A stretch of 64,000 nt of DNA. It comes from Salinibacter pepae (GTDB lineage: Bacteria; Bacteroidota; Rhodothermia; Rhodothermales; Salinibacteraceae). A program made the translations under genes and the position numbers. This document shows, piece after piece, positions 1 through 64,000 of the stretch (within the stretch, counting starts at the first letter, position 1; every line of letters begins with the position of its first letter). The stretch covers positions 1,550,001-1,614,000 of the forward strand of contig NZ_CAMTTE010000001.1 of NCBI RefSeq assembly GCF_947077775.1, in the 5' to 3' direction. The notes under the pieces are model-generated. The model searched no databases, was not told the origin of the DNA, and saw only the letters and a list, made by a program, of their open reading frames with translations.

Positions 1-3000
1 CGTCAAGCAGGCGGTAGTGCACCTCGACGTCCGTCGAGTCCGAATTCAGGCGCCCCACATTGGAGGAACGGGCACTCCAGTCGCCGTTGTAGTTCACGCT
101 GAAGTCGTTGATGTCGAGCACCATGAGGGCCAGCCCGCGCAGCATGCCCATCGGGCTGGGAAGGGGGACGTCTTCCCACCCGAGTCCATCCCCTTCCGAC
201 GCCTCACCGTCGTCGTCCCCCCGGTCGTCATCCCCCCGGTCGTCATCCCCCCGGTCGTCTCCGTTGTCCCCGGTGGACCGGCCCCCGGCTTCCGGGTCGT
301 CCCGGCCCGACTCGCGCTGCGCCTCCTTTAGCCGCTCGAAGAACCCAAACCGCTCCCACACCCGGTTGGGCCGCAGGGTCGCTCCCGTACGCAGGGTGAG
401 GGAGTTGCGCACGCCGGCCCCCTGCAGGCTTTCCGCCGGCCCGTTCGACCACTGAAACGACGACTGGTAGGAGACGTCCTGCAGGTCGATCCAGTTGAGC
501 CACGGCCGGTCGGCCCACCCCATGCTCAGAGTGGCCGAAAACCGCTGCTGGTAGTTGTTCGTGCGCGGGCTCACCCGCCCGACCAGCAGGTCCCGAAACA
601 CGTCGAGCTCCGACCGCCGGAACAGCCGGCTTTCAAAGAACACCGTCTCCCCCTCGTCGGCGGCGGTGAGGCCGCGGTCGGCCAGTCCGTAGTCCCCCAG
701 ACGATCAAAGAAATTCGCGGTGCTGTCGCGGGGAATGCCGATGTCGGTAAGCACCGTGTCCCGGACGCTTCCGCCGTTGATGATAACGTTCGTCTCGTTC
801 CGCGAGGCGGCGTCATCAAAGTTTTGGCGCGTGTTGGTGTCGAAGCTGAGGCTCAGAAAGTCGAAGGGGTCGTACTGGAGGCTAAAGTTGCGGCGGTGGT
901 CGAATTGCTGCTGCTCCCGGAGGGGATAGGCGATTCGATAGGGCTGGCTGCGTGTATTTCGGACGCCCGACGGGCGGCTTCGGGTCGTCTGCGCCTCCCG
1001 CTCCGCACTCATCGAAAACGAGAGCGAGCGGGGCACATAGTTGAACGAGAGGCCCGCCAGCGTGCCGAGCACCGGCGCGTCGGGGAGAAAGCCGAAGGGG
1101 TCCACGGTCCGGGGCTGCCCGAAGCTGAGTTGATACTGCAGGTCGCCCGTCCAGCTCCACCGGTCGTTGAGCTGGCGCTGCGGGTTGCGTCGCGACTGGT
1201 CGAGGTAGGAGAAGCTCAGCGAGAGGCCGTCGACGGTCTTCTGGAGCCACCACGAGTCGGACCCCTGTTTCGAGATGTCGGCCGTCATCGTGCGGCGCAG
1301 GCTGCGCGTCTCGGCCGCCGTGCGCACACTGTCCTTCAACCGACGGCGAATCTCCCCCGCCCCGAGGGCCCCGTACTGGCTGCGGTAGCGGCGCTCCAGC
1401 GTACTGTCCGGGACGGCGTCGAACTGCCGCACCACGCTCTGCACCTCCACGTCGCCGCGGTTGGGGTCGAAGCGAGGGGTCGTCCGGTTGGACTGGACCT
1501 GCATGGTCACCGGGATGCGCCAGCCCTGGTCCTCGGGCAAGAACGAGTCGACGTTGAGGCTTGCGCGGAGGTTCCAGCTCGTGTTGTCGGACTGCTCCCG
1601 CTCGCTCAGGGTGCTGGACAACGCCCCAAACCCGTCCGTCCGGCGCTGGAAACTGCCCTCGACGGACGCAAAATCCGCGAGGTCGAGGCTTGCGCTGGCG
1701 TTGGCGGCCCAGCCCTTCTGCTCGTCGAACCCGCTCACGCGCAGCTCATTCAGCCAGACCTCGAAATTTTGCAGCACCGGCGGGTTCTCCTCGGGGGGCG
1801 TCGCGTGCCGCACGCCGACGACGATTGTTTTCACGTTCTGCAGGGAGGGGGTGCCCCGCACCCGAAGCACCGTCTCCGGCGGCGCAAAGTCGCCGATGTT
1901 CAAATTCACGTCGGCGCTCGAGAACGACGTGTCCGTCGGGACCCCGCTCTGGTCCCGGAGAAGCTTGAGCCGATTGAGTCGTTCAAGGACGAGGTTCATT
2001 TCAAACTCCTCCGGCCACAGGGGTTGGGAGCCGTCCGCCATCGGCACGTCGCCCGGGGAGAGGGGCTGCTCATACTCGTAGTAGTCCCCCGTCTCCCCGG
2101 CCCCCAGGCGGACGAACAGCCGCAGGTGCTCGCGGAGCCGGTCCTTCACCTGCGTGCTGCTTGAGGCCCCGTGCAGGTGGGTGTACATCCGCAGGTTCGA
2201 GTACTTGAGCAGGTCGAGGCCCTGCCCGAATGTTTTGAAGACGCCCCGCTGCCGGCCGGGCGCCAGCTGATCCACGTTGAGCAGGAGGGCCTGCTCGCGG
2301 TTTTGCTGCTGCACGCCGCGGGACGTGCGGTTCTGCCCCACCACCGCCCCGGCGGGCGGCTCGTAGCTCAGGTCCTCTTCGTTGTTGATGCTCGCCACCC
2401 GAAGCTCGCCCGTCCCCGCATCCACGACGCTGTTCTCCTGCACCGGCTGCTGTGCCACCGGCGCCGAGGCGCGCCACTGGCTGCCCACCAGCTCCAGGGA
2501 CGCAAACCGCATCGTCACGGGCGCCTCGTGCCCGGTCGTCCACAGGCGGATGGACTTGATGTCGTCAAAGTTTTCGATGGCACCCACCTGGCGCGTGAAT
2601 TCCTGCACCGGAATCCGCACCTTGTACCAGTCCTTTTCCTGCCCGACCCGGCTCACCACGTAATCGGTCGGCCCGCGGTCGGCCCCGGCGCGCTGGTCGA
2701 GCTCGTCGAGCGGGACGGCGTACTGGAAGTAGTTGTTGTCGATGTTGATCTGGCTGCTCACCCCGTCGAGGGCCTCCCGGTCCGGGGAGCGGGACACGCC
2801 CCGCTTCACGCTCGCGTCCTCGGCCAGTTCGTTCTGCGACTCAAAGCCGTTGAGCTCGTGGCCCGCCTGGTACCAGCTCAGGCGCTGCTGCACCGAGGCC
2901 CCGTCCGGGAAGAACGCCGAGGTGTTGAAGAAGCGGTCGTTCTCGTAGAAGTGGTAGTCGTCGGCCGAGGGGTCCGCGGCGGTCCGTGCAATCTCGGCCC

Positions 3001-6000
3001 GCAGGCGTTGCCGCTGCGCGGTGGACAGGCCGAGCTGCCCGATGGCGCCCTGCAGACTGTCCGCGTACGCCACGAAGCCGGAATAGAAGCTGCGTTCGAG
3101 CAGGCGCTCGTCGTAGGCCCCATCCGTGTAGGAGACGAGCCCGTCGAGCCCCAGGTCCTGGGTCCGGCGCCCCCGAAGGTCAATCCCCCCGCCCGGCTCG
3201 GCGTTGGGGATGCGGCTCAGGTCCCCCAGGTCCGCCTCGTTGAAGCTGAGGGAGAGCCCGTCCTCCATGTCGATGCGCTGGTTCGGCACCACGTCCTCCG
3301 AGATCGTCCCGAGGTCGACGAACAGGCGCGCTCCGTCGGTGACCTCGCCGTTCGCCGGGTACACCTTCACGATGAACTCGACGAACTCGACGTTCTGCAC
3401 CGAAAAGTCGGTGTAGCCCTCCGGGAGCGAGCGTGTGATGCCCCCCCATACCTTCCGCGGCTCCCGGAAGAAGTCCACCAGGTCCTCCGTGTAGTTGTAG
3501 GGCCCGCGCTGCCAGGGATTGAAGTGGAGGTCGAGCGTGCGGAGGGTGGGATTCGCCTCGCCCTGCGTATCGCGTCCCACGAAGACCTCCTCGGTGTTGA
3601 TGAGCTCGGTGGCCTCCCCCCCGTCCTCCGTGCCGATGGACTCCAGCACGTTTTCGTTAAGCCGGTACCACCCGAGGCGGCCCCGCCAGTGGGTGCGCTG
3701 CCGGTTGTCCTCGTAGGTCCCCGGCACCTCGCCGTCGAGCGGGGCGGCGTCGGCCGTCGAGTCGGGCGCCGCGCTCACCTGCCAAGCGCCCGGCTGCTCG
3801 CGGAGAGAGAAGGTGTTCTCGAAGCCCTCGAAGTCGTCGATGTAAGACACCCCGTTGCGCTCGTCCGACGCGTACTGGTCCGTCTCGCTGTTTTCCACCC
3901 GGTCCACGGTCCGCTCGTACGCGTCGGTGGTGGTGTGGCCGGGCCGGAGCTGCGCAAACTCGCCGGAGACCGAGAGCTGGCTTTCGGCCCGCGTCTGCAC
4001 GAGCGGCAGGGCGTCGACCGCCTCCGTAATCCACTGCGGCTGCAGGTCCATCGAGCCGTTCAGGCCCCAGATGGTGTTCTGGATGGGCTCCTGCCCGATG
4101 CGAAACTTGTCGACGGGCGACTGCTGGCTGAGCCGCATGACGGTGGCCCCGAGCGAAAACTGGTCCCGCATCGACCAGTCGGCCCGCGCCCCGAGCAGGG
4201 TTTTCTTCTGGATGTTGGTGAGGCTGTTCTCCTCGTAGTCGATCTTGATGTCCCGCCCGGCGGTCAGGTACGACTCGTTGGTGATGTTGACCGTCCCGCC
4301 CTGGTAGTCCACCCGGTAGTCGACGCCCTCCTGCAGGGTCTGCCCCCCTGAGGTCACCTCGACCGAGCCCTCAACGAGCCCCGTAAAGGCCTCCAGGTCA
4401 TAAAATTGTTGCGCCCCGCCGGTGTACGAGCCCCGAATCCGGTAGACATTCTTCTGGGTGTCTTCCTTCCGGGCGTTCGCCTTTTTCTTGGTATAGAGGT
4501 TCTCAAACGCAAAGGACTCCCCGGCCGCCCGACTCCCGTTCTGGGCCGCGGCGTCCAGGATGCGCGCGCCGAACGGCTGGAGGTAGGGGAAGTAGAGGAG
4601 CCCCCGGTCCGCATTAATCGTCTGCGGCAGAAAGTCGAACTGATCGTCCGGGTTGGGCGCGCCGTTCTGGTCCACCCGGTCCAGCCCGAGCACCTGCAGC
4701 AGCGTGGTCTGCCCCGCCACGTCCGGCAGCGTGGTGCGCGCGCCCTGCCCGGAGGCCTGGTACTCGACGTCGAGCTCGAAATTCTCCGGATTGAAGTCTC
4801 GCCCCGAGAGGTCGTACACGTTGCGGAGCTGCAAGAACCAGGCGGCCGGGCTCACGGTCCCGTCCTGCCCGGGCGCGACCGGATCGGTGGGGCGGAGCAG
4901 CTTCAGCACGAGGCGGTCGGCGTTGATGCCCCCCGTGGTTCCGCCCTGCGTAAAGTCCCCGACCGTGCGCACGGTGCCGTCGGTCGTCCGGTACCGAAAC
5001 GCCACCGCCAGGGCCTCGTCGGGCCGGAGCCGCTGCTGGAGCGACAGGAAGCCCAGCCGACCGTCGATCCGGTAGTCTTGCCCCCGCGTAAGCCGCTTAA
5101 ACTCGCCCGCGTGGAGGTCCTGCTGGGTGTCCAGGGGCTGCTCCATGGTGGCGGGGTCGCTCAGGTAGGACGAGGCCCGTTGCTCCCCGTCCCGGAGGGC
5201 CGCCAGGTCGGCCTCGCCGTACTGGTCCTCCTCCGGGACCGGCAGCAGGGTCTCCGTGTAGTCGTTCGCCTGATTCACCAGTTGGGCGCGCTCCCCCAGG
5301 TCGACCACCGCCACCGCCTGCCGGGTGTTTGCCTGGCTTCCCACCTGCTGTGTGATTTTCCACACCTCCACCTCGGTAAGTTCGTCGAACCCCCCGAACG
5401 TCCGGATCGTCGTCGGGTCCTCGTGGGCGCGGTTCCAGTTGTTGCGGAAGTAGTAGCCAAGAAAAAAGTGCCGGTTCTCGTCGTAGTCCGTGGGCTTGAG
5501 GTCGAATTCCGTCTCCTGCGCGCCCCCCTCAATGCTGAGGCTGTTGGACTGGCCCTCCTGCTGGCTCGCAATCGTCGTGAGGCTCAGGTTGCCGAACTGA
5601 AACTCACTCTTGATCCCGAAGAGGCTCTGCCCCCCACTGATGAGCTGCGACGGCGTCTGCATGGACACGTTGCCCGCCTCCACGCTCTGTAGGATCTCGT
5701 CCTCGTAGCCGGTGTAGTCGAGCTTGACCTGATTCTGGTAGTCAAACTGACTCTGCGTGTCCCAGTCGACGTTGATCTGGAGCTTGTCCCCGATCGTCCC
5801 GGTGATGCCGAGCCGCAGGTCCTGCTTGAAGTCGGGATTGAGCTGGCTGGCGTTCCCCGTCACGTTGACCTGCTGGTCGCTCTTTCGGTACTTGAACCCG
5901 GCGTTGATGTCGGCCTGGCCGTTCACCCGAAGGTCCACCTGCGGCTTGCCGAAGACGGTGGAGAAGGCACTCTCCCGCCCCCCCGGAACCACCATGTTCA

Positions 6001-6647
6001 CCCCAAACCCACTGCGTCCGTCCCCCTGCTGGCGCTGCTCGGTGAGCGTGCGCCAGTTCTCGCGCAGGTTGGCACGGTAGCGCTCCTGCCGGTACGCGTC
6101 TGCGTCCATCCCCACGCGCTCCCCGGGACGCGTGTCGCCCGTGAGGACGTAGCGGTTCCGAGTGGAGTCGAGCGTGACGGATTGCGCCCCCGCCGTGGGG
6201 GCACGCGGTCCCAGGAACGGAGACGCCCGTCCAAACAGGCGGACCGCCTGCCTGCGCCGTGCCGGCAGGTACCGGCCGACGACGCCGGTGTCGGGGGACG
6301 GGGACGGTGCCGAGAGGCCCCCTCCCTCAGTTCGCGGAACACCGCCCACTCGGTCCGAGAGGGATGTGCTATCTCTCGGAGGAGGGGGGTCCCTCCAACT
6401 GCAGGACCGGGGGGCGGCGGGTCGTGTCGGGGGCGGTCGTGTCGGGGGCGGTCGTGTCGGGCGGCGGCCCCTCCTGCGCTCGGGCCGGCGGTCCCCCTCC
6501 GGCGAGGCTTCCAATCAGGAACAGCGCCACCGTCGACACAAATACACGTCCCTCTCCCAACAGCCCCACGCAGGGGGCCGGGGACGGCAACATTGGTGAG
6601 ATCAGCGGCACGGGTCCAGGAACGCTCCGAGGTGCTACGTCGTGCAC
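1..6647 (-). CDS. sprA: SprA, type IX secretion / gliding outer-membrane translocon; 5' part, apparent frameshift near 6384-6389
   Basis: This is the large outer-membrane channel through which type IX secretion (and, in gliders, adhesin export) occurs. The minus-strand frame is open from about 6514 to the window edge and reads as SprA throughout. Family-typical stretches include VNMVVPGGRESAFSTVFGKP near 5940-6010 and LDYTGYEDEI near 5700-5730, followed by several hundred residues of Tyr/Asn/Gln-rich beta-barrel sequence. The C-terminus lies beyond position 1; roughly 2,100 residues are visible, against about 2,400 usual in the family. The N-terminus is in another frame: an ATG at 6647 starts a signal peptide (VALFLIGSLAGGG then PARAQ) and three PDTTA repeats, then stops at 6369-6371. 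The SprA frame itself has a stop at 6515-6517. Removing one C from the C6 run at 6384-6389 joins the two frames. Identity is very likely; the intact or broken state is uncertain. Confidence 0.9.
217..261. repeat. 15-bp tandem repeat inside sprA (three copies)
   Basis: Three consecutive copies of the 15-bp unit CCCCCCGGTCGTCAT, the last one slightly degenerate, lie in the sprA frame. On the coding strand they encode an acidic, Asp-Arg-Gly-Asp type low-complexity loop (repeated DDDRG). The unit length is a multiple of three, so changes in copy number would keep the frame. Confidence 0.85.
6421..6463. repeat. 15-bp tandem repeat encoding PDTTA after the SprA signal peptide
   Basis: Three copies of the unit GTCGTGTCGGGGGCG occur in tandem. 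In the signal-peptide frame on the minus strand they encode PDTTAPDTTAPDTT. In the downstream SprA frame the same bases give an Arg/Pro-rich string with no secretion signal, which is one reason to place the true reading frame change downstream of this repeat. Confidence 0.8.
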
Positions 6648-6795
6648 CGGTGCTCCGGCCTAGCATGGGCGGAGGCCCCGGTGCGTATTTGAGGGGGTCT
6701 GTAGCGGTTCCTGCCGATGCGCGGTGTTGCGTCTGGGAATGAGAGCAGCGGACAAGGGGTGTGCGACCAGGCGCCGCCCCAACGGATCTTCACCT

Positions 6796-6826
6796 CGAAT
6801 GTAAGATGTGGCGTTTTTTTCGTCAA
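6796..6826 (-). promoter_or_regulatory. candidate Bacteroidota-type promoter upstream of sprA
   Basis: On the minus strand TTG (6824-6826) is followed after 20 bases by TACATTCG (6796-6803). The known housekeeping promoter of Bacteroidota is TTG, about 19-20 bases, TAnnTTTG, so this matches the spacing and most of the -7 box. It lies about 150 bp before the sprA ATG, in the 250-bp gap after the saccharopine-dehydrogenase-like gene. It is a motif match only. Confidence 0.35.
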
Positions 6827-6900
6827 GCACAAGAGCAACTCGTTCGGCCTGGGGGCGGGCAGGCCGCAAACCCCGTGCCCTGCTCGTGGTGGCCGGCCGG

Positions 6901-8103
6901 TCAGGCCCGCTGGCCGTCGAGGGGGCGCTTGGCGGTGACGTCCCGGAAGTCGTCGTGCCGCTCCGTCTGAATGTTAAGCCCACGATCAGCGATTTTCTGC
7001 AGAAACTGAGCGCGCGGGATCACATTTTCCGGCACGTCGGCCCCCCCGGTGGAGACGGCTTCCTCGCGGGCCAGGAAGAGGGCCGAGACGACCGTCGGGA
7101 TGGCCGTACAGCGCATCACGGCCGTCTGCTCCGTCTCCGCGTCGTACTGCTCCACCATCTCGTAGACGAGTGTCGTGGGCCGTCCCTCCTGCTCGCCCCG
7201 TAGCAGGACCCGCATGAGCACCGCGTCCTCGTAGTCGCCGCCGAGACGCTTCCGCATGCGGCGCACCAGGAGGTCGCGGTAGGTCAGGTGCGTGCGCACC
7301 CCGATCTTGCGCTCCTCGGCGAGCCCGAGCCCGAGCACGAAGCGCATCTGATGGGCGTGGCCCGGCCACCGGACCGTCTTGTGGTCGAGGGCCTCCACAC
7401 GCCCGGCCAGCGTGTCGGTGAGGGTGGAGAGCCCGCCCTGCGTGCAGAAGGCCTCCATCGTACCGAAGGGCTTCTCGAACTGAATTTCCTCCTCGCGGGA
7501 AAGGGCGTCCGCCTCCACGACCTGCCCGTTTTCAATCAACTGCGCCGGGTTTGTATAGTCCGCGAGGATGCGCTCGGCCGACCACGAGATGCGAAAATTG
7601 AAGGGGGGCTCCGGGTGCAGCGGGACGTCGCCCACCCGCAGATGTGCCGCCTCGGCCCGGTCAAGCTGATCAATGCCGTGGAGACACACGACGTTCACGA
7701 GGCCGGGGGCCAGCCCGCAGTTGGGGACGATCCAGACGCCCTTCTCGCGGGCCTGCTCGTCGAGGGCCAGCTCTTTGCCCACGAGGGTGTCGTCCCCCCC
7801 GAGGTCACAGAAGTGGACCCCCGCGTCGAGGCACAGCTCTGCGAGCGCGGGGTTGAACTCCGCCGGCACGCAGCTGATGACACAGTCGCTGCCCTGCACA
7901 ATCTGGGACAGCACGCTGGTGTCGCGCACGTCGACCTGGAAGGAGCGGAGAAACTGGTCGGCGTCGACCTGTTCGTGGAGGCGTTCGAGCGCCTGCGACC
8001 GGGTGTCACAGACCTGAACCTGTTCCACCTCTCCGCTTCGGGCGCACAGCTCGCGGACAACGGGGGCTCCAATCGATCCGGCACCGAGAACCGTAATCGT
8101 CAT
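6901..8103 (-). CDS. saccharopine dehydrogenase-like NAD(P)-binding protein
   Basis: The 400-residue protein opens with a Rossmann motif (VLGAGSIGAPVVREL, residues 4-18) typical of the saccharopine dehydrogenase family. The N-terminal nucleotide domain covers about residues 1-125 and a larger substrate/catalytic domain follows. Family members act in lysine metabolism (saccharopine or lysine 6-dehydrogenase) or in carboxyspermidine synthesis. I cannot tell which substrate is used from sequence alone. It follows recR on the same strand after 66 bp and precedes sprA, so it may be cotranscribed with the dnaX-ybaB-recR group. No membrane segment or signal peptide is visible. Confidence 0.8.
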   Translation of the reverse strand: MTITVLGAGSIGAPVVRELCARSGEVEQVQVCDTRSQALERLHEQVDADQFLRSFQVDVRDTSVLSQIVQGSDCVISCVPAEFNPALAELCLDAGVHFCDLGGDDTLVGKELALDEQAREKGVWIVPNCGLAPGLVNVVCLHGIDQLDRAEAAHLRVGDVPLHPEPPFNFRISWSAERILADYTNPAQLIENGQVVEADALSREEEIQFEKPFGTMEAFCTQGGLSTLTDTLAGRVEALDHKTVRWPGHAHQMRFVLGLGLAEERKIGVRTHLTYRDLLVRRMRKRLGGDYEDAVLMRVLLRGEQEGRPTTLVYEMVEQYDAETEQTAVMRCTAIPTVVSALFLAREEAVSTGGADVPENVIPRAQFLQKIADRGLNIQTERHDDFRDVTAKRPLDGQRA

Positions 8104-8169
8104 GTGCAGTGCAGTCGTCGGGTTGGGAGGGTCCGGGCGAAGCGAACGCGTCGGGCAGGCCCAGCGGCA

Positions 8170-8883
8170 CTAGTCGACGTGCCCGCGTCCCTCGAGCGCC
8201 CGCGAGAGGGTCGCCTCGTCGGCGTACTCCAGATCCCCACCGATGGGCAGCCCTCGCGCGATGCGCGTGACGCGAACGTCGAACGGCTCAAGGAGCTGGG
8301 AGATGTAGTAGGCCGTCGTGTCGCCCTCAACGTTGGGATTGACGGCGAGAATCACCTCGTCGACCCCCGACTCCGCCTCGTCCGCCCCGCCATTTTCCGA
8401 GGGGGGCGCCCCGGCGTCCGCTTCGCCGTCAGGCGTGGTGTTGGGCGCCGGAGCCGCATCGGCCGCCGTGTCTTCGAAGGACGGGTCGATGCGGGTGGCC
8501 AGCTCGTGCACCCGGAGGTCGTCGGGGCCCACGCCGTCGAGCGGCGAAATGACCCCGCCGAGCACGTGGTACACGCCCCGGTACTCGTTGGTCTGCTCGA
8601 TGGCGGTCAGGTCGCTCGACTCCTCCACGACACAAATCGTCGTGGCGTCCCGCTTGTCTGAGCCACAGATGGGACACGGATCCTGATCCGCCACGACGTA
8701 GCACGTCGAACAGCGTTGCACGTCCTCCTTCACGGACGTCAACGCGTTCGCGATGGTCTCAACCTCCTCCTGGGGCATCTTCAGGACGTAGTTGGCCAGT
8801 CGCCGCGCCGTCTTCTTCCCGATCGTGGGCAGCTTCGTGAACTGCTCCACAAGGGTTTCGACGGACTCCGAGGTGTACTGCAT
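8170..8883 (-). CDS. recR: recombination mediator protein RecR with an acidic insertion
   Basis: RecR works with RecF and RecO to load RecA on gapped DNA. Visible parts are the helix-hairpin-helix region ([17 protein letters not shown], residues 18-34), a four-cysteine zinc site (CSTC and CPIC, residues 58-73), and a Toprim domain ([14 protein letters not shown] onward, then [16 protein letters not shown]). The protein has 237 residues against about 200 usually. The excess is one stretch of about 40 Asp/Glu/Ala/Pro-rich residues near 133-172, placed between VHELATRID and EVILAVNP, that is inside Toprim. The gene follows ybaB by 95 bp, the usual dnaX-ybaB-recR order. Confidence 0.95.
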
Positions 8884-8978
8884 CGCGACAATCTCGCGTT
8901 TCGAATGTCGAGGTTTAAGCGCAAACGGCGGAATGTCCCGGGGTCACGCGGCCCCCCCAGCCCGCCGTTCGCAACCGC

Positions 8979-9323
8979 CTAGAGGCCGAGCTGGCTGAGG
9001 TCCATGCCCTGTGGCAGCATGCCGCCCATGGAATCCTTCATCTCCTCTTGTGCCATGTCGGACGCGTCTTCGAGGGCCTTGTTGACGCCCGCGATGACGA
9101 GGTCCTCCAACAACTCCAGGTCGTCCGGGTCGACGGCCTCCGGGTCAATTTCGATGCCCGTGATTTCCTGCGCGCCGTTGGCGGTCACTGTCACCATGCC
9201 GCCGCCGGCCTCCGCGGTCACCGTCTTGTCCGCGAGCTCGTCCTGCGCGGCGTTCATCTTTTCCTGCATCTCCATCATCTTCCCGAACATGTCCTGCATG
9301 TTCATTCCTCCTGGGTTAGCCAT
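8979..9323 (-). CDS. ybaB: YbaB/EbfC family nucleoid-associated protein
   Basis: This 114-residue DNA-binding dimer protein starts with a Gly/Met-rich segment and MQDMFGKMMEMQEKMNAAQDEL, followed by the family core (GGMVTVTANGAQEITGIEID, residues about 41-60). YbaB proteins bind DNA without strong sequence preference and are commonly encoded between dnaX and recR, exactly as here. The Met-rich N-terminal helix and the C-terminal LPQGMDLSQLGL tail fit the family length of 100-115 residues. The 166-bp gap to dnaX holds no other gene that I can see. Confidence 0.93.
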   Translation of the reverse strand: MANPGGMNMQDMFGKMMEMQEKMNAAQDELADKTVTAEAGGGMVTVTANGAQEITGIEIDPEAVDPDDLELLEDLVIAGVNKALEDASDMAQEEMKDSMGGMLPQGMDLSQLGL

Positions 9324-9489
9324 AACTGGGGGGTGGTCTTAATTCGAAGACTCGTGGGGAGGGTGGGTCGTTCACCGGAAGCGGGAATGGCTCCGGGTTC
9401 GTACAAAGGGGTGCAACGGACGGCGGGCGGAACCGATCCCTGACTGGAAACGACGCCCACGGTGCGGGCCGAGGGGGGCCGCCGGGCCG

Positions 9490-11655
9490 CTACCATACCG
9501 GCTCGGCCCCAAACTCGCTGAAGAGCACGTCGAGTGCCGAGTAGGTGTCACGGAGCTGGCTCAGCTGTTCACGGGGGCTGAGGGGCTCGTCCGACGTGTC
9601 GGCGTCGGCGACGGCCGCGTCGCTCGTGTCCTCGACGACGAACCGCAGGTCGTCAACGGCAGGGGCCACCGTGTCGGTGACGTGGCGCAACAGCACGCGC
9701 CGCCGGTCACGCAGGGTGTCGCGGTGGAGGGCCCGGGGGACGGCGACGGTGAGCGTGCCGTCGACGTACTCGACGGGCTCGGCCTCGCCCAGCAGGGAGC
9801 CGAGGCTGATGTGGGTGTCCTTGACGGACTGCACAACCTGGGGCCACTCGGTGGCCACCCCGTCGGCGTCGGCCCCCGCCGCCACGGCCGGCTCCGCCAC
9901 CGCGGCGGCCGACGCGTCCGACCCGTCCGATGTCGACACCGACTCGGACGCGCGAGCGTCCGGGGTGCCGGATGCCGACCCGCCCTCCGACGATTCTTCG
10001 TCCCCCAGCGCCGGGGCGCCAAACAGGTCGTTGTACCCAACGGACGGATCCGCCCCCGATGCGTCCGCCCCGTCGCGGGGGGCATCCGGGGACGGCGGCT
10101 CGTCCTCGTCGTCGGGGCCCTCCTCGTCGGCGTCCGAAGCGCCGTCGTTTGGGGCGTCGTCCTCGTCCGATGCACTCAGCGTCTCGTCCCCTGCATCGTC
10201 CACGACGTCGGTCGGCGCCCCGTCGGGCGTCTCGTTCTTCGAGTCGCGCGGTGGGTCTTTCGTTGAGGGGGCGTCCTCCGGCGCAGTCGGCGCAGTCGTC
10301 GGGGCCGTGGACTCGGGCCCGTAGCCGGGGCGGGGCTCGGCGGCCGCGTCGGGGGGCGCCTCTCGTCCGGCCGCCCCGCCCGTCTCTGGGGTCTCAGACT
10401 TCTCAGACTCGGAGGGGGGCGGCGGGGACGACGCCGTTTCGGACGCGGTCGCCCCGTCGCCCGGCACGGCCTCGGGGAGGTCGCCGTCCTCGGCCATCTG
10501 TTCCAGTCGGTCGATCTTTTCGAGCACCGCCCGGAGGTCAGCCGAGCGGCGAAGCTGCGCCATCTTGAGAAGCGTCGTCTCCAGCGTGAGGCGCGGCTGC
10601 GGGCTCTGTTTGATGTCGTCCTCCGTGTCCGCGGCCAGGGTGAGCAGGCGCAGCAGGTCGGCCTCGTCGAAGCGCTCGGCCGCGTCGGCGTAGCGGGTGC
10701 GGGTCGACTCCGCAACCTCTTCCAGCGCCTCCCCGCCCAGCGAGTGGGCCACCAGCAGATTGCGCAGGTGCTCGGCCAGTCCCACCAGCATCTCCTGCAG
10801 GTCGTACCCGCTGCGCACCACGTGGCGCACGAGCTCAATCATCCCCGCCGTGTCCTGCGCGGCGACGTGGTCGGTAAGGCGAAAGTACAGGTCCTGGTCC
10901 ACCACGCCCAGGGCCTGGGTCAGCTCCCCGTACTCCAGCGTGGCCCCGCAGAGCGAGAGGGCCTGGTCGAACGCCGAGAGGGCGTCGCGGAGCGCCCCGT
11001 TGCCCTTGCGTGCCAGCAGCATGAGGCTCTCCTCGTCGGCCTCCACGCCCTCCGTCTCACAGATCTCGCGCAGGCGCCGGACGATCTCCGGCACCGGAAT
11101 GCGGCGGAAGTCGAACCGCTGGCACCGCGACAGGATGGTGGGCAGCACCTTGTGCGGCTCGGTGGTGGCGAAGATGAAGAGGGCGTGGGCGGGCGGCTCC
11201 TCCAGCGTCTTCAGCAGGGCGTTGAACGCCTGCTTCGACAGCATGTGCACCTCGTCGAGGATGTAGACCTTCTTCTGGTCGCCCTGCGGCGGGATCCGGA
11301 CCTTCTCGCGCAGCTCGCGGATGTCGTCGACCTTGTTGTTGGAGGCCGCGTCCATCTCGAAGACGTTGAGGCTGCGGCCCGCCTCGAACGATTCGCACGA
11401 GTCGCACTCGCAGCACGGCTCGGCGCCGTCCTCGCGCTCCGCCCGCGGGGTCTCGCAGTTGATGGCCTTCGCCAGGATGCGGGCCGCCGTGGTCTTCCCC
11501 ACCCCCCGTGGGCCGCTGAACAGATAGGCGTGTGCGAGCCGCTCCATCCGGATCGCATTCTTGAGCGTCTCGGTGACGTGCTCCTGCGCAACGACCTCCG
11601 TAAAAAGCGACGGCCGATACTTGCGCGCCGTAACCAGGTATCGCTGTTCGTCCAT
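9490..11655 (-). CDS. dnaX: DNA polymerase III gamma/tau subunit
   Basis: DnaX is the clamp-loader ATPase of the replicase. The start is set at the ATG giving MDEQRYLVTARKYRP, because family members begin there; an upstream in-frame ATG at 11748 would add 31 unconserved residues. Visible motifs are Walker A (GPRGVGKTTAAR, near residue 49), a zinc-binding cysteine cluster (CCECDSC), Walker B (YILDEVHML) and the sensor/SRC motif (LSRCQRFDFRR). The domain core ends near residue 360. About 200 residues of acidic Ser/Asp/Glu/Pro linker follow, then a folded C-terminal part (DTHISLGSLLGEAEPVEY) as in tau. I saw no A-rich slippery site for a short gamma form. Confidence 0.95.
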   Translation of the reverse strand: MDEQRYLVTARKYRPSLFTEVVAQEHVTETLKNAIRMERLAHAYLFSGPRGVGKTTAARILAKAINCETPRAEREDGAEPCCECDSCESFEAGRSLNVFEMDAASNNKVDDIRELREKVRIPPQGDQKKVYILDEVHMLSKQAFNALLKTLEEPPAHALFIFATTEPHKVLPTILSRCQRFDFRRIPVPEIVRRLREICETEGVEADEESLMLLARKGNGALRDALSAFDQALSLCGATLEYGELTQALGVVDQDLYFRLTDHVAAQDTAGMIELVRHVVRSGYDLQEMLVGLAEHLRNLLVAHSLGGEALEEVAESTRTRYADAAERFDEADLLRLLTLAADTEDDIKQSPQPRLTLETTLLKMAQLRRSADLRAVLEKIDRLEQMAEDGDLPEAVPGDGATASETASSPPPPSESEKSETPETGGAAGREAPPDAAAEPRPGYGPESTAPTTAPTAPEDAPSTKDPPRDSKNETPDGAPTDVVDDAGDETLSASDEDDAPNDGASDADEEGPDDEDEPPSPDAPRDGADASGADPSVGYNDLFGAPALGDEESSEGGSASGTPDARASESVSTSDGSDASAAAVAEPAVAAGADADGVATEWPQVVQSVKDTHISLGSLLGEAEPVEYVDGTLTVAVPRALHRDTLRDRRRVLLRHVTDTVAPAVDDLRFVVEDTSDAAVADADTSDEPLSPREQLSQLRDTYSALDVLFSEFGAEPVW

Positions 11656-11831
11656 GTGAACGCGGGGACGGATGAGAGAAGGGTGGAGGGAGAGCTGGCA
11701 CCGGTCGTCGGCCAGGGGACGACGAGAACGCGGGGGCGTCTCGCTCAATATACCGGCACCGCCTCGGGGAAGTCAATGGTGCCTCGACGCGCACGCAGCC
11801 CACTTGCCCGCCGCGCCCCCTCTTACACCTC

Positions 11832-12308
11832 TTACACCAGCCCGTCGCCGGCGGCCACGACCTTGGTGTTGCCCAGCCGGTCGCCCCAGCGCCGGCCGAC
11901 GGGGTCGGCGAAGACGTTGTAGATCTCAAACAGGATGAGCCCAAGCCCCGCGAGCGACAGGAACGACGCCAGGGCCCCGCCGACGATGGGGACGACAATG
12001 AACGCCCCCGCGACGGAGCTGAGCCCCAGCATCCAGTTGCGCTGGACCGACGTTTCGAGGGAGACCGGGGCCCCGTCGAGGCGCACGAGGTCGAGCCCCA
12101 TTACGTACTTTCCCGGCGACCGGAAGCGCAGCGGCCCGACCTCGAATCCATCCCGGGCGACCAGGTACAGCCCGCCCACGAGCCCGCCCAGCAGGGGGGC
12201 GCCCCCAAACAGGGCGGTCAGCCCCGTCGCAATGATGCCGTCGAGGAGGGCCGCAACGAACCGCTCGTGTTGCGACGGCGAGGAGGCGTCTGCGGAAGAC
12301 CCGTTCAT
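11832..12308 (-). CDS. RDD-family membrane protein
   Basis: The 158-residue protein has the RDD signature arrangement: RF near the start (HERFVAALLDGII), a first membrane helix, the SPGKYVMGLDLVRLDG segment and two further hydrophobic segments (GLSSVAGAFIVVPIVGGALA and LAGLGLILFEIYNVFADP). RDD proteins are small inner-membrane proteins of mostly unknown role; some are linked to ion exchange in halophiles. It sits 176 bp upstream of dnaX on the same strand. The function is not inferred further. Confidence 0.75.
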   Translation of the reverse strand: MNGSSADASSPSQHERFVAALLDGIIATGLTALFGGAPLLGGLVGGLYLVARDGFEVGPLRFRSPGKYVMGLDLVRLDGAPVSLETSVQRNWMLGLSSVAGAFIVVPIVGGALASFLSLAGLGLILFEIYNVFADPVGRRWGDRLGNTKVVAAGDGLV

Positions 12309-12362
12309 GAGGGGCGCGCGTGTTTAGAAAAAGGGAACGGGTCCGGTCACGGCCCGTGGCGT

Positions 12363-12581
12363 CTACGCCGCGTTCGACGACGGATCCGGGGAGTTCGGGT
12401 CCCGGCGCTGCGGGTCCGGGGTCGACGGTTCGCGGCGCGTCGGGCTCGGCACCTTGGGCGGCTGCTTGGGCTGCCGCTGGGGCGAGCGCTGCGGGGACCG
12501 CTGTGGGGTGCGCTGGGGCGTACGGCGGCGACGAGGATTCACCGGAGAAGTCCGAGACTCGGTCATAATTCTGGGGTGCAT
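12363..12581 (-). CDS. small Arg/Pro-rich basic repeat protein
   Basis: A short frame encodes about 72 residues (from ATG 12581; ATG 12566 would give 67) dominated by a degenerate TPQR/SPQR repeat, roughly four to five units, then PKQPPKVPSPTRREP. An AAGGA motif lies about 11 bases before the 12581 ATG. It is strongly basic in a genome whose proteins are otherwise acidic, which could suit DNA or RNA binding, but that is inference. The opposite strand is also open here, so it may not be a gene. I do not recognise a family. Confidence 0.35.
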   Translation of the reverse strand: MHPRIMTESRTSPVNPRRRRTPQRTPQRSPQRSPQRQPKQPPKVPSPTRREPSTPDPQRRDPNSPDPSSNAA

Positions 12582-12687
12582 CTCGTCCGCATTCCTTCGG
12601 ATGCTTGTGTACGCCCCCAACTCCGAAGTGTTGGGGCACCTGCTGTTCCGGCAAAAGCGGACGCAGAGCCGCCCACCACCGCACGAC

Positions 12688-13371
12688 CTAGCTGTTCACT
12701 GTCGCCTCAGAGTCTCTGTCGGCCACCGCGGCCTCCCCCTCCTCCGACACTTCCCGTAGCGCCTCGGTGTGCGGCCGGGGCCGGGTCACCGTCACCGGCT
12801 CCGGCTCGAAGCACGCCCGGCACCGCGGCTCGTAGGCCTCCGTGGCCCCGACCAGCACCCGGTCTTCGCCCGGCACAATGCGCTGGGAGTGGTTGGCCGG
12901 CGCCCCACAGACCACGCAGACGGCGTGTAGCTTGGTCACGTGCTCGGCCACCGCCATGAGCTGGGGCATCGGGTCGAACGGCTCTGCGCGGTAGTCCGTG
13001 TCGAGCCCCACCACGATCACACGGTGCCCGTCGTCGGCCAGTGCCTGACACGTCGGCACGAGGTCGTCGCCGAAGAACTGCGCCTCGTCGATGCCCACGA
13101 CGTCCGCCTCCTGCACCAGCTCTTGGATCTGCGGGGGCGCCTCCACCGGCGTGGTGGTCACGGAATTCTCGTTGTGGGACACCACCTCGTCTTCGCTGTA
13201 GCGCTCGTCGAGGGCCGGCTTGAAGACGCGGGTGTGCTGACGAGCAATGCGGGCCCGGCGCAGCCGACGAATCAGCTCCTCGGTCTTGCCGCTGAACATC
13301 GACCCGCAGATGACCTCCATCCAGCCGGTGGTGCGGTCGCGGTCCACGATGTGGGGCTCCAGGGCGGACAT
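12688..13371 (-). CDS. tdk: thymidine kinase (type II)
   Basis: This salvage enzyme phosphorylates thymidine to dTMP using ATP. The ATG at 13371 gives a 227-residue protein. It contains the P-loop ([18 protein letters not shown], residues 19-36), the Walker B-like segment [10 protein letters not shown] (residues 91-100), and a zinc ribbon made of CVVC near residue 155 and CRAC near residue 195. The order matches prokaryotic type II thymidine kinases. The tail beyond residue 200 is acidic and longer than usual ([13 protein letters not shown]), in keeping with the halophile pattern. The same frame stays open far upstream but that part has no tdk similarity. Confidence 0.95.
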
Positions 13372-13523
13372 GAACAGGGGGTGCACGGTGCGGGGACGGA
13401 CGCAGACGTTGCAAGGTAACCGCACGTCCGGGAGGAAGTCCACACCGGTTTTGTATGGAAGCGGGGAAGGTCGGCCTGTGGGGACTCGGGACGGGCCGGG
13501 GCCGTGCGTGTCCAGGCGCGCAG

Positions 13524-14174
13524 CTACCCGGCCTCTTCCACCCGGAACGAAGGAAGGTGCACCCCCCACCGCAGCGCGGCCAGGCGCACGGCCGACACCG
13601 CGACGATCGTGAGGCCCGCCACCGCCGCCTCCGGAAGGGCCGCGGCCCGCAGGCCCAGATAGAGCACGCCCCCGGACAGGGCCGCCGTCGCGTAGATCTC
13701 CTCCCGCAGAATGAGAGGGGTTTCGTCGCAGAGCACGTCTCGCACCATCCCGCCCACCGTGGCCGTGACGGCACTCATAATCACGACCACGACCGGCGGG
13801 GCGCCCACCCCGAGCGCAACACGGGCCCCCACCACCGAGAACACCGCGAGCCCAAACGCGTCGGCCACCTCCAGCGACTGCCGGGGGGGCCGGAAGACCG
13901 ACGTGTAGGCGAAGGTAAGGCCGCCCGCCCCCCCGATCACCGCGAGGTACCGCAGGTCCTGGATCCAGAAAACCGGATGTCGGTCCAGGATCAAGTCGCG
14001 AATCGTGCCGCCCCCGACGGCCGTCACCGCCGCAATTACCAGGGCCCCAAACAGGTCCATCCGGCGCCGGCCGGCCGCCAGCGCCCCGGACACCGCAAAG
14101 ACCGCCGTGCCGAATAGGTCCAGGACGTACAGAACGGTGCCGGGGGAAACGGGCATTGGGCGCAGCGACTCCAT
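13524..14174 (-). CDS. TRIC/UPF0126 family membrane channel protein
   Basis: The 216-residue protein has about six or seven membrane helices and two copies of the family motif: [17 protein letters not shown] with [10 protein letters not shown] in the first half, and [17 protein letters not shown] with [11 protein letters not shown] in the second. That internal duplication is the hallmark of the UPF0126 (TRIC) family. Prokaryotic members are described as trimeric cation channels. The gene precedes tdk on the same strand, with a 152-bp gap in which I see no gene. Confidence 0.88.
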
Positions 14175-14198
14175 CGGACAGGAACGCGTTGAGAGATC

Positions 14199-15395
14199 TC
14201 AGGGAGCAGCGCGAGCCCGCCGCTCCGTCTGGTTTCGCCATGTGGACTGGACCAGCGCCCCCAGCATGCCCACCAGCAGCAGCACGAGGACGACAAACGC
14301 GACGCCCCACCCAAACACGTCGGCCACGAACCCCGTCACGACGCTGCCACTCGCCCCCAGCACCATGTAGACGGTCCGGACGAGCCCAAACCCGGCACTG
14401 CGCTCGTGGTCGTCGAGGTGGTCCATGAACTTCGGCATGAGGGCCGCCCCCCATCCCATCGAGAGGCCGGCACACACCACCGACACGATGGCCAGGCCCA
14501 GGCCCGTCCCCCCCACCAGGAGCCCGTACCCTACGATGCCGATCCCGATGGCGAGACTGGCGGCCGCGTCCCGCCCAATGCGGTCCGACAACGCCCCGAG
14601 GCCGGGCTGGGTGACGCCCTGCATCAGAAAGTACCCCGAGAAGAGCACCCCGGCGGTTGCCTCCGAGTAGCCGTGGTACGCCACGAAGAACGTCGGCAGG
14701 AACGACGCCGTGGCCTGCCACACGAACATCCCGACGGCCGAGAGAATTACCGTGCGGGCGATCGGCGGACGGCGAAGGAGCTCGGCCAGGGGCCCGATTT
14801 TGAATCGCCCCCACACCGACTCGTCGGGCCGCACCGGCGGCCGGGCCCGCACGACGTAGACCACGAGGCCCACGACCGGAGCGGCAAACACCGTCCCCAG
14901 GGCGACGGCCCAGCGCCAGCCCATCCACGCGCCAACGGCCCCGGCGGCCATCGGCGCCAACACCCCCGCCACCGGCGCCCCCGCCGTGTGAATGCCGATG
15001 GCCGTGCCGATCTGGTCGGTGGTGCGCGTCAGAAGCGACGTGGCCACGCTGTAGTGCAGCCCCGCCACGGTTCCCAGCACAGCCGTCCCCACCAGGAACA
15101 TCGCGTAGGACGAGGCGAAGGCCAGAAGCGTGCTCGCGACCGCCGTGCCCCCCACCGCCACCAGAATGATGCTCCGCTCCCCGTAGCGGTCGGCCAGCAG
15201 CCCGCTCGGAAATTGCGAGAGGGCATACCCCAGCCACATGCCGGTCAGGGCCAGCCCAATCGCGCCGTTGGGGACGGCAAACGCGTCGCTGATGGAGGGG
15301 ACGACCGGACTAATGACGAGTCGCGCGGCCATCGTTGCGAAAAAGGCCAGGGTGCACGTCCCGAGGACGGCCCCCTGGCGTGACCAGAGTGTCAC
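14199..15395 (-). CDS. major facilitator superfamily transporter
   Basis: A 398-residue twelve-helix MFS permease. The loop-2/3 signature [13 protein letters not shown] is visible near residue 66, and a second-half equivalent occurs as [18 protein letters not shown] set the start at the GTG at 15395 ([20 protein letters not shown]), because the upstream open frame is Arg/Gly-rich and lacks membrane character. The substrate cannot be named. It lies 24 bp upstream of the TRIC gene and is probably cotranscribed with it. Confidence 0.82.
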
Positions 15396-15460
15396 AGGCG
15401 TAGGGCGGTTGGTGAAAGCGAACGAGAAGGAGGCCGCGTGCAGGCACGGGCCTGGACGGC

Positions 15461-16057
15461 CTAGATGCCGAAGAACTCCGCGACGCCGCCCAGTACCATT
15501 TTCGACGCGATCGCGGTGAGCACCATCCCCATGAGTCGCTCCGTGGCCACCAGCCCGCGGTCCCCAAGGAGGCGCGACAGGTTGGGGGCCAGAAGCAAGA
15601 CGACGCCGGTGGCCGCCCACGCCCCGACGAGCGCAGCCAGCCACTCCAGCCAGCGCGTCGGGTCCTTGCTCATGATGAACAGCACCGACGCCAGGGCCGA
15701 CGGGCCCGCCACGAGCGGCACGGCGAGCGGCACGAGGAGCGGGGCGTCACGTGCCTGCTCCGCATCCTCCGCGAACACGCCACCGGGCGACGGAAACACC
15801 ATGCGGAGGGCAATCAGAAACAGGATGATGCCCCCCGCTACCGTCACGGACGACTCCGAGATGCCGATGGCCGCAAGCAGGTACTGCCCGCCGACCAGGA
15901 AGACCACCAAAAACCCCAGGGCGATCAGTAGCTCCCGGGCGATGACCCACCGCCGACGCTCCTGCTTCACTGGACGCAAGACCGAGAGGAACACCGGAAC
16001 GTTGCCAAACGGGTCCATGACCAGGAAGAGCAGGAGGGCGGCCGAAAATATCGTCAT
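15461..16057 (-). CDS. MarC family integral membrane protein
   Basis: The 198-residue protein has six hydrophobic segments and the MarC hallmarks: MDPFGNVPVFLSVL near the start, AGGIILFLIALRMVF, and the central LVPLAVPLVAGPSALASVLF. MarC was once linked to multiple antibiotic resistance, but the role is not established. It is transcribed away from the LysR gene, leaving a 240-bp divergent region, and is 65 bp upstream of the MFS gene. Confidence 0.92.
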   Translation of the reverse strand: MTIFSAALLLFLVMDPFGNVPVFLSVLRPVKQERRRWVIARELLIALGFLVVFLVGGQYLLAAIGISESSVTVAGGIILFLIALRMVFPSPGGVFAEDAEQARDAPLLVPLAVPLVAGPSALASVLFIMSKDPTRWLEWLAALVGAWAATGVVLLLAPNLSRLLGDRGLVATERLMGMVLTAIASKMVLGGVAEFFGI

Positions 16058-16211
16058 CTATTCGTAGTGGTCGATTGGACCCCAAAGCACGGCGGTACGG
16101 TCGAGGAAAAGGGATTACGGCAATGTAACGCGCAGTGGCCCGTCTCTTATCTCTCCATAAGGTCGTAGGGGCGCCGCCACAATGCCGTTTCATGGAGTTT
16201 TTCGCTCGGAC

Positions 16212-16230
16212 CGATCGACGTCATCGATCG
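16212..16230. promoter_or_regulatory. perfect inverted repeat in the marC-lysR divergent region
   Basis: The sequence CGATCGA-cgtca-TCGATCG has perfect 7-bp arms around a 5-bp spacer. It lies 68-86 bp upstream of the LysR ATG and 155 bp upstream of the MarC start. LysR-type regulators bind T-N11-A dyads in such divergent regions and control themselves and the neighbour. Its use by this LysR is inferred from position only. Confidence 0.45.
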
Positions 16231-16297
16231 TTTACCACAGGCCTTCGGAGAAACGTCTGCCCATGCCTTTTCCTCGGCCTCCCCGACTGCCTGCGCC

Positions 16298-17200
16298 ATG
16301 GAACTTCGCCACCTCCGGTACTTCACAGCCCTCGCCGACGAACTGCATTTTGGCCGGGCCGCCGACGCTGTCTTCGTCGCCCAGTCCACCCTGAGCCAGC
16401 AGATTAAGGCGTTTGAGGAGGAGATCGGGGTCGCGCTCTTCGACCGGGCCTCGGGGGGCGTGGAGCTGACGGAGGCGGGCCACACCTTTCTCCCATACGC
16501 GAAGCGCATGCTCCGGGAGGCCCGGCGTGCGGAGTCCGTCGCGCGGGCGGCCCGGGACGGACTGGCGGGCCTGCTCACCATCACCTACGCGGCGAGCGCG
16601 ATGCGGAGCGGGCTCCCCGCCATCATCAAGACCTTTCGGTCCAAGCGCCCCCACGGGGAGCTTGATCTGGTCGAGCAGACCACCCGCGAACAGGTGGACG
16701 CCCTGCGGGGGAAGGAGACGGACGTCGGGTTCCTGTTTCTGCCGATCAACGAGCGCGGCCTGCGGGTGCAGCCCCTCTTTACGGCCCCGATGGTGGTGGT
16801 ACTCCCGACGGGCCATCGCCTCGCCGACCGAACGTCCGTCCCCCTCCGGGAGCTCGAAGGCGAGCCGCACGTGATCTGGGCGCGGAGCGGGGCGCCCCGC
16901 ATCCACGACGCCTACGTGCGCGCCTGCCACGAGGCCGGGTTTACCCCGCAGATTCCGCAGGAGATTGAACGGGGCGAGAGCTTTCTCGGGCTCGTGGAGG
17001 CGGGGCTAGGGGTGTCCATCGCCCATGCCTCGAACGTGCAGATCCAACGTCCCGGCGTGGGGTACGCAAAGATCGTAGAGCCCACTGTGCCCCTTACCCT
17101 CGGCCTCGCGTACCGGCGCGACAACGACTCGCCGCTCCTCGACCGGTTTTTGGAGACGGTAGCGGACGAACAGGACGCGTTCACCCAGAACCCAATCTAA
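16298..17200 (+). CDS. LysR-type transcriptional regulator
   Basis: The 300-residue protein begins with a classic LysR winged helix-turn-helix (MELRHLRYFTALADELHFGR, then STLSQQIKAFEEEIGVALFDR, residues 1-55). An effector-binding domain with two alpha/beta lobes follows from about residue 90. The N-terminus resembles the subgroup that includes regulators of aromatic degradation and oxidative stress, but the effector cannot be named. It is transcribed divergently from marC, which may be its target, and convergently with the gene ending at 17372. No key HTH residue looks lost. Confidence 0.92.
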   Translation: MELRHLRYFTALADELHFGRAADAVFVAQSTLSQQIKAFEEEIGVALFDRASGGVELTEAGHTFLPYAKRMLREARRAESVARAARDGLAGLLTITYAASAMRSGLPAIIKTFRSKRPHGELDLVEQTTREQVDALRGKETDVGFLFLPINERGLRVQPLFTAPMVVVLPTGHRLADRTSVPLRELEGEPHVIWARSGAPRIHDAYVRACHEAGFTPQIPQEIERGESFLGLVEAGLGVSIAHASNVQIQRPGVGYAKIVEPTVPLTLGLAYRRDNDSPLLDRFLETVADEQDAFTQNPI

Positions 17201-17371
17201 CCAAAATGGGCTCGTGAATGCCGGCGGGAGCGCCTCGGGGCAGGACGCATTTTCACTTGAACGTGCCCGACAGCATCTCCCCAAGCCCCGCGCACAGGGC
17301 AAAACCGCGCGTCTCCACCGGGTCGGTCTGAGCCGGAGTCGGCCGGCGGACGAGGCCCCGGCCCTTCGTGC

Positions 17372-18157
17372 CTAAAACGGGAGATCGGTGTCCGGCTCGA
17401 AGCTCTCGTTTTGACGAAGCGTCTCCTCGTCCTTGATCATGGCGAGCACGTCCGGCACCTGTCCCACGGTCAACGCCCCGATCCCGGACACGCTCTTCAC
17501 GTCGAGCACCCGATTCAGGTACCCCTCATCGCGCCCGCAGTACGTGGCAAACCCGAGGAGCTTCTCCCCGAGCGGCCCGTCCGGAATGGTGGTCTCGCCC
17601 ACCCGCTGCTCGGACGGCTGTTGACGCACGCGGGTCAGAAGCACCTCCGCCGCCCGGTCAATCTCGGCCTGGGACGGCCCCTCGGACGACGCCGGCTCCG
17701 TGGATTGCGTGGGGGAGGAAGAGGGGCCCCGCGACGCATCCGCCTCCCGGGCGGTCGGCTCCTCCCGGCGGTTTGCCTCGGACGGGTCCGCGTCCGGTTG
17801 GACCGGCTCTCCCTCCGGGGTGATCTGCCACGCCTCCCCAGCGTCCCGGTCGTACACCTCGATGTTCTGATCGTACCCGACGTAAATGCCAAGCGGATTG
17901 GTGTCCGTCACCCCGAGGTCGAGCGTGTAGTTGTGATCGTCGTCGTACGCGCGGAGCCGCATCTTGTCGAACGTACCGCGCTCGCCCTCAAGGTCCTGAT
18001 CGTAGATCACGACGACCTCCTCCGCCCCCGACGCCCGCCGAAGCCGATGCTCCGCGCGCTCAATTTCGCGGACAATCTCCTGGCAGTGCGCGAGCTCTTC
18101 GAGGGAGCCCTCGAACGAAAAGGAAAGATCCCCAATGGCAAAGTGGCCCGTCGGCAT
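17372..18157 (-). CDS. uncharacterised acidic protein with a possible helix-hairpin-helix tail
   Basis: I do not recognise this 261-residue protein (start at the ATG giving MPTGHFAIGDLSFSFEG). Residues 1-115 look like a folded alpha/beta domain with a helix ELAHCQEIVREIERAEHRL and strands around VVVIYDQDLE and YTLDLGVTDTNPLG. A disordered acidic linker follows. The last 75 residues are helical and include LDVKSVSGIGALTVGQVPDVL, which has a helix-hairpin-helix look (VSGIGAL) but is too weak to call. It lies downstream of batE on the same strand, 126 bp away. Confidence 0.6.
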   Translation of the reverse strand: MPTGHFAIGDLSFSFEGSLEELAHCQEIVREIERAEHRLRRASGAEEVVVIYDQDLEGERGTFDKMRLRAYDDDHNYTLDLGVTDTNPLGIYVGYDQNIEVYDRDAGEAWQITPEGEPVQPDADPSEANRREEPTAREADASRGPSSSPTQSTEPASSEGPSQAEIDRAAEVLLTRVRQQPSEQRVGETTIPDGPLGEKLLGFATYCGRDEGYLNRVLDVKSVSGIGALTVGQVPDVLAMIKDEETLRQNESFEPDTDLPF

Positions 18158-18186
18158 GGCGTGGAAACGCTGGTCAGGAACGTGCA

Positions 18187-18224
18187 TGCCGGGCCCGGCA
18201 CGCCCCTCAGTGTGGGCCCGGCAC
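18187..18224. promoter_or_regulatory. palindrome plus repeated half-site before the 17372-18157 gene
   Basis: TGCCGGGCCCGGCA at 18187-18200 is a perfect 14-bp palindrome. The 11-mer GGGCCCGGCAC within it recurs 23 bp away at 18214-18224, about two helical turns. The pair lies 30-67 bp upstream of the start codon at 18157, a position that suits an operator. It could also form a hairpin at the end of the Bat operon transcript, though no T-run follows. Confidence 0.35.
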
Positions 18225-18283
18225 ATGTGCGAGTTATGTCCAATAATCGAACGGATCGGCCCGGCTTCGGATCCCGCCTTGTG

Positions 18284-19033
18284 TTATATTTCCGCCAGCG
18301 CGCCGGATGGAATCCAGCCTCCAGTTCGGCCCCGAATCCGTACCCGCGTCCACGCCTCCCGCTCGGCTCCGGGGGTTACGAGCATCCCCGAGCGAAGGGT
18401 CGTGTCGGCGGGGGCCGTGTCGGTAGGAGCAGACCGGAGCGGCGCCTCTTCGTCCACCACGACGGCCCGGCGCTCCTGGGCCTGCATGTACGAGGTGGCC
18501 AGCGCGACGGCGACGAGCAGCACTCCCGCCCCAATCAGCCCCGTCATCGCTGGCCCCTGCCACGCGCCTCCCCGACGCGGGCCGTCCCAGACTGTCGCCC
18601 CGAGCCCTCCAGCACACATGGCAAGCATCCCGATGCCAAACAGGAGCAGGGGCGACCATCCCACCACGAGGGCCACGAGGCCGCCGGCCGCCCCCCCGCG
18701 CCGCGGAAGCTCGGCACGCCGACGGACGTACTCCAGGTTGTGCTGCAGGCGCGGGTCTCCAGGCTGGAGGCGACGCCCCCGTTCGTAGGCCCAGACCGCC
18801 GGTCCCGTACGGTCGAGGCGCACGTAGGCATTGCCGAGATTGTGGTAGAGCGCTGCACTCTCGTGGCCGGCGTCGAGCACGGCCCGGTACGCCTCCACGG
18901 CGGTGTCGTACCGGCCCCGGTCGTAGGCCTCATTGGCCGCCTCAAATTGTTGGGCGACGGACGATGGCTGCCCGCAAGCCGGGGCGGCGACGATCAGTCC
19001 GAATCCACCGAGAACGGCCGCAAGAAGGCGCAT
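18284..19033 (-). CDS. batE: BatE-like TPR and SH3-domain membrane protein
   Basis: The 249-residue protein has a signal-like N-terminus (LLAAVLGGFGLIVAAPACGQ) and TPR repeats across residues 28-105 (FEAANEAYDRGRYDTAVEAY, then YHNLGNAYVRLDRTGPAVWAY). Two membrane segments follow (LVALVVGWSPLLLFGIGML and GLIGAGVLLVAVALATSYM). A C-terminal SH3b-like domain ends the protein (APLRSAPTDTAPADTTLRSG, then WTRVRIRGRTGGWIP). This is the BatE architecture. It ends the operon, 27 bp after batD. The Bat system is a membrane assembly linked to oxygen and stress tolerance in Bacteroides and Leptospira; its molecular activity is unresolved. Confidence 0.82.
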   Translation of the reverse strand: MRLLAAVLGGFGLIVAAPACGQPSSVAQQFEAANEAYDRGRYDTAVEAYRAVLDAGHESAALYHNLGNAYVRLDRTGPAVWAYERGRRLQPGDPRLQHNLEYVRRRAELPRRGGAAGGLVALVVGWSPLLLFGIGMLAMCAGGLGATVWDGPRRGGAWQGPAMTGLIGAGVLLVAVALATSYMQAQERRAVVVDEEAPLRSAPTDTAPADTTLRSGMLVTPGAEREAWTRVRIRGRTGGWIPSGALAEI

Positions 19034-19060
19034 GAGAGGGACGGGGCAACAGAGGGAGGG

Positions 19061-20914
19061 CTACGGGCGTGGGGGCGTGGGGGCCGACCGCGGAAGGGCC
19101 GTGTCGAGTCGCCGAAGCACGGCGTGGGCGTTGGCCAACACGTCTTCGGGCGCCGAAGAGCCGGCACGGGGCGCGTACTGGGCCTCGTCGCAGCGGTCGA
19201 GCACGTCGTAGAGGGCGCCCTGGAGATCCGGCGAAACGTCGTGGCGGGGCAGCTCGCGGTCGAGCACCGTCCGGGGCACGTCGTTGGGGCCGTCGCGCCC
19301 CAGCCGTTCCGCCAGGAAGGCGCGGAGCGCACGCGCCACCGCATTGTAGAAGGCCGCGTCGTCCCCTGCTCGCAGGTGGCGACGGGCCGCCTGAAGGCGG
19401 TTCGTTTCTTCATTGGGGGCGGGCGTTTTCTCGACGGCGGCCGTTTCGTCCGGCGACGGCGCACCACCGGACCGCCAGCGCCGATAGGCGACGCCGGCCG
19501 CGACGACCAGGGCCGGCGCCAGAAGGGCGAGGTATGCCCAGGGATTTCGGTAGAGGGGACGCCGGTCCGTTCGTGCCCACTGCGCCTCGGTCGCGGCCAT
19601 CGGCGCCGCCACGTCCCCCACCGGCAGGCCGTTTCCCGTCCGGCCCACCGCCCGCGGGGCCGCCTCCCCCGTGACCCGCAGCGTCGGGGGCTGGGCGCGG
19701 CGCGTCCTGTACCGCCCCGCGTCCGGATCGAAGTAGGAGAACGTGACGGCCGGGAGGTCGTAGCGCCCGCCGGACTGGGGCACGAGCGTGTAGGTAAATG
19801 TTTTGGTGCCGTGGATGCGGGACGCGTTGCGCTCGATGTTCGTCTCGACGGTTGGGTCATACACCTCCATGTCCGCGGGCGCCCCTACGGACGGTGGGGC
19901 GAGCGTTGCCAAATTGCCCGTGCCGTCCACCTCTACCGTCAGGGTGACCGGCTCCCCCACCGACGTGCTGTCCGTATCGGTCCCGGCCGTCATCGAAAAC
20001 CGCCCCACAGCTCCGTTGAAGGCGGGCGGCGCCCCCGACGGCAGGGCCCGTGCCTCCAGCGAGAGGCCCTCGGAGGCGAGCTGCACGGGCTCGAAGCGCC
20101 CCCGGAGGGACGGCCCGCGGTCGCGCAAGCGCATCGTCCCCTGGGCCTCCGTCTCGATGCGCAGGGGATCGACCTGCAGGGTGCCCGGCCGCGTGGGAAA
20201 CAGGGCCGCCCGCTTTAGGACCACGGTCTCGTACGCCCGTCCATGGGCCCGCCGCCGTTGGGGGGTGGGGCGGGCGGCCACGTTGAGCTCCTCGCGCCAG
20301 AAGCCCGGCGCGTCCCACGATCCGGCCAGGCGGCTGTGGCGGAGCCGGATGCCGGGACGATAGAACAAACTGTACTCGACGATCACCTGCTCATTCTGGT
20401 ACACCTGACCGTCGGTTGCCCGCGCACGGATGAAAAGGTCCCGAGCGTTCAGGGACTTGTCCCTAGACGCGCCGTCGGGGCGCGTTAGCGTCGGGGCGTC
20501 GGGCTTGCCCGTCCGCGGGGACACCCGAACGCGGATGGGATCGGTGCTGTACGTCTCCCCCTGCACCACCACGGTGAGGGGCCGGATGCGTGCGGCCCCC
20601 TGCTGCCGTGGGCGAAGCCGCCACGAAAAGACGACGCGTTGACGAAGCCGCCCGCCCCTCGACGCCCGAATCTGCTTCATCCGGGGCGTGCGCTGCTGGG
20701 GCTCCAGGTTGGTCGTCGAGGGCGGATCCGGCGTCTGCACGACGGTGGCGGGGGCCCCCTCGACCCGCACCGTCAACTGGACCGTTTCGCCCACCCGCAC
20801 GTCGGTGGGGGTGGCCTCGGCCGTGACCCGTACCGGTCCGCTGGACTGGGCCCGACTCATCCCGACACACACTCCCCCCAACACAACCACGAAAACCGCG
20901 AGTCGGACAAGCAT
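19061..20914 (-). CDS. batD: BatD-like protein (oxygen tolerance family)
   Basis: The ATG at 20914 gives a 617-residue protein with a signal peptide (MLVRLAVFVVVLGGVCVG, cleavage after SRA). Repeated beta-rich domains follow, including the BatD opening VTAEATPTDVRVGETVQLTV. A membrane helix lies near residues 460-480 (AYLALLAPALVVAAGVAYRR). The cytoplasmic tail of about 135 residues is helical (RLQAARRHLRAGDDAAFYNA). Most of the protein should be periplasmic and anchored at its C-terminal third. It lies between batC and batE in the Bat operon. Confidence 0.85.
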   Translation of the reverse strand: MLVRLAVFVVVLGGVCVGMSRAQSSGPVRVTAEATPTDVRVGETVQLTVRVEGAPATVVQTPDPPSTTNLEPQQRTPRMKQIRASRGGRLRQRVVFSWRLRPRQQGAARIRPLTVVVQGETYSTDPIRVRVSPRTGKPDAPTLTRPDGASRDKSLNARDLFIRARATDGQVYQNEQVIVEYSLFYRPGIRLRHSRLAGSWDAPGFWREELNVAARPTPQRRRAHGRAYETVVLKRAALFPTRPGTLQVDPLRIETEAQGTMRLRDRGPSLRGRFEPVQLASEGLSLEARALPSGAPPAFNGAVGRFSMTAGTDTDSTSVGEPVTLTVEVDGTGNLATLAPPSVGAPADMEVYDPTVETNIERNASRIHGTKTFTYTLVPQSGGRYDLPAVTFSYFDPDAGRYRTRRAQPPTLRVTGEAAPRAVGRTGNGLPVGDVAAPMAATEAQWARTDRRPLYRNPWAYLALLAPALVVAAGVAYRRWRSGGAPSPDETAAVEKTPAPNEETNRLQAARRHLRAGDDAAFYNAVARALRAFLAERLGRDGPNDVPRTVLDRELPRHDVSPDLQGALYDVLDRCDEAQYAPRAGSSAPEDVLANAHAVLRRLDTALPRSAPTPPRP

Positions 20915-21015
20915 GGACTGTGCGGGCCACATGGGCGGTGTGCCGCTGATAAAGAAAACCGTTCCGGCCCGGGTCGCCACCTTTCCTCCGGCAATGGGCC
21001 GTGCCGTCTGCGCCG

Positions 21016-21612
21016 TTACCAGTCTTTCTCGACCCGACGGGGCGCCTCCGATTCGCCCTGCACCTCACGCAGCAGCTTCTGCTCCTGATTTTCGAGGGCC
21101 TGGAGGAGCCGGGCCGCCTGCGCCTGACTCAGGCGGCGGGCCGACCGGCGGGCGCCAGGTCGATCGCCCCCCTGCCGCCCCTGTGCCTTCGCGCCGGACG
21201 GTCCCGTCGACGATGGGTCCGGCGTCCCGGATGGGGACGCCTCCGAGCGGGACGGGGCGTCGGATTGCGACTGGGATCCCTCCCCCGAGGCGCCGGACTG
21301 CTCCTGCGATCCTTCGTTTCCCCTTGAGGGGTCGCGCTGGGTCTGCGACTGCTGCCCTTGGGGGGACGGTCGCCCTCCCCCGCGCCGCTTCTCGTGCTGC
21401 TCCAGTGTTTTCCGAAGGGCCCGCAGCCGGGGGTCCGACGGGGCGATTTCCAACCCCCGCTCTACCGCCCGCCGGGCCGCCTCCGTATCGCCGGCCACGT
21501 ACCGCTGTGCGGCATCGTGGAACAGGGCGTCGGCGGAGGATTGGCCCACGGCCGGCGTGCCTCCCCCCCCGACCAGCAGGCCCACAACGAGTCCAATCCA
21601 GTACAGGCGCAT
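21016..21612 (-). CDS. batC: BatC-like TPR protein
   Basis: This 198-residue protein has a signal peptide (MRLYWIGLVVGLLVGGGGT) and one TPR-like segment (ALFHDAAQRYVAGDTEAARR). A membrane anchor is not visible. The long hydrophilic middle is Gln/Ser/Gly/Pro-rich (residues about 85-155), and the end is helical and basic (LSQAQAARLLQALENQEQKL). The Gln/Ser-rich tail with a terminal helix is typical of BatC. Its ATG at 21612 overlaps the stop of the upstream TPR gene (TGATG), so translation is probably coupled. Confidence 0.75.
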   Translation of the reverse strand: MRLYWIGLVVGLLVGGGGTPAVGQSSADALFHDAAQRYVAGDTEAARRAVERGLEIAPSDPRLRALRKTLEQHEKRRGGGRPSPQGQQSQTQRDPSRGNEGSQEQSGASGEGSQSQSDAPSRSEASPSGTPDPSSTGPSGAKAQGRQGGDRPGARRSARRLSQAQAARLLQALENQEQKLLREVQGESEAPRRVEKDW

Positions 21613-22268
21613 CACGGGTCCGAGCGGGCAATCTGAGCAATTTCTTCGATGCGGGTGACGAAGTCGCGGTACGCGCGAACCGTCGAGTCCTTCTGCATCC
21701 CGTCCCGCAGCAGGGCCGCGGCGGTGGTGTACTGGGTCCGCGCCACCAGGGCGTCCGCTCGTGCCTTCAGCTTTTGGGCGAAGGGCGAGGGCTCGAGGGT
21801 TGGCGGAGTGCCCCCGGCGCCCCCTCCTGCCTGCCGCTTCAGATACTCGTAGTTGAACCGGGCGGCCTCGTGCGTGGGGTCGAGGAGGAGCACCGTCCGG
21901 TAGCGGTCGAGGGCGTCGGTTCGGTCGTTCATCTCGGCCGCAACGGTGGCGGCGTTGAAAAGCACCCGGACGCGCTCCGCCTTCGTCGTGGCGGCCCGAC
22001 GGGCCATCCGGAGCGCGGCCCGGGCGGCCCCGAGGCGCTCCTGGCGATGAAGGGCCAGCCCCAGGTTGTTCTGGAGGCCCGTGTACACGGAGCCGGTCGT
22101 GTCGTCGAGGGCATCCAGGCCCGCCCGGTAGGTCTCCGCCGCGGCGACGTACCGTCCCCGGTCGAAGAGGGCGTTGCCGTCCCGGCCCTGCCCCGCTCCG
22201 CTGTCGCCGAGGAGGCCAAAGAAGAGCAAAATGAGTGCCGCTCGGGCGAGCATGCGCTCGGGATTCAA
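21612..22268 (-). CDS. TPR protein of the Bat operon
   Basis: The 218-residue protein has a signal peptide (ARAALILLFFGLLGDSG). At least three TPR units span residues 30-145 (NALFDRGRYVAAAETYRAGL; NNLGLALHRQERLGAARAAL; FNAATVAAEMNDRTDALDRY). A further helical region follows (LVARTQYTTAAALLRDGM). It sits between batB and batC, where Bat operons often carry one or more TPR proteins, and overlaps batC by one base. It is probably periplasmic, helping to assemble the BatA/BatB complex; that role is inferred from context. Confidence 0.78.
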   Translation of the reverse strand: MNPERMLARAALILLFFGLLGDSGAGQGRDGNALFDRGRYVAAAETYRAGLDALDDTTGSVYTGLQNNLGLALHRQERLGAARAALRMARRAATTKAERVRVLFNAATVAAEMNDRTDALDRYRTVLLLDPTHEAARFNYEYLKRQAGGGAGGTPPTLEPSPFAQKLKARADALVARTQYTTAAALLRDGMQKDSTVRAYRDFVTRIEEIAQIARSDP

Positions 22269-22330
22269 TTACGAATGCGATGGCAGGACGACAGTTGTAC
22301 GTGCGGTCTCGTCCGTCGATTCCGACGCGA

Positions 22331-23407
22331 CTACCCGCCCTCCTGGGCGCCGCCGCCCCAGGCCTCGGGCCGTACGCCCCCGGCGTGACGGCGCCCCGTC
22401 GGGAGGACGCTTGCGGCGAGCAGGAGCAGCAGGGCCGCCGCCAGGGGCCACTGGTACATCTCCTCGTAGTCGGCAAACCGCTCGGCGTCGTACGTCGTGG
22501 CCCCGACCTGCCGGAGCGCCGCCGGCACGTCCGAGAGGGCACTGGCGGCCGCCCCGACGCGGAAGTACGCCCCCGACCGGGCCAGGCGCGTTAGGGGGGC
22601 CTCGCGCAGACGGCTCCGCACGACCTCGCCCTGGCGGTTCCGCTTGTAGTCGACACGCCGCCCGTTTTCGTAAATCGGAATCCGGGCGCCGTCTTCGGTC
22701 CCCACGCCGGCGGTCAGGAGCGTCACCCCGGCCGCCTCCGCGCGCTGCCGGGCGGCGTCGAGGTCGCCGGCGTGGTCCTCTCCGTCCGAGACGATGAGAA
22801 GCGCCCGGGGGCGCGGCTCTTCGGGGGCCGCCGTCGTGTCGTCCGTCGGACGGGGCGCGCCGAAGGCCCGGAGGCCCGCGTCGACGGCCGCGCTCACGTC
22901 GGTGCCCGGCGTCGAGACCTGGTCGGGGGCCGCCGCGTCGAGGAAAAGGCGGAAGGCGCCGTAGTCGGTCGTAAGGGGCGACTGCACGAACCCGGTTCCG
23001 GCGAAGAGGACGAGCCCCACCCGGTCGCCCGACAGATCGTCCACCAGCGAGCGGATCTCGTTCTTCGCCCGCCGGAGGCGGCTCGGGGGCACATCCTGGG
23101 CCCGCATCGACGCCGAAACGTCCAGCGCCACGACGAGGTCGAGCCCCCGCCGCTCCACCGTGCGCACCTCCGTCCCCCCCCGCGGCCCCATCAGGGCCAC
23201 GGCGCCGAGAAGAAGCGCCCCCACCACGAGGCCCGCCTCCCACTTTCGACGGCGCGGGCGACGGGTCGTCGCGAGCCGCCGCACAGCCCCTGGGGGCCCA
23301 AACTGCTCCCGGGCCGCCCGGCGCCGACGCGCCGCCCACCCGTAGAGCCCCAGGGCCACCGGGCCAAGGAGGAGCGTCCACACGTATGCGGGGTGGAGCC
23401 AATCCAT
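22331..23407 (-). CDS. batB: BatB-like von Willebrand factor A membrane protein
   Basis: The ATG at 23407 (MDWLHPAYVWTLLLGPVAL) gives 358 residues: two membrane helices at about 7-25 and 60-80, a VWA domain and a C-terminal helix (WPLAAALLLLLAASVLPTG). The metal-ion-dependent adhesion site is complete: DVSASM near residue 95, the Thr of PGTDVS, and SDGEDH. The architecture is that of Bat-operon VWA proteins, which form a complex with BatA in the inner membrane. An Asp/Thr/Pro-rich loop (PTDDTTAAPEE) is inserted in the VWA domain. The gene follows batA by 65 bp. Confidence 0.88.
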   Translation of the reverse strand: MDWLHPAYVWTLLLGPVALGLYGWAARRRRAAREQFGPPGAVRRLATTRRPRRRKWEAGLVVGALLLGAVALMGPRGGTEVRTVERRGLDLVVALDVSASMRAQDVPPSRLRRAKNEIRSLVDDLSGDRVGLVLFAGTGFVQSPLTTDYGAFRLFLDAAAPDQVSTPGTDVSAAVDAGLRAFGAPRPTDDTTAAPEEPRPRALLIVSDGEDHAGDLDAARQRAEAAGVTLLTAGVGTEDGARIPIYENGRRVDYKRNRQGEVVRSRLREAPLTRLARSGAYFRVGAAASALSDVPAALRQVGATTYDAERFADYEEMYQWPLAAALLLLLAASVLPTGRRHAGGVRPEAWGGGAQEGG

Positions 23408-23472
23408 GTCTGGGCTGTGATTGCAGGGGTGCGCACGGGCTTTCGGGGGTCCCGCGGATCCCTCGCTGCGTG

Positions 23473-24450
23473 CTACGGGAAGCGCCGGAACAGGGTGGCG
23501 GAGAGGCCGACCTCCAGGAGGGCGAGCCCCAGGGCCGGCAGCAAGAACCACGAATACCGCTCCGTCCGGTCCGTGTAGACGCGCTCGTCGACCGGCGTGG
23601 CCTCCATGGTGTCGATCTCGGCGTAGATGCGCTCCAGGGCGTCCCGGTTCGTCGCGGAAAAGTACTGCCCCCCGGTGGACGTGGAGACGGACCGAAGCAT
23701 CTCCGCGTCCACGCCGGCCGACTCGTCCCGCTGGCCCTGCGGCAGGGGCTCCTCCCAGGCGTCCCTGTCTTCCGACGACCCGACCCCAATCGCGTAGACC
23801 CGCACGCCCATCGTCCGGGCCACCTCGGCCGCCGTGCGGGGATCAATTTGGCCCCGGTTGTTGCGGCCGTCGGTAAGCAGAATGGCCACCTTGCTCTCCG
23901 CCTCGCTGTCCTTCAGCCGGTTGACGGCCGTCGCCAGGGCCGTCCCCACGGCGGTGCCGTCCTCGACCGCCCCAACCTCCACGTCCTCGAGCATGCGCTG
24001 AAGGAACGAATAGTCGAGCGTGAGGGGGGCCTGCGTGTACGCCTCGGCGGCAAAAACGATGAGGCCCACCCGGTCGGACACACGCCCCTCCACGAACGCC
24101 CCCGCCGCCGTGCGCGCAGCCTCGAAGCGGGTCGGCTGGAAGTCCTCCGCCTGCATCGACGTGGAGGCGTCGAGGACCATCATGATGTCGATGCCCTCGG
24201 CCGTCCGGGTCCGCGTGGTCTCTTCGGTCTGGGGGCGGGCCAGGGCCAGGACGCCGAGCGCGAGCGCCCCCATGCGGAGGGCGGCGGGCAGCCATCGCAG
24301 GCGCACAGTCCACGCGATCGGGGCCTTCCGCACCGGCCCCACGTCACTGTACCGGAGGCCCGTCGTCCGCCGTCGGCGCCACCACGTCCAGGCCCCCACC
24401 GCCGGCACGGCGAGGAGCAGCCACAACAGTTGGGGATTGACGAAACTCAC
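23473..24450 (-). CDS. batA: BatA-like von Willebrand factor A membrane protein
   Basis: The 325-residue protein starts MSFVNPQLLWLLLAVPAVGA, the usual BatA beginning (FxxPxxLWLL). A second membrane helix follows near residue 60, then a VWA domain with a complete metal site (LDASTSM near residues 92-98, DGTAVG, LLTDGRNN), and a last helix (WFLLPALGLALLEVGLSATL). It should sit in the inner membrane with the VWA domain in the periplasm or cytoplasm according to the helix count. It is the first VWA gene after the Sir2 gene, 72 bp away. Confidence 0.9.
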   Translation of the reverse strand: MSFVNPQLLWLLLAVPAVGAWTWWRRRRTTGLRYSDVGPVRKAPIAWTVRLRWLPAALRMGALALGVLALARPQTEETTRTRTAEGIDIMMVLDASTSMQAEDFQPTRFEAARTAAGAFVEGRVSDRVGLIVFAAEAYTQAPLTLDYSFLQRMLEDVEVGAVEDGTAVGTALATAVNRLKDSEAESKVAILLTDGRNNRGQIDPRTAAEVARTMGVRVYAIGVGSSEDRDAWEEPLPQGQRDESAGVDAEMLRSVSTSTGGQYFSATNRDALERIYAEIDTMEATPVDERVYTDRTERYSWFLLPALGLALLEVGLSATLFRRFP

Positions 24451-24522
24451 GGTGGAGTGGATCGCGCAGACCCAGCGGATTCAGCACAAAGGGGAGAGCA
24501 AAGGGCACGCCACGAGCAGGTA

Positions 24523-25281
24523 TTACGGCCTCTGGCGAGCGGCCACGGCGTCGACGAGAGCGGGCAGCACGTCCCCGGCGGGGCCCCGGATCGTCTCGTG
24601 GACGTCGTCGGTGACGCCGGTCGTGTCCGGGTTGACCTCGGCCACGTAGGCGCCCTGCTCCCGCGCCGCGACGGGCAGGCGCGCCGCCGGGTACACGACG
24701 GCGCTCGTCCCCACGCTCAAGAACACGTCGGCCTGCTCGGTGGTCGCGTCCGCCTGTTCCATCGCGTCGGGCGGCAGCATCTCCCCGAACCAGACCACGT
24801 CGGGGCGGACGAGCCCATTACAGTCTGGACACCGGGCCGGCTCGCCGTCCTGGATGGCAGCGTCGACGGCCGCCGCCCCAACCGTCTGCTCACAGTCCAT
24901 GCAGTAGTGGTCCGTAATGTTGCCGTGCAGCTCGATGACGGTACTGGTCGCGGCGCGGTTGTGCAGGTCGTCAACGTTTTGGGTCACGACGGCCATCGAC
25001 GGCACGTGCGCCTCCAGGTCCGCCAGGGCGTGGTGGCCCGCGTTGGGCGCGGCGTCCTCCACCACCTCGCGCCGGTGCCGGTACCAGCCCTGTACCAGCT
25101 CGGGGTTGTCGAGGAACGCCTCCACGTTCGCAAGCTCCTGCGGGTCGAACTCCTCCCAGAGCCCACCGGGGTCGCGGAAGGTGGGAATGCCGCTCTCGGC
25201 ACTGATGCCCGCCCCCGTCAGCACGGCCACGTGGCCGGCCTCGGCGAGTCGGTCGACGAGCGTATCACTGAAGTCGGGCAT
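24523..25281 (-). CDS. Sir2-family NAD-dependent protein deacylase
   Basis: The ATG at 25281 (MPDFSDTLVDRLAEAGH) gives 252 residues. Sir2 motifs are all present: TGAGISAESGIPTFRDPGGLWE for NAD binding, TQNVDDLHNRA, the catalytic His in ELHGNI, and a four-cysteine zinc site (CMDC and CPDC). The segment WYRHRREV carries the Tyr-x-x-Arg pair that in class III sirtuins such as CobB and SIRT5 favours succinyl or malonyl lysine. It would remove acyl groups from protein lysines in the cytoplasm. It lies inside the Bat operon, 90 bp after the BatD-like gene, which is unusual. Confidence 0.92.
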   Translation of the reverse strand: MPDFSDTLVDRLAEAGHVAVLTGAGISAESGIPTFRDPGGLWEEFDPQELANVEAFLDNPELVQGWYRHRREVVEDAAPNAGHHALADLEAHVPSMAVVTQNVDDLHNRAATSTVIELHGNITDHYCMDCEQTVGAAAVDAAIQDGEPARCPDCNGLVRPDVVWFGEMLPPDAMEQADATTEQADVFLSVGTSAVVYPAARLPVAAREQGAYVAEVNPDTTGVTDDVHETIRGPAGDVLPALVDAVAARQRP

Positions 25282-25371
25282 GGGCGACGAAAGGGGGGAT
25301 GCGGAGAAGCAGCTCGAGGGCCCCCCCACGCACAAAGCGTAGGGGCCGGCCAGAAATACCGGACCGGGCTT

Positions 25372-26370
25372 TCACGCAGAAGAGGGCGTGTCGTCCGTTG
25401 CCTGCGCGTCGTGCCGGCGCCGGGTGGCTTCGAGGGCGTCGAGCACGGCCTGCGCCTCCTCGAGCACGGACCGGCTCTCCGCCGGGGAGGGCTGGGCGTC
25501 GGCGAACTTGACGAGGTCGGCCTGCTCCAGCACAGCCTGGAGGCGCCGGATGGTCTCCTCGTGCATCGTGGGCCGGCGGCGGAGCGCCGCCACCACCTCG
25601 GCGGTCGTTTGCTCCAGGGCCCGGACGCCGACGCGCCGCACCAAGTAGACGCGCAGGGCCTCGGTGAGGTCCACGTAGAAGGCCTTGGCGGCCTCCGGCC
25701 CGGACGGGTGGCGCCGTTCCAAACGCCCGAGCCGCGCCGACGCCGCCTCGTATGCGGACGCCGCCTCGGGAGCGTCGGCTTCATCCGCGTCGCGGCCTCG
25801 CCAGCGCCACCACCCGTAGGCGCCCCCGCCGAGCGCGGCCGCGGTGAGGAGGGCGAGCAGCCCCCATGCCCAGGCCGGACGCGGAAAGGGTATGAGCGCG
25901 GCCGGGGTACGCAGCGCCTTCGCATCGGGCCCCACGACCGACACGACCGGCACCGTCCGGGGCGGGGTTCCCACGACCGTCGTGTCGCCCCCCGACGCGA
26001 GGCGAACGGGCAGGACGGGCACGCGGGCCGAGTCGAGGGCGAAGGTGGTCACCTCGTAGGCCACGCTGTCGACCCGACGGGCGGTCGACGAGCGGCGCGT
26101 CCGGACGGCCCCCCGCCGGACCGCGTGTAGGTCCCCGAAGACGGCCGACCCGGCGTCCACGCTCGGAAACGTCGCGTCGCGGCCTGCGGCGCGCGTGACC
26201 ACCAGGGTGAGCGTGAATCGCTCGCCGACCTTTACACTGTCGGCCGACACCCGAGCCTCGACGCGGGGCCCCGACTGGGCCCTTGCAGGGGGCCCGCCCG
26301 CGTGCAGCAGGCCCAGGACCACGAGAAGAGGGCCACCGATCCACGTCCACCCTCGCATCCGTCGCTGCAT
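25372..26370 (-). CDS. small BatD-like single-pass membrane protein
   Basis: This protein has about 332 residues (start at the ATG giving MQRRMRGWTW; ATG 26388 adds six). It has a signal peptide (GGPLLVVLGLLHAGG), one beta-sandwich domain beginning VEARVSADSVKVGERFTLTL (the BatD repeat pattern), a membrane helix (WAWGLLALLTAAALGGGAYG) and a helical cytoplasmic tail of about 140 residues. The tail is like that of BatD and of DUF4381 proteins. It resembles a one-repeat BatD and lies between the DUF58 gene and the Sir2 gene. The exact family assignment is uncertain. Confidence 0.7.
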   Translation of the reverse strand: MQRRMRGWTWIGGPLLVVLGLLHAGGPPARAQSGPRVEARVSADSVKVGERFTLTLVVTRAAGRDATFPSVDAGSAVFGDLHAVRRGAVRTRRSSTARRVDSVAYEVTTFALDSARVPVLPVRLASGGDTTVVGTPPRTVPVVSVVGPDAKALRTPAALIPFPRPAWAWGLLALLTAAALGGGAYGWWRWRGRDADEADAPEAASAYEAASARLGRLERRHPSGPEAAKAFYVDLTEALRVYLVRRVGVRALEQTTAEVVAALRRRPTMHEETIRRLQAVLEQADLVKFADAQPSPAESRSVLEEAQAVLDALEATRRRHDAQATDDTPSSA

Positions 26371-26408
26371 ACGTCCCGAGTCGATCAACGGACGGGCGCG
26401 CCTCGTCG

Positions 26409-27284
26409 CTAGCCCCGCCGGGCACGCCGCCGAAAGAATGCAATGAGTGGCTCCAGGTCGTCGCCATCGGTGCGGACGATGACGTGCCCGACCCCGGCCC
26501 GCCGGAGAGTCTCGCGGGTGCGCTCCCGACGCGCCTGCGCCGCGGCCTCGATGGCCGCCCGGGCCGCCGGATCGCGGAGGTCCACCGTCACGGTCTCTCC
26601 GCTCTCGGCGTCGGTCAAACCAACCAGCCCCACCGGGGGCAGTTCCTCTTCGCGGGGGTCTTGAAGCTCAATGCCGATGGTGTCGTGGCGCCGCCCCGCC
26701 GCCCGCAGCATCGAGTCGTAGCCGGCGTCGAAAAAGTCGCTCACCAGCACGAGGATCGACCGGCGCTGCAGGATGCAGAGCACGCGCCGGAGCGCCCCAC
26801 CGATGTCTGTGCCCATCGAGGAGGGCTCGGCCGTAAACAGCTCGCGGATGCACCGCAGCACGTGCCGCCGCCCCGACCCCGGCCGCACGAATCGCTCCGT
26901 CTCGTCGGAAAACAGCAGCAGCCCCACTGTGTCGTTGTTCTGGACGGCACTGAAGGCGATCACCGCACAGATTTCCGCGGCCACCTCGCGCTTCAGTTTG
27001 CCCTGCGACCCAAAATTCCCCGACCCCGACACGTCGACGCACAGCATCACCGTCTGCTCCCGCTCCTCCTCGTACACCTTCACGTAGGTGTCGTCCATCC
27101 GGGCCGACACGTTCCAGTCGATGTTGCGGATGTCATCCCCTACCTGGTAGGGCCGCACCTCCGCAAACTCGATTCCGCGCCCCTTGAAGGCCGACTGGTA
27201 CTCGCCCCGAAAGACGCTCTCGACCCGACCACGGGTGCGGACCTCCAGCCGGCGGATCTTTTCGAAGAGCTCGTCGGGAATCAT
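26409..27284 (-). CDS. DUF58 domain protein of the Bat operon
   Basis: The ATG at 27284 (MIPDELFEKIRRLEVRTRGR) gives 291 residues without membrane segments. The DUF58 signature is clear: GRGIEFAEVRPYQVGDDIRN, then WNVSARMDDTYVKVYEEERE. A VWA-like fold follows (MLCVDVSGSGNFG, residues about 92-104). DUF58 proteins are the soluble partners normally encoded right after the MoxR ATPase at the head of Bat operons. Here they head the operon alone; the 170 bp upstream holds no gene. An upstream ATG in the same frame would add Arg/Gly-rich residues and is not favoured. Confidence 0.88.
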   Translation of the reverse strand: MIPDELFEKIRRLEVRTRGRVESVFRGEYQSAFKGRGIEFAEVRPYQVGDDIRNIDWNVSARMDDTYVKVYEEEREQTVMLCVDVSGSGNFGSQGKLKREVAAEICAVIAFSAVQNNDTVGLLLFSDETERFVRPGSGRRHVLRCIRELFTAEPSSMGTDIGGALRRVLCILQRRSILVLVSDFFDAGYDSMLRAAGRRHDTIGIELQDPREEELPPVGLVGLTDAESGETVTVDLRDPAARAAIEAAAQARRERTRETLRRAGVGHVIVRTDGDDLEPLIAFFRRRARRG

Positions 27285-27454
27285 GGCGAGGCGCACGCTG
27301 GGGAGACGCGGCCGCCGGGACGAGGAGGCCGCACGCGAGAGGCTGTCGGCATCACTTCGTTGTAGTCCCTCGCGGCGCAAATCGTTCGCCGCGGCCGCCG
27401 CCCGCCGGGCCAAACGCCTCCCGTGGACGCGGTCGGCCCGGGCGCCCCCCGGTG

Positions 27455-29695
27455 CTACGGCTCGTCGCCAGGGGACGAGCCGGCGTCCGCCTCCGAGGCC
27501 GCCCGGGGAAGCCGCAGACGAACACACGTGCCGGCGTCTTCCTCCGTATCGACCTCAATGTCCCCGTTCATTTTCTCGATGACCTGCTTGGTGACCGCAA
27601 GCCCGAGCCCGGTGCCCTCGTACTCTCGGTTGAGGCCCTCCGAGGCCTGCCGAAACGGCTCGAAGACGTGCTCGACGGTGTCCGCGTCCATCCCAATGCC
27701 GGTGTCCTCCACCTCGACCACGGCGGCGTCCTCCGCCCGGTAGGACCGGACGCGGACGCGTCCGCCTTCCTCCGTGTACTTGATGGCGTTGCTGATCAGG
27801 TTCCGGAGGGCAATCTGCATTCCGCCCCGATCCGCCCGCGCAACAACCGGATGGGGAGTCGTTTCCACCTCGCAGTGGACCCCGGCCTCCTCGGCCTGCG
27901 GATGGAGCTCGTCGACGAGCCCTGTCGCCAGTTCATCCAGCGGGGTCCGTTCCGCGGAAAGGTCCATATGGCCCGCCTCCAGCCTCGACAGGTTCAGGAC
28001 GCCGTCCAGTGTGCCGAGGAGGCGACGCCCGTTCTTTCCGATGAGATGGGCAAACCGGCTCAGGGTGGACGGATTGGCGTCCGCGGGCCTGGCCGCAAAG
28101 AGATCAGCCTCTTCTTCGATCGTCTCGGAGAACCCAATGATCGACGTGAGGGGGGTGCGGATCTCGTGGCTCATGTTCGCCAGCATGGTCGACTTGAGCC
28201 GACTGGCCTCTTCGGCCGCCTCTTTTGCGTCTCGAAGGGCGGCCTCGCGACGGAGCCGGTCGAGGACGAGCGCGGCGTACCCGCCCAGCAGCTCCAGAAG
28301 GTGAAGGTTGAACTGGCGGTACGTCGTTTCGTCGGCCTTCCCCACCACGATGGCGCCGTGTCCGCCAATCGGAACGGAGGCGGCCGAGCGGAGATCGCCG
28401 TAGTCGATGGAGTTTGCCAGGGATTGAATGGATTCACTGACGACGGCCTCGCCGGACCGAAGGGCCTGCCCGGCCACCATGTTCTTCTGTGGGGGACGCG
28501 CCTCGGGCATTGGCAGCGACAGCCCCGACGCGGCCTCCGTGCGCTCCGGAACGATCAACCCGTCCTCCAAAAACCCGGTATGGGCGAACGGGTAGTCGAA
28601 GACCTCTTTCAGCACCCCGTGGATCCGGTCGGAGACTTCCTCCTGGGAGCCGGCCCGCAGCAGCTGCTTGGTCGCCCCGTACAGGGCCTCAATCTTTTCC
28701 CGTCGCGCGCGGAGGTCCCGCTCTCGCTCTTTGCGCTCGGTGATGTCCAGCCCGCCCCCCACCACTTTTCTCACCGTCCCGTCCGGGTCCGTGATCGGCA
28801 CGTGGATGCGGAGGTAGTGCCGGGGGCCCTCGTCCGTCTCGATGGTCTCCCGGAGGCGGTTGATCGATTTGGTCTCGACCACCTCCCGAATCGATTCGTC
28901 ACGCCGCCGGCCCAGCGCCACGTCCAGATCGTGCCGGCGGCAGTACCCCTCGTTGGTGAGCCCAATCAACTGCTCCCGCACCGCCGGGTCCCCGACGGCC
29001 CGTTCGTTGACGTACTGGAACCGTGCCTCCGTGTCGAAGACGGCCATCTCCATCGGCAGCTGCTCAATCATTTGCCGCTGCTGATCTCGGGACCGGCGCA
29101 GTTCGTCTCGCTGTGTCTTGAGGCTATTGCGCATCGACACCCCCCACCAGTGGGCCACCGCTTCGAAGAGGGCCACGTCGGCCATCCCACTGCCCAAGAC
29201 GAGCGGGCTCGTCTCGCGAGCGGGCGCCGCCCACACCCCTACGCCGAGCAGGACGAAGCCCGTCGCCAGAAACGACAGGACCGGGGCCATCGAATCGGCG
29301 CCGAGAATCACAATCCCTCCGAAGAGGGCGTAGACGAACAGGACGCTTAGCGAATACTCCCCGCTGAACTGGTTTAGTGCGGCAAGCGTGACGGTCCAGG
29401 CCATCACCAGGTACAACACCCCCCAGGACGCCTCCACGTACCGGCGGCGGACCGACGCGGAGACGAGGGACGCGGAACAGAGGAGCAGCAGTCCCCCTGC
29501 GAGGACGAGCCGGAACCACAGGGGGTCGTACTGACTCGGGGCCGCGGCTCGATGAGCCGCCCCGTGAACGAGGAGCAGAACCGGCCCGAGCAGAGACAGC
29601 AGGCGGTACACCTGCACCTGCGACCTGTGCCGCCGCGAGAAGAACGCATCTTCGGGCCGGAGGAGCTGGTAGAGCCGACGAGCCAGAGCGTACAT
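27455..29695 (-). CDS. membrane sensor histidine kinase with PAS and GAF domains
   Basis: The 746-residue kinase has about five or six membrane helices in residues 28-175. A PAS domain follows (MIEQLPMEMAVFDTEARFQY near 215, ending GLDITERKERERDL), then a GAF domain (about 335-490). Next are a HisKA domain with the phosphoacceptor His510 in MSHEIRTPLTSIIGF and an HATPase domain (N box LRNLISNAIKYTEEGG, G1 VEDTGIGMD, G2 YEGTGLGLAVTKQVIEKM). No receiver domain or adjacent response regulator gene is visible, so its partner lies elsewhere. It is transcribed divergently from miaB. The ligand is unknown. Confidence 0.93.
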   Translation of the reverse strand: MYALARRLYQLLRPEDAFFSRRHRSQVQVYRLLSLLGPVLLLVHGAAHRAAAPSQYDPLWFRLVLAGGLLLLCSASLVSASVRRRYVEASWGVLYLVMAWTVTLAALNQFSGEYSLSVLFVYALFGGIVILGADSMAPVLSFLATGFVLLGVGVWAAPARETSPLVLGSGMADVALFEAVAHWWGVSMRNSLKTQRDELRRSRDQQRQMIEQLPMEMAVFDTEARFQYVNERAVGDPAVREQLIGLTNEGYCRRHDLDVALGRRRDESIREVVETKSINRLRETIETDEGPRHYLRIHVPITDPDGTVRKVVGGGLDITERKERERDLRARREKIEALYGATKQLLRAGSQEEVSDRIHGVLKEVFDYPFAHTGFLEDGLIVPERTEAASGLSLPMPEARPPQKNMVAGQALRSGEAVVSESIQSLANSIDYGDLRSAASVPIGGHGAIVVGKADETTYRQFNLHLLELLGGYAALVLDRLRREAALRDAKEAAEEASRLKSTMLANMSHEIRTPLTSIIGFSETIEEEADLFAARPADANPSTLSRFAHLIGKNGRRLLGTLDGVLNLSRLEAGHMDLSAERTPLDELATGLVDELHPQAEEAGVHCEVETTPHPVVARADRGGMQIALRNLISNAIKYTEEGGRVRVRSYRAEDAAVVEVEDTGIGMDADTVEHVFEPFRQASEGLNREYEGTGLGLAVTKQVIEKMNGDIEVDTEEDAGTCVRLRLPRAASEADAGSSPGDEP

Positions 29696-30084
29696 AAGGA
29701 GTCAGGGCGCGCAGAACGAACGGCGGCCATATTCGCCGCGGAACTGCAGATGTCCCGCCGCTGTGGATCGAGGGACGGCTGTCGTGTCCGGGCAAATCGG
29801 CCGGAAGTGTGGTGTGCAGGACAAAACAGTGCAAATTCTCTTCCAAAAGATTCCAGCCTGGGGCCCGGGAAGCCCGGTCCGGGATTTTCGCGATCAGGCG
29901 GCGTCCACGCCCGGGGCAATTTCAACATGGTTGGTCGGGCCTGCCGACCCATTCCGTTCCGCAGGCCGATTCGATTGCCCCGATCGGACGCGTGCGTCCG
30001 TCCTCCGTCGGGAACGTTCGCCCGCCCCCTGAATGCAACGTCATTCCCTCTTTCGGCCGCTCGTCCACCAACTCCTCTTTTCCC
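29696..30084. other. 389-bp divergent intergenic region between the sensor kinase and miaB
   Basis: No gene is supported here. It must hold the divergent promoters of the kinase and miaB. On the minus strand a weak candidate is TTG about 21 bases before CCGATTTG, which matches only four of six fixed positions of the Bacteroidota -7 box. I see no terminator or clear repeat. Confidence 0.5.
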
Positions 30085-31596
30085 ATGGAGCCGATTGAAG
30101 ACCTCGACGTCCTTGCCGAAGACGAGGTGCGCCAGCGCGAGGCCGACGGGGAGGTCGACGAGGACCTCGATCGCGTCAAACACGGCTACGACGCCACCGC
30201 CGGCGACAAGCAGGTCTACATCGAGACCTACGGCTGCCAGATGAACGTGAACGACTCCGGGATCGTGGCCTCGGTGCTGGAGGAGAGCGGCTACGGCCTC
30301 ACGCGGGACCAGGCGGCGGCGGACGTCGTCCTGCTGAACACGTGTGCCATCCGCGAAAACGCCGAGCGGAAGATTCGGGCGCGCCTCAGCATGTTGCGCT
30401 CGGAGAAGGAAAAGCGGGACGGGGAGCTCATGCTGGGCGTCCTCGGCTGCATGGCCGAGCGCCTCCGCGAGAAGCTGCTGGAGCAGGAGGACCTGGTGGA
30501 CGTGGTGGTGGGCCCCGATGCCTACCGCGACCTGCCGCAGCTGCTCTACGAGGCGGACGCCACCGGCCAGGCCGCCGTCAACGTGGAGCTGTCGAAGCAG
30601 GAGACGTACGAGGACATCCAGCCGGTGCGCTACGACTCGAACGGCGTGAGCGCCTACGTCTCCATCATGCGCGGCTGCGACAACATGTGCACCTTTTGCG
30701 TGGTGCCCTTCACGCGGGGCCGCGAGGAGAGCCGCCCGGTCACGACCATCCTCTCGGAGGTGGCCCGGCTGGCCGAAGAGGGCTACAAAGAGGTGACCCT
30801 TCTCGGCCAAAACGTCAACTCGTACCGCTACACCGACGCGGACGGCACGTCCGTCTCCTTTGCCGAGCTCGTGGACCGCGTCAGCCGCGTCTCGCCGGAG
30901 CTGCGGGTCCGCTACTCCACGAGCCACCCGAAGGACTGCACCGACGCCCTCCTGCAGGTGCACCGCGACCGGCCCAACGTCTGCAACTACATCCACCTGC
31001 CGGTGCAGCACGGCAACACCGAGGTGCTCGACCGCATGCGCCGCACCTACACGCGGGAGGAGTACCTGGCGCTCACCGAACGGGCGAAGGAGCTGTGCCC
31101 GGGCGTCTCCCTCTCCACCGACCTGATCGCCGGCTTCTGCGGGGAGACGGAGGCGCAGCACGAGGACACCCTCTCGCTGATGGAAGAGGTGCGCTACGAC
31201 CACGCCTACATGTTCAAGTACAGCGAGCGGCCCCAGACCTACGCCGCCCGCAAGTACGAGGACGACGTGCCGGAGGACACGAAGCAGCGGCGCCTGGAGG
31301 AGATCATCGAGCTGCAGAACCAGCACGCGAAGAAAAGCAACGAGGCGGAGGTTGGGCGCGTCCACACTGTGCTCGTCGAGGGCCCCAGCAAGAAAAGCGA
31401 CGCGCAGTTCTTCGGCCGCACGGATACGAACAAGGGGGTCGTCTTTGACCGCGAGGACTACGAGCAGGGCGACTACGTGCGGGTTCGCATCGACGAATGC
31501 ACCTCCAGTACGCTTCTGGGCACTGCGATTGAAAAGACAACCCTGAAGGAGGCGGCGCGGACCGACTCGATTACGACCGAGCCCGCCCTCGCCTAG
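30085..31596 (+). CDS. miaB: tRNA-2-methylthio-N6-isopentenyladenosine synthase MiaB
   Basis: MiaB is a radical SAM methylthiotransferase that adds the 2-methylthio group to isopentenyl-A37 of tRNAs. The ATG at 30085 gives 503 residues; the frame is open upstream but unconserved. The N-terminal domain has [20 protein letters not shown], an internal [10 protein letters not shown] and LGCMAER, which provide the auxiliary cluster cysteines. The radical SAM motif is [20 protein letters not shown] (CxxxCxxC), and a C-terminal TRAM domain ends the protein. The first 40 residues are an acidic extension ([20 protein letters not shown]), typical of a halophile. Confidence 0.96.
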
Positions 31597-31631
31597 CATC
31601 TTGGATTTCCTCCTCACTTCTTCCCTCACCA

Positions 31632-32201
31632 TTGGGGACTACACCAGTGTCAACCGCCACTGCCCCCACAACCCATCGCTGGACGCGCGAGGAGTACCAC
31701 GACCTTGCCGACGCAGGATTTTTGGGCGAGGACGATCCCGTCGAACTAATCGAAGGGGCGATCATCCGAATGAGTCCGCAAAACACGCCGCACGCCGTCG
31801 CCATCCGCCTTGTGCGCCGTGTTTTACAACGGATATTCCCGGGTGACAAGTATCTAGTCGACGAGCAACTGCCCCTGGCCCTCGGCCCTCACTCTGAGCC
31901 AGAGCCCGATGTGTCTGTGGTTGAAGGGCAGCCCCGCGACTTCCTTGACGACCATCCGTCGTCGGCCGTCCTTGTCGTTGAGGTGGCCGACGCCTCGCTC
32001 CAGTTCGACCGCACGCGGAAACGCCCCCTCTACGCCCGGCACGACCTCCCGGAATACTGGATTGTCAATCTCGTGGATCGACAACTGGAGGTCCACTGGG
32101 GACCCACGGGCGAGTCGTACACCGAAACCACGGTCCACACGGCTGATGAGACCGTGTCCCTGCGCAATCAGTCAGTGGCCGTGTCGGACCTGCTGCCGTA
32201 G
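31632..32201 (+). CDS. Uma2-family (DUF820) putative endonuclease
   Basis: The 189-residue protein fits the Uma2 family: an N-terminal TREEYHDLADAGFLGEDDPVE followed by LIEGAIIRMSP, then EPEPDVSVVEG, VVEVADASLQFDRTRKRPLY and LPEYWIVNLVDRQLEVH. These form the PD-(D/E)xK-like restriction fold; the acidic residues and the Lys of KRPLYAR are kept. The biological role of the family is not established, and copies are often mobile or accessory. It follows miaB by 35 bp on the same strand. Its codon choice looks somewhat less GC-biased than its neighbours. Confidence 0.85.
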   Translation: MGTTPVSTATAPTTHRWTREEYHDLADAGFLGEDDPVELIEGAIIRMSPQNTPHAVAIRLVRRVLQRIFPGDKYLVDEQLPLALGPHSEPEPDVSVVEGQPRDFLDDHPSSAVLVVEVADASLQFDRTRKRPLYARHDLPEYWIVNLVDRQLEVHWGPTGESYTETTVHTADETVSLRNQSVAVSDLLP

Positions 32202-32479
32202 CCGGGGGCACACTTTCTTGTACTCCACAGGTCACCGATTCCCCGACGCCATCTGCGTCGCCTCGGGCAGCCCGCATGGGCGCAGTATGCTCCAGAGCCC
32301 GCCCCCTCCGATTCTACGCCGCCGTCAACTGCGGCCCCACAGCGACCCCGAGAACCCGAGGTCCATCGCGAGGAGGGTCGCGATCTACACGCCCCCGGCA
32401 ACGTAAGCAGCGTGGTGGGTAGCGTTCTCATCATGCCGGATCCGCCGTTCCTCAGAACCCGTCTCGCATCGTCTCCTCC

Positions 32480-33409
32480 ATGGACAATCCCTTCGGCCCG
32501 TACTCCTGGGGCGAATTTTTCCCGATGGTGTGGCGGCGCTTTACCGGCCCGTCGCCCCGCCCGCCGTCCCTCGACACGGCCCTCCGTTGTCGGGACGGCC
32601 CCGCGGACTACACGATGGGCTTCGTGGGCGACATCTGCCCCCTGTTCGGCCGCGAAGCCCACTTTGGGGACGGCGTGCGGGCGTTCCTGGGCGGCTGTGA
32701 CGTCGTGGTGGGCAACTTTGAAGGCATCTTCTCGGAGCGCGCCTGGCGGCCGTTCCTCATGAAGCACAGGCCGGACATCTTCCCGGCGCTGGCCGAACTC
32801 CGTCCCCTCGATCGATGGGTCGTCTCCATCGCCAACAACCACGCCACCGACTACGGCCCGGACGCCCTCCGGCGCACCCTCCAAATTCTAGACGAGCGCG
32901 GCCTGCGCTGGGTCGGCACCACCGACCGCCCCCGCCTCCAGATCGCAGACGGCATTACCGTGACGGCCTGGACCTGGTGGCTCAACCGCGGGGGCGACGG
33001 GGTGGCCCGCACCGCCCCCGGGGCGCCGGACGCACCGGGCCTCCACATCGCCCTGCCGCACTGGGGCTACGAGCACGAGCGCACACCGCGTTCCGAGCAG
33101 ACGCCGCCCGCGGGCTACGCGCTCACCACCGGCCACCACACCCATCTCCCCCAGCCGTTCGAGCCGCGGGACAACGGCCAGCTCGTTGCCTACTCGTTGG
33201 GCAATTTCGTGACGGGCAAGCAACTGCCCGTCCTCGGCGAGGGAGCGATGCTCAAGGTCGACCTTGCCCGGAAAGACGGCCCCCCCGAAGTTGTGCGCGC
33301 CGAGTTCCGCGAGATCACCCTCGACCGCGACCGCGACCAGTGCCACGTTGCCCTCCGCCACTCCGCCCCCCCAACACCTACCCAGGTCGCTTTCGACAAC
33401 GATTCTTGA
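32480..33409 (+). CDS. CapA-like metallophosphatase-fold protein
   Basis: The 309-residue protein has the CapA/PGA-synthesis fold: MGFVGDICPLFG (first metal motif), GGCDVVVGNFEGIF, VVSIANNHATDYG and the late TTGHHTHLPQPF and YSLGNFVTG motifs. These are the metal and substrate motifs of the family whose best known member is the capsule poly-gamma-glutamate protein CapA. There is no signal peptide, and no capB or capC gene is nearby, so a poly-gamma-glutamate role is not supported. The first 45 residues precede the domain. The 278-bp gap before it shows no gene. Confidence 0.82.
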   Translation: MDNPFGPYSWGEFFPMVWRRFTGPSPRPPSLDTALRCRDGPADYTMGFVGDICPLFGREAHFGDGVRAFLGGCDVVVGNFEGIFSERAWRPFLMKHRPDIFPALAELRPLDRWVVSIANNHATDYGPDALRRTLQILDERGLRWVGTTDRPRLQIADGITVTAWTWWLNRGGDGVARTAPGAPDAPGLHIALPHWGYEHERTPRSEQTPPAGYALTTGHHTHLPQPFEPRDNGQLVAYSLGNFVTGKQLPVLGEGAMLKVDLARKDGPPEVVRAEFREITLDRDRDQCHVALRHSAPPTPTQVAFDNDS

Positions 33410-33550
33410 CTCCCCCTTCCTCTTCCCCCTCCCTCCTGCCCTTCACCCACCCCCCGCACTCCCACGCCCGGACGCCGCCCTGTCATTCCTCCCACTGGTC
33501 CTTACCTTGGGCCGTCGTGCACGCACTTCCTGCAACCCGATCTCCACACC

Positions 33551-33886
33551 ATGCTCCTCTACGAAGTCAACCTGACCGTCGACGGCGACACCGCCCCGCG
33601 CTACAGCTCGTGGCTACGCGAGCACATCCGGGACATGCTCGAGCTCGACGGGTTCGAGGCGGCCGTCTGGTACGCCACCAGCGACGACGGCAACACCGCA
33701 CCGGCCCCCGACGAGCCGACCGGCGAGCGGGCCTGGACCGTGCAGTATCAGGTGCGCGACCGCGACGCCCTGCAGGCCTACTTCGACGAGCACGCCGATG
33801 AACTGCGGGAGGCCGGGCCCGAACACGGCGACCACGTGGCCGCCGACCGCCGCGTCCTCGAACAGAAGCGTCTTTTTCAGGGGTGA
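33551..33886 (+). CDS. DUF4286 family small protein
   Basis: This 111-residue acidic protein (MLLYEVNLTVDGDTAPRYSS at the start) has the ferredoxin-like alternation of strands and helices seen in DUF4286: a first strand, helix YSSWLREHIRDMLELDGF, a strand AVWYAT, WTVQYQVRDRDALQAYFDEH and a final helix. The tail ends with a basic helix, RRVLEQKRLFQG. The function is unknown; family members are common in Bacteroidota. It lies 141 bp after the CapA-like gene, behind a pyrimidine-rich stretch at about 33408-33465. Confidence 0.75.
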   Translation: MLLYEVNLTVDGDTAPRYSSWLREHIRDMLELDGFEAAVWYATSDDGNTAPAPDEPTGERAWTVQYQVRDRDALQAYFDEHADELREAGPEHGDHVAADRRVLEQKRLFQG

Positions 33887-34011
33887 CGGGTGCCCCCACG
33901 GCGGACCGGTCGACCGTGGGGGCGGGGGTCCCCGGCTCGGCGAGACGAGCATGCAAGGTCCTGACGCCTCACGCACGGACAGCCCCTCAGCGGAGGTCCT
34001 GGAGCTTGGGT

Positions 34012-34038
34012 TTAAACTGGCCCGGCACCTGTCGATAA
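34012..34038 (+). promoter_or_regulatory. candidate sigma-28 (FliA) promoter of the HDOD gene
   Basis: TTAAACTG (34012-34019), 11 bases, GTCGATAA (34031-34038). The sigma-28 consensus known from enterobacteria is TAAAGTTT-N11-GCCGATAA; the -10 box differs at one base and the spacer is exact. It shares the TTAA start and N11 spacing with two other sites in this window. It lies 135 bp upstream of the preferred GTG start. Confidence 0.5.
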
Positions 34039-34172
34039 CTAGGTGCAAAGGAGCTTCTTTTCCGTCCGGTGCCCCCGGATGCTGGTGCCGTCCGCGCTGG
34101 TGCCGGCGGCCGCCCCGGACGGGCCCACAGGCTCTTGCTCGCCTCGTCGGCTCATCAACTCCGCACCCGTCC

Positions 34173-35009
34173 GTGCAGAAACAGGGCCTCACGCTCACGT
34201 TTCCGACCCTTCCGTCCACCATCTCGAAGGTGGAAGAATTTATCGCCTCCGGACAGACGGACCCCGCCCCGCTCATCGACATCGTGGAGCACGACCCGTC
34301 CGTCTCCCTCAACGTCCTTCGGCGCGTCAATTCTCCGTACCACGGCCTCCAGCGAGAAGTCGAAAGCATTGACCGCGCCGTCCGCCTTCTCGGGTTCGTC
34401 GAGGTCTCCTCGATCGTCATGATTGAGGGGGTGGAGGAGCTCCGGGAGGACTTCGACGCCCACTCCGCCCTGCTCCGCCAAATCGCCCACTCGGCCGTCT
34501 TTACCGGTCGGTTTGCGCAGGGGCTTACGAAGGCCCTCGACGTGGAGGAGGACTGGACCCGGCTGGCCTTCTCGGCCGGCTTCATCCACGCGATGGGGCG
34601 CCTCGTCCTGCTCCACGTCCAGCCGGACCGGTACGCGACGCTGGCCGAGGCGGGCACAATGCCCCTCCCCGACACCGAGGCCGAGGCCCATGCCTTCGGT
34701 GAAAACTACCGCACCCTGGCCCCGCAGGCGGCCGACCATTGGGAGCTGCCGGAGCGGGTCTGCTCGGTGCTTCAGATCGCCGCCAACCCGGCAGACGAGC
34801 CGGAGTCGCCCAGCAAGATGCTCGGGGTCTCCATCCGGAACGGTGGCGACCTGGCCCGTCGGGACCTCGATGAAAACTTCGCCGCATCGTTGGACGCCCC
34901 TGAGGGCTCTGAGAACTCTGAGGACTCTCCTGTGTCGAGGATCGACGACCTCATGATGACGGTCGCCCAGGACGCGTCGACCTACGCATCGGAGGTGGGC
35001 CACTTCTGA
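34173..35009 (+). CDS. HDOD domain signalling protein
   Basis: An HDOD domain covers most of this 278-residue protein: the opening FPTLPSTISKVEEFIASGQ, the core IVEHDPSVSLNVLRRVNSPY, and AVRLLGFVEVSSIVMIEGVE. HDOD proteins are HD-domain relatives that lack catalytic residues and act in signalling, motility and stress control. I set the start at GTG 34173 (VQKQGLTLTFPTL) because the upstream open frame is Arg/Cys/Trp-rich and because a sigma-28-like promoter ends at 34038. ATG 33951 is the alternative. It faces the fliA gene convergently. Confidence 0.78.
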   Translation: MQKQGLTLTFPTLPSTISKVEEFIASGQTDPAPLIDIVEHDPSVSLNVLRRVNSPYHGLQREVESIDRAVRLLGFVEVSSIVMIEGVEELREDFDAHSALLRQIAHSAVFTGRFAQGLTKALDVEEDWTRLAFSAGFIHAMGRLVLLHVQPDRYATLAEAGTMPLPDTEAEAHAFGENYRTLAPQAADHWELPERVCSVLQIAANPADEPESPSKMLGVSIRNGGDLARRDLDENFAASLDAPEGSENSEDSPVSRIDDLMMTVAQDASTYASEVGHF

Positions 35010-35366
35010 CCGGCCTCGGGCCCCGCGGGCCGTCCCGGTTCTCGCCCCACGACGAAGCATCATTTGCCGCCCAGGGGCAGCTCTCGCTGTTCTCGTTTGG
35101 CACCGGGCCCCTCGCTCCACGAAGGGGCGAGCGCATCGTCCTGGAACCGTCGTCGTCCGGCTCGTCCCGTCCGCAAGCCGGGCCGCCCGCCGGACCGCAC
35201 GAGGGAGCGCCCTCTCCGTCGCCTAATTCGGCCCCGGCCCCTCACCTGCACTCGTGTCCCGCTCAACCACGTGCCGACCGGGCGGGGCCACACACCGATG
35301 GGCAACTGGGACTGCCCGCAAGCCCGCACTGGTATGTCTCTGCCCCCCTGCACTCGGGACGTGCCG
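35010..35366. other. 357-bp convergent intergenic region between the HDOD gene and fliA
   Basis: No gene is supported here. A short GC hairpin (GGCCC-CGC-GGGCC, 35019-35031) follows the HDOD stop by 10 bp and could help end transcription, but it lacks a T-run. The minus-strand frame at 35060-35353 has no recognisable features. Confidence 0.4.
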
Positions 35367-36113
35367 TCAGTGGGCGTGCTCTTCGAACTTCGACTGCAGG
35401 GTGAGCTGAATTTTTCCGAGGAGCTGCGAGATGCGGGCGGCGCTCAGGTCAAGCACCTCGCCGATCTCTTGGAGGGTCAGGTCTTCCGTGTAGTACAGGC
35501 CCAGGATCGTCTGCTGGCGCTCCGGAAGCGTCTGGATCAGGTCTTCGAGGTGCTTCTGCGTAGACGCCTGTTCGAACTGCTCGAACCCTTCGGTCCCGTC
35601 GTCGCTCGGGAGCACATCGAGCATCGTGTGGTCGTCGTCCTCGCTGGGCCGCGAGAGGGAGAGGGAGAAGCGGCACTGCGCGTCCCGGAGAAGGTCGTGG
35701 TACGCCTCCACGGCCATCCCCATGTAGTCGGCCACGTCCTCGTCCGACGGCTCCTCCCCCAGCATCTGTCGGAGCGACGAGAGCGCCTCCTGCACCGCGC
35801 CCATCTTCTTGCGCTTTTCCCGCGAGAGCACGTCGATTGAGCGGAGGTAGTCGATGATGTTGCCCCGGATGCGCCGGTACGCATGCGTCGCAAACTGGGC
35901 CTGCTCCGGATCGTAGTTGTCGAGGGCTTCGAGCAGCCCGACGATCCCGACGCTCTCCAGGTCCTCGTGCGCGGCAAGCAGGTGGTCGGGCACGCTGATC
36001 TTGCCGATGATGGAGCGTACGAGGGGGAGCGCCGCCATCACGACGGCCTCTCGGTTCGACGGGGTCGGGTCGTCGAGGTACTGCTCGACGAGGGGCTGCA
36101 GGTCACGGGACAT
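35367..36113 (-). CDS. fliA: FliA/WhiG-family flagellar sigma factor
   Basis: The 248-residue sigma-70 family protein has regions 2 to 4. Region 2 contains AALPLVRSIIGKI, DLESVGIVGLLEALDNYDP and FATHAYRRIRGNIIDYLRSID, the motif typical of FliA/WhiG. Region 3 contains MGAVQEALSSLRQMLGEEPS and DVADYMG. Region 4 ends with a helix-turn-helix (TLQEIGEVLDLSAARISQLL). Region 1 is absent, as in sigma-28. It would direct late flagellar and chemotaxis promoters; the three TTAAnnnn-N11-GYCGATAM sites in this window are candidate targets. It is the last gene of the flagellar cluster after flhF and flhG, a standard arrangement. Confidence 0.92.
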   Translation of the reverse strand: MSRDLQPLVEQYLDDPTPSNREAVVMAALPLVRSIIGKISVPDHLLAAHEDLESVGIVGLLEALDNYDPEQAQFATHAYRRIRGNIIDYLRSIDVLSREKRKKMGAVQEALSSLRQMLGEEPSDEDVADYMGMAVEAYHDLLRDAQCRFSLSLSRPSEDDDHTMLDVLPSDDGTEGFEQFEQASTQKHLEDLIQTLPERQQTILGLYYTEDLTLQEIGEVLDLSAARISQLLGKIQLTLQSKFEEHAH

Positions 36114-36153
36114 GGCACTACGGCGTTAGGACGTCGCAACGAGTCGCGGGGAT

Positions 36154-36522
36154 TTAGGCGGCCTGGGCTTCCCGAACGTTTTCGGACGGCTCAGGCTCCG
36201 ACTCCGCAGACGCCCCCTCGTCCGAGGCGTCCTCCTCCGCAATTGTCTCGAAGGGCATCCCGTGTTGGACGATGCTGCGGGCCGCCGCGTAGCCGACTGC
36301 CAGGATGAGGTAGGTTGCCACCCCGCCCCCCGCCGCGGTGACGACGGTGTGCTCCAGGGGCGCCCCGCCCCACATCTGCGCCAGAAAGATGCCGGTCCCG
36401 AACAGCACGCTCACGTCGGCGATGATTGTGTGGTAGGACAGGGACACGGAGGCAGTGTCGGAAGACGGCATGGTACAGGGCGCGATTGTGAGGCGTAGTG
36501 AGACGTGCAGGGCACAGTTCAT
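36154..36522 (-). CDS. small membrane protein between flhG and fliA
   Basis: The protein has 122 residues if the ATG at 36522 is used, which overlaps the flhG stop (ATGA) and suggests coupling. The ATG at 36471 (MPSSDTASVSLSYHTIIADV) gives 105 residues and a cleaner start. Two hydrophobic segments are visible (IIADVSVLFGTGIFLAQMW and TVVTAAGGGVATYLILAVGY), followed by an acidic tail (EEDASDEGASAESEPEPSEN). I do not recognise a family. Its position inside the flagellar operon suggests a motility-linked membrane role, which is inference. Confidence 0.62.
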   Translation of the reverse strand: MNCALHVSLRLTIAPCTMPSSDTASVSLSYHTIIADVSVLFGTGIFLAQMWGGAPLEHTVVTAAGGGVATYLILAVGYAAARSIVQHGMPFETIAEEDASDEGASAESEPEPSENVREAQAA

Positions 36523-37289
36523 GAGAGGGCGGGCGAGAGGGCGTACTGCCCCCGGGCGGTCGTGTCGGCCAGATCGGCGAAGGCGTCCCGGGCGGGCCCC
36601 TCGCTCCGCACCACCGGCGTCTGGTCCGACACCGAGCGGCGCACGGCGTGCGAGAACGGAATCCAGCCGAGGGTCTTCGGGGCCTGCCCCAGAAAGCGGG
36701 TCGTGACCGCCTTGAACCGTTCCCCGATGCTGCGGGCGTCGTCCTCGTCCTCGGCAAAATTGACGACGAGGCCCAGCGGGTAATCGGGGTCGGCGTTCCA
36801 CAGCTGCTTGGCGAGCCGGTAGGCATCGGCCACGGCGGTGGGCTCGCCCACGACCACGAGCACCCCCAGGTCGGCCCGATCCAGGGCCCACTGCACGGGC
36901 CCGTCGGTTCCGGCCGACGCGTCGACGAGCACGTACTCGTGCGTTTCGCGGAGGCGCCCGAGCAGGGTATCGAGCGCGGCGTACAGGGCGTCACGCGCGT
37001 CCGGGGCTTCGGGGGGCGGGCGGTGGGCGGCCTGCACCAGGGTCACTCCCCCCTCCGTCTCGTGCGGCACCGCACGCAGCGCGGCGTCCTCCTGCACGGC
37101 GCCCAACACCGTCGTGGCGGGGGCCTCGTTGAGGAGCACCGCCGCGTCGCTCTGGCCCAGGTCCGCGTCGAGGAGGGCCACACGGTGTCCCTCCCGCGCG
37201 AGCATCTCGGCGAGGTTGGCCGTCACGACGCTCTTCCCGACGCCGCCCTTGCCGCTGGCAAATGTGAGAACGTTGGAGGTTACTTCCAT
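36519..37289 (-). CDS. flhG: FlhG (MinD/ParA-type flagellar number ATPase)
   Basis: The 256-residue ATPase has the deviant Walker A motif FASGKGGVGKSVVTANLAEM (residues 10-29), the Walker A' aspartate region VALLDADLGQSDAAVLL and a switch-like VLVDASAGTDGPVQ. It resembles MinD-like FlhG (YlxH) rather than MinD itself because it follows flhF and precedes the flagellar sigma gene. FlhG limits flagellar number and acts with FlhF at the cell pole. The N-terminal activator motif DQAxxLR seen in many FlhG proteins is not visible; the protein starts directly at MEVTSNVLTFASG. Confidence 0.88.
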   Translation of the reverse strand: MEVTSNVLTFASGKGGVGKSVVTANLAEMLAREGHRVALLDADLGQSDAAVLLNEAPATTVLGAVQEDAALRAVPHETEGGVTLVQAAHRPPPEAPDARDALYAALDTLLGRLRETHEYVLVDASAGTDGPVQWALDRADLGVLVVVGEPTAVADAYRLAKQLWNADPDYPLGLVVNFAEDEDDARSIGERFKAVTTRFLGQAPKTLGWIPFSHAVRRSVSDQTPVVRSEGPARDAFADLADTTARGQYALSPALS

Positions 37290-37322
37290 CGGTCGAAAGT
37301 CAGGCAGGAGGAAGCAAGACGG

Positions 37323-38657
37323 CTAGAGGTCCATGACGTCTTCCACGAACCACCGCAGGGAGAAGGCCCGGGCCCCGTCCGGCACCTCGGGCCCCTCCGA
37401 GATAATCTGTACGGGCAGGTCGACGTGGATCAGCCACTCCGCCACCTGTCCCCAGTCGTGCACCTCGTCCAGGTGGGTGACGGCCGCCGCCGTGGGGCGG
37501 AGGGGCAGCCGGGCGAACGTCGCCTCGTCGATCCCCCCGAGCGCCCGGGTGGCATCGACCACGAAGTGGACGGCGGGCCGCGGCAGGGGCCGCAGGAGGC
37601 GCCGGTACCGCCGCAGCACCGGGCGGGCCTCCGACAGGGGCATGGGGAGCGGCGGCGTGTCGATGAGCACCTGCTCGAAGTCGCCGACGCACCGGAGCGC
37701 CTTCGCCATGTCCTCCTTCGTGCGGACGCTCCGCACCGGGAGGCCGAAGCGCCGGTACAGGGCGGTCGGATTCTGATAGGACGCGTTGCGTCCCGCCTCC
37801 GGGCACAGGTGAAGCACGGCGGTGTCCTGCCGGGCGAGCATGCGGTCGTGGACCGCGAGCTTGAGGGCGAGCGACGTCTTCCCGGCGCCGCTGGGCCCCA
37901 CCAGGGCGATCACGCCCGTGTCGTCGGTCAGGGGGTCGGTCTGGATGCGGCGACACACCACCTGTGCGAGGGCCCAGTGCAGCTCGTCCCGGGGGCTCTC
38001 CCTCGGGTCCACGCCCCGCTCCGTCAGGTCGCCAAAGAGGGCGGTCGCGGTCTTGGGCCGGAGGCCGTCCTCCAGCAGGCGCCCGTAGAGCGGGTGGGCG
38101 GCCCACTCGTCGGTCTCCGCTCCGGCGGGGCGGGCGGTCCGGTCGTGCCCGTCCCCGCCCCGGGCTCGGAGCTCCGCCAGGCGCGACTCGACCCAGGCCT
38201 CGTGGTCGCCGGTCGTCGCGGCCCCGTCGCCCTCCGCATCCGAGGCCGGAAACACCCGTCCCCGCCCCGGGCCCTGCCCCGACGCGTTCGCCCCCGGCCG
38301 GGATTGGGCCTCCAGCTCCGACTGGAAGCGCGACGCCCGCCCCGCCCCGGGCGGCCCCGCTGCCTCGTCCTCCTCGTGCCCGAGGGCGGCCCCGTCATTC
38401 TCGCCCCCGCGGCCCGGGGCGGGCGACGTGCTCGGGGCCGACGCAGGCGCCTCCGACGGCTTCGGCACGTGGCCCCAGGACGGCTCGCCCTGCGTGGCGG
38501 CCGGCTGGGCCGACTCGTCCACCATCACGGTGACCTGCGCGGGCCCCTCGTCGGTGGGCGGCTCCGACTCGACCAGCACAACCTGGTCGCCCAGCTTGTG
38601 CCGCGCCTTTTCGAGGGCCGCCTGAATGCTCGAATCGGTAAAGGTCTTGACGTCCAT
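37323..38657 (-). CDS. flhF: FlhF signal-recognition-type GTPase, degenerate G3 motif
   Basis: FlhF marks the flagellar assembly site. The 444-residue protein starts with the family's MDVKTFTDSSIQAALEKARH segment. A disordered acidic and Gly/Pro-rich linker follows to about residue 190, then the NG-type GTPase domain: P-loop IALVGPSGAGKTSLALKLAV, the next conserved site LIDTPPLPMPL, and a THLDE site near residue 395. The G3 motif is usually DTAGR; here DTPPL replaces it, and the P-loop has KTS instead of KTT. The gene follows flhA by 27 bp. Identity is sure by position and start motif; GTPase activity may be altered. Confidence 0.9.
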   Translation of the reverse strand: MDVKTFTDSSIQAALEKARHKLGDQVVLVESEPPTDEGPAQVTVMVDESAQPAATQGEPSWGHVPKPSEAPASAPSTSPAPGRGGENDGAALGHEEDEAAGPPGAGRASRFQSELEAQSRPGANASGQGPGRGRVFPASDAEGDGAATTGDHEAWVESRLAELRARGGDGHDRTARPAGAETDEWAAHPLYGRLLEDGLRPKTATALFGDLTERGVDPRESPRDELHWALAQVVCRRIQTDPLTDDTGVIALVGPSGAGKTSLALKLAVHDRMLARQDTAVLHLCPEAGRNASYQNPTALYRRFGLPVRSVRTKEDMAKALRCVGDFEQVLIDTPPLPMPLSEARPVLRRYRRLLRPLPRPAVHFVVDATRALGGIDEATFARLPLRPTAAAVTHLDEVHDWGQVAEWLIHVDLPVQIISEGPEVPDGARAFSLRWFVEDVMDL

Positions 38658-38684
38658 GGCAGTGCGGGCGTGGCGCGGATGAGG

Positions 38685-40871
38685 TTATGCGTTGGAGACC
38701 CCGGCGGTCGCGGCGGACAGGTCGGGGGACGACGAGCCCTGCGGAATGCTGACCTGGTCGACGATGTCGACCGGGGCGTCGGGCGTAAGGTCGTTGTAGG
38801 AGAGGACGGTAATGTCCGAGACCATCGGATCCAGAAACTGGTAGACCGTCGCCCGCAGCACGGGGGAGATCAGCAGGATCGGCGCCCGGTCGTTGCTGAT
38901 AAGCTCAGTCGCCTGCTCGTCGATCGCCTTGACGAGGGCGTCGGCCCGCTCGGGCTGCAGCCCGAGGGTGTTGGCGTCGAGCCCCCCGGACTCGGCCGTT
39001 TCGAGCAGGTGCTGCTCCAGGGCCGGGTCCATCACGAAGGCCTTGATGCGCCCCTCGGGCCCCGAGAACTCGCGGGTGATGGTGGGCGCCAGGGCCGCCC
39101 GGCAGTGCTCGGTCAGCACCTCCACCGTCTGCGTCTGCGAGGCGTGGTCGGCCAGCGTTTCGAGGATCGTCACGAGGTCGCGAATCGGAATGCGCTCCTC
39201 CAGCAGCCGCTGGAGCACCTTGCGGATGCTGCCCAGCGAGAGGAGGTCCGGCACCAGTTCGTCGACGAGGGCGGGGGCCGACTCCTCCACCTTGTCCAGC
39301 ATCTCCCGGACCTCCTGCCGGTCGAGGAGCCGATAGGCGTTCTTCCGCAGCTCCTCCAGCAGGTGGGTCGAGATGACGGCCGGCGGCTCGATCACGGTCA
39401 GGCCCATCTGCTCCGCCTCCGACAGGTTGCGCTCCGCCACCCAGACGGCCGGCAGCCCAAAGGTGGGATCCTCGACCCGGATGCCCGACGGCGCCTCGTC
39501 GACGTCGTCCGGGAGCAGCGCGAGCTTGTACCCCGGCATCACCTGGCCCTCGCCGATGGGATTGCCCCGCAGCCGGATCACGTATTTGTTCGAGTCCATG
39601 TCGACGTTGTCGCGGATGCGCACCGGCGGGATGACCAGGCCCATCTCCTCGGCCAGTTGCTTCCGCAGCATCTTGACGCGCTCCAGGAGGTCCCCGCCCT
39701 GGTCCGGGTCCACGAGGGAGATGAGCCCGTAGCCGATCTCCAGTTCGAGCGGGTCCACCAGCAACAGGTCGGAGGGGTCCTCTTCGGCCCCCTCCTCGGC
39801 CTGCTCCTCCTCGGCCTCGCGCTGGCGCTCGGCCTCTGCTTCGTCCTCCGCCTTCTTCTCCTTGCTGCGCAGGTACCACAGCAGGAGCACCCCTGCGCTC
39901 AGCAGCCAGAACGGAAGGACGGGCAGCCCCGGCACAAAGCCCATGACCCCCAGGAAGCACCCCGTGATCAGCAGCGGGGGCGGCTTGTCGAGGAGCTGGC
40001 CCTTCATCTCGCTGGCCAGCGACCCCTCCTCCCCACTGGCCCGCGAGACGATGATGCCGGCCGCCGTCGACACCATGAGCGCGGGGATTTGCGACACGAG
40101 CCCGTCCCCGATCGAGAGCAGGGCGAAGGTGCTCGCCGCCTCCCCGATCCCCATTGCCTGCTGGGTCACGCCGATCACCAAGCCCCCCACGACGTTAATG
40201 GCCGTGATGAGGATGCCCGCGACGGCCTCGCCCCGCACAAACTTCGTGGCGCCGTCCATGGCCCCGTAGAAGTCGGCCTCCTCCGTCACCTCGTCCCGCC
40301 GCTCGCGCGCCTCCCGCTCGTCGATGAGGCCCGAGTTGAGGTCCGCGTCGATGGCCATCTGCTTCCCCGGCATCGCGTCGAGCGTAAACCGCGCGGCGAC
40401 CTCCGAGATGCGCTCGGTGCCCTTCGTGATGACCACGAAGTTGATAATGACGAGCACGAGGAAGATGATGGCCCCCACCACGTAGTTGCCCGCCACGACG
40501 AAGCTTCCAAACGCGTTGATGAGGGCACCCGCCTCCGCGGTGCCCAGGATGAGCCGGGTCGACGCCACGTTCAGCGAGAGCCGGAAGAGGGTGGTCGTGA
40601 GCAGCAGGCCCGGGAAGATCGCAAATTCCAGGGGCCGCTCGGCATAGAACGACGTCAGGAGCACCCCGAGGCTCAGGGCGATGTCCGTGGCCAGGAAGAG
40701 GTCCAGCAGATAGCTGGGCAGGGGCACCACCATCATGAACAGGATCGCCACGATGGCGCCGGCCACGAAAATTTCGCTGTCGACCCCCCCAACCCCCAGC
40801 GACCCGGTGGGCGACGATGACGTGCGGGACTCAGCAGCGCGGGACAAAGCACCGACGGGGGTGGATGACAA
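38685..40871 (-). CDS. flhA: flagellar export gate protein FlhA
   Basis: This 728-residue protein is the largest export gate component. About eight membrane helices occupy residues 30-330. The FHIPEP-family signature is visible (GTERISEVAARFTLDAMPGK, then MAIDADLNSGLIDEREARER). The cytoplasmic domain follows from about 350. An acidic Glu/Ala coiled stretch lies at about 345-375 (AEDEAEAERQREAEEEQAEE). It begins 13 bp after the flhB stop. It forms the nonameric ring above the FliPQR gate through which rod, hook and filament subunits pass. Confidence 0.97.
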   Translation of the reverse strand: MSSTPVGALSRAAESRTSSSPTGSLGVGGVDSEIFVAGAIVAILFMMVVPLPSYLLDLFLATDIALSLGVLLTSFYAERPLEFAIFPGLLLTTTLFRLSLNVASTRLILGTAEAGALINAFGSFVVAGNYVVGAIIFLVLVIINFVVITKGTERISEVAARFTLDAMPGKQMAIDADLNSGLIDEREARERRDEVTEEADFYGAMDGATKFVRGEAVAGILITAINVVGGLVIGVTQQAMGIGEAASTFALLSIGDGLVSQIPALMVSTAAGIIVSRASGEEGSLASEMKGQLLDKPPPLLITGCFLGVMGFVPGLPVLPFWLLSAGVLLLWYLRSKEKKAEDEAEAERQREAEEEQAEEGAEEDPSDLLLVDPLELEIGYGLISLVDPDQGGDLLERVKMLRKQLAEEMGLVIPPVRIRDNVDMDSNKYVIRLRGNPIGEGQVMPGYKLALLPDDVDEAPSGIRVEDPTFGLPAVWVAERNLSEAEQMGLTVIEPPAVISTHLLEELRKNAYRLLDRQEVREMLDKVEESAPALVDELVPDLLSLGSIRKVLQRLLEERIPIRDLVTILETLADHASQTQTVEVLTEHCRAALAPTITREFSGPEGRIKAFVMDPALEQHLLETAESGGLDANTLGLQPERADALVKAIDEQATELISNDRAPILLISPVLRATVYQFLDPMVSDITVLSYNDLTPDAPVDIVDQVSIPQGSSSPDLSAATAGVSNA

Positions 40872-40883
40872 AGCATAAGCGGG

Positions 40884-41945
40884 TCAGACGTCGCCGCGCT
40901 GCTCGTATACTTCGGCGAGGATGGCGGCGACGGCCGGGTAGAGCTCCTCCGGAATTTCCTCCTCCTCTGGCACATTCTCGTACAAGGCGTGTGCCAGGGA
41001 CCGATTTTCGAACGTAGGCACGTCAAATTCGGCGGCGAGCTCTTTAATCCGGAGTGCGCGCTTGCGCACGCCCTTCAGCAGCACCCGCGGGGCCGGCGCC
41101 TCGTCGGGGTCGTAGCGGAGGGCAATGGCGTAGTGGGTCGGGTTTGTAACAACCGCGTCCGACTTCATGACGGCGTGGTCCATGCGCGGCTGCTCGGCCA
41201 GCTCCTTGGCCTTCTCCCGGCGCTTCTCTTCGAACTCCGGGTCCCCCTCCGTTTCCTTCTGTTCGTCCTCCATTTCTTTTTTGCTCATCTTGAGGTCCTC
41301 GTAGTACTTCCAGCGCTCGAACGCGAAGTCGAGCGCCGCAATCACGACGAGGCCCATCAGCACCCGCCACATCAGCGCAAAGAACCAGTCGGCCGCCTGG
41401 TCGAGCAGGGCCGGCAGCGGCAGCGTGTAGACCTGCACCATCTCGGGAATGAGCGGCCGCATGGCGAAGTACGCGATGGGCCCCACCACCCCGATCTTGA
41501 GGAGGGTTTTCGCGAAGCCGAAGGCCCCCTTCGAGGAAAAAATCTGCTTCAGCCCCTCCAGGGGGTTCACCCGGCTCAGCTGCGGCTGGACCGGGGTGAA
41601 CGACACGTTCCACCCGGACTGGACCATGTTCAGCCCCACCGCCGCCACGACGAGCACAATGAAGAGGGGGGCCAGCATCCCGGCGACCTGCGCCCCGATC
41701 TCCGCGACGAGGCGCTGGAGCGACGCCGGGGTGAGGGACATGCGCGCCGACCGGAGAAAAATGCGCGCCGCCATGTCCTGCAGGGACTGAAACGCCGAGG
41801 CGCCCCCCACCGAAAAGACGGCCATCGCCGTCAGCAGAAGCCCCACGGAGACCGGCTCCGTGGCCCGGAGCACGTTTCCCTTCTCGCGCGCCTTTTCGAG
41901 GCGTCGGGGCGTGGGGTCGTACTGTTTTTCCTGCGTCTCACTCAT
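40884..41945 (-). CDS. flhB: flagellar export switch protein FlhB
   Basis: FlhB controls the change of export substrate after hook completion. The ATG at 41945 (MSETQEKQYDPTPRRLEKAR) gives 353 residues with the family start PTPRRLEKAREKGNV and four membrane helices. The autocleavage site NPTH (DAVVTNPTHYAIALRY, near residue 268) is intact, as is the FlhB-C fragment (RVLLKGVRKRALRIKELAAE). An upstream ATG at 42047 would add 34 residues of no similarity. A 108-bp gap separates it from fliR, longer than the other gaps in this part of the cluster. Confidence 0.97.
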   Translation of the reverse strand: MSETQEKQYDPTPRRLEKAREKGNVLRATEPVSVGLLLTAMAVFSVGGASAFQSLQDMAARIFLRSARMSLTPASLQRLVAEIGAQVAGMLAPLFIVLVVAAVGLNMVQSGWNVSFTPVQPQLSRVNPLEGLKQIFSSKGAFGFAKTLLKIGVVGPIAYFAMRPLIPEMVQVYTLPLPALLDQAADWFFALMWRVLMGLVVIAALDFAFERWKYYEDLKMSKKEMEDEQKETEGDPEFEEKRREKAKELAEQPRMDHAVMKSDAVVTNPTHYAIALRYDPDEAPAPRVLLKGVRKRALRIKELAAEFDVPTFENRSLAHALYENVPEEEEIPEELYPAVAAILAEVYEQRGDV

Positions 41946-42053
41946 CGGTGGCGCTGGGAGGCAATCACGCGATCGCGAGTACTCGGCGCCCCCGCACGGG
42001 GAAAGGACTGCGCAGGGCGCAACGGAAAACTTTTCCCGCCCCTCCATCGCCGG

Positions 42054-42830
42054 CTACCCGGGGGCAATGATCCGGAGCACCGCGTGCACCATCTGCTCAA
42101 TCTCCCCAAACAGCGACGGGAAGAACGGAAAGACGCCCTGCACAAAGACAAAGAAGATTCCAATGCCCACGAGCAGCTTTGCGGGCAGGCTGAGCGTAAA
42201 GAGGTTCGCCTGCGGCACCAGGCGCGCGAAGATGCCCAGCGCGATGTCGGTTAGGAAGAGGATCACCAGGAACGGCGCCGCCAGCCGGACGGCGAGCCGG
42301 AAGAAGTCCCCCATCCACCCCAGCATCGGCGGCCCGGCCCCGGACAGCTCGGCGCCGCCCAGCGGCACCACCTCAAACGACTGCGCGAGCGCCCGCAGGA
42401 GGAAGTGGTGCCCGTCGGCCAGGAGAAACGCGAGGAGAAACGCATACGAGAGAATCTGGCCGAGCGGGTTGCTCGACGTGCCGCTGATCGGGTTGTAGGT
42501 CTGCGCGAGGCTCAGCGCCATCTGGTACCCCATGATGGTCCCCGCAAAGCTCACCGCCCAGAAAATGATGCGCGCCGTAAAGCCCATGACGAGCCCCGTG
42601 CCCGCCTCCACCAGCACGACCAGCATGAACCCGACGTCGTGGGTTACGTGCTCGGGCAGGGGCCCCGTGGCGAAGCCCGCCAGGCTGTAGGCCAGCACCA
42701 CACTGGCCAGCACCCGCACCCGCACGGGAATGGTTTGCTGTCGAAAGACCGGGGCCGCCAGCATCAGGCCGCTCACCCGCACGAACACGAGCAGCACCCG
42801 CAGAATGTATTCGGTATCGAGCAGCGACAT
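42054..42830 (-). CDS. fliR: flagellar export gate protein FliR
   Basis: The 258-residue protein has six hydrophobic segments. It has FliR features: ILRVLLVFVRVSGLMLAAPVF at the start, PVRVRVLASVVLAYSLAGF, the central LVMGFTARIIFWAVSFAGTI and the MALSLAQTYNP segment. FliR pairs with FliP and FliQ to form the helical gate of the export channel. It follows fliQ by 84 bp. Confidence 0.95.
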   Translation of the reverse strand: MSLLDTEYILRVLLVFVRVSGLMLAAPVFRQQTIPVRVRVLASVVLAYSLAGFATGPLPEHVTHDVGFMLVVLVEAGTGLVMGFTARIIFWAVSFAGTIMGYQMALSLAQTYNPISGTSSNPLGQILSYAFLLAFLLADGHHFLLRALAQSFEVVPLGGAELSGAGPPMLGWMGDFFRLAVRLAAPFLVILFLTDIALGIFARLVPQANLFTLSLPAKLLVGIGIFFVFVQGVFPFFPSLFGEIEQMVHAVLRIIAPG

Positions 42831-42914
42831 GGGACACGCCGTTGGTCTCGGCGTCGGGCGTCACGGGCACAGGACAGGGGCGTCCGGCGGGGGCGTCCGG
42901 CGGGGGGCCGCCGG

Positions 42915-43184
42915 TCACTTCGACACGCTGGGAATGGCGGCGAAGATCTCGGCCGTGAAGTCGGTCATCATCTGAATCATCCACGGCATCATGAAGAAGA
43001 AGACAACGGCGATCGCGATGAGCTTCGGGATGAAGCTGAGCGTCATCTCCTGCATGGAGGTGACGGCCTGGAAGAGGCTCACGACAATGCCGGCCAGCAG
43101 CGCCATGCCCAGCATGGGCCCGAGGACCATAAATCCCGTTCGGAGCGATTCTTTGAGCCAGTAGACGGCAACATCTGCGTTCAT
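42915..43184 (-). CDS. fliQ: flagellar export gate protein FliQ
   Basis: This 89-residue protein has two membrane hairpin helices, FMVLGPMLGMALLAGIVVSLF and LIAIAVVFFFMMPWMIQMM. Between them lies FQAVTSMQEMTLSFIPKLIA, the typical FliQ loop. The size matches the family (85-90). It lies between fliP and fliR in the standard order. Confidence 0.95.
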   Translation of the reverse strand: MNADVAVYWLKESLRTGFMVLGPMLGMALLAGIVVSLFQAVTSMQEMTLSFIPKLIAIAVVFFFMMPWMIQMMTDFTAEIFAAIPSVSK

Positions 43185-43238
43185 TGGAGGCGGGGTGGTT
43201 GGTGTGCGGTGATTGTGAAGGGGCGTGCGGGGCGGGCG

Positions 43239-44060
43239 CTACCCCACCGCGTAGCCCTGCATGAGCGACTCGACGATCAGGTACCAGCCGTCGGTCAGCA
43301 CAAAGAGCAGCAGCTTGATGGGCAGCGAGATCATAACGGGCGGCAGCATCATCATGCCCATGCTCATCAGAATGCTCGCCACGACGAGGTCCACAATGAG
43401 GAACGGCAGGAAGATCATAAAGCCGATCTGGAATGCAATCCGGAGCTCGCTGATGACGAACGCCGGCACGACCACGTAGAGCGGCGCCTCGTCCGGGCCC
43501 TCAAAGCTTTCGATCTCCCCCATGTCCATGAAGAGCATGAGGTCCTTGTCCCGCGTGTGGGTGAGCATGAACCGCTTCATCGGCGTGGACGCCCGGTCGA
43601 ACGCCTCCTGCTGCGTGATCTCGTTGTCCAGGTACGGCCGGAGCGCGTCCTGGTGGACCGTCTCCAGCACCGGCTGCATGATAAAGAGGGACAGGAAGAG
43701 CGAGAGGCCGATGACGACCTGCCGGGGCGGGGACCGCTGCAGCCCCAGCGCCCGGCGCAGGATGCTGAAGACGACGACCAGGCGCGTGAAGCTGGTCATC
43801 AGAATGATGATGGCCGGGGCGAGCGTGAGGACCGTCAGCAGGAGGAGGAGCTGGATCGGCAGCTCGTACCCGTCCTCCGAAGGGGTCAGGTCGACCTGGG
43901 GGAGGCCCCCGAGCGACGACCCGGACGTGTCGACCGGAGCGGCCGTCGCCCCGGCCTCCTGGGCGAATGCGGGGGCCCCGACGAGGCCCCCCCCCGCCAG
44001 GAGAAGCGCGACCAGTACGATGAGCCCCCCGGCCCGTCGAACGGGCGAGGGCCCCGGCAT
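43239..44060 (-). CDS. fliP: flagellar export gate protein FliP
   Basis: The ATG at 44060 gives 273 residues with a signal peptide (GGLIVLVALLLAGGGLVG, cleaved before FAQE). The core opens with PIQLLLLLTVLTLAPAIIIL, then MTSFTRLVVVFSILRRALG and a large loop with HTRDKDLMLFMDMGEIE. The end has SILMSMGMMMLPPVMISLPI followed by KLLLFVLTDGW. FliP pentamers start the export gate. A GTG at 44093, which overlaps the fliO stop (GTGA), is an alternative start that would couple translation with fliO and add 11 residues. Confidence 0.95.
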   Translation of the reverse strand: MPGPSPVRRAGGLIVLVALLLAGGGLVGAPAFAQEAGATAAPVDTSGSSLGGLPQVDLTPSEDGYELPIQLLLLLTVLTLAPAIIILMTSFTRLVVVFSILRRALGLQRSPPRQVVIGLSLFLSLFIMQPVLETVHQDALRPYLDNEITQQEAFDRASTPMKRFMLTHTRDKDLMLFMDMGEIESFEGPDEAPLYVVVPAFVISELRIAFQIGFMIFLPFLIVDLVVASILMSMGMMMLPPVMISLPIKLLLFVLTDGWYLIVESLMQGYAVG

Positions 44061-44089
44061 CGGGAAGCGGATAGACACGGCGTGGGGCG

Positions 44090-44662
44090 TCACGACAGGG
44101 AGTGTTGACGGGCAAACTGCTTCAGCACGTCGGCGAAGTGCGCCGACTGAGGCGAGGACCCGCCCCCGCCCGGTGGGGCCGTGCCGCCCTCCGCCGCGTC
44201 GAGCACCGACTCGTCGAACGCCTCTCGCGGGTACGTTTTCAGAAGCTCGATCGCCTCCTCGGTGGCGCCCACCAGAAGCACCTCGTCCCCGCACGCAACG
44301 AGGCGAAGGTGCTGCGACTGCCCGAGGGCCAACTGCCCGATCGGACGGAGGGCAGCGGAGGCCTCCCCGGACGAGACGCGGCGGCGCACATAGAGCGCGT
44401 ATCCCCCGCCGCCCACCAGCACCAGGAGGGCCGACAGGTTCCCCCAGGTAAAGAGATCGACGCCGGCGTCCGACGACACGGACGAAGACGCGGGGGCCTC
44501 CGGCGGGGCCCCGTCGGCGGACTCGGCCCCGTCGGCGGACGGCACCAACGCGGCGGCCTGGACCAGCACCCAAAGCGCCACCAGCGCCCCCAGCGCGTAC
44601 AGCGCGTACCAGGCCAGGCGGCGCGGAGAGACTCCGGGCGAGTCTGAGGACGCGGGAACCAT
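44090..44662 (-). CDS. fliO: FliO-like flagellar export assembly protein
   Basis: The ATG at 44662 (MVPASSDSPGVSPRRLAWYA) gives 190 residues. The pattern is one membrane helix (ALYALGALVALWVLVQAAAL), an acidic Ala/Ser loop, a second helix (LSALLVLVGGGGYALYVRR), and the FliO-type beta domain RPIGQLALGQSQHLRLVACG then DEVLLVGATEEAIELL. FliO helps FliP fold and is poorly conserved in sequence; position before fliP supports the call. The C-terminal end is Gly/Pro-rich then helical (VLKQFARQHSLS). Confidence 0.82.
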   Translation of the reverse strand: MVPASSDSPGVSPRRLAWYALYALGALVALWVLVQAAALVPSADGAESADGAPPEAPASSSVSSDAGVDLFTWGNLSALLVLVGGGGYALYVRRRVSSGEASAALRPIGQLALGQSQHLRLVACGDEVLLVGATEEAIELLKTYPREAFDESVLDAAEGGTAPPGGGGSSPQSAHFADVLKQFARQHSLS

Positions 44663-44784
44663 GGGCGACGGATCGGGGGAGGGCGGCAGAACGAGAAGGC
44701 GAAACACCGGCTGTCTTGTTCTGCGAAAACAATGCCAGCCGGAAAATCCATCCGGGCGCCCCCATCGGTCGGTCCCGTTCCCGT

Positions 44785-45735
44785 CTAGAAGAATGCTTTT
44801 TCCCGGTGTCCGTCCGAGGCGAGATTCGTGATCCGCACCCCGAACTGCTCGTCGATCACCACGGCCTCCCCCTCGGCGATCAGGCGTCCGTTGGCGTACA
44901 CCGACAACGGCTCCCCGACCATCTTCTCCAGCTCGACCACGCTCCCCGTCGTGAGCTTCAGCACGTCCGCCAGGGGCAGCTCGCGACGGCCCAGCTCCAC
45001 GCGCACCTCCAGGTCCACGTCCGCCAGCAGCTTGAAGGTGCCGGAGTCCCCGTCCCCGCTGATCTCCTCGTCGCCGAGCTCACTGAAGGCGGCGGGCGAC
45101 ACCTCGACGCCTTCCGACTCGTCCGCCGCCGACGACGGGGCCCCGCCGCCCGCCGGCGGAGACGCCCCCGACGACTGGTCGGCCCCCGCGGCGGCCTCTT
45201 GGGGGGCGCTCTCCGTCGTGGTCGACGCGTCCGACGACGCCTCGGCGCCGTCCGGCAGGAGCACGAGCCCGTCCAGCTCGCCGCCGTCCCGCTGCGCGGT
45301 GAACGGCACGAGCCACGCGGCCTCGTCCGGGGACGGGGGCGCCTGGCCCGGCGCGGCCGTGTCGAACTGCACCTCGGGCAGGGTCAGGCCCTCCTCCGCG
45401 AGGGTGCTCTGTACGGTTCCGAAGCCCTGCGACGAGATTTCCTGCATGAGGTCGAGGGCCCCGTCCGCGTCGGGCGCCATCTCTTCCCCGAACATGGCCT
45501 CCGAGAAGAGGGGCACCCAGTCCGGGTCCAGGGCCACGACCGCGCCCCGGTCGGCGGCGTACAGGACGAAGCGCTTCTTCAGGTCGTTCTGGAGCGCCTC
45601 CGTGGGCGACCGGTCGGCGATGTTCTTCGGGGCCGACGCGTCGAGCGGAATGTCATTCCCGCTCAGCTGCTCCAGCAGCGCTTCCAGCGCCGTTAGTGCC
45701 GTCTGTATGTGCGTCTTGAGCGTGTTCTGGGTCAT
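44785..45735 (-). CDS. fliN: FliN/FliY-type switch protein with an extra N-terminal domain
   Basis: The last 85 residues of this 316-residue protein form a SpoA domain of FliN (LLADVDLEVRVELGRRELPL, then GSVVELEKMVGEPLSVYANG and FGVRI). The first 155 residues form an alpha/beta domain starting MTQNTLKTHIQTALTALEAL, reminiscent of the CheC-like N-terminal half of FliY, but the CheC active-site motif is not evident. The middle is an acidic Ser/Ala/Gly linker. Its first 83 bases overlap the end of fliM in another frame. It forms the lower ring of the flagellar switch complex. Confidence 0.88.
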   Translation of the reverse strand: MTQNTLKTHIQTALTALEALLEQLSGNDIPLDASAPKNIADRSPTEALQNDLKKRFVLYAADRGAVVALDPDWVPLFSEAMFGEEMAPDADGALDLMQEISSQGFGTVQSTLAEEGLTLPEVQFDTAAPGQAPPSPDEAAWLVPFTAQRDGGELDGLVLLPDGAEASSDASTTTESAPQEAAAGADQSSGASPPAGGGAPSSAADESEGVEVSPAAFSELGDEEISGDGDSGTFKLLADVDLEVRVELGRRELPLADVLKLTTGSVVELEKMVGEPLSVYANGRLIAEGEAVVIDEQFGVRITNLASDGHREKAFF

Positions 45736-46771
45736 GGTCAGGGGAAGGGGTCAGAGAATCGAACTCGACGTTCTCGGGGGACTCCGCCGCCGTGATCCGC
45801 AGGGCCCGCTGCCGTCCCGAACGGCCCGGCACGGCCTCAAACTTCTGCTCGCCGTTTACAAACACCTTGATGGGGTCGTCGGTCTCGCGGTCAAGGGGGA
45901 TGACGTCGCCCTCCTGCAGCTGGGCCAGCTCGGTTACGGGCAGGACGGTGCGCCCCAGCTCGGCGCTTAGGTTCACCTCTGTCTCCCGCAGGGTCTCCTC
46001 GTACCGGTCTCGCACTGCAGGCTCGACGGCCGTCGTGGAGCTGGAAATCCACTGCTCCATGCCGGAGCGTCCCAGCATCTGCTCCAGCATGAGGTACGGG
46101 TAGCAGATGTTGATAAACGACGGCTCGTCGTAGACGCGCACGTCGAACGAGGCCACGAGCGCCGGCTCGGCCGCCGGGATGATCTGCACAAATTCGGCGT
46201 TCGACTCGAACGCGACCTCCTCGACCGACAGCTCGTAGGCCTTTCGCCAGGATTCCTCCAGCTTCCGGTACGCCCGCTTCATCACCCGGCTCATGATGCG
46301 CTGCTCGATCGGGGACACCTCACGGGACTCGTCCATCAGCTCCCCGTCGCCCCCCATGAGCTTCTCGATGGTGTACACCACCAGCCGCGGGTCGATCTCG
46401 AAAATCGACCGGTATTCGAGCTCGTCCTCGCGCAGGACGTACAGGGCCGACGGCGGGGCGCTCGACATCACGAACTCCGAGTAGAGCACCTGGTCGACGG
46501 CCGTCAGCGAAATGTCGACGATCGTGCGGAGCTGGGCGGAGAGGTAGACCGAGAGGTCCCGGGCAAACGACTCGTGTACCTGATTCAGGATGCGCTTCTG
46601 CGTCTGCGAGAACAGGCGCGGCCGCTTAAAATTGTACGGTTGCGCCTGCTTTTCCTTCTCCGCCTGCGTGTCCGGCTCGCCACCTGCACCTCCGGTGGGA
46701 TCGTCCTGTTCTTCCGCCTCGGCGTCGCCGAGAAGGACGTCAATTTCCTCCTGACTAAGGGGCTTCGACAT
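45653..46771 (-). CDS. fliM: flagellar motor switch protein FliM
   Basis: FliM binds phospho-CheY and turns the motor. The 372-residue protein opens with the CheY-binding peptide KPLSQEEIDVLLGD (residues 3-16), then an acidic spacer. The CheC-like middle domain starts FKRPRLFSQTQKRILNQVHE and includes SLTAVDQVLYSEFVMS. The C-terminal SpoA domain has VNLSAELGRTVLPVTELAQL. The last 28 residues (DHDPEHAQDAHTDGTN onward) are a low-complexity tail encoded in the 83-bp region shared with fliN. It follows fliL by 59 bp. Confidence 0.96.
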   Translation of the reverse strand: MSKPLSQEEIDVLLGDAEAEEQDDPTGGAGGEPDTQAEKEKQAQPYNFKRPRLFSQTQKRILNQVHESFARDLSVYLSAQLRTIVDISLTAVDQVLYSEFVMSSAPPSALYVLREDELEYRSIFEIDPRLVVYTIEKLMGGDGELMDESREVSPIEQRIMSRVMKRAYRKLEESWRKAYELSVEEVAFESNAEFVQIIPAAEPALVASFDVRVYDEPSFINICYPYLMLEQMLGRSGMEQWISSSTTAVEPAVRDRYEETLRETEVNLSAELGRTVLPVTELAQLQEGDVIPLDRETDDPIKVFVNGEQKFEAVPGRSGRQRALRITAAESPENVEFDSLTPSPDHDPEHAQDAHTDGTNGAGSAAGAAERE

Positions 46772-46830
46772 GCTGGTGCTGCGCTGCCGTCGAGAAGATC
46801 AGAGAACGGGTCCGCGCCCACGGGTCTGCG

Positions 46831-47445
46831 TCACTGCAAAACGAATTCCGTAAAGTACAGCCGGTCCACCGTCCCCTTGCTGAGGATCCCGTTCGCCTCC
46901 TCGCGCAGCGCTTTTTTCAGGTTGTCACGCCGTTCGGGGTCGGACAGCTCCTCGACCGTCCGCTCCGACAGCAGCCGGAGCACGGCGTCTTTGATGATGA
47001 CCTTCTTTTTCGCCATCTCCTTCTTCACCTTGGGCGCTTCCATCTCGAACACGACGCTAATGGCCAGGTACCGGTTGCCGCGGGAGCCCGCGGGGTTGAC
47101 CACGAGTCCCTCCAGCGTTGAGAGGGCACCGACCTTTTGGGATTCCGCGTCCCCGCCGGCGTCGCCCCCCACGAAGGGGAGCAGCCCTGCGATCTGGTCG
47201 GCGTACGGGACCGTCCCGGGGTTTTGGGCAATCTGTCCCACGTAGGGGATCGCCTGGATGGTCTCCCCGACGCGGTCGTATTGCGCGTACGTCACCCCCA
47301 CCCCGGCCACGCCCGCCACGCCAAGCGCCAGGGCCAGAAGCAGGAGGAAGTGCCGCTTGATGAGCGGCTCCTCGTCCTCCGTCACGGCCCCGTCGCCGTC
47401 GACTCCGGCGTCGGACGGGGCGATGTCGTCTTGTTGCTGTTCCAT
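46831..47445 (-). CDS. fliL: flagellar basal-body associated protein FliL
   Basis: The 204-residue protein has an acidic cytoplasmic start, one membrane helix (HFLLLLALALGVAGVAGVGV), a long periplasmic part with a Gly/Ala/Pro-rich spacer and the FliL domain. That domain has LEGLVVNPAGSRGNRYLAIS near residue 118, then helices leading to DRLYFTEFVLQ at the end. FliL forms rings around MotAB stators. Its first 64 bases lie inside the 3' end of motB in a different frame. Confidence 0.93.
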   Translation of the reverse strand: MEQQQDDIAPSDAGVDGDGAVTEDEEPLIKRHFLLLLALALGVAGVAGVGVTYAQYDRVGETIQAIPYVGQIAQNPGTVPYADQIAGLLPFVGGDAGGDAESQKVGALSTLEGLVVNPAGSRGNRYLAISVVFEMEAPKVKKEMAKKKVIIKDAVLRLLSERTVEELSDPERRDNLKKALREEANGILSKGTVDRLYFTEFVLQ

Positions 47446-48158
47446 GACCGCCAGTTGAACATAATTTCTACACGACGATTCTTGGCCCGCCCTTCGTCCG
47501 TCTGGTTCGAGGCGCGCGGGTCCGTGGAGGCGTGCCCCACCGCCTGGAACCGCGAGGCGTCGTATTCGGGAGCCCTTTCCTGCAGAAAACGTACCGCCGA
47601 CGCCGCCCGGGCGGTCGACAGCTCCCAGTTCGACGGGAATTTCCGCGTCCCGATCGGGCGGTCGTCGGTGTGCCCCGACACCACCACCGACCCCACGTCG
47701 CGGCTAAGCAGGTTCGCCAGCTCCCGCAGCACCGTCCGGGACGGCTTGAGGAGGCGCGCCCGTCCGGTGCGAAACATCAACGAATCGGCGATGACGACGT
47801 GAATGCCCTCCTTCTTCAGGTCCGCCTGGATCTTCTCGCCGAGCCCGCGCTCCTCAAGCCTCTTGAGGAACTGCTCGTACTGCTCGGCCCGCTTTCGCGC
47901 CCGGGACCGGCTGGAGCCCGACGAGTAGTCGGCGGGGACCACGGACTTGCTCCCGGAAAACATGCCGGGCTGCCGCTGAAAGTTGCTGATGGCGTCCCGG
48001 AACTTCTTCATCCGGATCTCCGACATCGAGATCAGGAGGACGAAGAAGGTGACGAGGAGCGTCATGATGTCGCCGTACGTCGTCATCCAGAACGGCGCCG
48101 TCGGCATGTCGTCGCCGTCGTCCCCGTCGGTATCGGGACCCATCTCGTCACTGCTCAT
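47382..48158 (-). CDS. motB: flagellar stator protein MotB
   Basis: The ATG at 48158 (MSSDEMGPDTDGDDGDDMPT) gives 258 residues with an acidic cytoplasmic start. The single membrane helix carries the ion-binding Asp30 (TTYGDIMTLLVTFFVLLISM). A plug and linker follow, then an OmpA-type peptidoglycan domain (VVVSGHTDDRPIGTRKFPSN, then WELSTARAASAVRFLQE and RAKNRRVEIMF). The last 20 residues overlap fliL out of frame. Whether it uses H+ or Na+ cannot be read safely from this helix. Confidence 0.96.
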   Translation of the reverse strand: MSSDEMGPDTDGDDGDDMPTAPFWMTTYGDIMTLLVTFFVLLISMSEIRMKKFRDAISNFQRQPGMFSGSKSVVPADYSSGSSRSRARKRAEQYEQFLKRLEERGLGEKIQADLKKEGIHVVIADSLMFRTGRARLLKPSRTVLRELANLLSRDVGSVVVSGHTDDRPIGTRKFPSNWELSTARAASAVRFLQERAPEYDASRFQAVGHASTDPRASNQTDEGRAKNRRVEIMFNWRSWNSNKTTSPRPTPESTATGP

Positions 48159-48182
48159 AAGGGCGTAGAACAATCAATGGGA

Positions 48183-49010
48183 CTATGCCGCGGCCGCGGC
48201 GGGCTGGGCATCGGTGGCGTCTTCGGTCGATTCCGCCCCCGCGTCCGCGTCTTCCGCTTCTCCTTCCACCTCGTCCTCCGCGAGAAAGCCGAGGCGCTGC
48301 TCAATCATGCGCGGGCTGTCCCCACGGGCGATGGCGAGGATGCCCTCCCGGGTGATGTAGTGCGCCTTGCCCCGGAGCTCGTTCTGCTTTCGCGCCCGGT
48401 CGCCCAGCGGCAGGAACGCCAGGTTGGCCAGCAGGGCCCCGTAGAAGGTGGTGACGAGGGCCGTCGCCATGCCCGAGCCAATCTTGCTCGGGTCGTCGAG
48501 GTTGTTCAGCATCTGAATGAGCCCGATGAGGGTGCCGATCATGCCGAACGCCGGGGCGTACGTGCCCGCTTGCGTGAAGAAGTCCGCCACGAGCTGGCGC
48601 TTGCCCTTCATCTCCGCGATCCGTTGGTCGAGCATGCCGGCAATCTCGTCCTCCCCCATCCCGTCGACGGCCATTTCGAGGCCGAACTCCAGGAGGTCGT
48701 CGTCGACGTCGTCGATGTGCCGGTCGAGGGCAAGCACCCCCTCCCGCCGCGCGGTGCGGGCCATGTTTGTAATCTGGTCGAGGCGGCGCTGGAGCGACGG
48801 CGGCTCGAACGCGAAGAGGTCCTGCGTCATCTCGATGACGCGCTTCAGGTCGTCGAAGGAATAGTTAACCACGACGGCCGCCGCCGTGCCCCCCACCACC
48901 ATCAGCAGCGAGGCCGGGTCGAAGAACTTCCCCCATGTGTTGCCCAGCAGGATGGCCCCGGTGATGAGGACAAATCCACTGATCAGGCCGATCGAGGTTG
49001 ATTTCCGCAT
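48183..49010 (-). CDS. motA: flagellar stator protein MotA
   Basis: The ATG at 49010 (MRKSTSIGLISGFVLITGAI) gives 275 residues and is preceded by a strong GGAGG, six bases before it, which decides the start over an upstream ATG at 49097. Four membrane helices fit MotA. The family parts are DPASLLMVVGGTAAAVVVNY, PAFGMIGTLIGLIQMLNNLD and GSGMATALVTTFYGALLANL. The cytoplasmic loop has REGVLALDRHIDDVDDDLLE. It heads the motA-to-fliA run of the cluster. The C-terminal tail is acidic (EDEVEGEAEDADAG). Confidence 0.96.
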   Translation of the reverse strand: MRKSTSIGLISGFVLITGAILLGNTWGKFFDPASLLMVVGGTAAAVVVNYSFDDLKRVIEMTQDLFAFEPPSLQRRLDQITNMARTARREGVLALDRHIDDVDDDLLEFGLEMAVDGMGEDEIAGMLDQRIAEMKGKRQLVADFFTQAGTYAPAFGMIGTLIGLIQMLNNLDDPSKIGSGMATALVTTFYGALLANLAFLPLGDRARKQNELRGKAHYITREGILAIARGDSPRMIEQRLGFLAEDEVEGEAEDADAGAESTEDATDAQPAAAAA

Positions 49011-49136
49011 AGTACCTCCATTCAGAATGACACCGCAACGACACGACGAGCCGGAAAAAACCCAGGGCCCCTCTACGGAAAATCGTGCCGCCCACACGAT
49101 TGCCGTTCGGCCCCGCCTCCCCTGAGCGCAGAGCCC

Positions 49137-51095
49137 CTAGTCGGGCGCCCCGTCTCCCAGGGACGACGAGGCCCCCGGCAGGCCCTCGGTTGGGGCTCGG
49201 GGCTGCGTCGACGAATCATCCGGCGCCTTGTTCGCGGCCGGCACCGCTTCCCGAGGGGCCCCGACTGCCTGTTCCCCCCCGAGCGTGAAGTGGCCGACGA
49301 GCCGGCCGAGGCGATCGGTCCGCGCCTCCATGTCCGCCACGGTGTCTGCAATCTGTTGGATGCCCGTGACCGCCTCCCGGGACACCTCCGAGATGCCCTG
49401 CACGCTCTGCGTAATCTGCTCGCTGGTGGCCGACTGCTCCTCGGTGGCCGACGCAATGTCGCTGACGGTGTCGGCCGCCTCCTGCGTCCCGTCGACGATC
49501 TTGTCGAGGGCCTCCCCGGCCTCGTCGGCGAGGGCCATGCCGTCCTGGACCTGCTCCTCTCCCTGCTGCATGGCCGACACCGCCTCGTCCGCCTTGTCGC
49601 GGATCTCGGCGACCATCTCGGCGATGTCGTCCGTCGCCTCGGCGGTGCGCTCCGCCAGCTCGCGGACCTCCTCGGCCACGACCGCGAAGCCGTGCCCCTC
49701 CTCGCCGGTTCGGGCCGCCTCGATGGCCGCGTTGAGGGCCAGCAGGTTCGTCTGGTCGGCAATGTCGTTGATGATGGACACGGCCTCCTCAATCTCTTCG
49801 CTCGACGCGCCCAGTTCCTTGACCGTCCGGGCCGAGTCCTGGACCGTATCGGCAATCTCGTGCATCTTCTCCACGGCCTCCCCGACCACTTCCGCGCCGG
49901 TCTCGGCCTGCTCTCCATTTTGCTGGGCCGCCTCGGCCGCCCGGGTGGCGCTATCCGCGTTCGAGGAGATGGTCCGGCTCATCTCCTCCACCGCGGCGGC
50001 CACCTCGTCGGCCTGGGCGTGCTGCCGGTCGGCGCCGTCGGCCAACTGGTCCGCCACCGTCCCGACCTGCCGTGTGGCCGTGGCCGTCTCCTCCACGGCG
50101 GCGTCGACCTCCGCGAGCGTCTCACGCATCTGCTCGACGGTCCGGTTGAACCCGTCGCCGAGCCGGTCCACGAGGGCCTCCGTTTCGCTGAGGTCCTCGT
50201 TGAGGGTGTCCTCCACGCGGCCCGCGGCAAACTCAACCGTCAGGTCCCCGTCCGACAGGCGATTCATCGCCCCGAGCATGCGCTCCACCTCCCCCTCCAG
50301 GTAGTCCCGCACGACGCGCGACTGCTCGGCCAGCCGGTCGGCCTGCTCGCGCTTCTCCTCCGCCTCGGTCTTGGCCGCCTTGACGTCCTGGAGCAGGGCG
50401 TCCAGGCGGTCGTTTTTCTGGGCCGCCTCGGCCTCCTGCTCCGCCCGCCGGCGGTACATCCGCACGGCCTGCACGCACCCCACGGCCAGGAAGGAGACGG
50501 CAAACACGACCCAGGCGACGTGCTCGACGGTGCGCCACGGGCTGGCCGTGAGCACGCCGTAGATCGACTCCGGCCAGATGATGCCCCGAACGACGTGGTC
50601 TACCCCCGTCACCGCGGCGCCGGTGAGGAGCACCCGCCAGTCGTGGTACAGCGAGAGGAAGGCCAGCGACGCAAAGATGTGAAAGTGCGTCTCGATGCGT
50701 CCGCCCGACAGGTGAATGAGCAGCCCGGACATCATCAGCTGGGCCCCGGCAATGAGGTGGCGGGTCAGGGTCGTTCCCGGCCGCACCCACGCCAGGAGGG
50801 CCGGCGGGGCGCTGATGAGCCCCCCCAACAGGACGGCCGCGTAGACGTGCACGTGCATCGTGCTCTCGGTCCCGGCCCACGTGTTCGGGGAGATGAGGAC
50901 GGCGGCTACGATCGCCGCGGCCCACTGCACCGTCATCAACACCGCGAACCGAAAATCGACGTTGCGGTAGTTTTCCGTCACGTAGTCGACGAAGCGGCGG
51001 TGGATCTCGTCCGGCGCGACCGTGTCGGCCGACGCCTCGACGGCGCCGGGCGGCGAACCGGTCGCTTCCGAGGGGGCTGTCGTGGAGGAGGGCAT
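49137..51095 (-). CDS. methyl-accepting chemotaxis protein with multi-helix membrane sensor
   Basis: The ATG at 51095 ([20 protein letters not shown]) gives 652 residues. There is no large periplasmic loop: residues 45-215 hold about six membrane helices with His-rich turns ([46 protein letters not shown]), the arrangement of a membrane-embedded sensor. A coiled coil and HAMP-like region follow, then the signalling hairpin ([20 protein letters not shown], then [15 protein letters not shown]). No CheR-binding pentapeptide is present at the C-terminus. The signal is unknown. It sits just upstream of motA. Confidence 0.92.
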
Positions 51096-51142
51096 GGCAG
51101 ATCGAACGCTGAGCGTGCATGAGACGGTGGCGGAACGACGCC

Positions 51143-51787
51143 TCACCGGAGGCACATCCCTCCGATGCATCCGGTCGTTCCGTCTTCGCGCATCGAGCAG
51201 CCAAAGACGAATGTCTCCGTGTCTGCCGGGCGGGCACCGGTGAGAAGGGCCCGGAGGGCGGCGCGCCCCGCGTTGTCGCCTTCGTGCCCCCGCCCCGCCG
51301 TGATGCCGCCCTGAAACCGGAGCGCGCCCTCGGGCCCGTAGAGCAGAACCTGGCCCGATGTCTGCACCCCGAACCGGTCGGTCTCGCGTCCGCCCGGGTC
51401 CCGGCGGGGACGCACGCCGGTTACCGACTCGGCCCGGCGCCAGAGGGACGTCGTGACCCAGCCCGGCTCGACCGGCTCCGGCCGCAAAAAGACAGCGTGG
51501 GCGCGCACGGTGTCCCGCACGTGGCGCATGAGGCGCGCCAGCTCCTCCATCGTCGCGTCGGTGCACGGACAGTGCGGATGGACGAACACGAGCAGCGTCG
51601 CCCCCTGGTCGGCCGGTTCGATGCGGCTCTCGGCCGGCCAGTCGGCGGGGGGCTGGGCGGGCGTTCCGGGCGCGTTCTGGTAGCTCGTCAACAGCACGAA
51701 CCCGCTCCCCACCGCCGCCGCCCAGAGGATCACGGCAATCCACCCCACCGGGCGGGTCGTCCAGATGTCGAAGGCGGGGCGCTGCAT
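51143..51787 (-). CDS. membrane-anchored thioredoxin-like protein (RedB-like)
   Basis: The 214-residue protein has one N-terminal membrane anchor ([20 protein letters not shown]). A thioredoxin-fold region then has [20 protein letters not shown] (a CPC motif in place of CxxC, residues about 70-75), followed by [14 protein letters not shown] and a strand-helix end. A late [19 protein letters not shown] has three cysteines. It resembles RedB-like redox or metal proteins, but that match is by memory and modest. It lies 144 bp downstream of a chemoreceptor and has its own sigma-28-like promoter. Confidence 0.6.
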
Positions 51788-51825
51788 GACGCGGGGCGGG
51801 CAAAAGAAATCCGGCGCACCTATAA

Positions 51826-51852
51826 TTATCGGCGCGCCGGAGCGGACCTTAA
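51826..51852 (-). promoter_or_regulatory. candidate sigma-28 (FliA) promoter before the thioredoxin-like gene
   Basis: On the minus strand TTAAGGTC (51845-51852), 11 bases, GCCGATAA (51826-51833). The -10 box is a full match to the sigma-28 consensus, and spacing is exact. It lies 39 bp from the start codon at 51787, a normal leader. The -10 box lies within an inverted repeat CCGGCGC...GCGCCGG (51811-51840). It would drive the thioredoxin-like gene and probably the next chemoreceptor. Confidence 0.6.
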
Positions 51853-51931
51853 GTGTCCGGTGGTTCCGTGCTCCCTCTTTCCGAGGACGTCAAAATTGAA
51901 TGCCCCCAGGGACGGGGCGTGTGCCCCGCAG

Positions 51932-53827
51932 CTAGGCGGTTCCAACTGCCGCCCCGTTGGGGCCGGACGCCGACACGTTCGGGGCGGGCTCCAGCGCCGC
52001 CTCGTCCTGACGGGTGGAGGCGCTTCCCCCTGCCCCGGAGACGTCGAACTGTTCGATGAGGTCGCTCAGGTCGTCGGCCTGCCGGGACATGTCGTCGGCC
52101 ATCTCCGCCAGCTGGTTCGTCGAGTTCGACACGCTGTCGGCAACGCCGGAGATCGACTCGACGCTCTCGGCAATCTGGGTCGTCGTGGCCGACTGCTCCT
52201 GGGTGGCCGCCGCGATCTCGTCGATCGTCGCCGCCATGTCGTCGATGGAGGCGGTGATCTCGTCGAGGGCATCGGAGGCCTCCTCCGTGAGGGCGAGCCC
52301 GCTCTCGACCTCGTCGGTGCCCTTCTCCATCGCGGCCACGACCTCGTCGATTTGCTCCTGAATCTGCACGACCACGTCCGAAATCTCCTGGGTTGCGGAG
52401 GTGGTCCGCTCGGCCAGCTCTCGGACCTCGTCGGCCACTACGGCGAAGCCTTTTCCCTCCTCGCCGGCGCGCTGGGCCTCGATGGCGGCGTTGAGGGCGA
52501 GGAGATTCGTCTGATCGGCGATGTCCTCGATGACCTGCACGATGTCGCCGATCTCGGCGCTCGCCTCACCAAGGGCCGACACCTTGTCGGAGGAGGAGTT
52601 GACCACCTCTACGATGCGCTCCATCGCCTGGGTGGTGCGGTTGAACACCTTCTCGCCCCGCTCCGCGAGCTCCGACGCCTCCCGGGCCTTCTCGTTGGTG
52701 CGCTCGGCGTGCTCGGAGGACGACGCCACGGTCGACGACATCTCCTCGACGGCCGCCGCCACCTCCGTCGTCTGTTCTGCCTGCTCTTCGGTCCCGGCCG
52801 ACATCTCCGCGGCCGTCGAGGCCGTCGTCTCCGCGGCCGCCGAGAGCTGGCTGCTGGTGGTCTCGACCTCCTGAATGAGGTCGGCGAGCTGGTCGATCAT
52901 CGCGTTGACCTGCTTCATGAGCTGGCCCACCGCATCGTCCTGCCGTACGGTCAGCCGCTGGGTCAGGTCGCCCTGCTCCACGGCCGACAGCACGTCGGAG
53001 ATGCGATTGAACTGCTCGCGCAGATACTCCTGCTCCTCCTCGGCCTCGTGCTGGAGGGTCTCGGCCTTCTCCAGGGCCTCTTCGGCCTGGACCGATTTCT
53101 CTTCCAGGGCCTCGGTTTTCTCCCGGCTCGCCGTCACCATCGCGTTGAAGGCATCCGCAAGCTGCCCAATCTCATCCCCTTGGTCCGCGTCGACATGCAC
53201 GTCCAGGCGGCCGTCCCGCACCGCCTCCGCCGCCTCGCGGAGCGCGTCGACGGGGCGGGACACAGTGCGCCGCAGCACCACCACGATGAACACGCCCAAC
53301 AGCCCAATGCCGAAGACGATTCCCCCCGCGATCAGGTAGCTTGTCTGTTTCGTCTCCTGCAGGACCGTGGACGGCATGACCGTGAGCACCGACCCAATGG
53401 CCTCCCCGTCACTCATGACGTCCGACGTGGCGGCCAGCACGGACGTGCCGTCGGTGGTCTCGACCCACCGGGCGCCCGCCTCGTCGTCCACCTTGCGGGC
53501 CGAGGACGGAAGCGTCTCGTCGAGTCCGTACGAGGCAATGCGGGTCCCATTGGGGCCGTAGAACCCGCCCGCAAGGGCCGAGCTGCCCTCAACGGCCCGC
53601 TTGAGGGTCTCCTTCAGGCCTGCCTTGTCGGCCATTTTGATCTTCACGATGGACTGCTGCCCCACCGTCTCCGCCATCAACTGCCCACGCCGCTCTACCT
53701 CAAGCTCAGTCTGGTTCAGGGAGTAGAATACGAACGAGAGAAAGAGAACGATGAAGCCCACGGCCCCGATCGTCAGGAGCAAGGCGAATCGGGTGCTGAG
53801 GTTCAGATCTGTAAATCGTAGCGACAT
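51932..53827 (-). CDS. methyl-accepting chemotaxis protein with small periplasmic domain
   Basis: The ATG at 53827 ([20 protein letters not shown]) gives 631 residues. A first membrane helix ([20 protein letters not shown]) is followed by a periplasmic segment of about 130 residues that includes [20 protein letters not shown], a possible small ligand domain. A second helix ([20 protein letters not shown]) leads to a HAMP domain ([20 protein letters not shown]) and a second HAMP-like repeat ([20 protein letters not shown]). The signalling hairpin is [20 protein letters not shown]. No C-terminal pentapeptide is seen. It belongs to the chemoreceptor cluster. Confidence 0.94.
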
Positions 53828-53933
53828 GAGTTTGAAAATCAAGGATGGTACGGGTAACTGACGTCCGAAGAGGGGACGCGCCTACGCCCTCCACCATGCC
53901 CAGACCGGCGCCGTCCCGCCCGAGGGCCTCCTG

Positions 53934-54554
53934 TTAGTTGGCCGACGCAATCAACTCCGTGTTCGACTGGTATTTCTCGGGGACCTTGAGCTCCGTGGCC
54001 TTTGCCGCCTGCTCGTTGAGGAGGATCTGAATCGCTCCGCCGCTCTTCGCAATCGCCACCGGCGCGCCGGCGTCGACCCAGTCGCGGCTCGGCGCCACCA
54101 GGGGGATGCCCTTCTTGATGGTGTTCTTGATCAGGTACTTTCGGGGCGCCGAGGCATTGACGATCCCGTCGTTTTCAATCACCCAGATGGCCTGGACGTC
54201 GTGCTTGCGGGTCAACACCCGAAACTGCTCCGCGACACCGCTCTGGTCCTCAACGTATCCCACGTAGAGCTTGCCTTGGATGGCGGCGACGGCCCGGTTG
54301 GCCCGCTCGATCATCTTCTCCTGGTTGGCGGCGCCCTTTTTCCAGATAAGGCCGACGCGCTCTACGTCCGGGCGCATCTTGTTCAGAAAAAACATCTGCT
54401 GCACCAGCCCGGCACTCTGGCGGGTCGTCGTGGGCGGAGGGGCGTCGGCGGGGGTTATGTCCGCCGTGGGCGACGGTCCGGCGGGGGCCGGTGTGGTGCC
54501 CACGGCCACGAAGGCAACGAGGAGGGAAAGAAATCCGAGAGAACGCATGCGCAT
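53934..54554 (-). CDS. lone ABC-type periplasmic binding protein (PF04392-like)
   Basis: The ATG at 54554 (MRMRSLGFLSLLVAFVAVGT) gives 206 residues with a signal peptide. The sequence has VERVGLIWKKGAANQEKMIE, then YVGYVEDQSGVAEQFRVLTR, AIWVIENDGIVNASAPRKYL and KKGIPLVAPSRDWVDAGAPV. This is the pattern of ABC-type substrate-binding proteins of the YtrA/TrpX-like family. No permease or ATPase is near. Its place between two chemoreceptor genes suggests that it presents a ligand to one of them. It has its own sigma-28-like promoter. Confidence 0.72.
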   Translation of the reverse strand: MRMRSLGFLSLLVAFVAVGTTPAPAGPSPTADITPADAPPPTTTRQSAGLVQQMFFLNKMRPDVERVGLIWKKGAANQEKMIERANRAVAAIQGKLYVGYVEDQSGVAEQFRVLTRKHDVQAIWVIENDGIVNASAPRKYLIKNTIKKGIPLVAPSRDWVDAGAPVAIAKSGGAIQILLNEQAAKATELKVPEKYQSNTELIASAN

Positions 54555-54614
54555 GGTGCAAGGGGCTTGCGTGAAGAGAATCGAGCATCGGGAAGAAACG
54601 CACTCCACCGTTAG

Positions 54615-54641
54615 GTATCGGCGGCGACCGAGAAATCTTAA
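54615..54641 (-). promoter_or_regulatory. candidate sigma-28 (FliA) promoter before the binding-protein gene
   Basis: On the minus strand TTAAGATT (54634-54641), 11 bases, GCCGATAC (54615-54622). Seven of eight -10 bases match the sigma-28 consensus, and the -35 TTAAG is shared with the site at 51845. It lies about 60 bp before the start codon at 54554. The consistent spacing among three such sites supports real promoters. Confidence 0.58.
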
Positions 54642-54670
54642 ACGAGAACGTCACCTCTTTCCCCTTGCCT

Positions 54671-57391
54671 TCACCGTTCTTTCGAAACCATCCTCGACGA
54701 CTCGGCACCCCGGAGGGGCTCTTCGTCGGAGCACTGATCAGCGCCCGTAGCCCGGTGGGATGTTTGGGCGCCGTCGGGCCCCCCCGCCCGGCTGGACGTG
54801 GGCGCGCCCCCGTGCGCCGCGGCGTGCTCGCCGCGCACGAGTTGGAACCGCTGGACGCTCTCGCGCAGCGTCTCGGTCAGCGCGTTGAGGTCGGCGGCCG
54901 ACCCGGCCACCTGGGTCACCGAGGCGGACGACGCCTGGGCGGCCGTAGAAATCGACTGGACGCTCTGGGCAATCTCTTCGCTGGTGGTGGACTGCTGCTC
55001 GGAGGCCGCCGCGATCTCGTCGGCCATTTCTTCGACCTGATCAATCGACTCGACAATCTCGTCGAGGACCGTCCCGGCCTCGTCGGCCAGCTCTAGTCCC
55101 TCCTCGACCCGGCGGGTGCCCGCCCGCACCGCCTCGACGGCCTCGCCCGTTTCCGACTGCACCTGGTCGATCATCTCGGCGATCTCGTCGGTGGCCCGGT
55201 CGGTCCGTTCGGCCAGCGTGCGCACCTCCTCGGCCACCACGGCGAAGCCCTGCCCCTCCGCTCCGGCCCGGGCCGCCTCGATGGCGGCGTTGAGCGCCAG
55301 CAGGTTCGTCCGGTCGGCAATCTCGTCGATCGTCTCCACGATTTCGCCGATTTCTTCGCTGGACGCCCCGAGCCGCTCGATCGTCTCGGCCGACTGGTCG
55401 ACCACCTCGGCGATCTCCTCGATTTTGGTCGCCGCGTCGTCCACCACCTCCCCCCCTCGCCGGGCTTGTCTGCCACCCGCCTCCGCGGCGTCGGCCGTGC
55501 GCTGGGCGCTCTTGGCGTTCTCGTTAATGGTCTGGTTGAGCTTCTCCACCGCCGCGGCCACCTCTTCGGACTGGGCCGACTGCTCCTCGGCGCTGGCCGC
55601 CATCTGCTCACTGGACGTGTTGATCTGCCCGGCCGACGCCGAGGTCGACTCGGCCACCTCCCGCACCTTTCCGACCATCCGACGCAGGTTGTTGACGGCC
55701 CGGTTGAACCCTTCGAACAGGCGCTCCATCTTGTTGTCGGTGCGGTCGATGTCGAGCTGCACCGTGAGGTCCCCGTTTGCGAACCGATCCATCGCCGCCA
55801 TCATTGTGTCGATGCTCTCCTCCAGGTCGGCCCGCTGCTGCTCGACGCGGTCCCGCGCCTGCTCCGCCTCCTGCGTGGCCCGCCGGGCCTCCTCTTCCTT
55901 CGCCGCCGCGTCGTTCAGGGCCTCCCGGTTCTGGTCGACCATCTCGTTGAACGCCGCCGTCAGTTCCCCCACCTCGTCCTGTCCCTCCACGGGCACGGTG
56001 GCGTCCAGGGTGCCGGCCGTCACCTTCTTCGACGCGTCCCGGAGCGCCATGATGGGCCGGGTGAATGAGCGCACGAAGAGGAGGGCGATCCCGCCCGCCA
56101 GCACCAGCAGCCCGCCCCCCCACAGCCCGATCCGCCCCGTCAGGGCGTCGACGGCGGCGAGGGCCTCGTCGCGGTCGATCTTCGACACAACAGCCCAGTT
56201 GACCCCCTCCAGGTCGACCGGCCCGTAGGCGCTCAAAACCTCCTTCCCCCGGTAGTCGGTGTCCATCTTCTCCCCTGCATTTCCGGTCAGGGCCCGGTCG
56301 ACCGCCTCCATGCGCGCCTCTTGCTGGAGGATCGTGGTATTCAGGGCGTCCACCCGGCCGACCGTCTCGTCCTCGTACCCCTGAGCGCGAAGGGTCTCCA
56401 GGTACGCCTCTTTGTCCTCGAGGAGGAAGCGAGAGTCGTTCCGCATCCGTCCATCCGGACCGACCAGGACCGTCTCGCCGGTCTGCCCAAGCCCCTCGGC
56501 GCGCCAGTCCTGTCCGCCCGTCAGGGTCTCGTTGATCTCCCCGATGGGCATCTGGAAGACGAGCACCCCAATCACCTCGCCCGCGTCCGTAATGGGCGAC
56601 GCGATGAACGACGCCGGGGCCCCGTACGACGGACCATACGCCGCAAAATCGGTGAGGCGGCTCTCTTCGCCGGCTCCAGCTTTTCGGGCCGCCCGGAACG
56701 CCTCGGCAAGATTGCTGTCCCGGTACGGCCCGTCGAGCAGGCTCGTCCCGAAGTCGACCTCCTTCTGCACGGAATACACGATGTGCCCGTTGCCCGGCTC
56801 CACCAGGACGAGGTCGTCGTAGTTGAACGCGTGGAGGAGCCGGCGGAAGTCGTCGTGGTACCTGGCGTGCGGCACGTGGTACACCTCCCAGCCCTCCCCC
56901 GGTCGGTCCAGTTCGTCTTTCTCGCCAACCGGATGGGGATTGGAGGCGATGTACTTGTTTTGCAGATACTGGATGTGCCCCTCCTCCGGCACGTATGCCT
57001 CGGCCGACGCCTCTTCACCGGTGCCCTCTTCGAGACGGGGCACAAACTCGTCCTCGTAGTACGTCCGCACGGCCGCCGTTCCCCCTCCAATCGGAGCGGC
57101 GTTGCGGGCGTCCAGCACCTGAAAGGCCGACCGAAATTTCCGCATTGCCCGCACCGTCCGGTCGTCTTTCGACGTCGTGACGACCTGTCGTCGGAGGTCC
57201 TCGACGTACGCCTCAACGGCGTTGGCCTTGTTCGCCTGCACCCCCGCCAGCCGCCCGAGGGCTTCGGATTCGAGGCGTTGCCGCGCACTGGAGTGCCCGA
57301 TCCATCCCATGATGCCCACCGAGAGGCCCCCGATACTTAGGAGTGTGAGGAGGAGCTTCGCCCGGATGCTTAGGTCTCGAAGTCGAGGCAT
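54671..57391 (-). CDS. methyl-accepting chemotaxis protein with large dCache-like periplasmic domain
   Basis: The ATG at 57391 ([20 protein letters not shown]) gives 906 residues. A helix at about residues 12-35 is followed by some 400 periplasmic residues that resemble a double-Cache domain ([80 protein letters not shown]). A second helix ([20 protein letters not shown]), HAMP and a coiled coil follow, then the hairpin [20 protein letters not shown]. The tail beyond 840 is low-complexity. The upstream frame to 57598 encodes a 14-bp tandem repeat and is not part of the protein. Confidence 0.94.
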
Positions 57392-57482
57392 GACGGAGAA
57401 GACGTGCTGGCGGAACCAGTGAGGAGCAGTCGTGCGGGGATGGAGGTTTAGCGCCGGCCCGGCCCCATGAAAGCAGTCCCCC

Positions 57483-57538
57483 TTCCCGAGAATCCCTTCC
57501 CGAGAATCCCTTCCCGAGAATCCCTTCCCGAGAATCCC
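57483..57538. repeat. four tandem copies of a 14-bp unit with an internal dyad
   Basis: The unit TTCCCGAGAATCCC is repeated four times without mismatch in the gap between the lytic transglycosylase and the large chemoreceptor gene. Each unit holds the dyad TTC-CCGA-GAA. The array lies 92-147 bp upstream of the chemoreceptor start. It could be a cluster of operator sites or a variable-number repeat that changes promoter spacing. Confidence 0.85.
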
Positions 57539-57632
57539 TACTCGGAACGTCCTTCCGCTCGGGACGACCGTCTCGGGTCGGGAGGGCCACCCGCCCATTC
57601 CGGCAGCCGAGGGCCGCGGGGCGAAGGGACCA

Positions 57633-58316
57633 CTACGGGGCCCGGGCGTCCTGACGTCGGAAGAAGAGGTAGAAGGCGTTCACGCGGCGGATGAGCCCCA
57701 CCGTTTCCTCGTAGGGGGGCGTGCCGCGGTACTGGCGCACCCGGCCCGGGCCCGCGTTCCACGCCCCGACGGTCCGGGCCAGGTGGTCGCCGAACTCCGC
57801 GTTGTAGCGGTCGAGCAGGTAGCAGCCGATGAGGATGTTGAGGGCCGGGTCCTTCAGGTCCTCGGCCGATAGGCGGCGGAGGCGGCGTCGGTCGACGAAC
57901 CGGAACTCGTATCCGGTGTCGTAGAGGGCACGGGCGGCCCGGCGCCCCGTCTCGGGCCGGATCTGCAGGAGCCCGATGGCCCCGGCCGACGACACGGCGC
58001 GGGGGCGAGCGGCCGACTCGGCCGCAATCAGGGCCCGCACGAAATTGGTGCTCAGGTTGACCCCGCTTCGGGTGTACGCCAGCCCGGAGAAGTACCGGAC
58101 GTACGAGTCGTAGTCCCGGAGGCGACGCCGGGTCGAACGGGCCGGGGCCTTGGGGCGCGTGTTCTGGGCCACGTGCCGCACATGCGCGTCGACGTGGGGC
58201 CCCGTCTGCCCCCACGCGGGCGGAACGCCCGGAACGGCCCCCAGGGCGGCAAGGAGGAACAGCGCCCCGCCCGCGAGGAGAGCGCGGGTCAGAAACCGAG
58301 AGGTGTTGGGTGCCAT
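57633..58316 (-). CDS. lytic transglycosylase (SLT domain) of the flagellar cluster
   Basis: The 227-residue protein has a signal peptide ([20 protein letters not shown], cleaved near AWGQ). A SLT fold follows: [20 protein letters not shown] (the catalytic Glu in AAESA), [20 protein letters not shown], then [20 protein letters not shown] and [18 protein letters not shown]. These are the ES, GLMQ-like and AYNAG motifs of family 1 lytic transglycosylases, with GLLQI and AWNAG here. It cuts peptidoglycan, probably to let the rod and motor through. It lies after cheB, 86 bp away. Confidence 0.93.
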
Positions 58317-58402
58317 AGCGGAGCAGTGTCATTGGGCCACGACCGTCTGCCCTTGAACCGCACAAACTGCGTGCCTTCGTTCTGCCGAGGCCCCGGCCGC
58401 CA

Positions 58403-59503
58403 CTACGGGCGGGCCGGGGCCCCCGCGGCCTTTTGCATCGCATCGGGCAGGTCATCGAGCGGAAACGTCGCGTCCGCGAGTCCCGCCTCCGCAACAGCAC
58501 GCGGCATCCCGTAGACCACGGAGGTGTCCTCGTCCTGGACGTAGACGGTCCCCCCGTCGTCCTGGATGCGCCGGGCCCCCTCCAACCCGTCCTTCCCCAT
58601 GCCCGTCATGACGAGGGACAGCACGTCTTCCCGGCACGCTTCGACGGCGGACCGGAAGAGGACGTTCACCGATGGCCGATGGGAGTCGCCCGCCGGCTCC
58701 GCCGGCGTACGGGTCGTGAGGGCCCCCTTGCGTCGCTCCACCGTAAGGTGGCGGTCCCCCGCCGCGACGACGACCCGTCCCGGTTCGAGAAGCATCCCGT
58801 CTTCGGCCTCGGCCACCGCGAGTTCGCTGAGCGAATCGAGGCGATCGGCCAGCGAGCGCGTGAACTGGGCCGGCATGTGCTGCACAATCGCGACCGGCAG
58901 CGGAAACGCGGCGGGCAGGGCCGGGATGACGTGCTGGAGGGCCATCGGCCCGCCGGTGGACACGCCGATAACGGCCAACTCGTAGGAGCCCCCCGTCGCG
59001 GTGTCGGTGCCGGACGACGTGGGGGCAGGGGAGGACGATGTTTCCCGGGAGCCCGTCGACGACGCCGTCTCGGCAGGGGGAGGCCCGCCCCCCCGGAACA
59101 GCCGCGCGTTCGAATTTGCGAGGGCTCGCACCTTGTCGAGCAGTTTTTCCTCGACGTCGTTGGCCCGGAGGGTGGCACTGGACGCCCCCTTCGACAGAAA
59201 ATCGGCCGCGCCCGCCCGCATCGCCTTCATCGTCACCTCGGCCCCCTTCTCCGTGAGGGAACTCAGCATGAGGATGGGACGGGGGGACGCCTCCATGATG
59301 TGGCGGACGGCCTCGATGCCATTCATCTTCGGCATCTCGACGTCCATCGTTACCACGTCGGGCTCCAGTCGACGCGCCTTTTCGACCCCGGCCTCGCCGT
59401 TTGTGGCCGTGTCCACGACGGTCGTATCGTCGGCCTGCTCGAAAATCCGCGAGATGGCCTTCCGCATCACCAACGAATCATCAACGACGAGCACTCGGAT
59501 CAT
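58403..59503 (-). CDS. cheB: chemotaxis protein-glutamate methylesterase CheB
   Basis: CheB removes methyl groups from chemoreceptors and deamidates them. The 366-residue protein has a receiver domain (residues 1-120; Asp8, Asp9 and the phosphoacceptor Asp54 in [12 protein letters not shown]). A Ser/Thr/Gly/Pro linker of about 45 residues follows, then the esterase domain: catalytic Ser in [11 protein letters not shown], His in [12 protein letters not shown] and Asp in [11 protein letters not shown]. It follows cheA by 45 bp. Confidence 0.97.
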
Positions 59504-59548
59504 AGCGATGAAAAGAGACCAGAATGGGGGCTGTCAGTGGAACGGGGG

Positions 59549-61468
59549 CTACTTCGAGGATGCGGCCGGCACCCCGTTCGCGCCGGCGGCCTCGGTGCCT
59601 TCCTCCTCGGCGGCAAATTCTTCGTGCTGGATCATCTCCCCAATGTCGAGCACCATGATCACCTGGCCGTCGCCCAGGATGGTGGACCCGGCAATGCCCG
59701 GCACCGACTTGAGGTAGTCGCCCAGTGATTTGATGACGACCTCCTCTTGGGAAATGAGTTCGTCGACGACCAGCGCGGCGCGGCGATGGGCCACGTTCAC
59801 CACGACGGCGTACGCGTCCTGCTCCTCGGTGAAGCGGTCGGCCCGCTGCCCCCCGGCGTCGGGGGACTGTACGTCCAGCACGTCCCCGAGGCGCATCACC
59901 GGAATCACCTGGTCCCGGTGTTCGATGACCTCCCCCTCCTGGATCGTGTCGATCATGCCCGGCTCCAGGCGCACCGCCTCCGCGACGGCGTAGAGCGGGA
60001 TCGCGAAGGTTTCCGCTCCGCTCCGCACCAGCATGCTCTGGAGGATCGCAAGCGTGAGGGGGAGCTTCAGCGTAAACCGGGTGCCCTCTCCGGGGGTCGA
60101 GTCGATGTCGATGGTTCCGTTGAGCTCGGCCAGATTGGTCTTCACCACGTCCATGCCGACCCCGCGTCCGGACACCTGCCCCACCTCCTCGGTGGTCGAG
60201 AACCCCGGGCGGAAGATGAGCTGGTACGCCTCCGAGTCGCTCAGGTCCGTCGCCTCGTCCTCGGTCAGCACGTCCTTCTCGACGGCCTTCTGCCTCAGGG
60301 CGTCCGGGTCGAGGCCGGCGCCGTCGTCGGCGATTTCGATGATGATGTGATTGCCGGCGTGGGACGCCGACAGGTGAATTTCGCCGCGCGGGTCTTTGCC
60401 CTTTTCCTTCCGCTCCTCGGGGGGCTCGATGCCGTGGTCCGCCGCGTTGCGCACGAGGTGCAGCAGCGGGTCCCCAATCTCCTCGACGAGCGACTTGTCC
60501 AGCTCCGTGTCCTCCCCCTCCACCGTCAGGTCGATCTGCTTGTCGAACTCGCGGGCCAGGTCGCGCACCACGCGTGGGAACTTGCCAAAGACCTGCCCCA
60601 CCTCCACCATGCGCGTCTGCATGATGGCGCTCTGCAGCTCCGTGGTCGTGTAGTCGACCTTGTCGCTCGCCTCCTCCAGCTCTCCCAGCAGAGAGTCGAG
60701 ACGGAGGCGCTCGTCCGTGTCGGCACGCGCGTCGTGCTCGGTGCGGGCCTCCGTGATGAGCTGGAGAAGCCGGTTGCGCCCCAGCACCAGTTCGCCCACC
60801 AGGTCCATCAGTTGATTCAGTCGGCTCACCTCCACGCGGATGGTATCCGGCGCTTGTCGCCCCGAGTCGCCGCCCCCCCCGTCGCCGTCGGTGCTCGCGG
60901 TGTCGTCCGACGGCTCGCCCGCGTCGGACGAGGCGGCCCCCTCCGTGTCGCCCGTTTCGTTCGCGTCCGCCGGCTCGTCGGCACCCCCGGAGGCGTCGCC
61001 CCCAACCTCTTCGGGCGCCCCTCCGTCCGGATCCGGCAGCGAGACCGATCCGGCCTCGAACGTGCCCTCGTTGATCGCCTCGAGGGCATCGAGCAGGGGC
61101 TCCAGGTCGAGGGGCTCCAGGTCGCGGTCGACGACCTGCTGGGTGAGCACCTTCATGTGGTCGAAGGCACACAACATCACGTCGGTCATGGCCGGCTCGA
61201 AGTCCACCTCCTGCTCCCGCATCGCGTCGAGCACCTCCTCGAACCGGTGCGCGAGCGTGCTGAGCTGTTCGAGGTCGAGGAAGCCCGCCGTGCCTTTGAC
61301 CGTGTGCACGTCGCGGAAGACGCTGTCGACGAGCTCTTCGTCCTCGGGCGTTTTTTCGAGCTGGAGGAGATCCCCCTCAAGACCGTCGTAGATCTCCGTG
61401 GCCTCCACCACGAAGCTCTCGACGATCTCCTGCATGCCGTCGTCGTGAATAGGGTGCTGTTCGCTCAT
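59549..61468 (-). CDS. cheA: chemotaxis histidine kinase CheA
   Basis: The 639-residue kinase has the P1 domain (phosphoacceptor His55 in VFRDVHTVKGTAGFLDL), then a short helical part (LEPLLDALEAINEGTFE) and an acidic low-complexity linker in place of a clear P2 domain. The P3 dimer helices follow (VEVSRLNQLMDLVGELVLGR), then the HATPase P4 (LVRNAADHGIEPPEERK, DDGAGLDPDALR, SGRGVGMDVVKTNLAELNG) and the CheW-like P5 (LVRSGAETFAIPLYAVAEAV). The apparent loss of P2 is noted below. It would phosphorylate CheY and CheB. Confidence 0.97.
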   Translation of the reverse strand: MSEQHPIHDDGMQEIVESFVVEATEIYDGLEGDLLQLEKTPEDEELVDSVFRDVHTVKGTAGFLDLEQLSTLAHRFEEVLDAMREQEVDFEPAMTDVMLCAFDHMKVLTQQVVDRDLEPLDLEPLLDALEAINEGTFEAGSVSLPDPDGGAPEEVGGDASGGADEPADANETGDTEGAASSDAGEPSDDTASTDGDGGGGDSGRQAPDTIRVEVSRLNQLMDLVGELVLGRNRLLQLITEARTEHDARADTDERLRLDSLLGELEEASDKVDYTTTELQSAIMQTRMVEVGQVFGKFPRVVRDLAREFDKQIDLTVEGEDTELDKSLVEEIGDPLLHLVRNAADHGIEPPEERKEKGKDPRGEIHLSASHAGNHIIIEIADDGAGLDPDALRQKAVEKDVLTEDEATDLSDSEAYQLIFRPGFSTTEEVGQVSGRGVGMDVVKTNLAELNGTIDIDSTPGEGTRFTLKLPLTLAILQSMLVRSGAETFAIPLYAVAEAVRLEPGMIDTIQEGEVIEHRDQVIPVMRLGDVLDVQSPDAGGQRADRFTEEQDAYAVVVNVAHRRAALVVDELISQEEVVIKSLGDYLKSVPGIAGSTILGDGQVIMVLDIGEMIQHEEFAAEEEGTEAAGANGVPAASSK

Positions 61469-61536
61469 GGGACCGGAAGCAACTTGTGCGCCTTGTGAAG
61501 AACCTGGGGCCGCGCGGGGCGCGTCGGGCGCGGGCC

Positions 61537-62514
61537 CTACTGAAAAAGCTCGTCGATTTCTTCCTGGGAGGCCGCCTCGCCCCCCTCGTCGCCCCCGCCG
61601 GAGCCGCCCCCGCCGTCGTCGAACATGTCGTCGATGTCGGACTGAGAAGCAGCCGTTCCGCCTCCGTTCGAAGAGGACGCCCCCGAGGACGCCCCGTTCG
61701 AGGACGCGGACTGAGACGAGGCGCCGTTTGTCCCGCCGCCGCTATTCCGCCCTGTCGGTGCGCCCCCGCCATCGCCCGCCACTACGTCGTCGGCCATGCG
61801 CTGCTTGTCGTCGGAGCGGTCGTACTCGGCATTCATGTTGAACGCGGCCGTGCGCGAGGGCTCCCCCGACGGCGCCTCGCTCCGGTCGGCCTGTCCCGTT
61901 CCGAGCCGGGCCAGCAGCGCGTCGATCCGGTCGCGGACCGTCTCGATGAGGTGATTCACGCTGGAGAGCTGCTGCTCGGTGACGTCCTGCACCTGCAGGG
62001 ACATCATAATCTGATTCATCCGGTCCCGGATGGGGGACAGGGAGTCGCGGGTCTCCTGGAGCTGGGCCGCCCACTCATCGCGCAGGTCCTGCTTCCGGCC
62101 CTGAATGCGCGCCACCTCGTCCAGCAGCTCCTCGTGCCCCTCGCCGAGCTCCTCCCGCAGCAGGGCCAGAACCTGGTTGTCGGCCTTCGCCTCCTTGGCG
62201 AACTGCTCCTCGAGCGTCGACAGCTGGTCCTCGATGCTCCGGAGGTCTTTCAGGACCTCGTCGGAGTGGTCGAGGATCTCGCTCGTGGCCACCTCGGTGG
62301 CCTCCGACACGCTTTTGAGGTGTTCGGTGGCGCGCTCCATGTGTCCGGAGCGCGTCCGGATGGTGGTGTTCACCTCTTCGAGAAGCACGGTGATGTCCTG
62401 GACGAAGTCGAAGAGCTCGTCCAGAAAGGGGGCAAACCGACGGCTGAGCACAAAGATCGCCTGCAGCTCGTCCAGCTTGTCCAGGAATTCTTGGACTTGC
62501 GGGCGCGATGACAT
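61537..62514 (-). CDS. CheZ-like CheY phosphatase with two C-terminal CheY-binding peptides
   Basis: The 325-residue protein has an antiparallel helical region (residues 1-205). It holds the CheZ catalytic segment IMMSLQVQDVTEQQLSSVNH, where QDVTEQ (176-181) matches the QDLTGQ that carries the catalytic Asp/Gln in CheZ. The region MERATEHLKSVSEATEVATS matches the CheZ helix start. From 205 to 285 is a Gly/Ser/Asn linker. The end carries two peptides like the FliM/CheZ CheY-binding helix: ASQSDIDDMF (289-298) and ASQEEIDELFQ (315-325). It lies between cheA and cheY, so CheZ is the best reading. Confidence 0.85.
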   Translation of the reverse strand: MSSRPQVQEFLDKLDELQAIFVLSRRFAPFLDELFDFVQDITVLLEEVNTTIRTRSGHMERATEHLKSVSEATEVATSEILDHSDEVLKDLRSIEDQLSTLEEQFAKEAKADNQVLALLREELGEGHEELLDEVARIQGRKQDLRDEWAAQLQETRDSLSPIRDRMNQIMMSLQVQDVTEQQLSSVNHLIETVRDRIDALLARLGTGQADRSEAPSGEPSRTAAFNMNAEYDRSDDKQRMADDVVAGDGGGAPTGRNSGGGTNGASSQSASSNGASSGASSSNGGGTAASQSDIDDMFDDGGGGSGGGDEGGEAASQEEIDELFQ

Positions 62515-62566
62515 AACAGAAGAAAGCAGTTACGTACGGGACAAAGACAATGGGGCACGAAGACGC

Positions 62567-62938
62567 CTACGCAGCCGCCTCGAGGCAGCTATCCACCTTC
62601 TCCTCGAGCACCTCCGGCTCGAAGGGCTTCACGATGTAGTTATTCACCTCCGCCTTCATGGCGGTCTTCACGTCCTCCTTCATGCCTCGGGTGGTAATCA
62701 TCAGGATCGGGAGGTCCGAGTACTCGGGGTGATTTCGGATGTTGCTAGTGAGGTCCACCCCGTTCATGTTGGGCATATTCCAGTCGGTGACGACGAAGTC
62801 CGGGGCGTTTTCCTCCAGCTTTTCCAGCGCGTCCTCGCCGTCCTCGGCCTCCACAATGTCGTCGTAGCCGATCTCCTGGAGGGCATTCCGGATGATGCGG
62901 AGCATCGTAGGCGAGTCGTCGACGATCAGGAACTTCAT
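62567..62938 (-). CDS. cheY: chemotaxis response regulator CheY
   Basis: The ATG at 62938 (MKFLIVDDSPTMLRIIRNAL) gives 123 residues, the normal size of a single receiver domain. The acidic pocket is Asp7, Asp8 and phosphoacceptor Asp52 (VVTDWNMPNMNG); the switch Thr lies in LMITTRG and the Lys in NNYIVKPF. It carries the signal from CheA to FliM at the motor and to the CheZ-like protein. It lies between cheR and the cheZ-like gene. Confidence 0.97.
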   Translation of the reverse strand: MKFLIVDDSPTMLRIIRNALQEIGYDDIVEAEDGEDALEKLEENAPDFVVTDWNMPNMNGVDLTSNIRNHPEYSDLPILMITTRGMKEDVKTAMKAEVNNYIVKPFEPEVLEEKVDSCLEAAA

Positions 62939-63006
62939 GGGCACAGCAAAGGGGGTTAGTGAAAACAAATGCGTGTGAGTGAACGGCTACCGTCGGGGCG
63001 CCCCCG

Positions 63007-63885
63007 TCATCCTCGCGAGGAGACCGACCCGTTGGTCGGGCGCCGGTAGGCGAGCGCGCCTTCGTGGCGGACGGGCTCCAGCGGGACGTCGAGCCCCCCG
63101 AGCGCCTCCGAGCCGCCGACGAACAAGTAGCCGCCCGGACGGAGCGACCGGTACAGGCCTTGGAGCACGTCCTTTTTGGAGGTCTCGTTGAAGTAGATGA
63201 GCACGTTGGCACACATGATGAGGTCGAAGTTGCGCATCCGCCGCATGTCCCGGGCGTCGGTCAGGTTGAGGGGCCGGAACTCCACCATGTCGCGGATCGC
63301 GGGGTCGACCACGAAGGCCTCGCCCGACTGATCAAAGTAGTCGCGCAGGTAGGCCGGCGGCACGTTCCGGACGGACCGTTTTCGGTAGCGGCCCGCGCGG
63401 GCCTCCTCCAGCACCGCGGTGTCGATGTCCGTCCCCACAATCTCGTAGTCCATGCGCGGGTGGCGCGGCGCAAGCGCCTCCCGGATCAGAATCGCGAGCG
63501 AGTAGGCCTCGTCGCCGGCCGAGCAGGCCGCGCTCCAGAGCCGCATGGGGCCCGACCGTTCCTGCTGGTGCAGCCGCACCAATTCGGGAAGGATGGTGTC
63601 CTCCAGGGCCTCGAACTGCGACGGGTGCCGAAAAAAAGCCGTTTCGTTGATTGTCACCGCGTTCACCAGTCGCGCAATCTCCCTGGTGTCCCCCTGCTCC
63701 AGACGATCCGCGTACGTCTCGAAGTCGGGCACGTCCTGTGCCAGGAGGCGCGGCCTGACTCGGCTTTCGAGGAGGTATCGCTTCTCGTCGGGAAAGTCGA
63801 TGCCGGCATGCTCGCGCACGAGGTCGCGGAGGCGGTCAAACGTTTGTCTGGAGAGCGACGCCTCTGCTGCGGACGGTTTTTTCAT
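63007..63885 (-). CDS. cheR: chemotaxis protein methyltransferase CheR
   Basis: CheR methylates chemoreceptor glutamates using S-adenosylmethionine. The 292-residue protein has the N-terminal helical domain (RDLVREHAGIDFPDEKRYLL), the TINETAFFRHPSQF motif, the SAM-binding WSAACSAGDEAYSLAILIRE (family CSTGEEPYS, here varied), IVGTDIDTAVLEEARAGRYR and the late MCANVLIYFNETSKKDVLQG. GAGGAGG lies just before its ATG. It is the first complete gene of the chemotaxis part. Confidence 0.97.
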   Translation of the reverse strand: MKKPSAAEASLSRQTFDRLRDLVREHAGIDFPDEKRYLLESRVRPRLLAQDVPDFETYADRLEQGDTREIARLVNAVTINETAFFRHPSQFEALEDTILPELVRLHQQERSGPMRLWSAACSAGDEAYSLAILIREALAPRHPRMDYEIVGTDIDTAVLEEARAGRYRKRSVRNVPPAYLRDYFDQSGEAFVVDPAIRDMVEFRPLNLTDARDMRRMRNFDLIMCANVLIYFNETSKKDVLQGLYRSLRPGGYLFVGGSEALGGLDVPLEPVRHEGALAYRRPTNGSVSSRG

Positions 63886-63930
63886 ATGTGCCTCCTCAGG
63901 GAGAAATTGCTAGGAGCGTTCGGGGACCCG

Positions 63931-64000
63931 TCATGCCGCGACGCCTTGTGCGGCGGCCGCGTCGGCCTCGTCTTCCTCCATGCCCTGCAGGGCCTCGGCC
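63931..64000 (-). CDS. 3' end of an unidentified gene upstream of cheR
   Basis: Only 22 codons and the stop are in the window; they end in LQGMEEDEADAAAAQGVAA. The frame continues past the right edge. The acidic Ala-rich tail is the common end of many proteins here, so the product cannot be named. Its place before cheR suggests another chemotaxis gene such as cheW or a receptor. Confidence 0.55.
   Translation of the reverse strand, partial: AEALQGMEEDEADAAAAQGVAA

Follow-up and report, generated by a model that had tools for sequence, protein, structure and literature searches.

The cheZ gene and its neighbourhood

The window analysed here, a stretch of 64,000 nucleotides from Salinibacter pepae, contains chemotaxis genes in the order cheR, cheY, cheZ, cheA and cheB, so that cheZ is flanked by cheY and cheA. 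The cheZ gene (61537..62514, minus strand) encodes a predicted CheY-P phosphatase of 325 amino acids with an extended C-terminal tail that carries several motifs. Its product passes the Pfam family PF04344 narrowly (score 32.8 bits, cut-off 30.7), and in a profile-profile comparison it matches gammaproteobacterial CheZ at E = 5e-9, the two active sites being aligned. No NCBIfam family reached its cut-off with this protein, and a search of the PDB from the single CheZ sequence retrieved no CheZ. The active-site segment, QVQDVTEQ (residues 174-181; 61972..61995, minus strand), contains the catalytic DxxxQ as D177 and Q181. It pairs with QDLTGQ of the gammaproteobacterial CheZ and is invariant in an alignment, here called A1, of the CheZs of Rhodothermia, a CheZ-like protein from Cloacimonadota and a CheZ from Asticcacaulis.

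In the AlphaFold2 model of the CheZ monomer, which is of modest confidence (mean pLDDT 65, pTM 0.37), a helical hairpin (residues 4-123 and 125-203) is followed by a disordered tail. A Foldseek search with this model returned generic coiled-coil matches alone, none of them at E <= 0.001. A previous reading of this DNA, made from the sequence only, had called the protein CheZ-like, and this identity is borne out by the PF04344 match, the gammaproteobacterial profile, the DxxxQ and the chemotaxis context. Thus, judged by its sequence, the product of cheZ is a CheZ with an ordinary phosphatase core, and it is predicted to dephosphorylate CheY-P.

The presumed docking partner of CheZ is encoded by cheY (62567..62938, minus strand; PF00072). 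Its product matches solved CheY structures with E values down to 1e-39 and keeps the residues that align with D57, T87, Y106, K109 and K119 of E. coli CheY, the roles of which are general knowledge. The genome contains at least 24 receiver domains and only one close CheY; the next best receiver is 28% identical. A fused CheY-CheZ protein produced by read-through was also considered and set aside, since it would require a change of frame in addition to read-through of a stop and would not reflect the organism.

Two further features lie inside the che cluster. An open reading frame that resembles a lytic transglycosylase by eye (57633-58316 of the window, minus strand) is located between cheB and a chemoreceptor gene. 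Between this frame and the chemoreceptor gene there is a perfect 14-bp tandem repeat of 4.3 copies (57480-57539); the longest open reading frame of the chemoreceptor runs through it, and the true start of the chemoreceptor is therefore probably downstream.

Motif copies in the C-terminal tail

The tail contains two distal motifs. Motif 1, ASQSDIDDMF, occupies residues 289-298 (61621..61650, minus strand), and motif 2, ASQEEIDELFQ, forms the last 11 residues of the protein, 315-325 (61540..61572, minus strand), with a start-to-start offset of 26 residues; these are the peptides, and the spacing, that the sequence-only reading had given. Both fit the pattern SQxx[IV]Dx[LM][LF] and both have a predicted helix (residues 291-299 and 317-324, respectively). 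They are separated by a 16-residue, Gly-rich acidic linker, DDGGGGSGGGDEGGEA (61573..61620, minus strand), whereas a 43-residue Gly/Ser/Asn linker (61651..61779, minus strand) precedes them; pLDDT is below 50 for residues 301-312 in the region of the former and for residues 248-290 in the region of the latter. In agreement with the same reading, the two elements belong by sequence to the class of CheY-binding motifs found in FliM and CheZ, and we infer from this that the canonical distal motifs dock CheY-P.

Chance is excluded as the origin of the doubled motif. When the 129-residue tail was shuffled in 200,000 trials, one strict motif arose with P = 1.6e-4 and two strict motifs never arose. 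In addition, when the strict motif was written as a degenerate DNA pattern, it matched the 3.6-Mb genome in two places, the start of FliM and the end of CheZ, and a reversed-pattern control gave 0 matches in the same genome. In a complete genome of the same order (G028), the pattern of the strict motif matches once in FliM and five times in CheZ.

The previous count of two motifs is nevertheless too low, because a third, degenerate copy that is conserved in the CheZs of the phylum lies on the proximal side of the Gly/Ser/Asn linker. The block FNMNAEYDRSDDKQRMADDVV (residues 225-245; 61780..61842, minus strand) consists of an anchor and this proximal motif, KQRMADDVV (residues 237-245), which fits the relaxed form of the pattern only. 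Within the block, Q238 and D242 are invariant in A1, and a helix is predicted at residues 235-247. The AlphaFold2 tail thus has exactly three short helices, one per motif copy. The Bacteroidota consensus of the block is FDxNAxYDxSxxxQxx[AV]Dxhh, and the Gln is located exactly 13 residues past the anchor Phe in 12 of 16 CheZs of Rhodothermia and in 21 of 29 other anchored CheZs of Bacteroidota. In 71 of 77 cases among Alphaproteobacteria, the Gln of the first motif is located exactly 13 residues past the Leu that opens LLNGP. All groups have their first motif at a similar distance from the catalytic Gln (medians 57, 58, 61 and 63).

Profile alignment with the gammaproteobacterial CheZ places the terminal motif of the latter on the proximal KQRMADDVV block, whereas alignment with the alphaproteobacterial CheZ prefers the distal motif instead. 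Since the two alignments disagree, any choice of one copy as the descendant of the E. coli-type motif is conjectural; the proximal degenerate copy appears to sit roughly in the register of that motif.

Selection on the motif copies and their distribution

Codon comparisons within the genus show that both distal motifs are under purifying selection, on a linker that drifts. Among four close congeners, pairwise comparison gives 19 synonymous and 0 nonsynonymous differences in motif 1 (pN 0, pS 0.59) and 9 synonymous and 0 nonsynonymous differences in motif 2 (pN 0, pS 0.25), where the counts are pairwise across related species and do not represent independent events. The linker ahead of motif 1 shows a pN/pS of 0.46 with insertions and deletions among the congeners, and both linkers vary in length. 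Motif 1 of a fifth congener, which is more distant, is ASPSDIDEMF, with Pro in place of Gln. Because nonsynonymous differences are absent from both motifs among the close congeners, both copies are taken to be maintained, and motif 1 is not a passive duplicate. Moreover, the two copies in the window are no longer recognisable as a tandem repeat at the DNA level, so that motif 1 is old as well as maintained.

A simpler explanation would be that only the last motif works and that the upstream copies are functionless by-products of slippage or duplication in a low-complexity tail. In its favour, copy number varies within genera, and the array in cheZ of the Rhodothermus type is a recognisable DNA tandem repeat with a period of 48. 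However, the codon substitution test on motif 1, in which the motif contrasts with its adjoining linker, disfavours it, as does the loss of any recognisable DNA repeat in the window, and we consider it very unlikely. In arrays of four or five near-identical copies, the between-copy pN/pS is 0.04-0.25 and the differences are mostly synonymous, so that each copy appears to be kept for the same ligand.

The sequence-only reading had said that common double motifs in CheZs of other phyla would speak against it, and counts in CheZ homologues show double motifs to be fairly common elsewhere and the rule in the window's own class; the doubled form is thus not an isolated one. At least two strict copies are present in 16 of 20 CheZs of Rhodothermia (range 2-5), in 17 of 89 CheZs from an even sample of Alphaproteobacteria (19%), in 4 of 32 CheZs of other Bacteroidota (12%), and in 0 of 30 CheZs of Gamma- and Betaproteobacteria, the proteobacterial samples being confined to the alpha, beta and gamma classes. 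Note that the gamma/beta set consists of best-scoring matches rather than a random draw; its relaxed count is exactly one in 30 of 30. Under the relaxed definition, which admits the proximal copy, at least two copies are present in 85% of the Rhodothermia and 72% of the other Bacteroidota CheZs. At the extremes, one CheZ in an Azospirillaceae genome has seven copies, and two CheZs of Rhodothermia have no strict motif, one of these having four variants that lack the Gln.

When 84,980 genomes were scanned for copies in tandem, 58 stretches were identified; they come from Rhodothermales, many Alphaproteobacteria and three MAGs, one each of Ignavibacteria (four copies), Cloacimonadota and Nitrospinota. 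Because it admits only arrays with Phe endings in which the first copy contains CAG, the scan undercounts; the CheZ of the window itself would escape it. Some arrays come from short-read assemblies, in which repeats can collapse, and their motif counts may be too low. In the CheZ tail of L008, a run of N stands in place of part of the motif array, and the motif arrays of two very similar MAG genes, L038 and L039, differ by two copies.

Taken from these comparisons, the doubled form is real and non-unique, being one state of a tail in which the number of motifs varies with lineage. No description of multi-motif CheZ tails was found in open-access full-text papers, a scope outside which most subscription papers fall. 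A CheZ with a single CheY-binding helix is well known; the multi-motif tail appears to be new within the open-access literature searched.

Proposed docking of CheY-P and comparison with known systems

CheZ of E. coli, through its single motif, and FliM, through its N-terminus, both dock on the alpha4-beta5-alpha5 face of CheY-P. E. coli CheZ owes its affinity for CheY-P mainly to the C-terminal helix, which is flexibly tethered, and CheY-P has been proposed, and modelled, to bridge CheZ dimers (PMC1447658); the domain layout of this protein has also been described (PMC7750401). How this CheZ, with its one tail motif, removes CheY-P quickly and perhaps cooperatively has been a matter of debate, which includes the dimer-bridging model (PMC1447658).

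The best reading of the protein in the window, and one that we regard as probable, is an ordinary CheZ core with a multivalent docking tail for CheY-P, in agreement with the previous suggestion that one chain could hold two CheY molecules. Each canonical motif would dock the alpha4-beta5-alpha5 face of CheY-P, and a CheZ dimer, with its two catalytic sites, would then have four or more tail sites. Motif 1 has Met for Leu and a Ser after SQ, however, and its affinity may therefore differ. Such a tail could raise the local supply of CheY-P and its capture rate and thereby make dephosphorylation faster or more cooperative, and CheY-P might also bridge or cross-link adjacent CheZ dimers. In Rhodothermia, the docking sites would have been multiplied by gain and duplication of copies, and the proximal copy would have decayed.

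Alternatively, the motifs may divide the labour, one binding CheY-P and the other or others a different partner, such as another receiver, a CheY-like receiver domain of another protein or a localisation factor. SDIDDMF and EEIDELF differ consistently, and each retains its own identity across the genus. The number of receiver domains in the genome would also allow such a division. However, the genome has a single close CheY and the copies in sister lineages are near-identical, both of which favour one ligand over several, and we consider a division of labour rather unlikely. A pairing of two CheYs with the two CheZ motifs was rejected, since no second close CheY was found in the genome.

The competing CheY-binding motif in this genome is the N-terminus of FliM, MSKPLSQEEIDVLLGD, encoded by fliM (45653..46771, minus strand). 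The tail might chiefly titrate CheY-P off FliM as a buffer or sponge instead of feeding the active site. Its motif is closer to the FliM N-terminus than to the helix of gammaproteobacterial CheZ, SQEEID being common to FliM and motif 2, and the same motif is arrayed in proteins that have no phosphatase core (see below). On the other hand, CheY-P tethered to the tail would be able to reach the active site of CheZ, so that buffering without hydrolysis is unlikely on this protein, and this explanation seems to us very improbable.

Outside CheZ, arrays of the motif occur in several unrelated proteins. Zinc-ribbon proteins (PF13717) that apparently have a transmembrane segment carry 5-7 near-identical copies of SQDDIDALF in Cohaesibacter and other Hyphomicrobiales (L104, 5216-6613, plus strand; L105, L078, L063, L057, L052 and L056). 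The neighbours of the L104 gene include an ABC-transporter ATPase, an acyltransferase and a DUF218 protein, and no chemotaxis gene is present among its identified neighbours. A zinc-ribbon protein from Nitrospinota (L067, minus strand, at about 6.0-8.0 kb), which also has a transmembrane segment, contains about five exact copies as well as several degenerate ones; a FliL-like C-terminal end, suggested by eye, is unsupported by Pfam. The C-terminal tail of a CheY-like receiver protein (L291, 970-1740, plus strand; the same gene as L062) contains ESQDDIDNMF four times and could dock other receivers or the protein itself. In the zinc-ribbon and receiver arrays, the between-copy pN/pS is 0 to about 0.1, with nearly all differences synonymous. 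A DUF2497 (PopZ-family) protein encoded in a Methylopila MAG (L091, frame starting near 400-900) contains VGQDDIDALF twice and might connect CheY with a polar organiser. A small conserved alphaproteobacterial protein with a YLNHFNE... core and no Pfam match has one terminal motif in L302 (1000-1527, plus strand) and three in L073.

The motif therefore marks a putative CheY-docking function rather than FliM or CheZ per se. As a tentative generalisation, which we think doubtful, arrays of the FliM type might be a general module for multivalent docking of CheY-P: in CheZ they would give a cross-linked cluster driven by CheY-P and a cooperative switch-off, and in other proteins they would recruit or buffer CheY-P elsewhere in the cell. 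Natural CheZs with zero to seven motifs provide a series in which the number of docking sites can be related to cooperativity, speed of adaptation and motor bias.

Among known systems, the gammaproteobacterial CheZ (PF04344; 1KMI, with CheY) resembles the CheZ of the window in its hairpin, which is predicted in the latter, its DxxxQ, its flexible linker and a C-terminal motif of the same class (PMC7750401, PMC1447658). It differs in motif number, since gamma- and betaproteobacterial CheZs have one motif, whereas the window CheZ has two canonical distal motifs and one degenerate proximal motif. The N-terminal peptide of FliM shares the core SQEEID[V/E]L; it is present as a single N-terminal copy in the FliM of this genome, in the switch ring, whereas CheZ, a phosphatase, carries the motif repeatedly at its C-terminus. 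The alphaproteobacterial CheZs of Asticcacaulis (L058), Ponticaulis (L096) and Oleispirillum (L102) likewise combine a proximal motif with at least one distal SQDDIDALF on a linker, although their proximal motif is canonical and follows LLNGP, while that of the window CheZ is degenerate and follows FNMNAEYD. Finally, the CheZs of the Rhodothermus type (L004, L006) belong to the same bacterial class and have the same distal motifs, but theirs form five near-identical copies, spaced at 15-16 residues, that are still a tandem repeat in the DNA.
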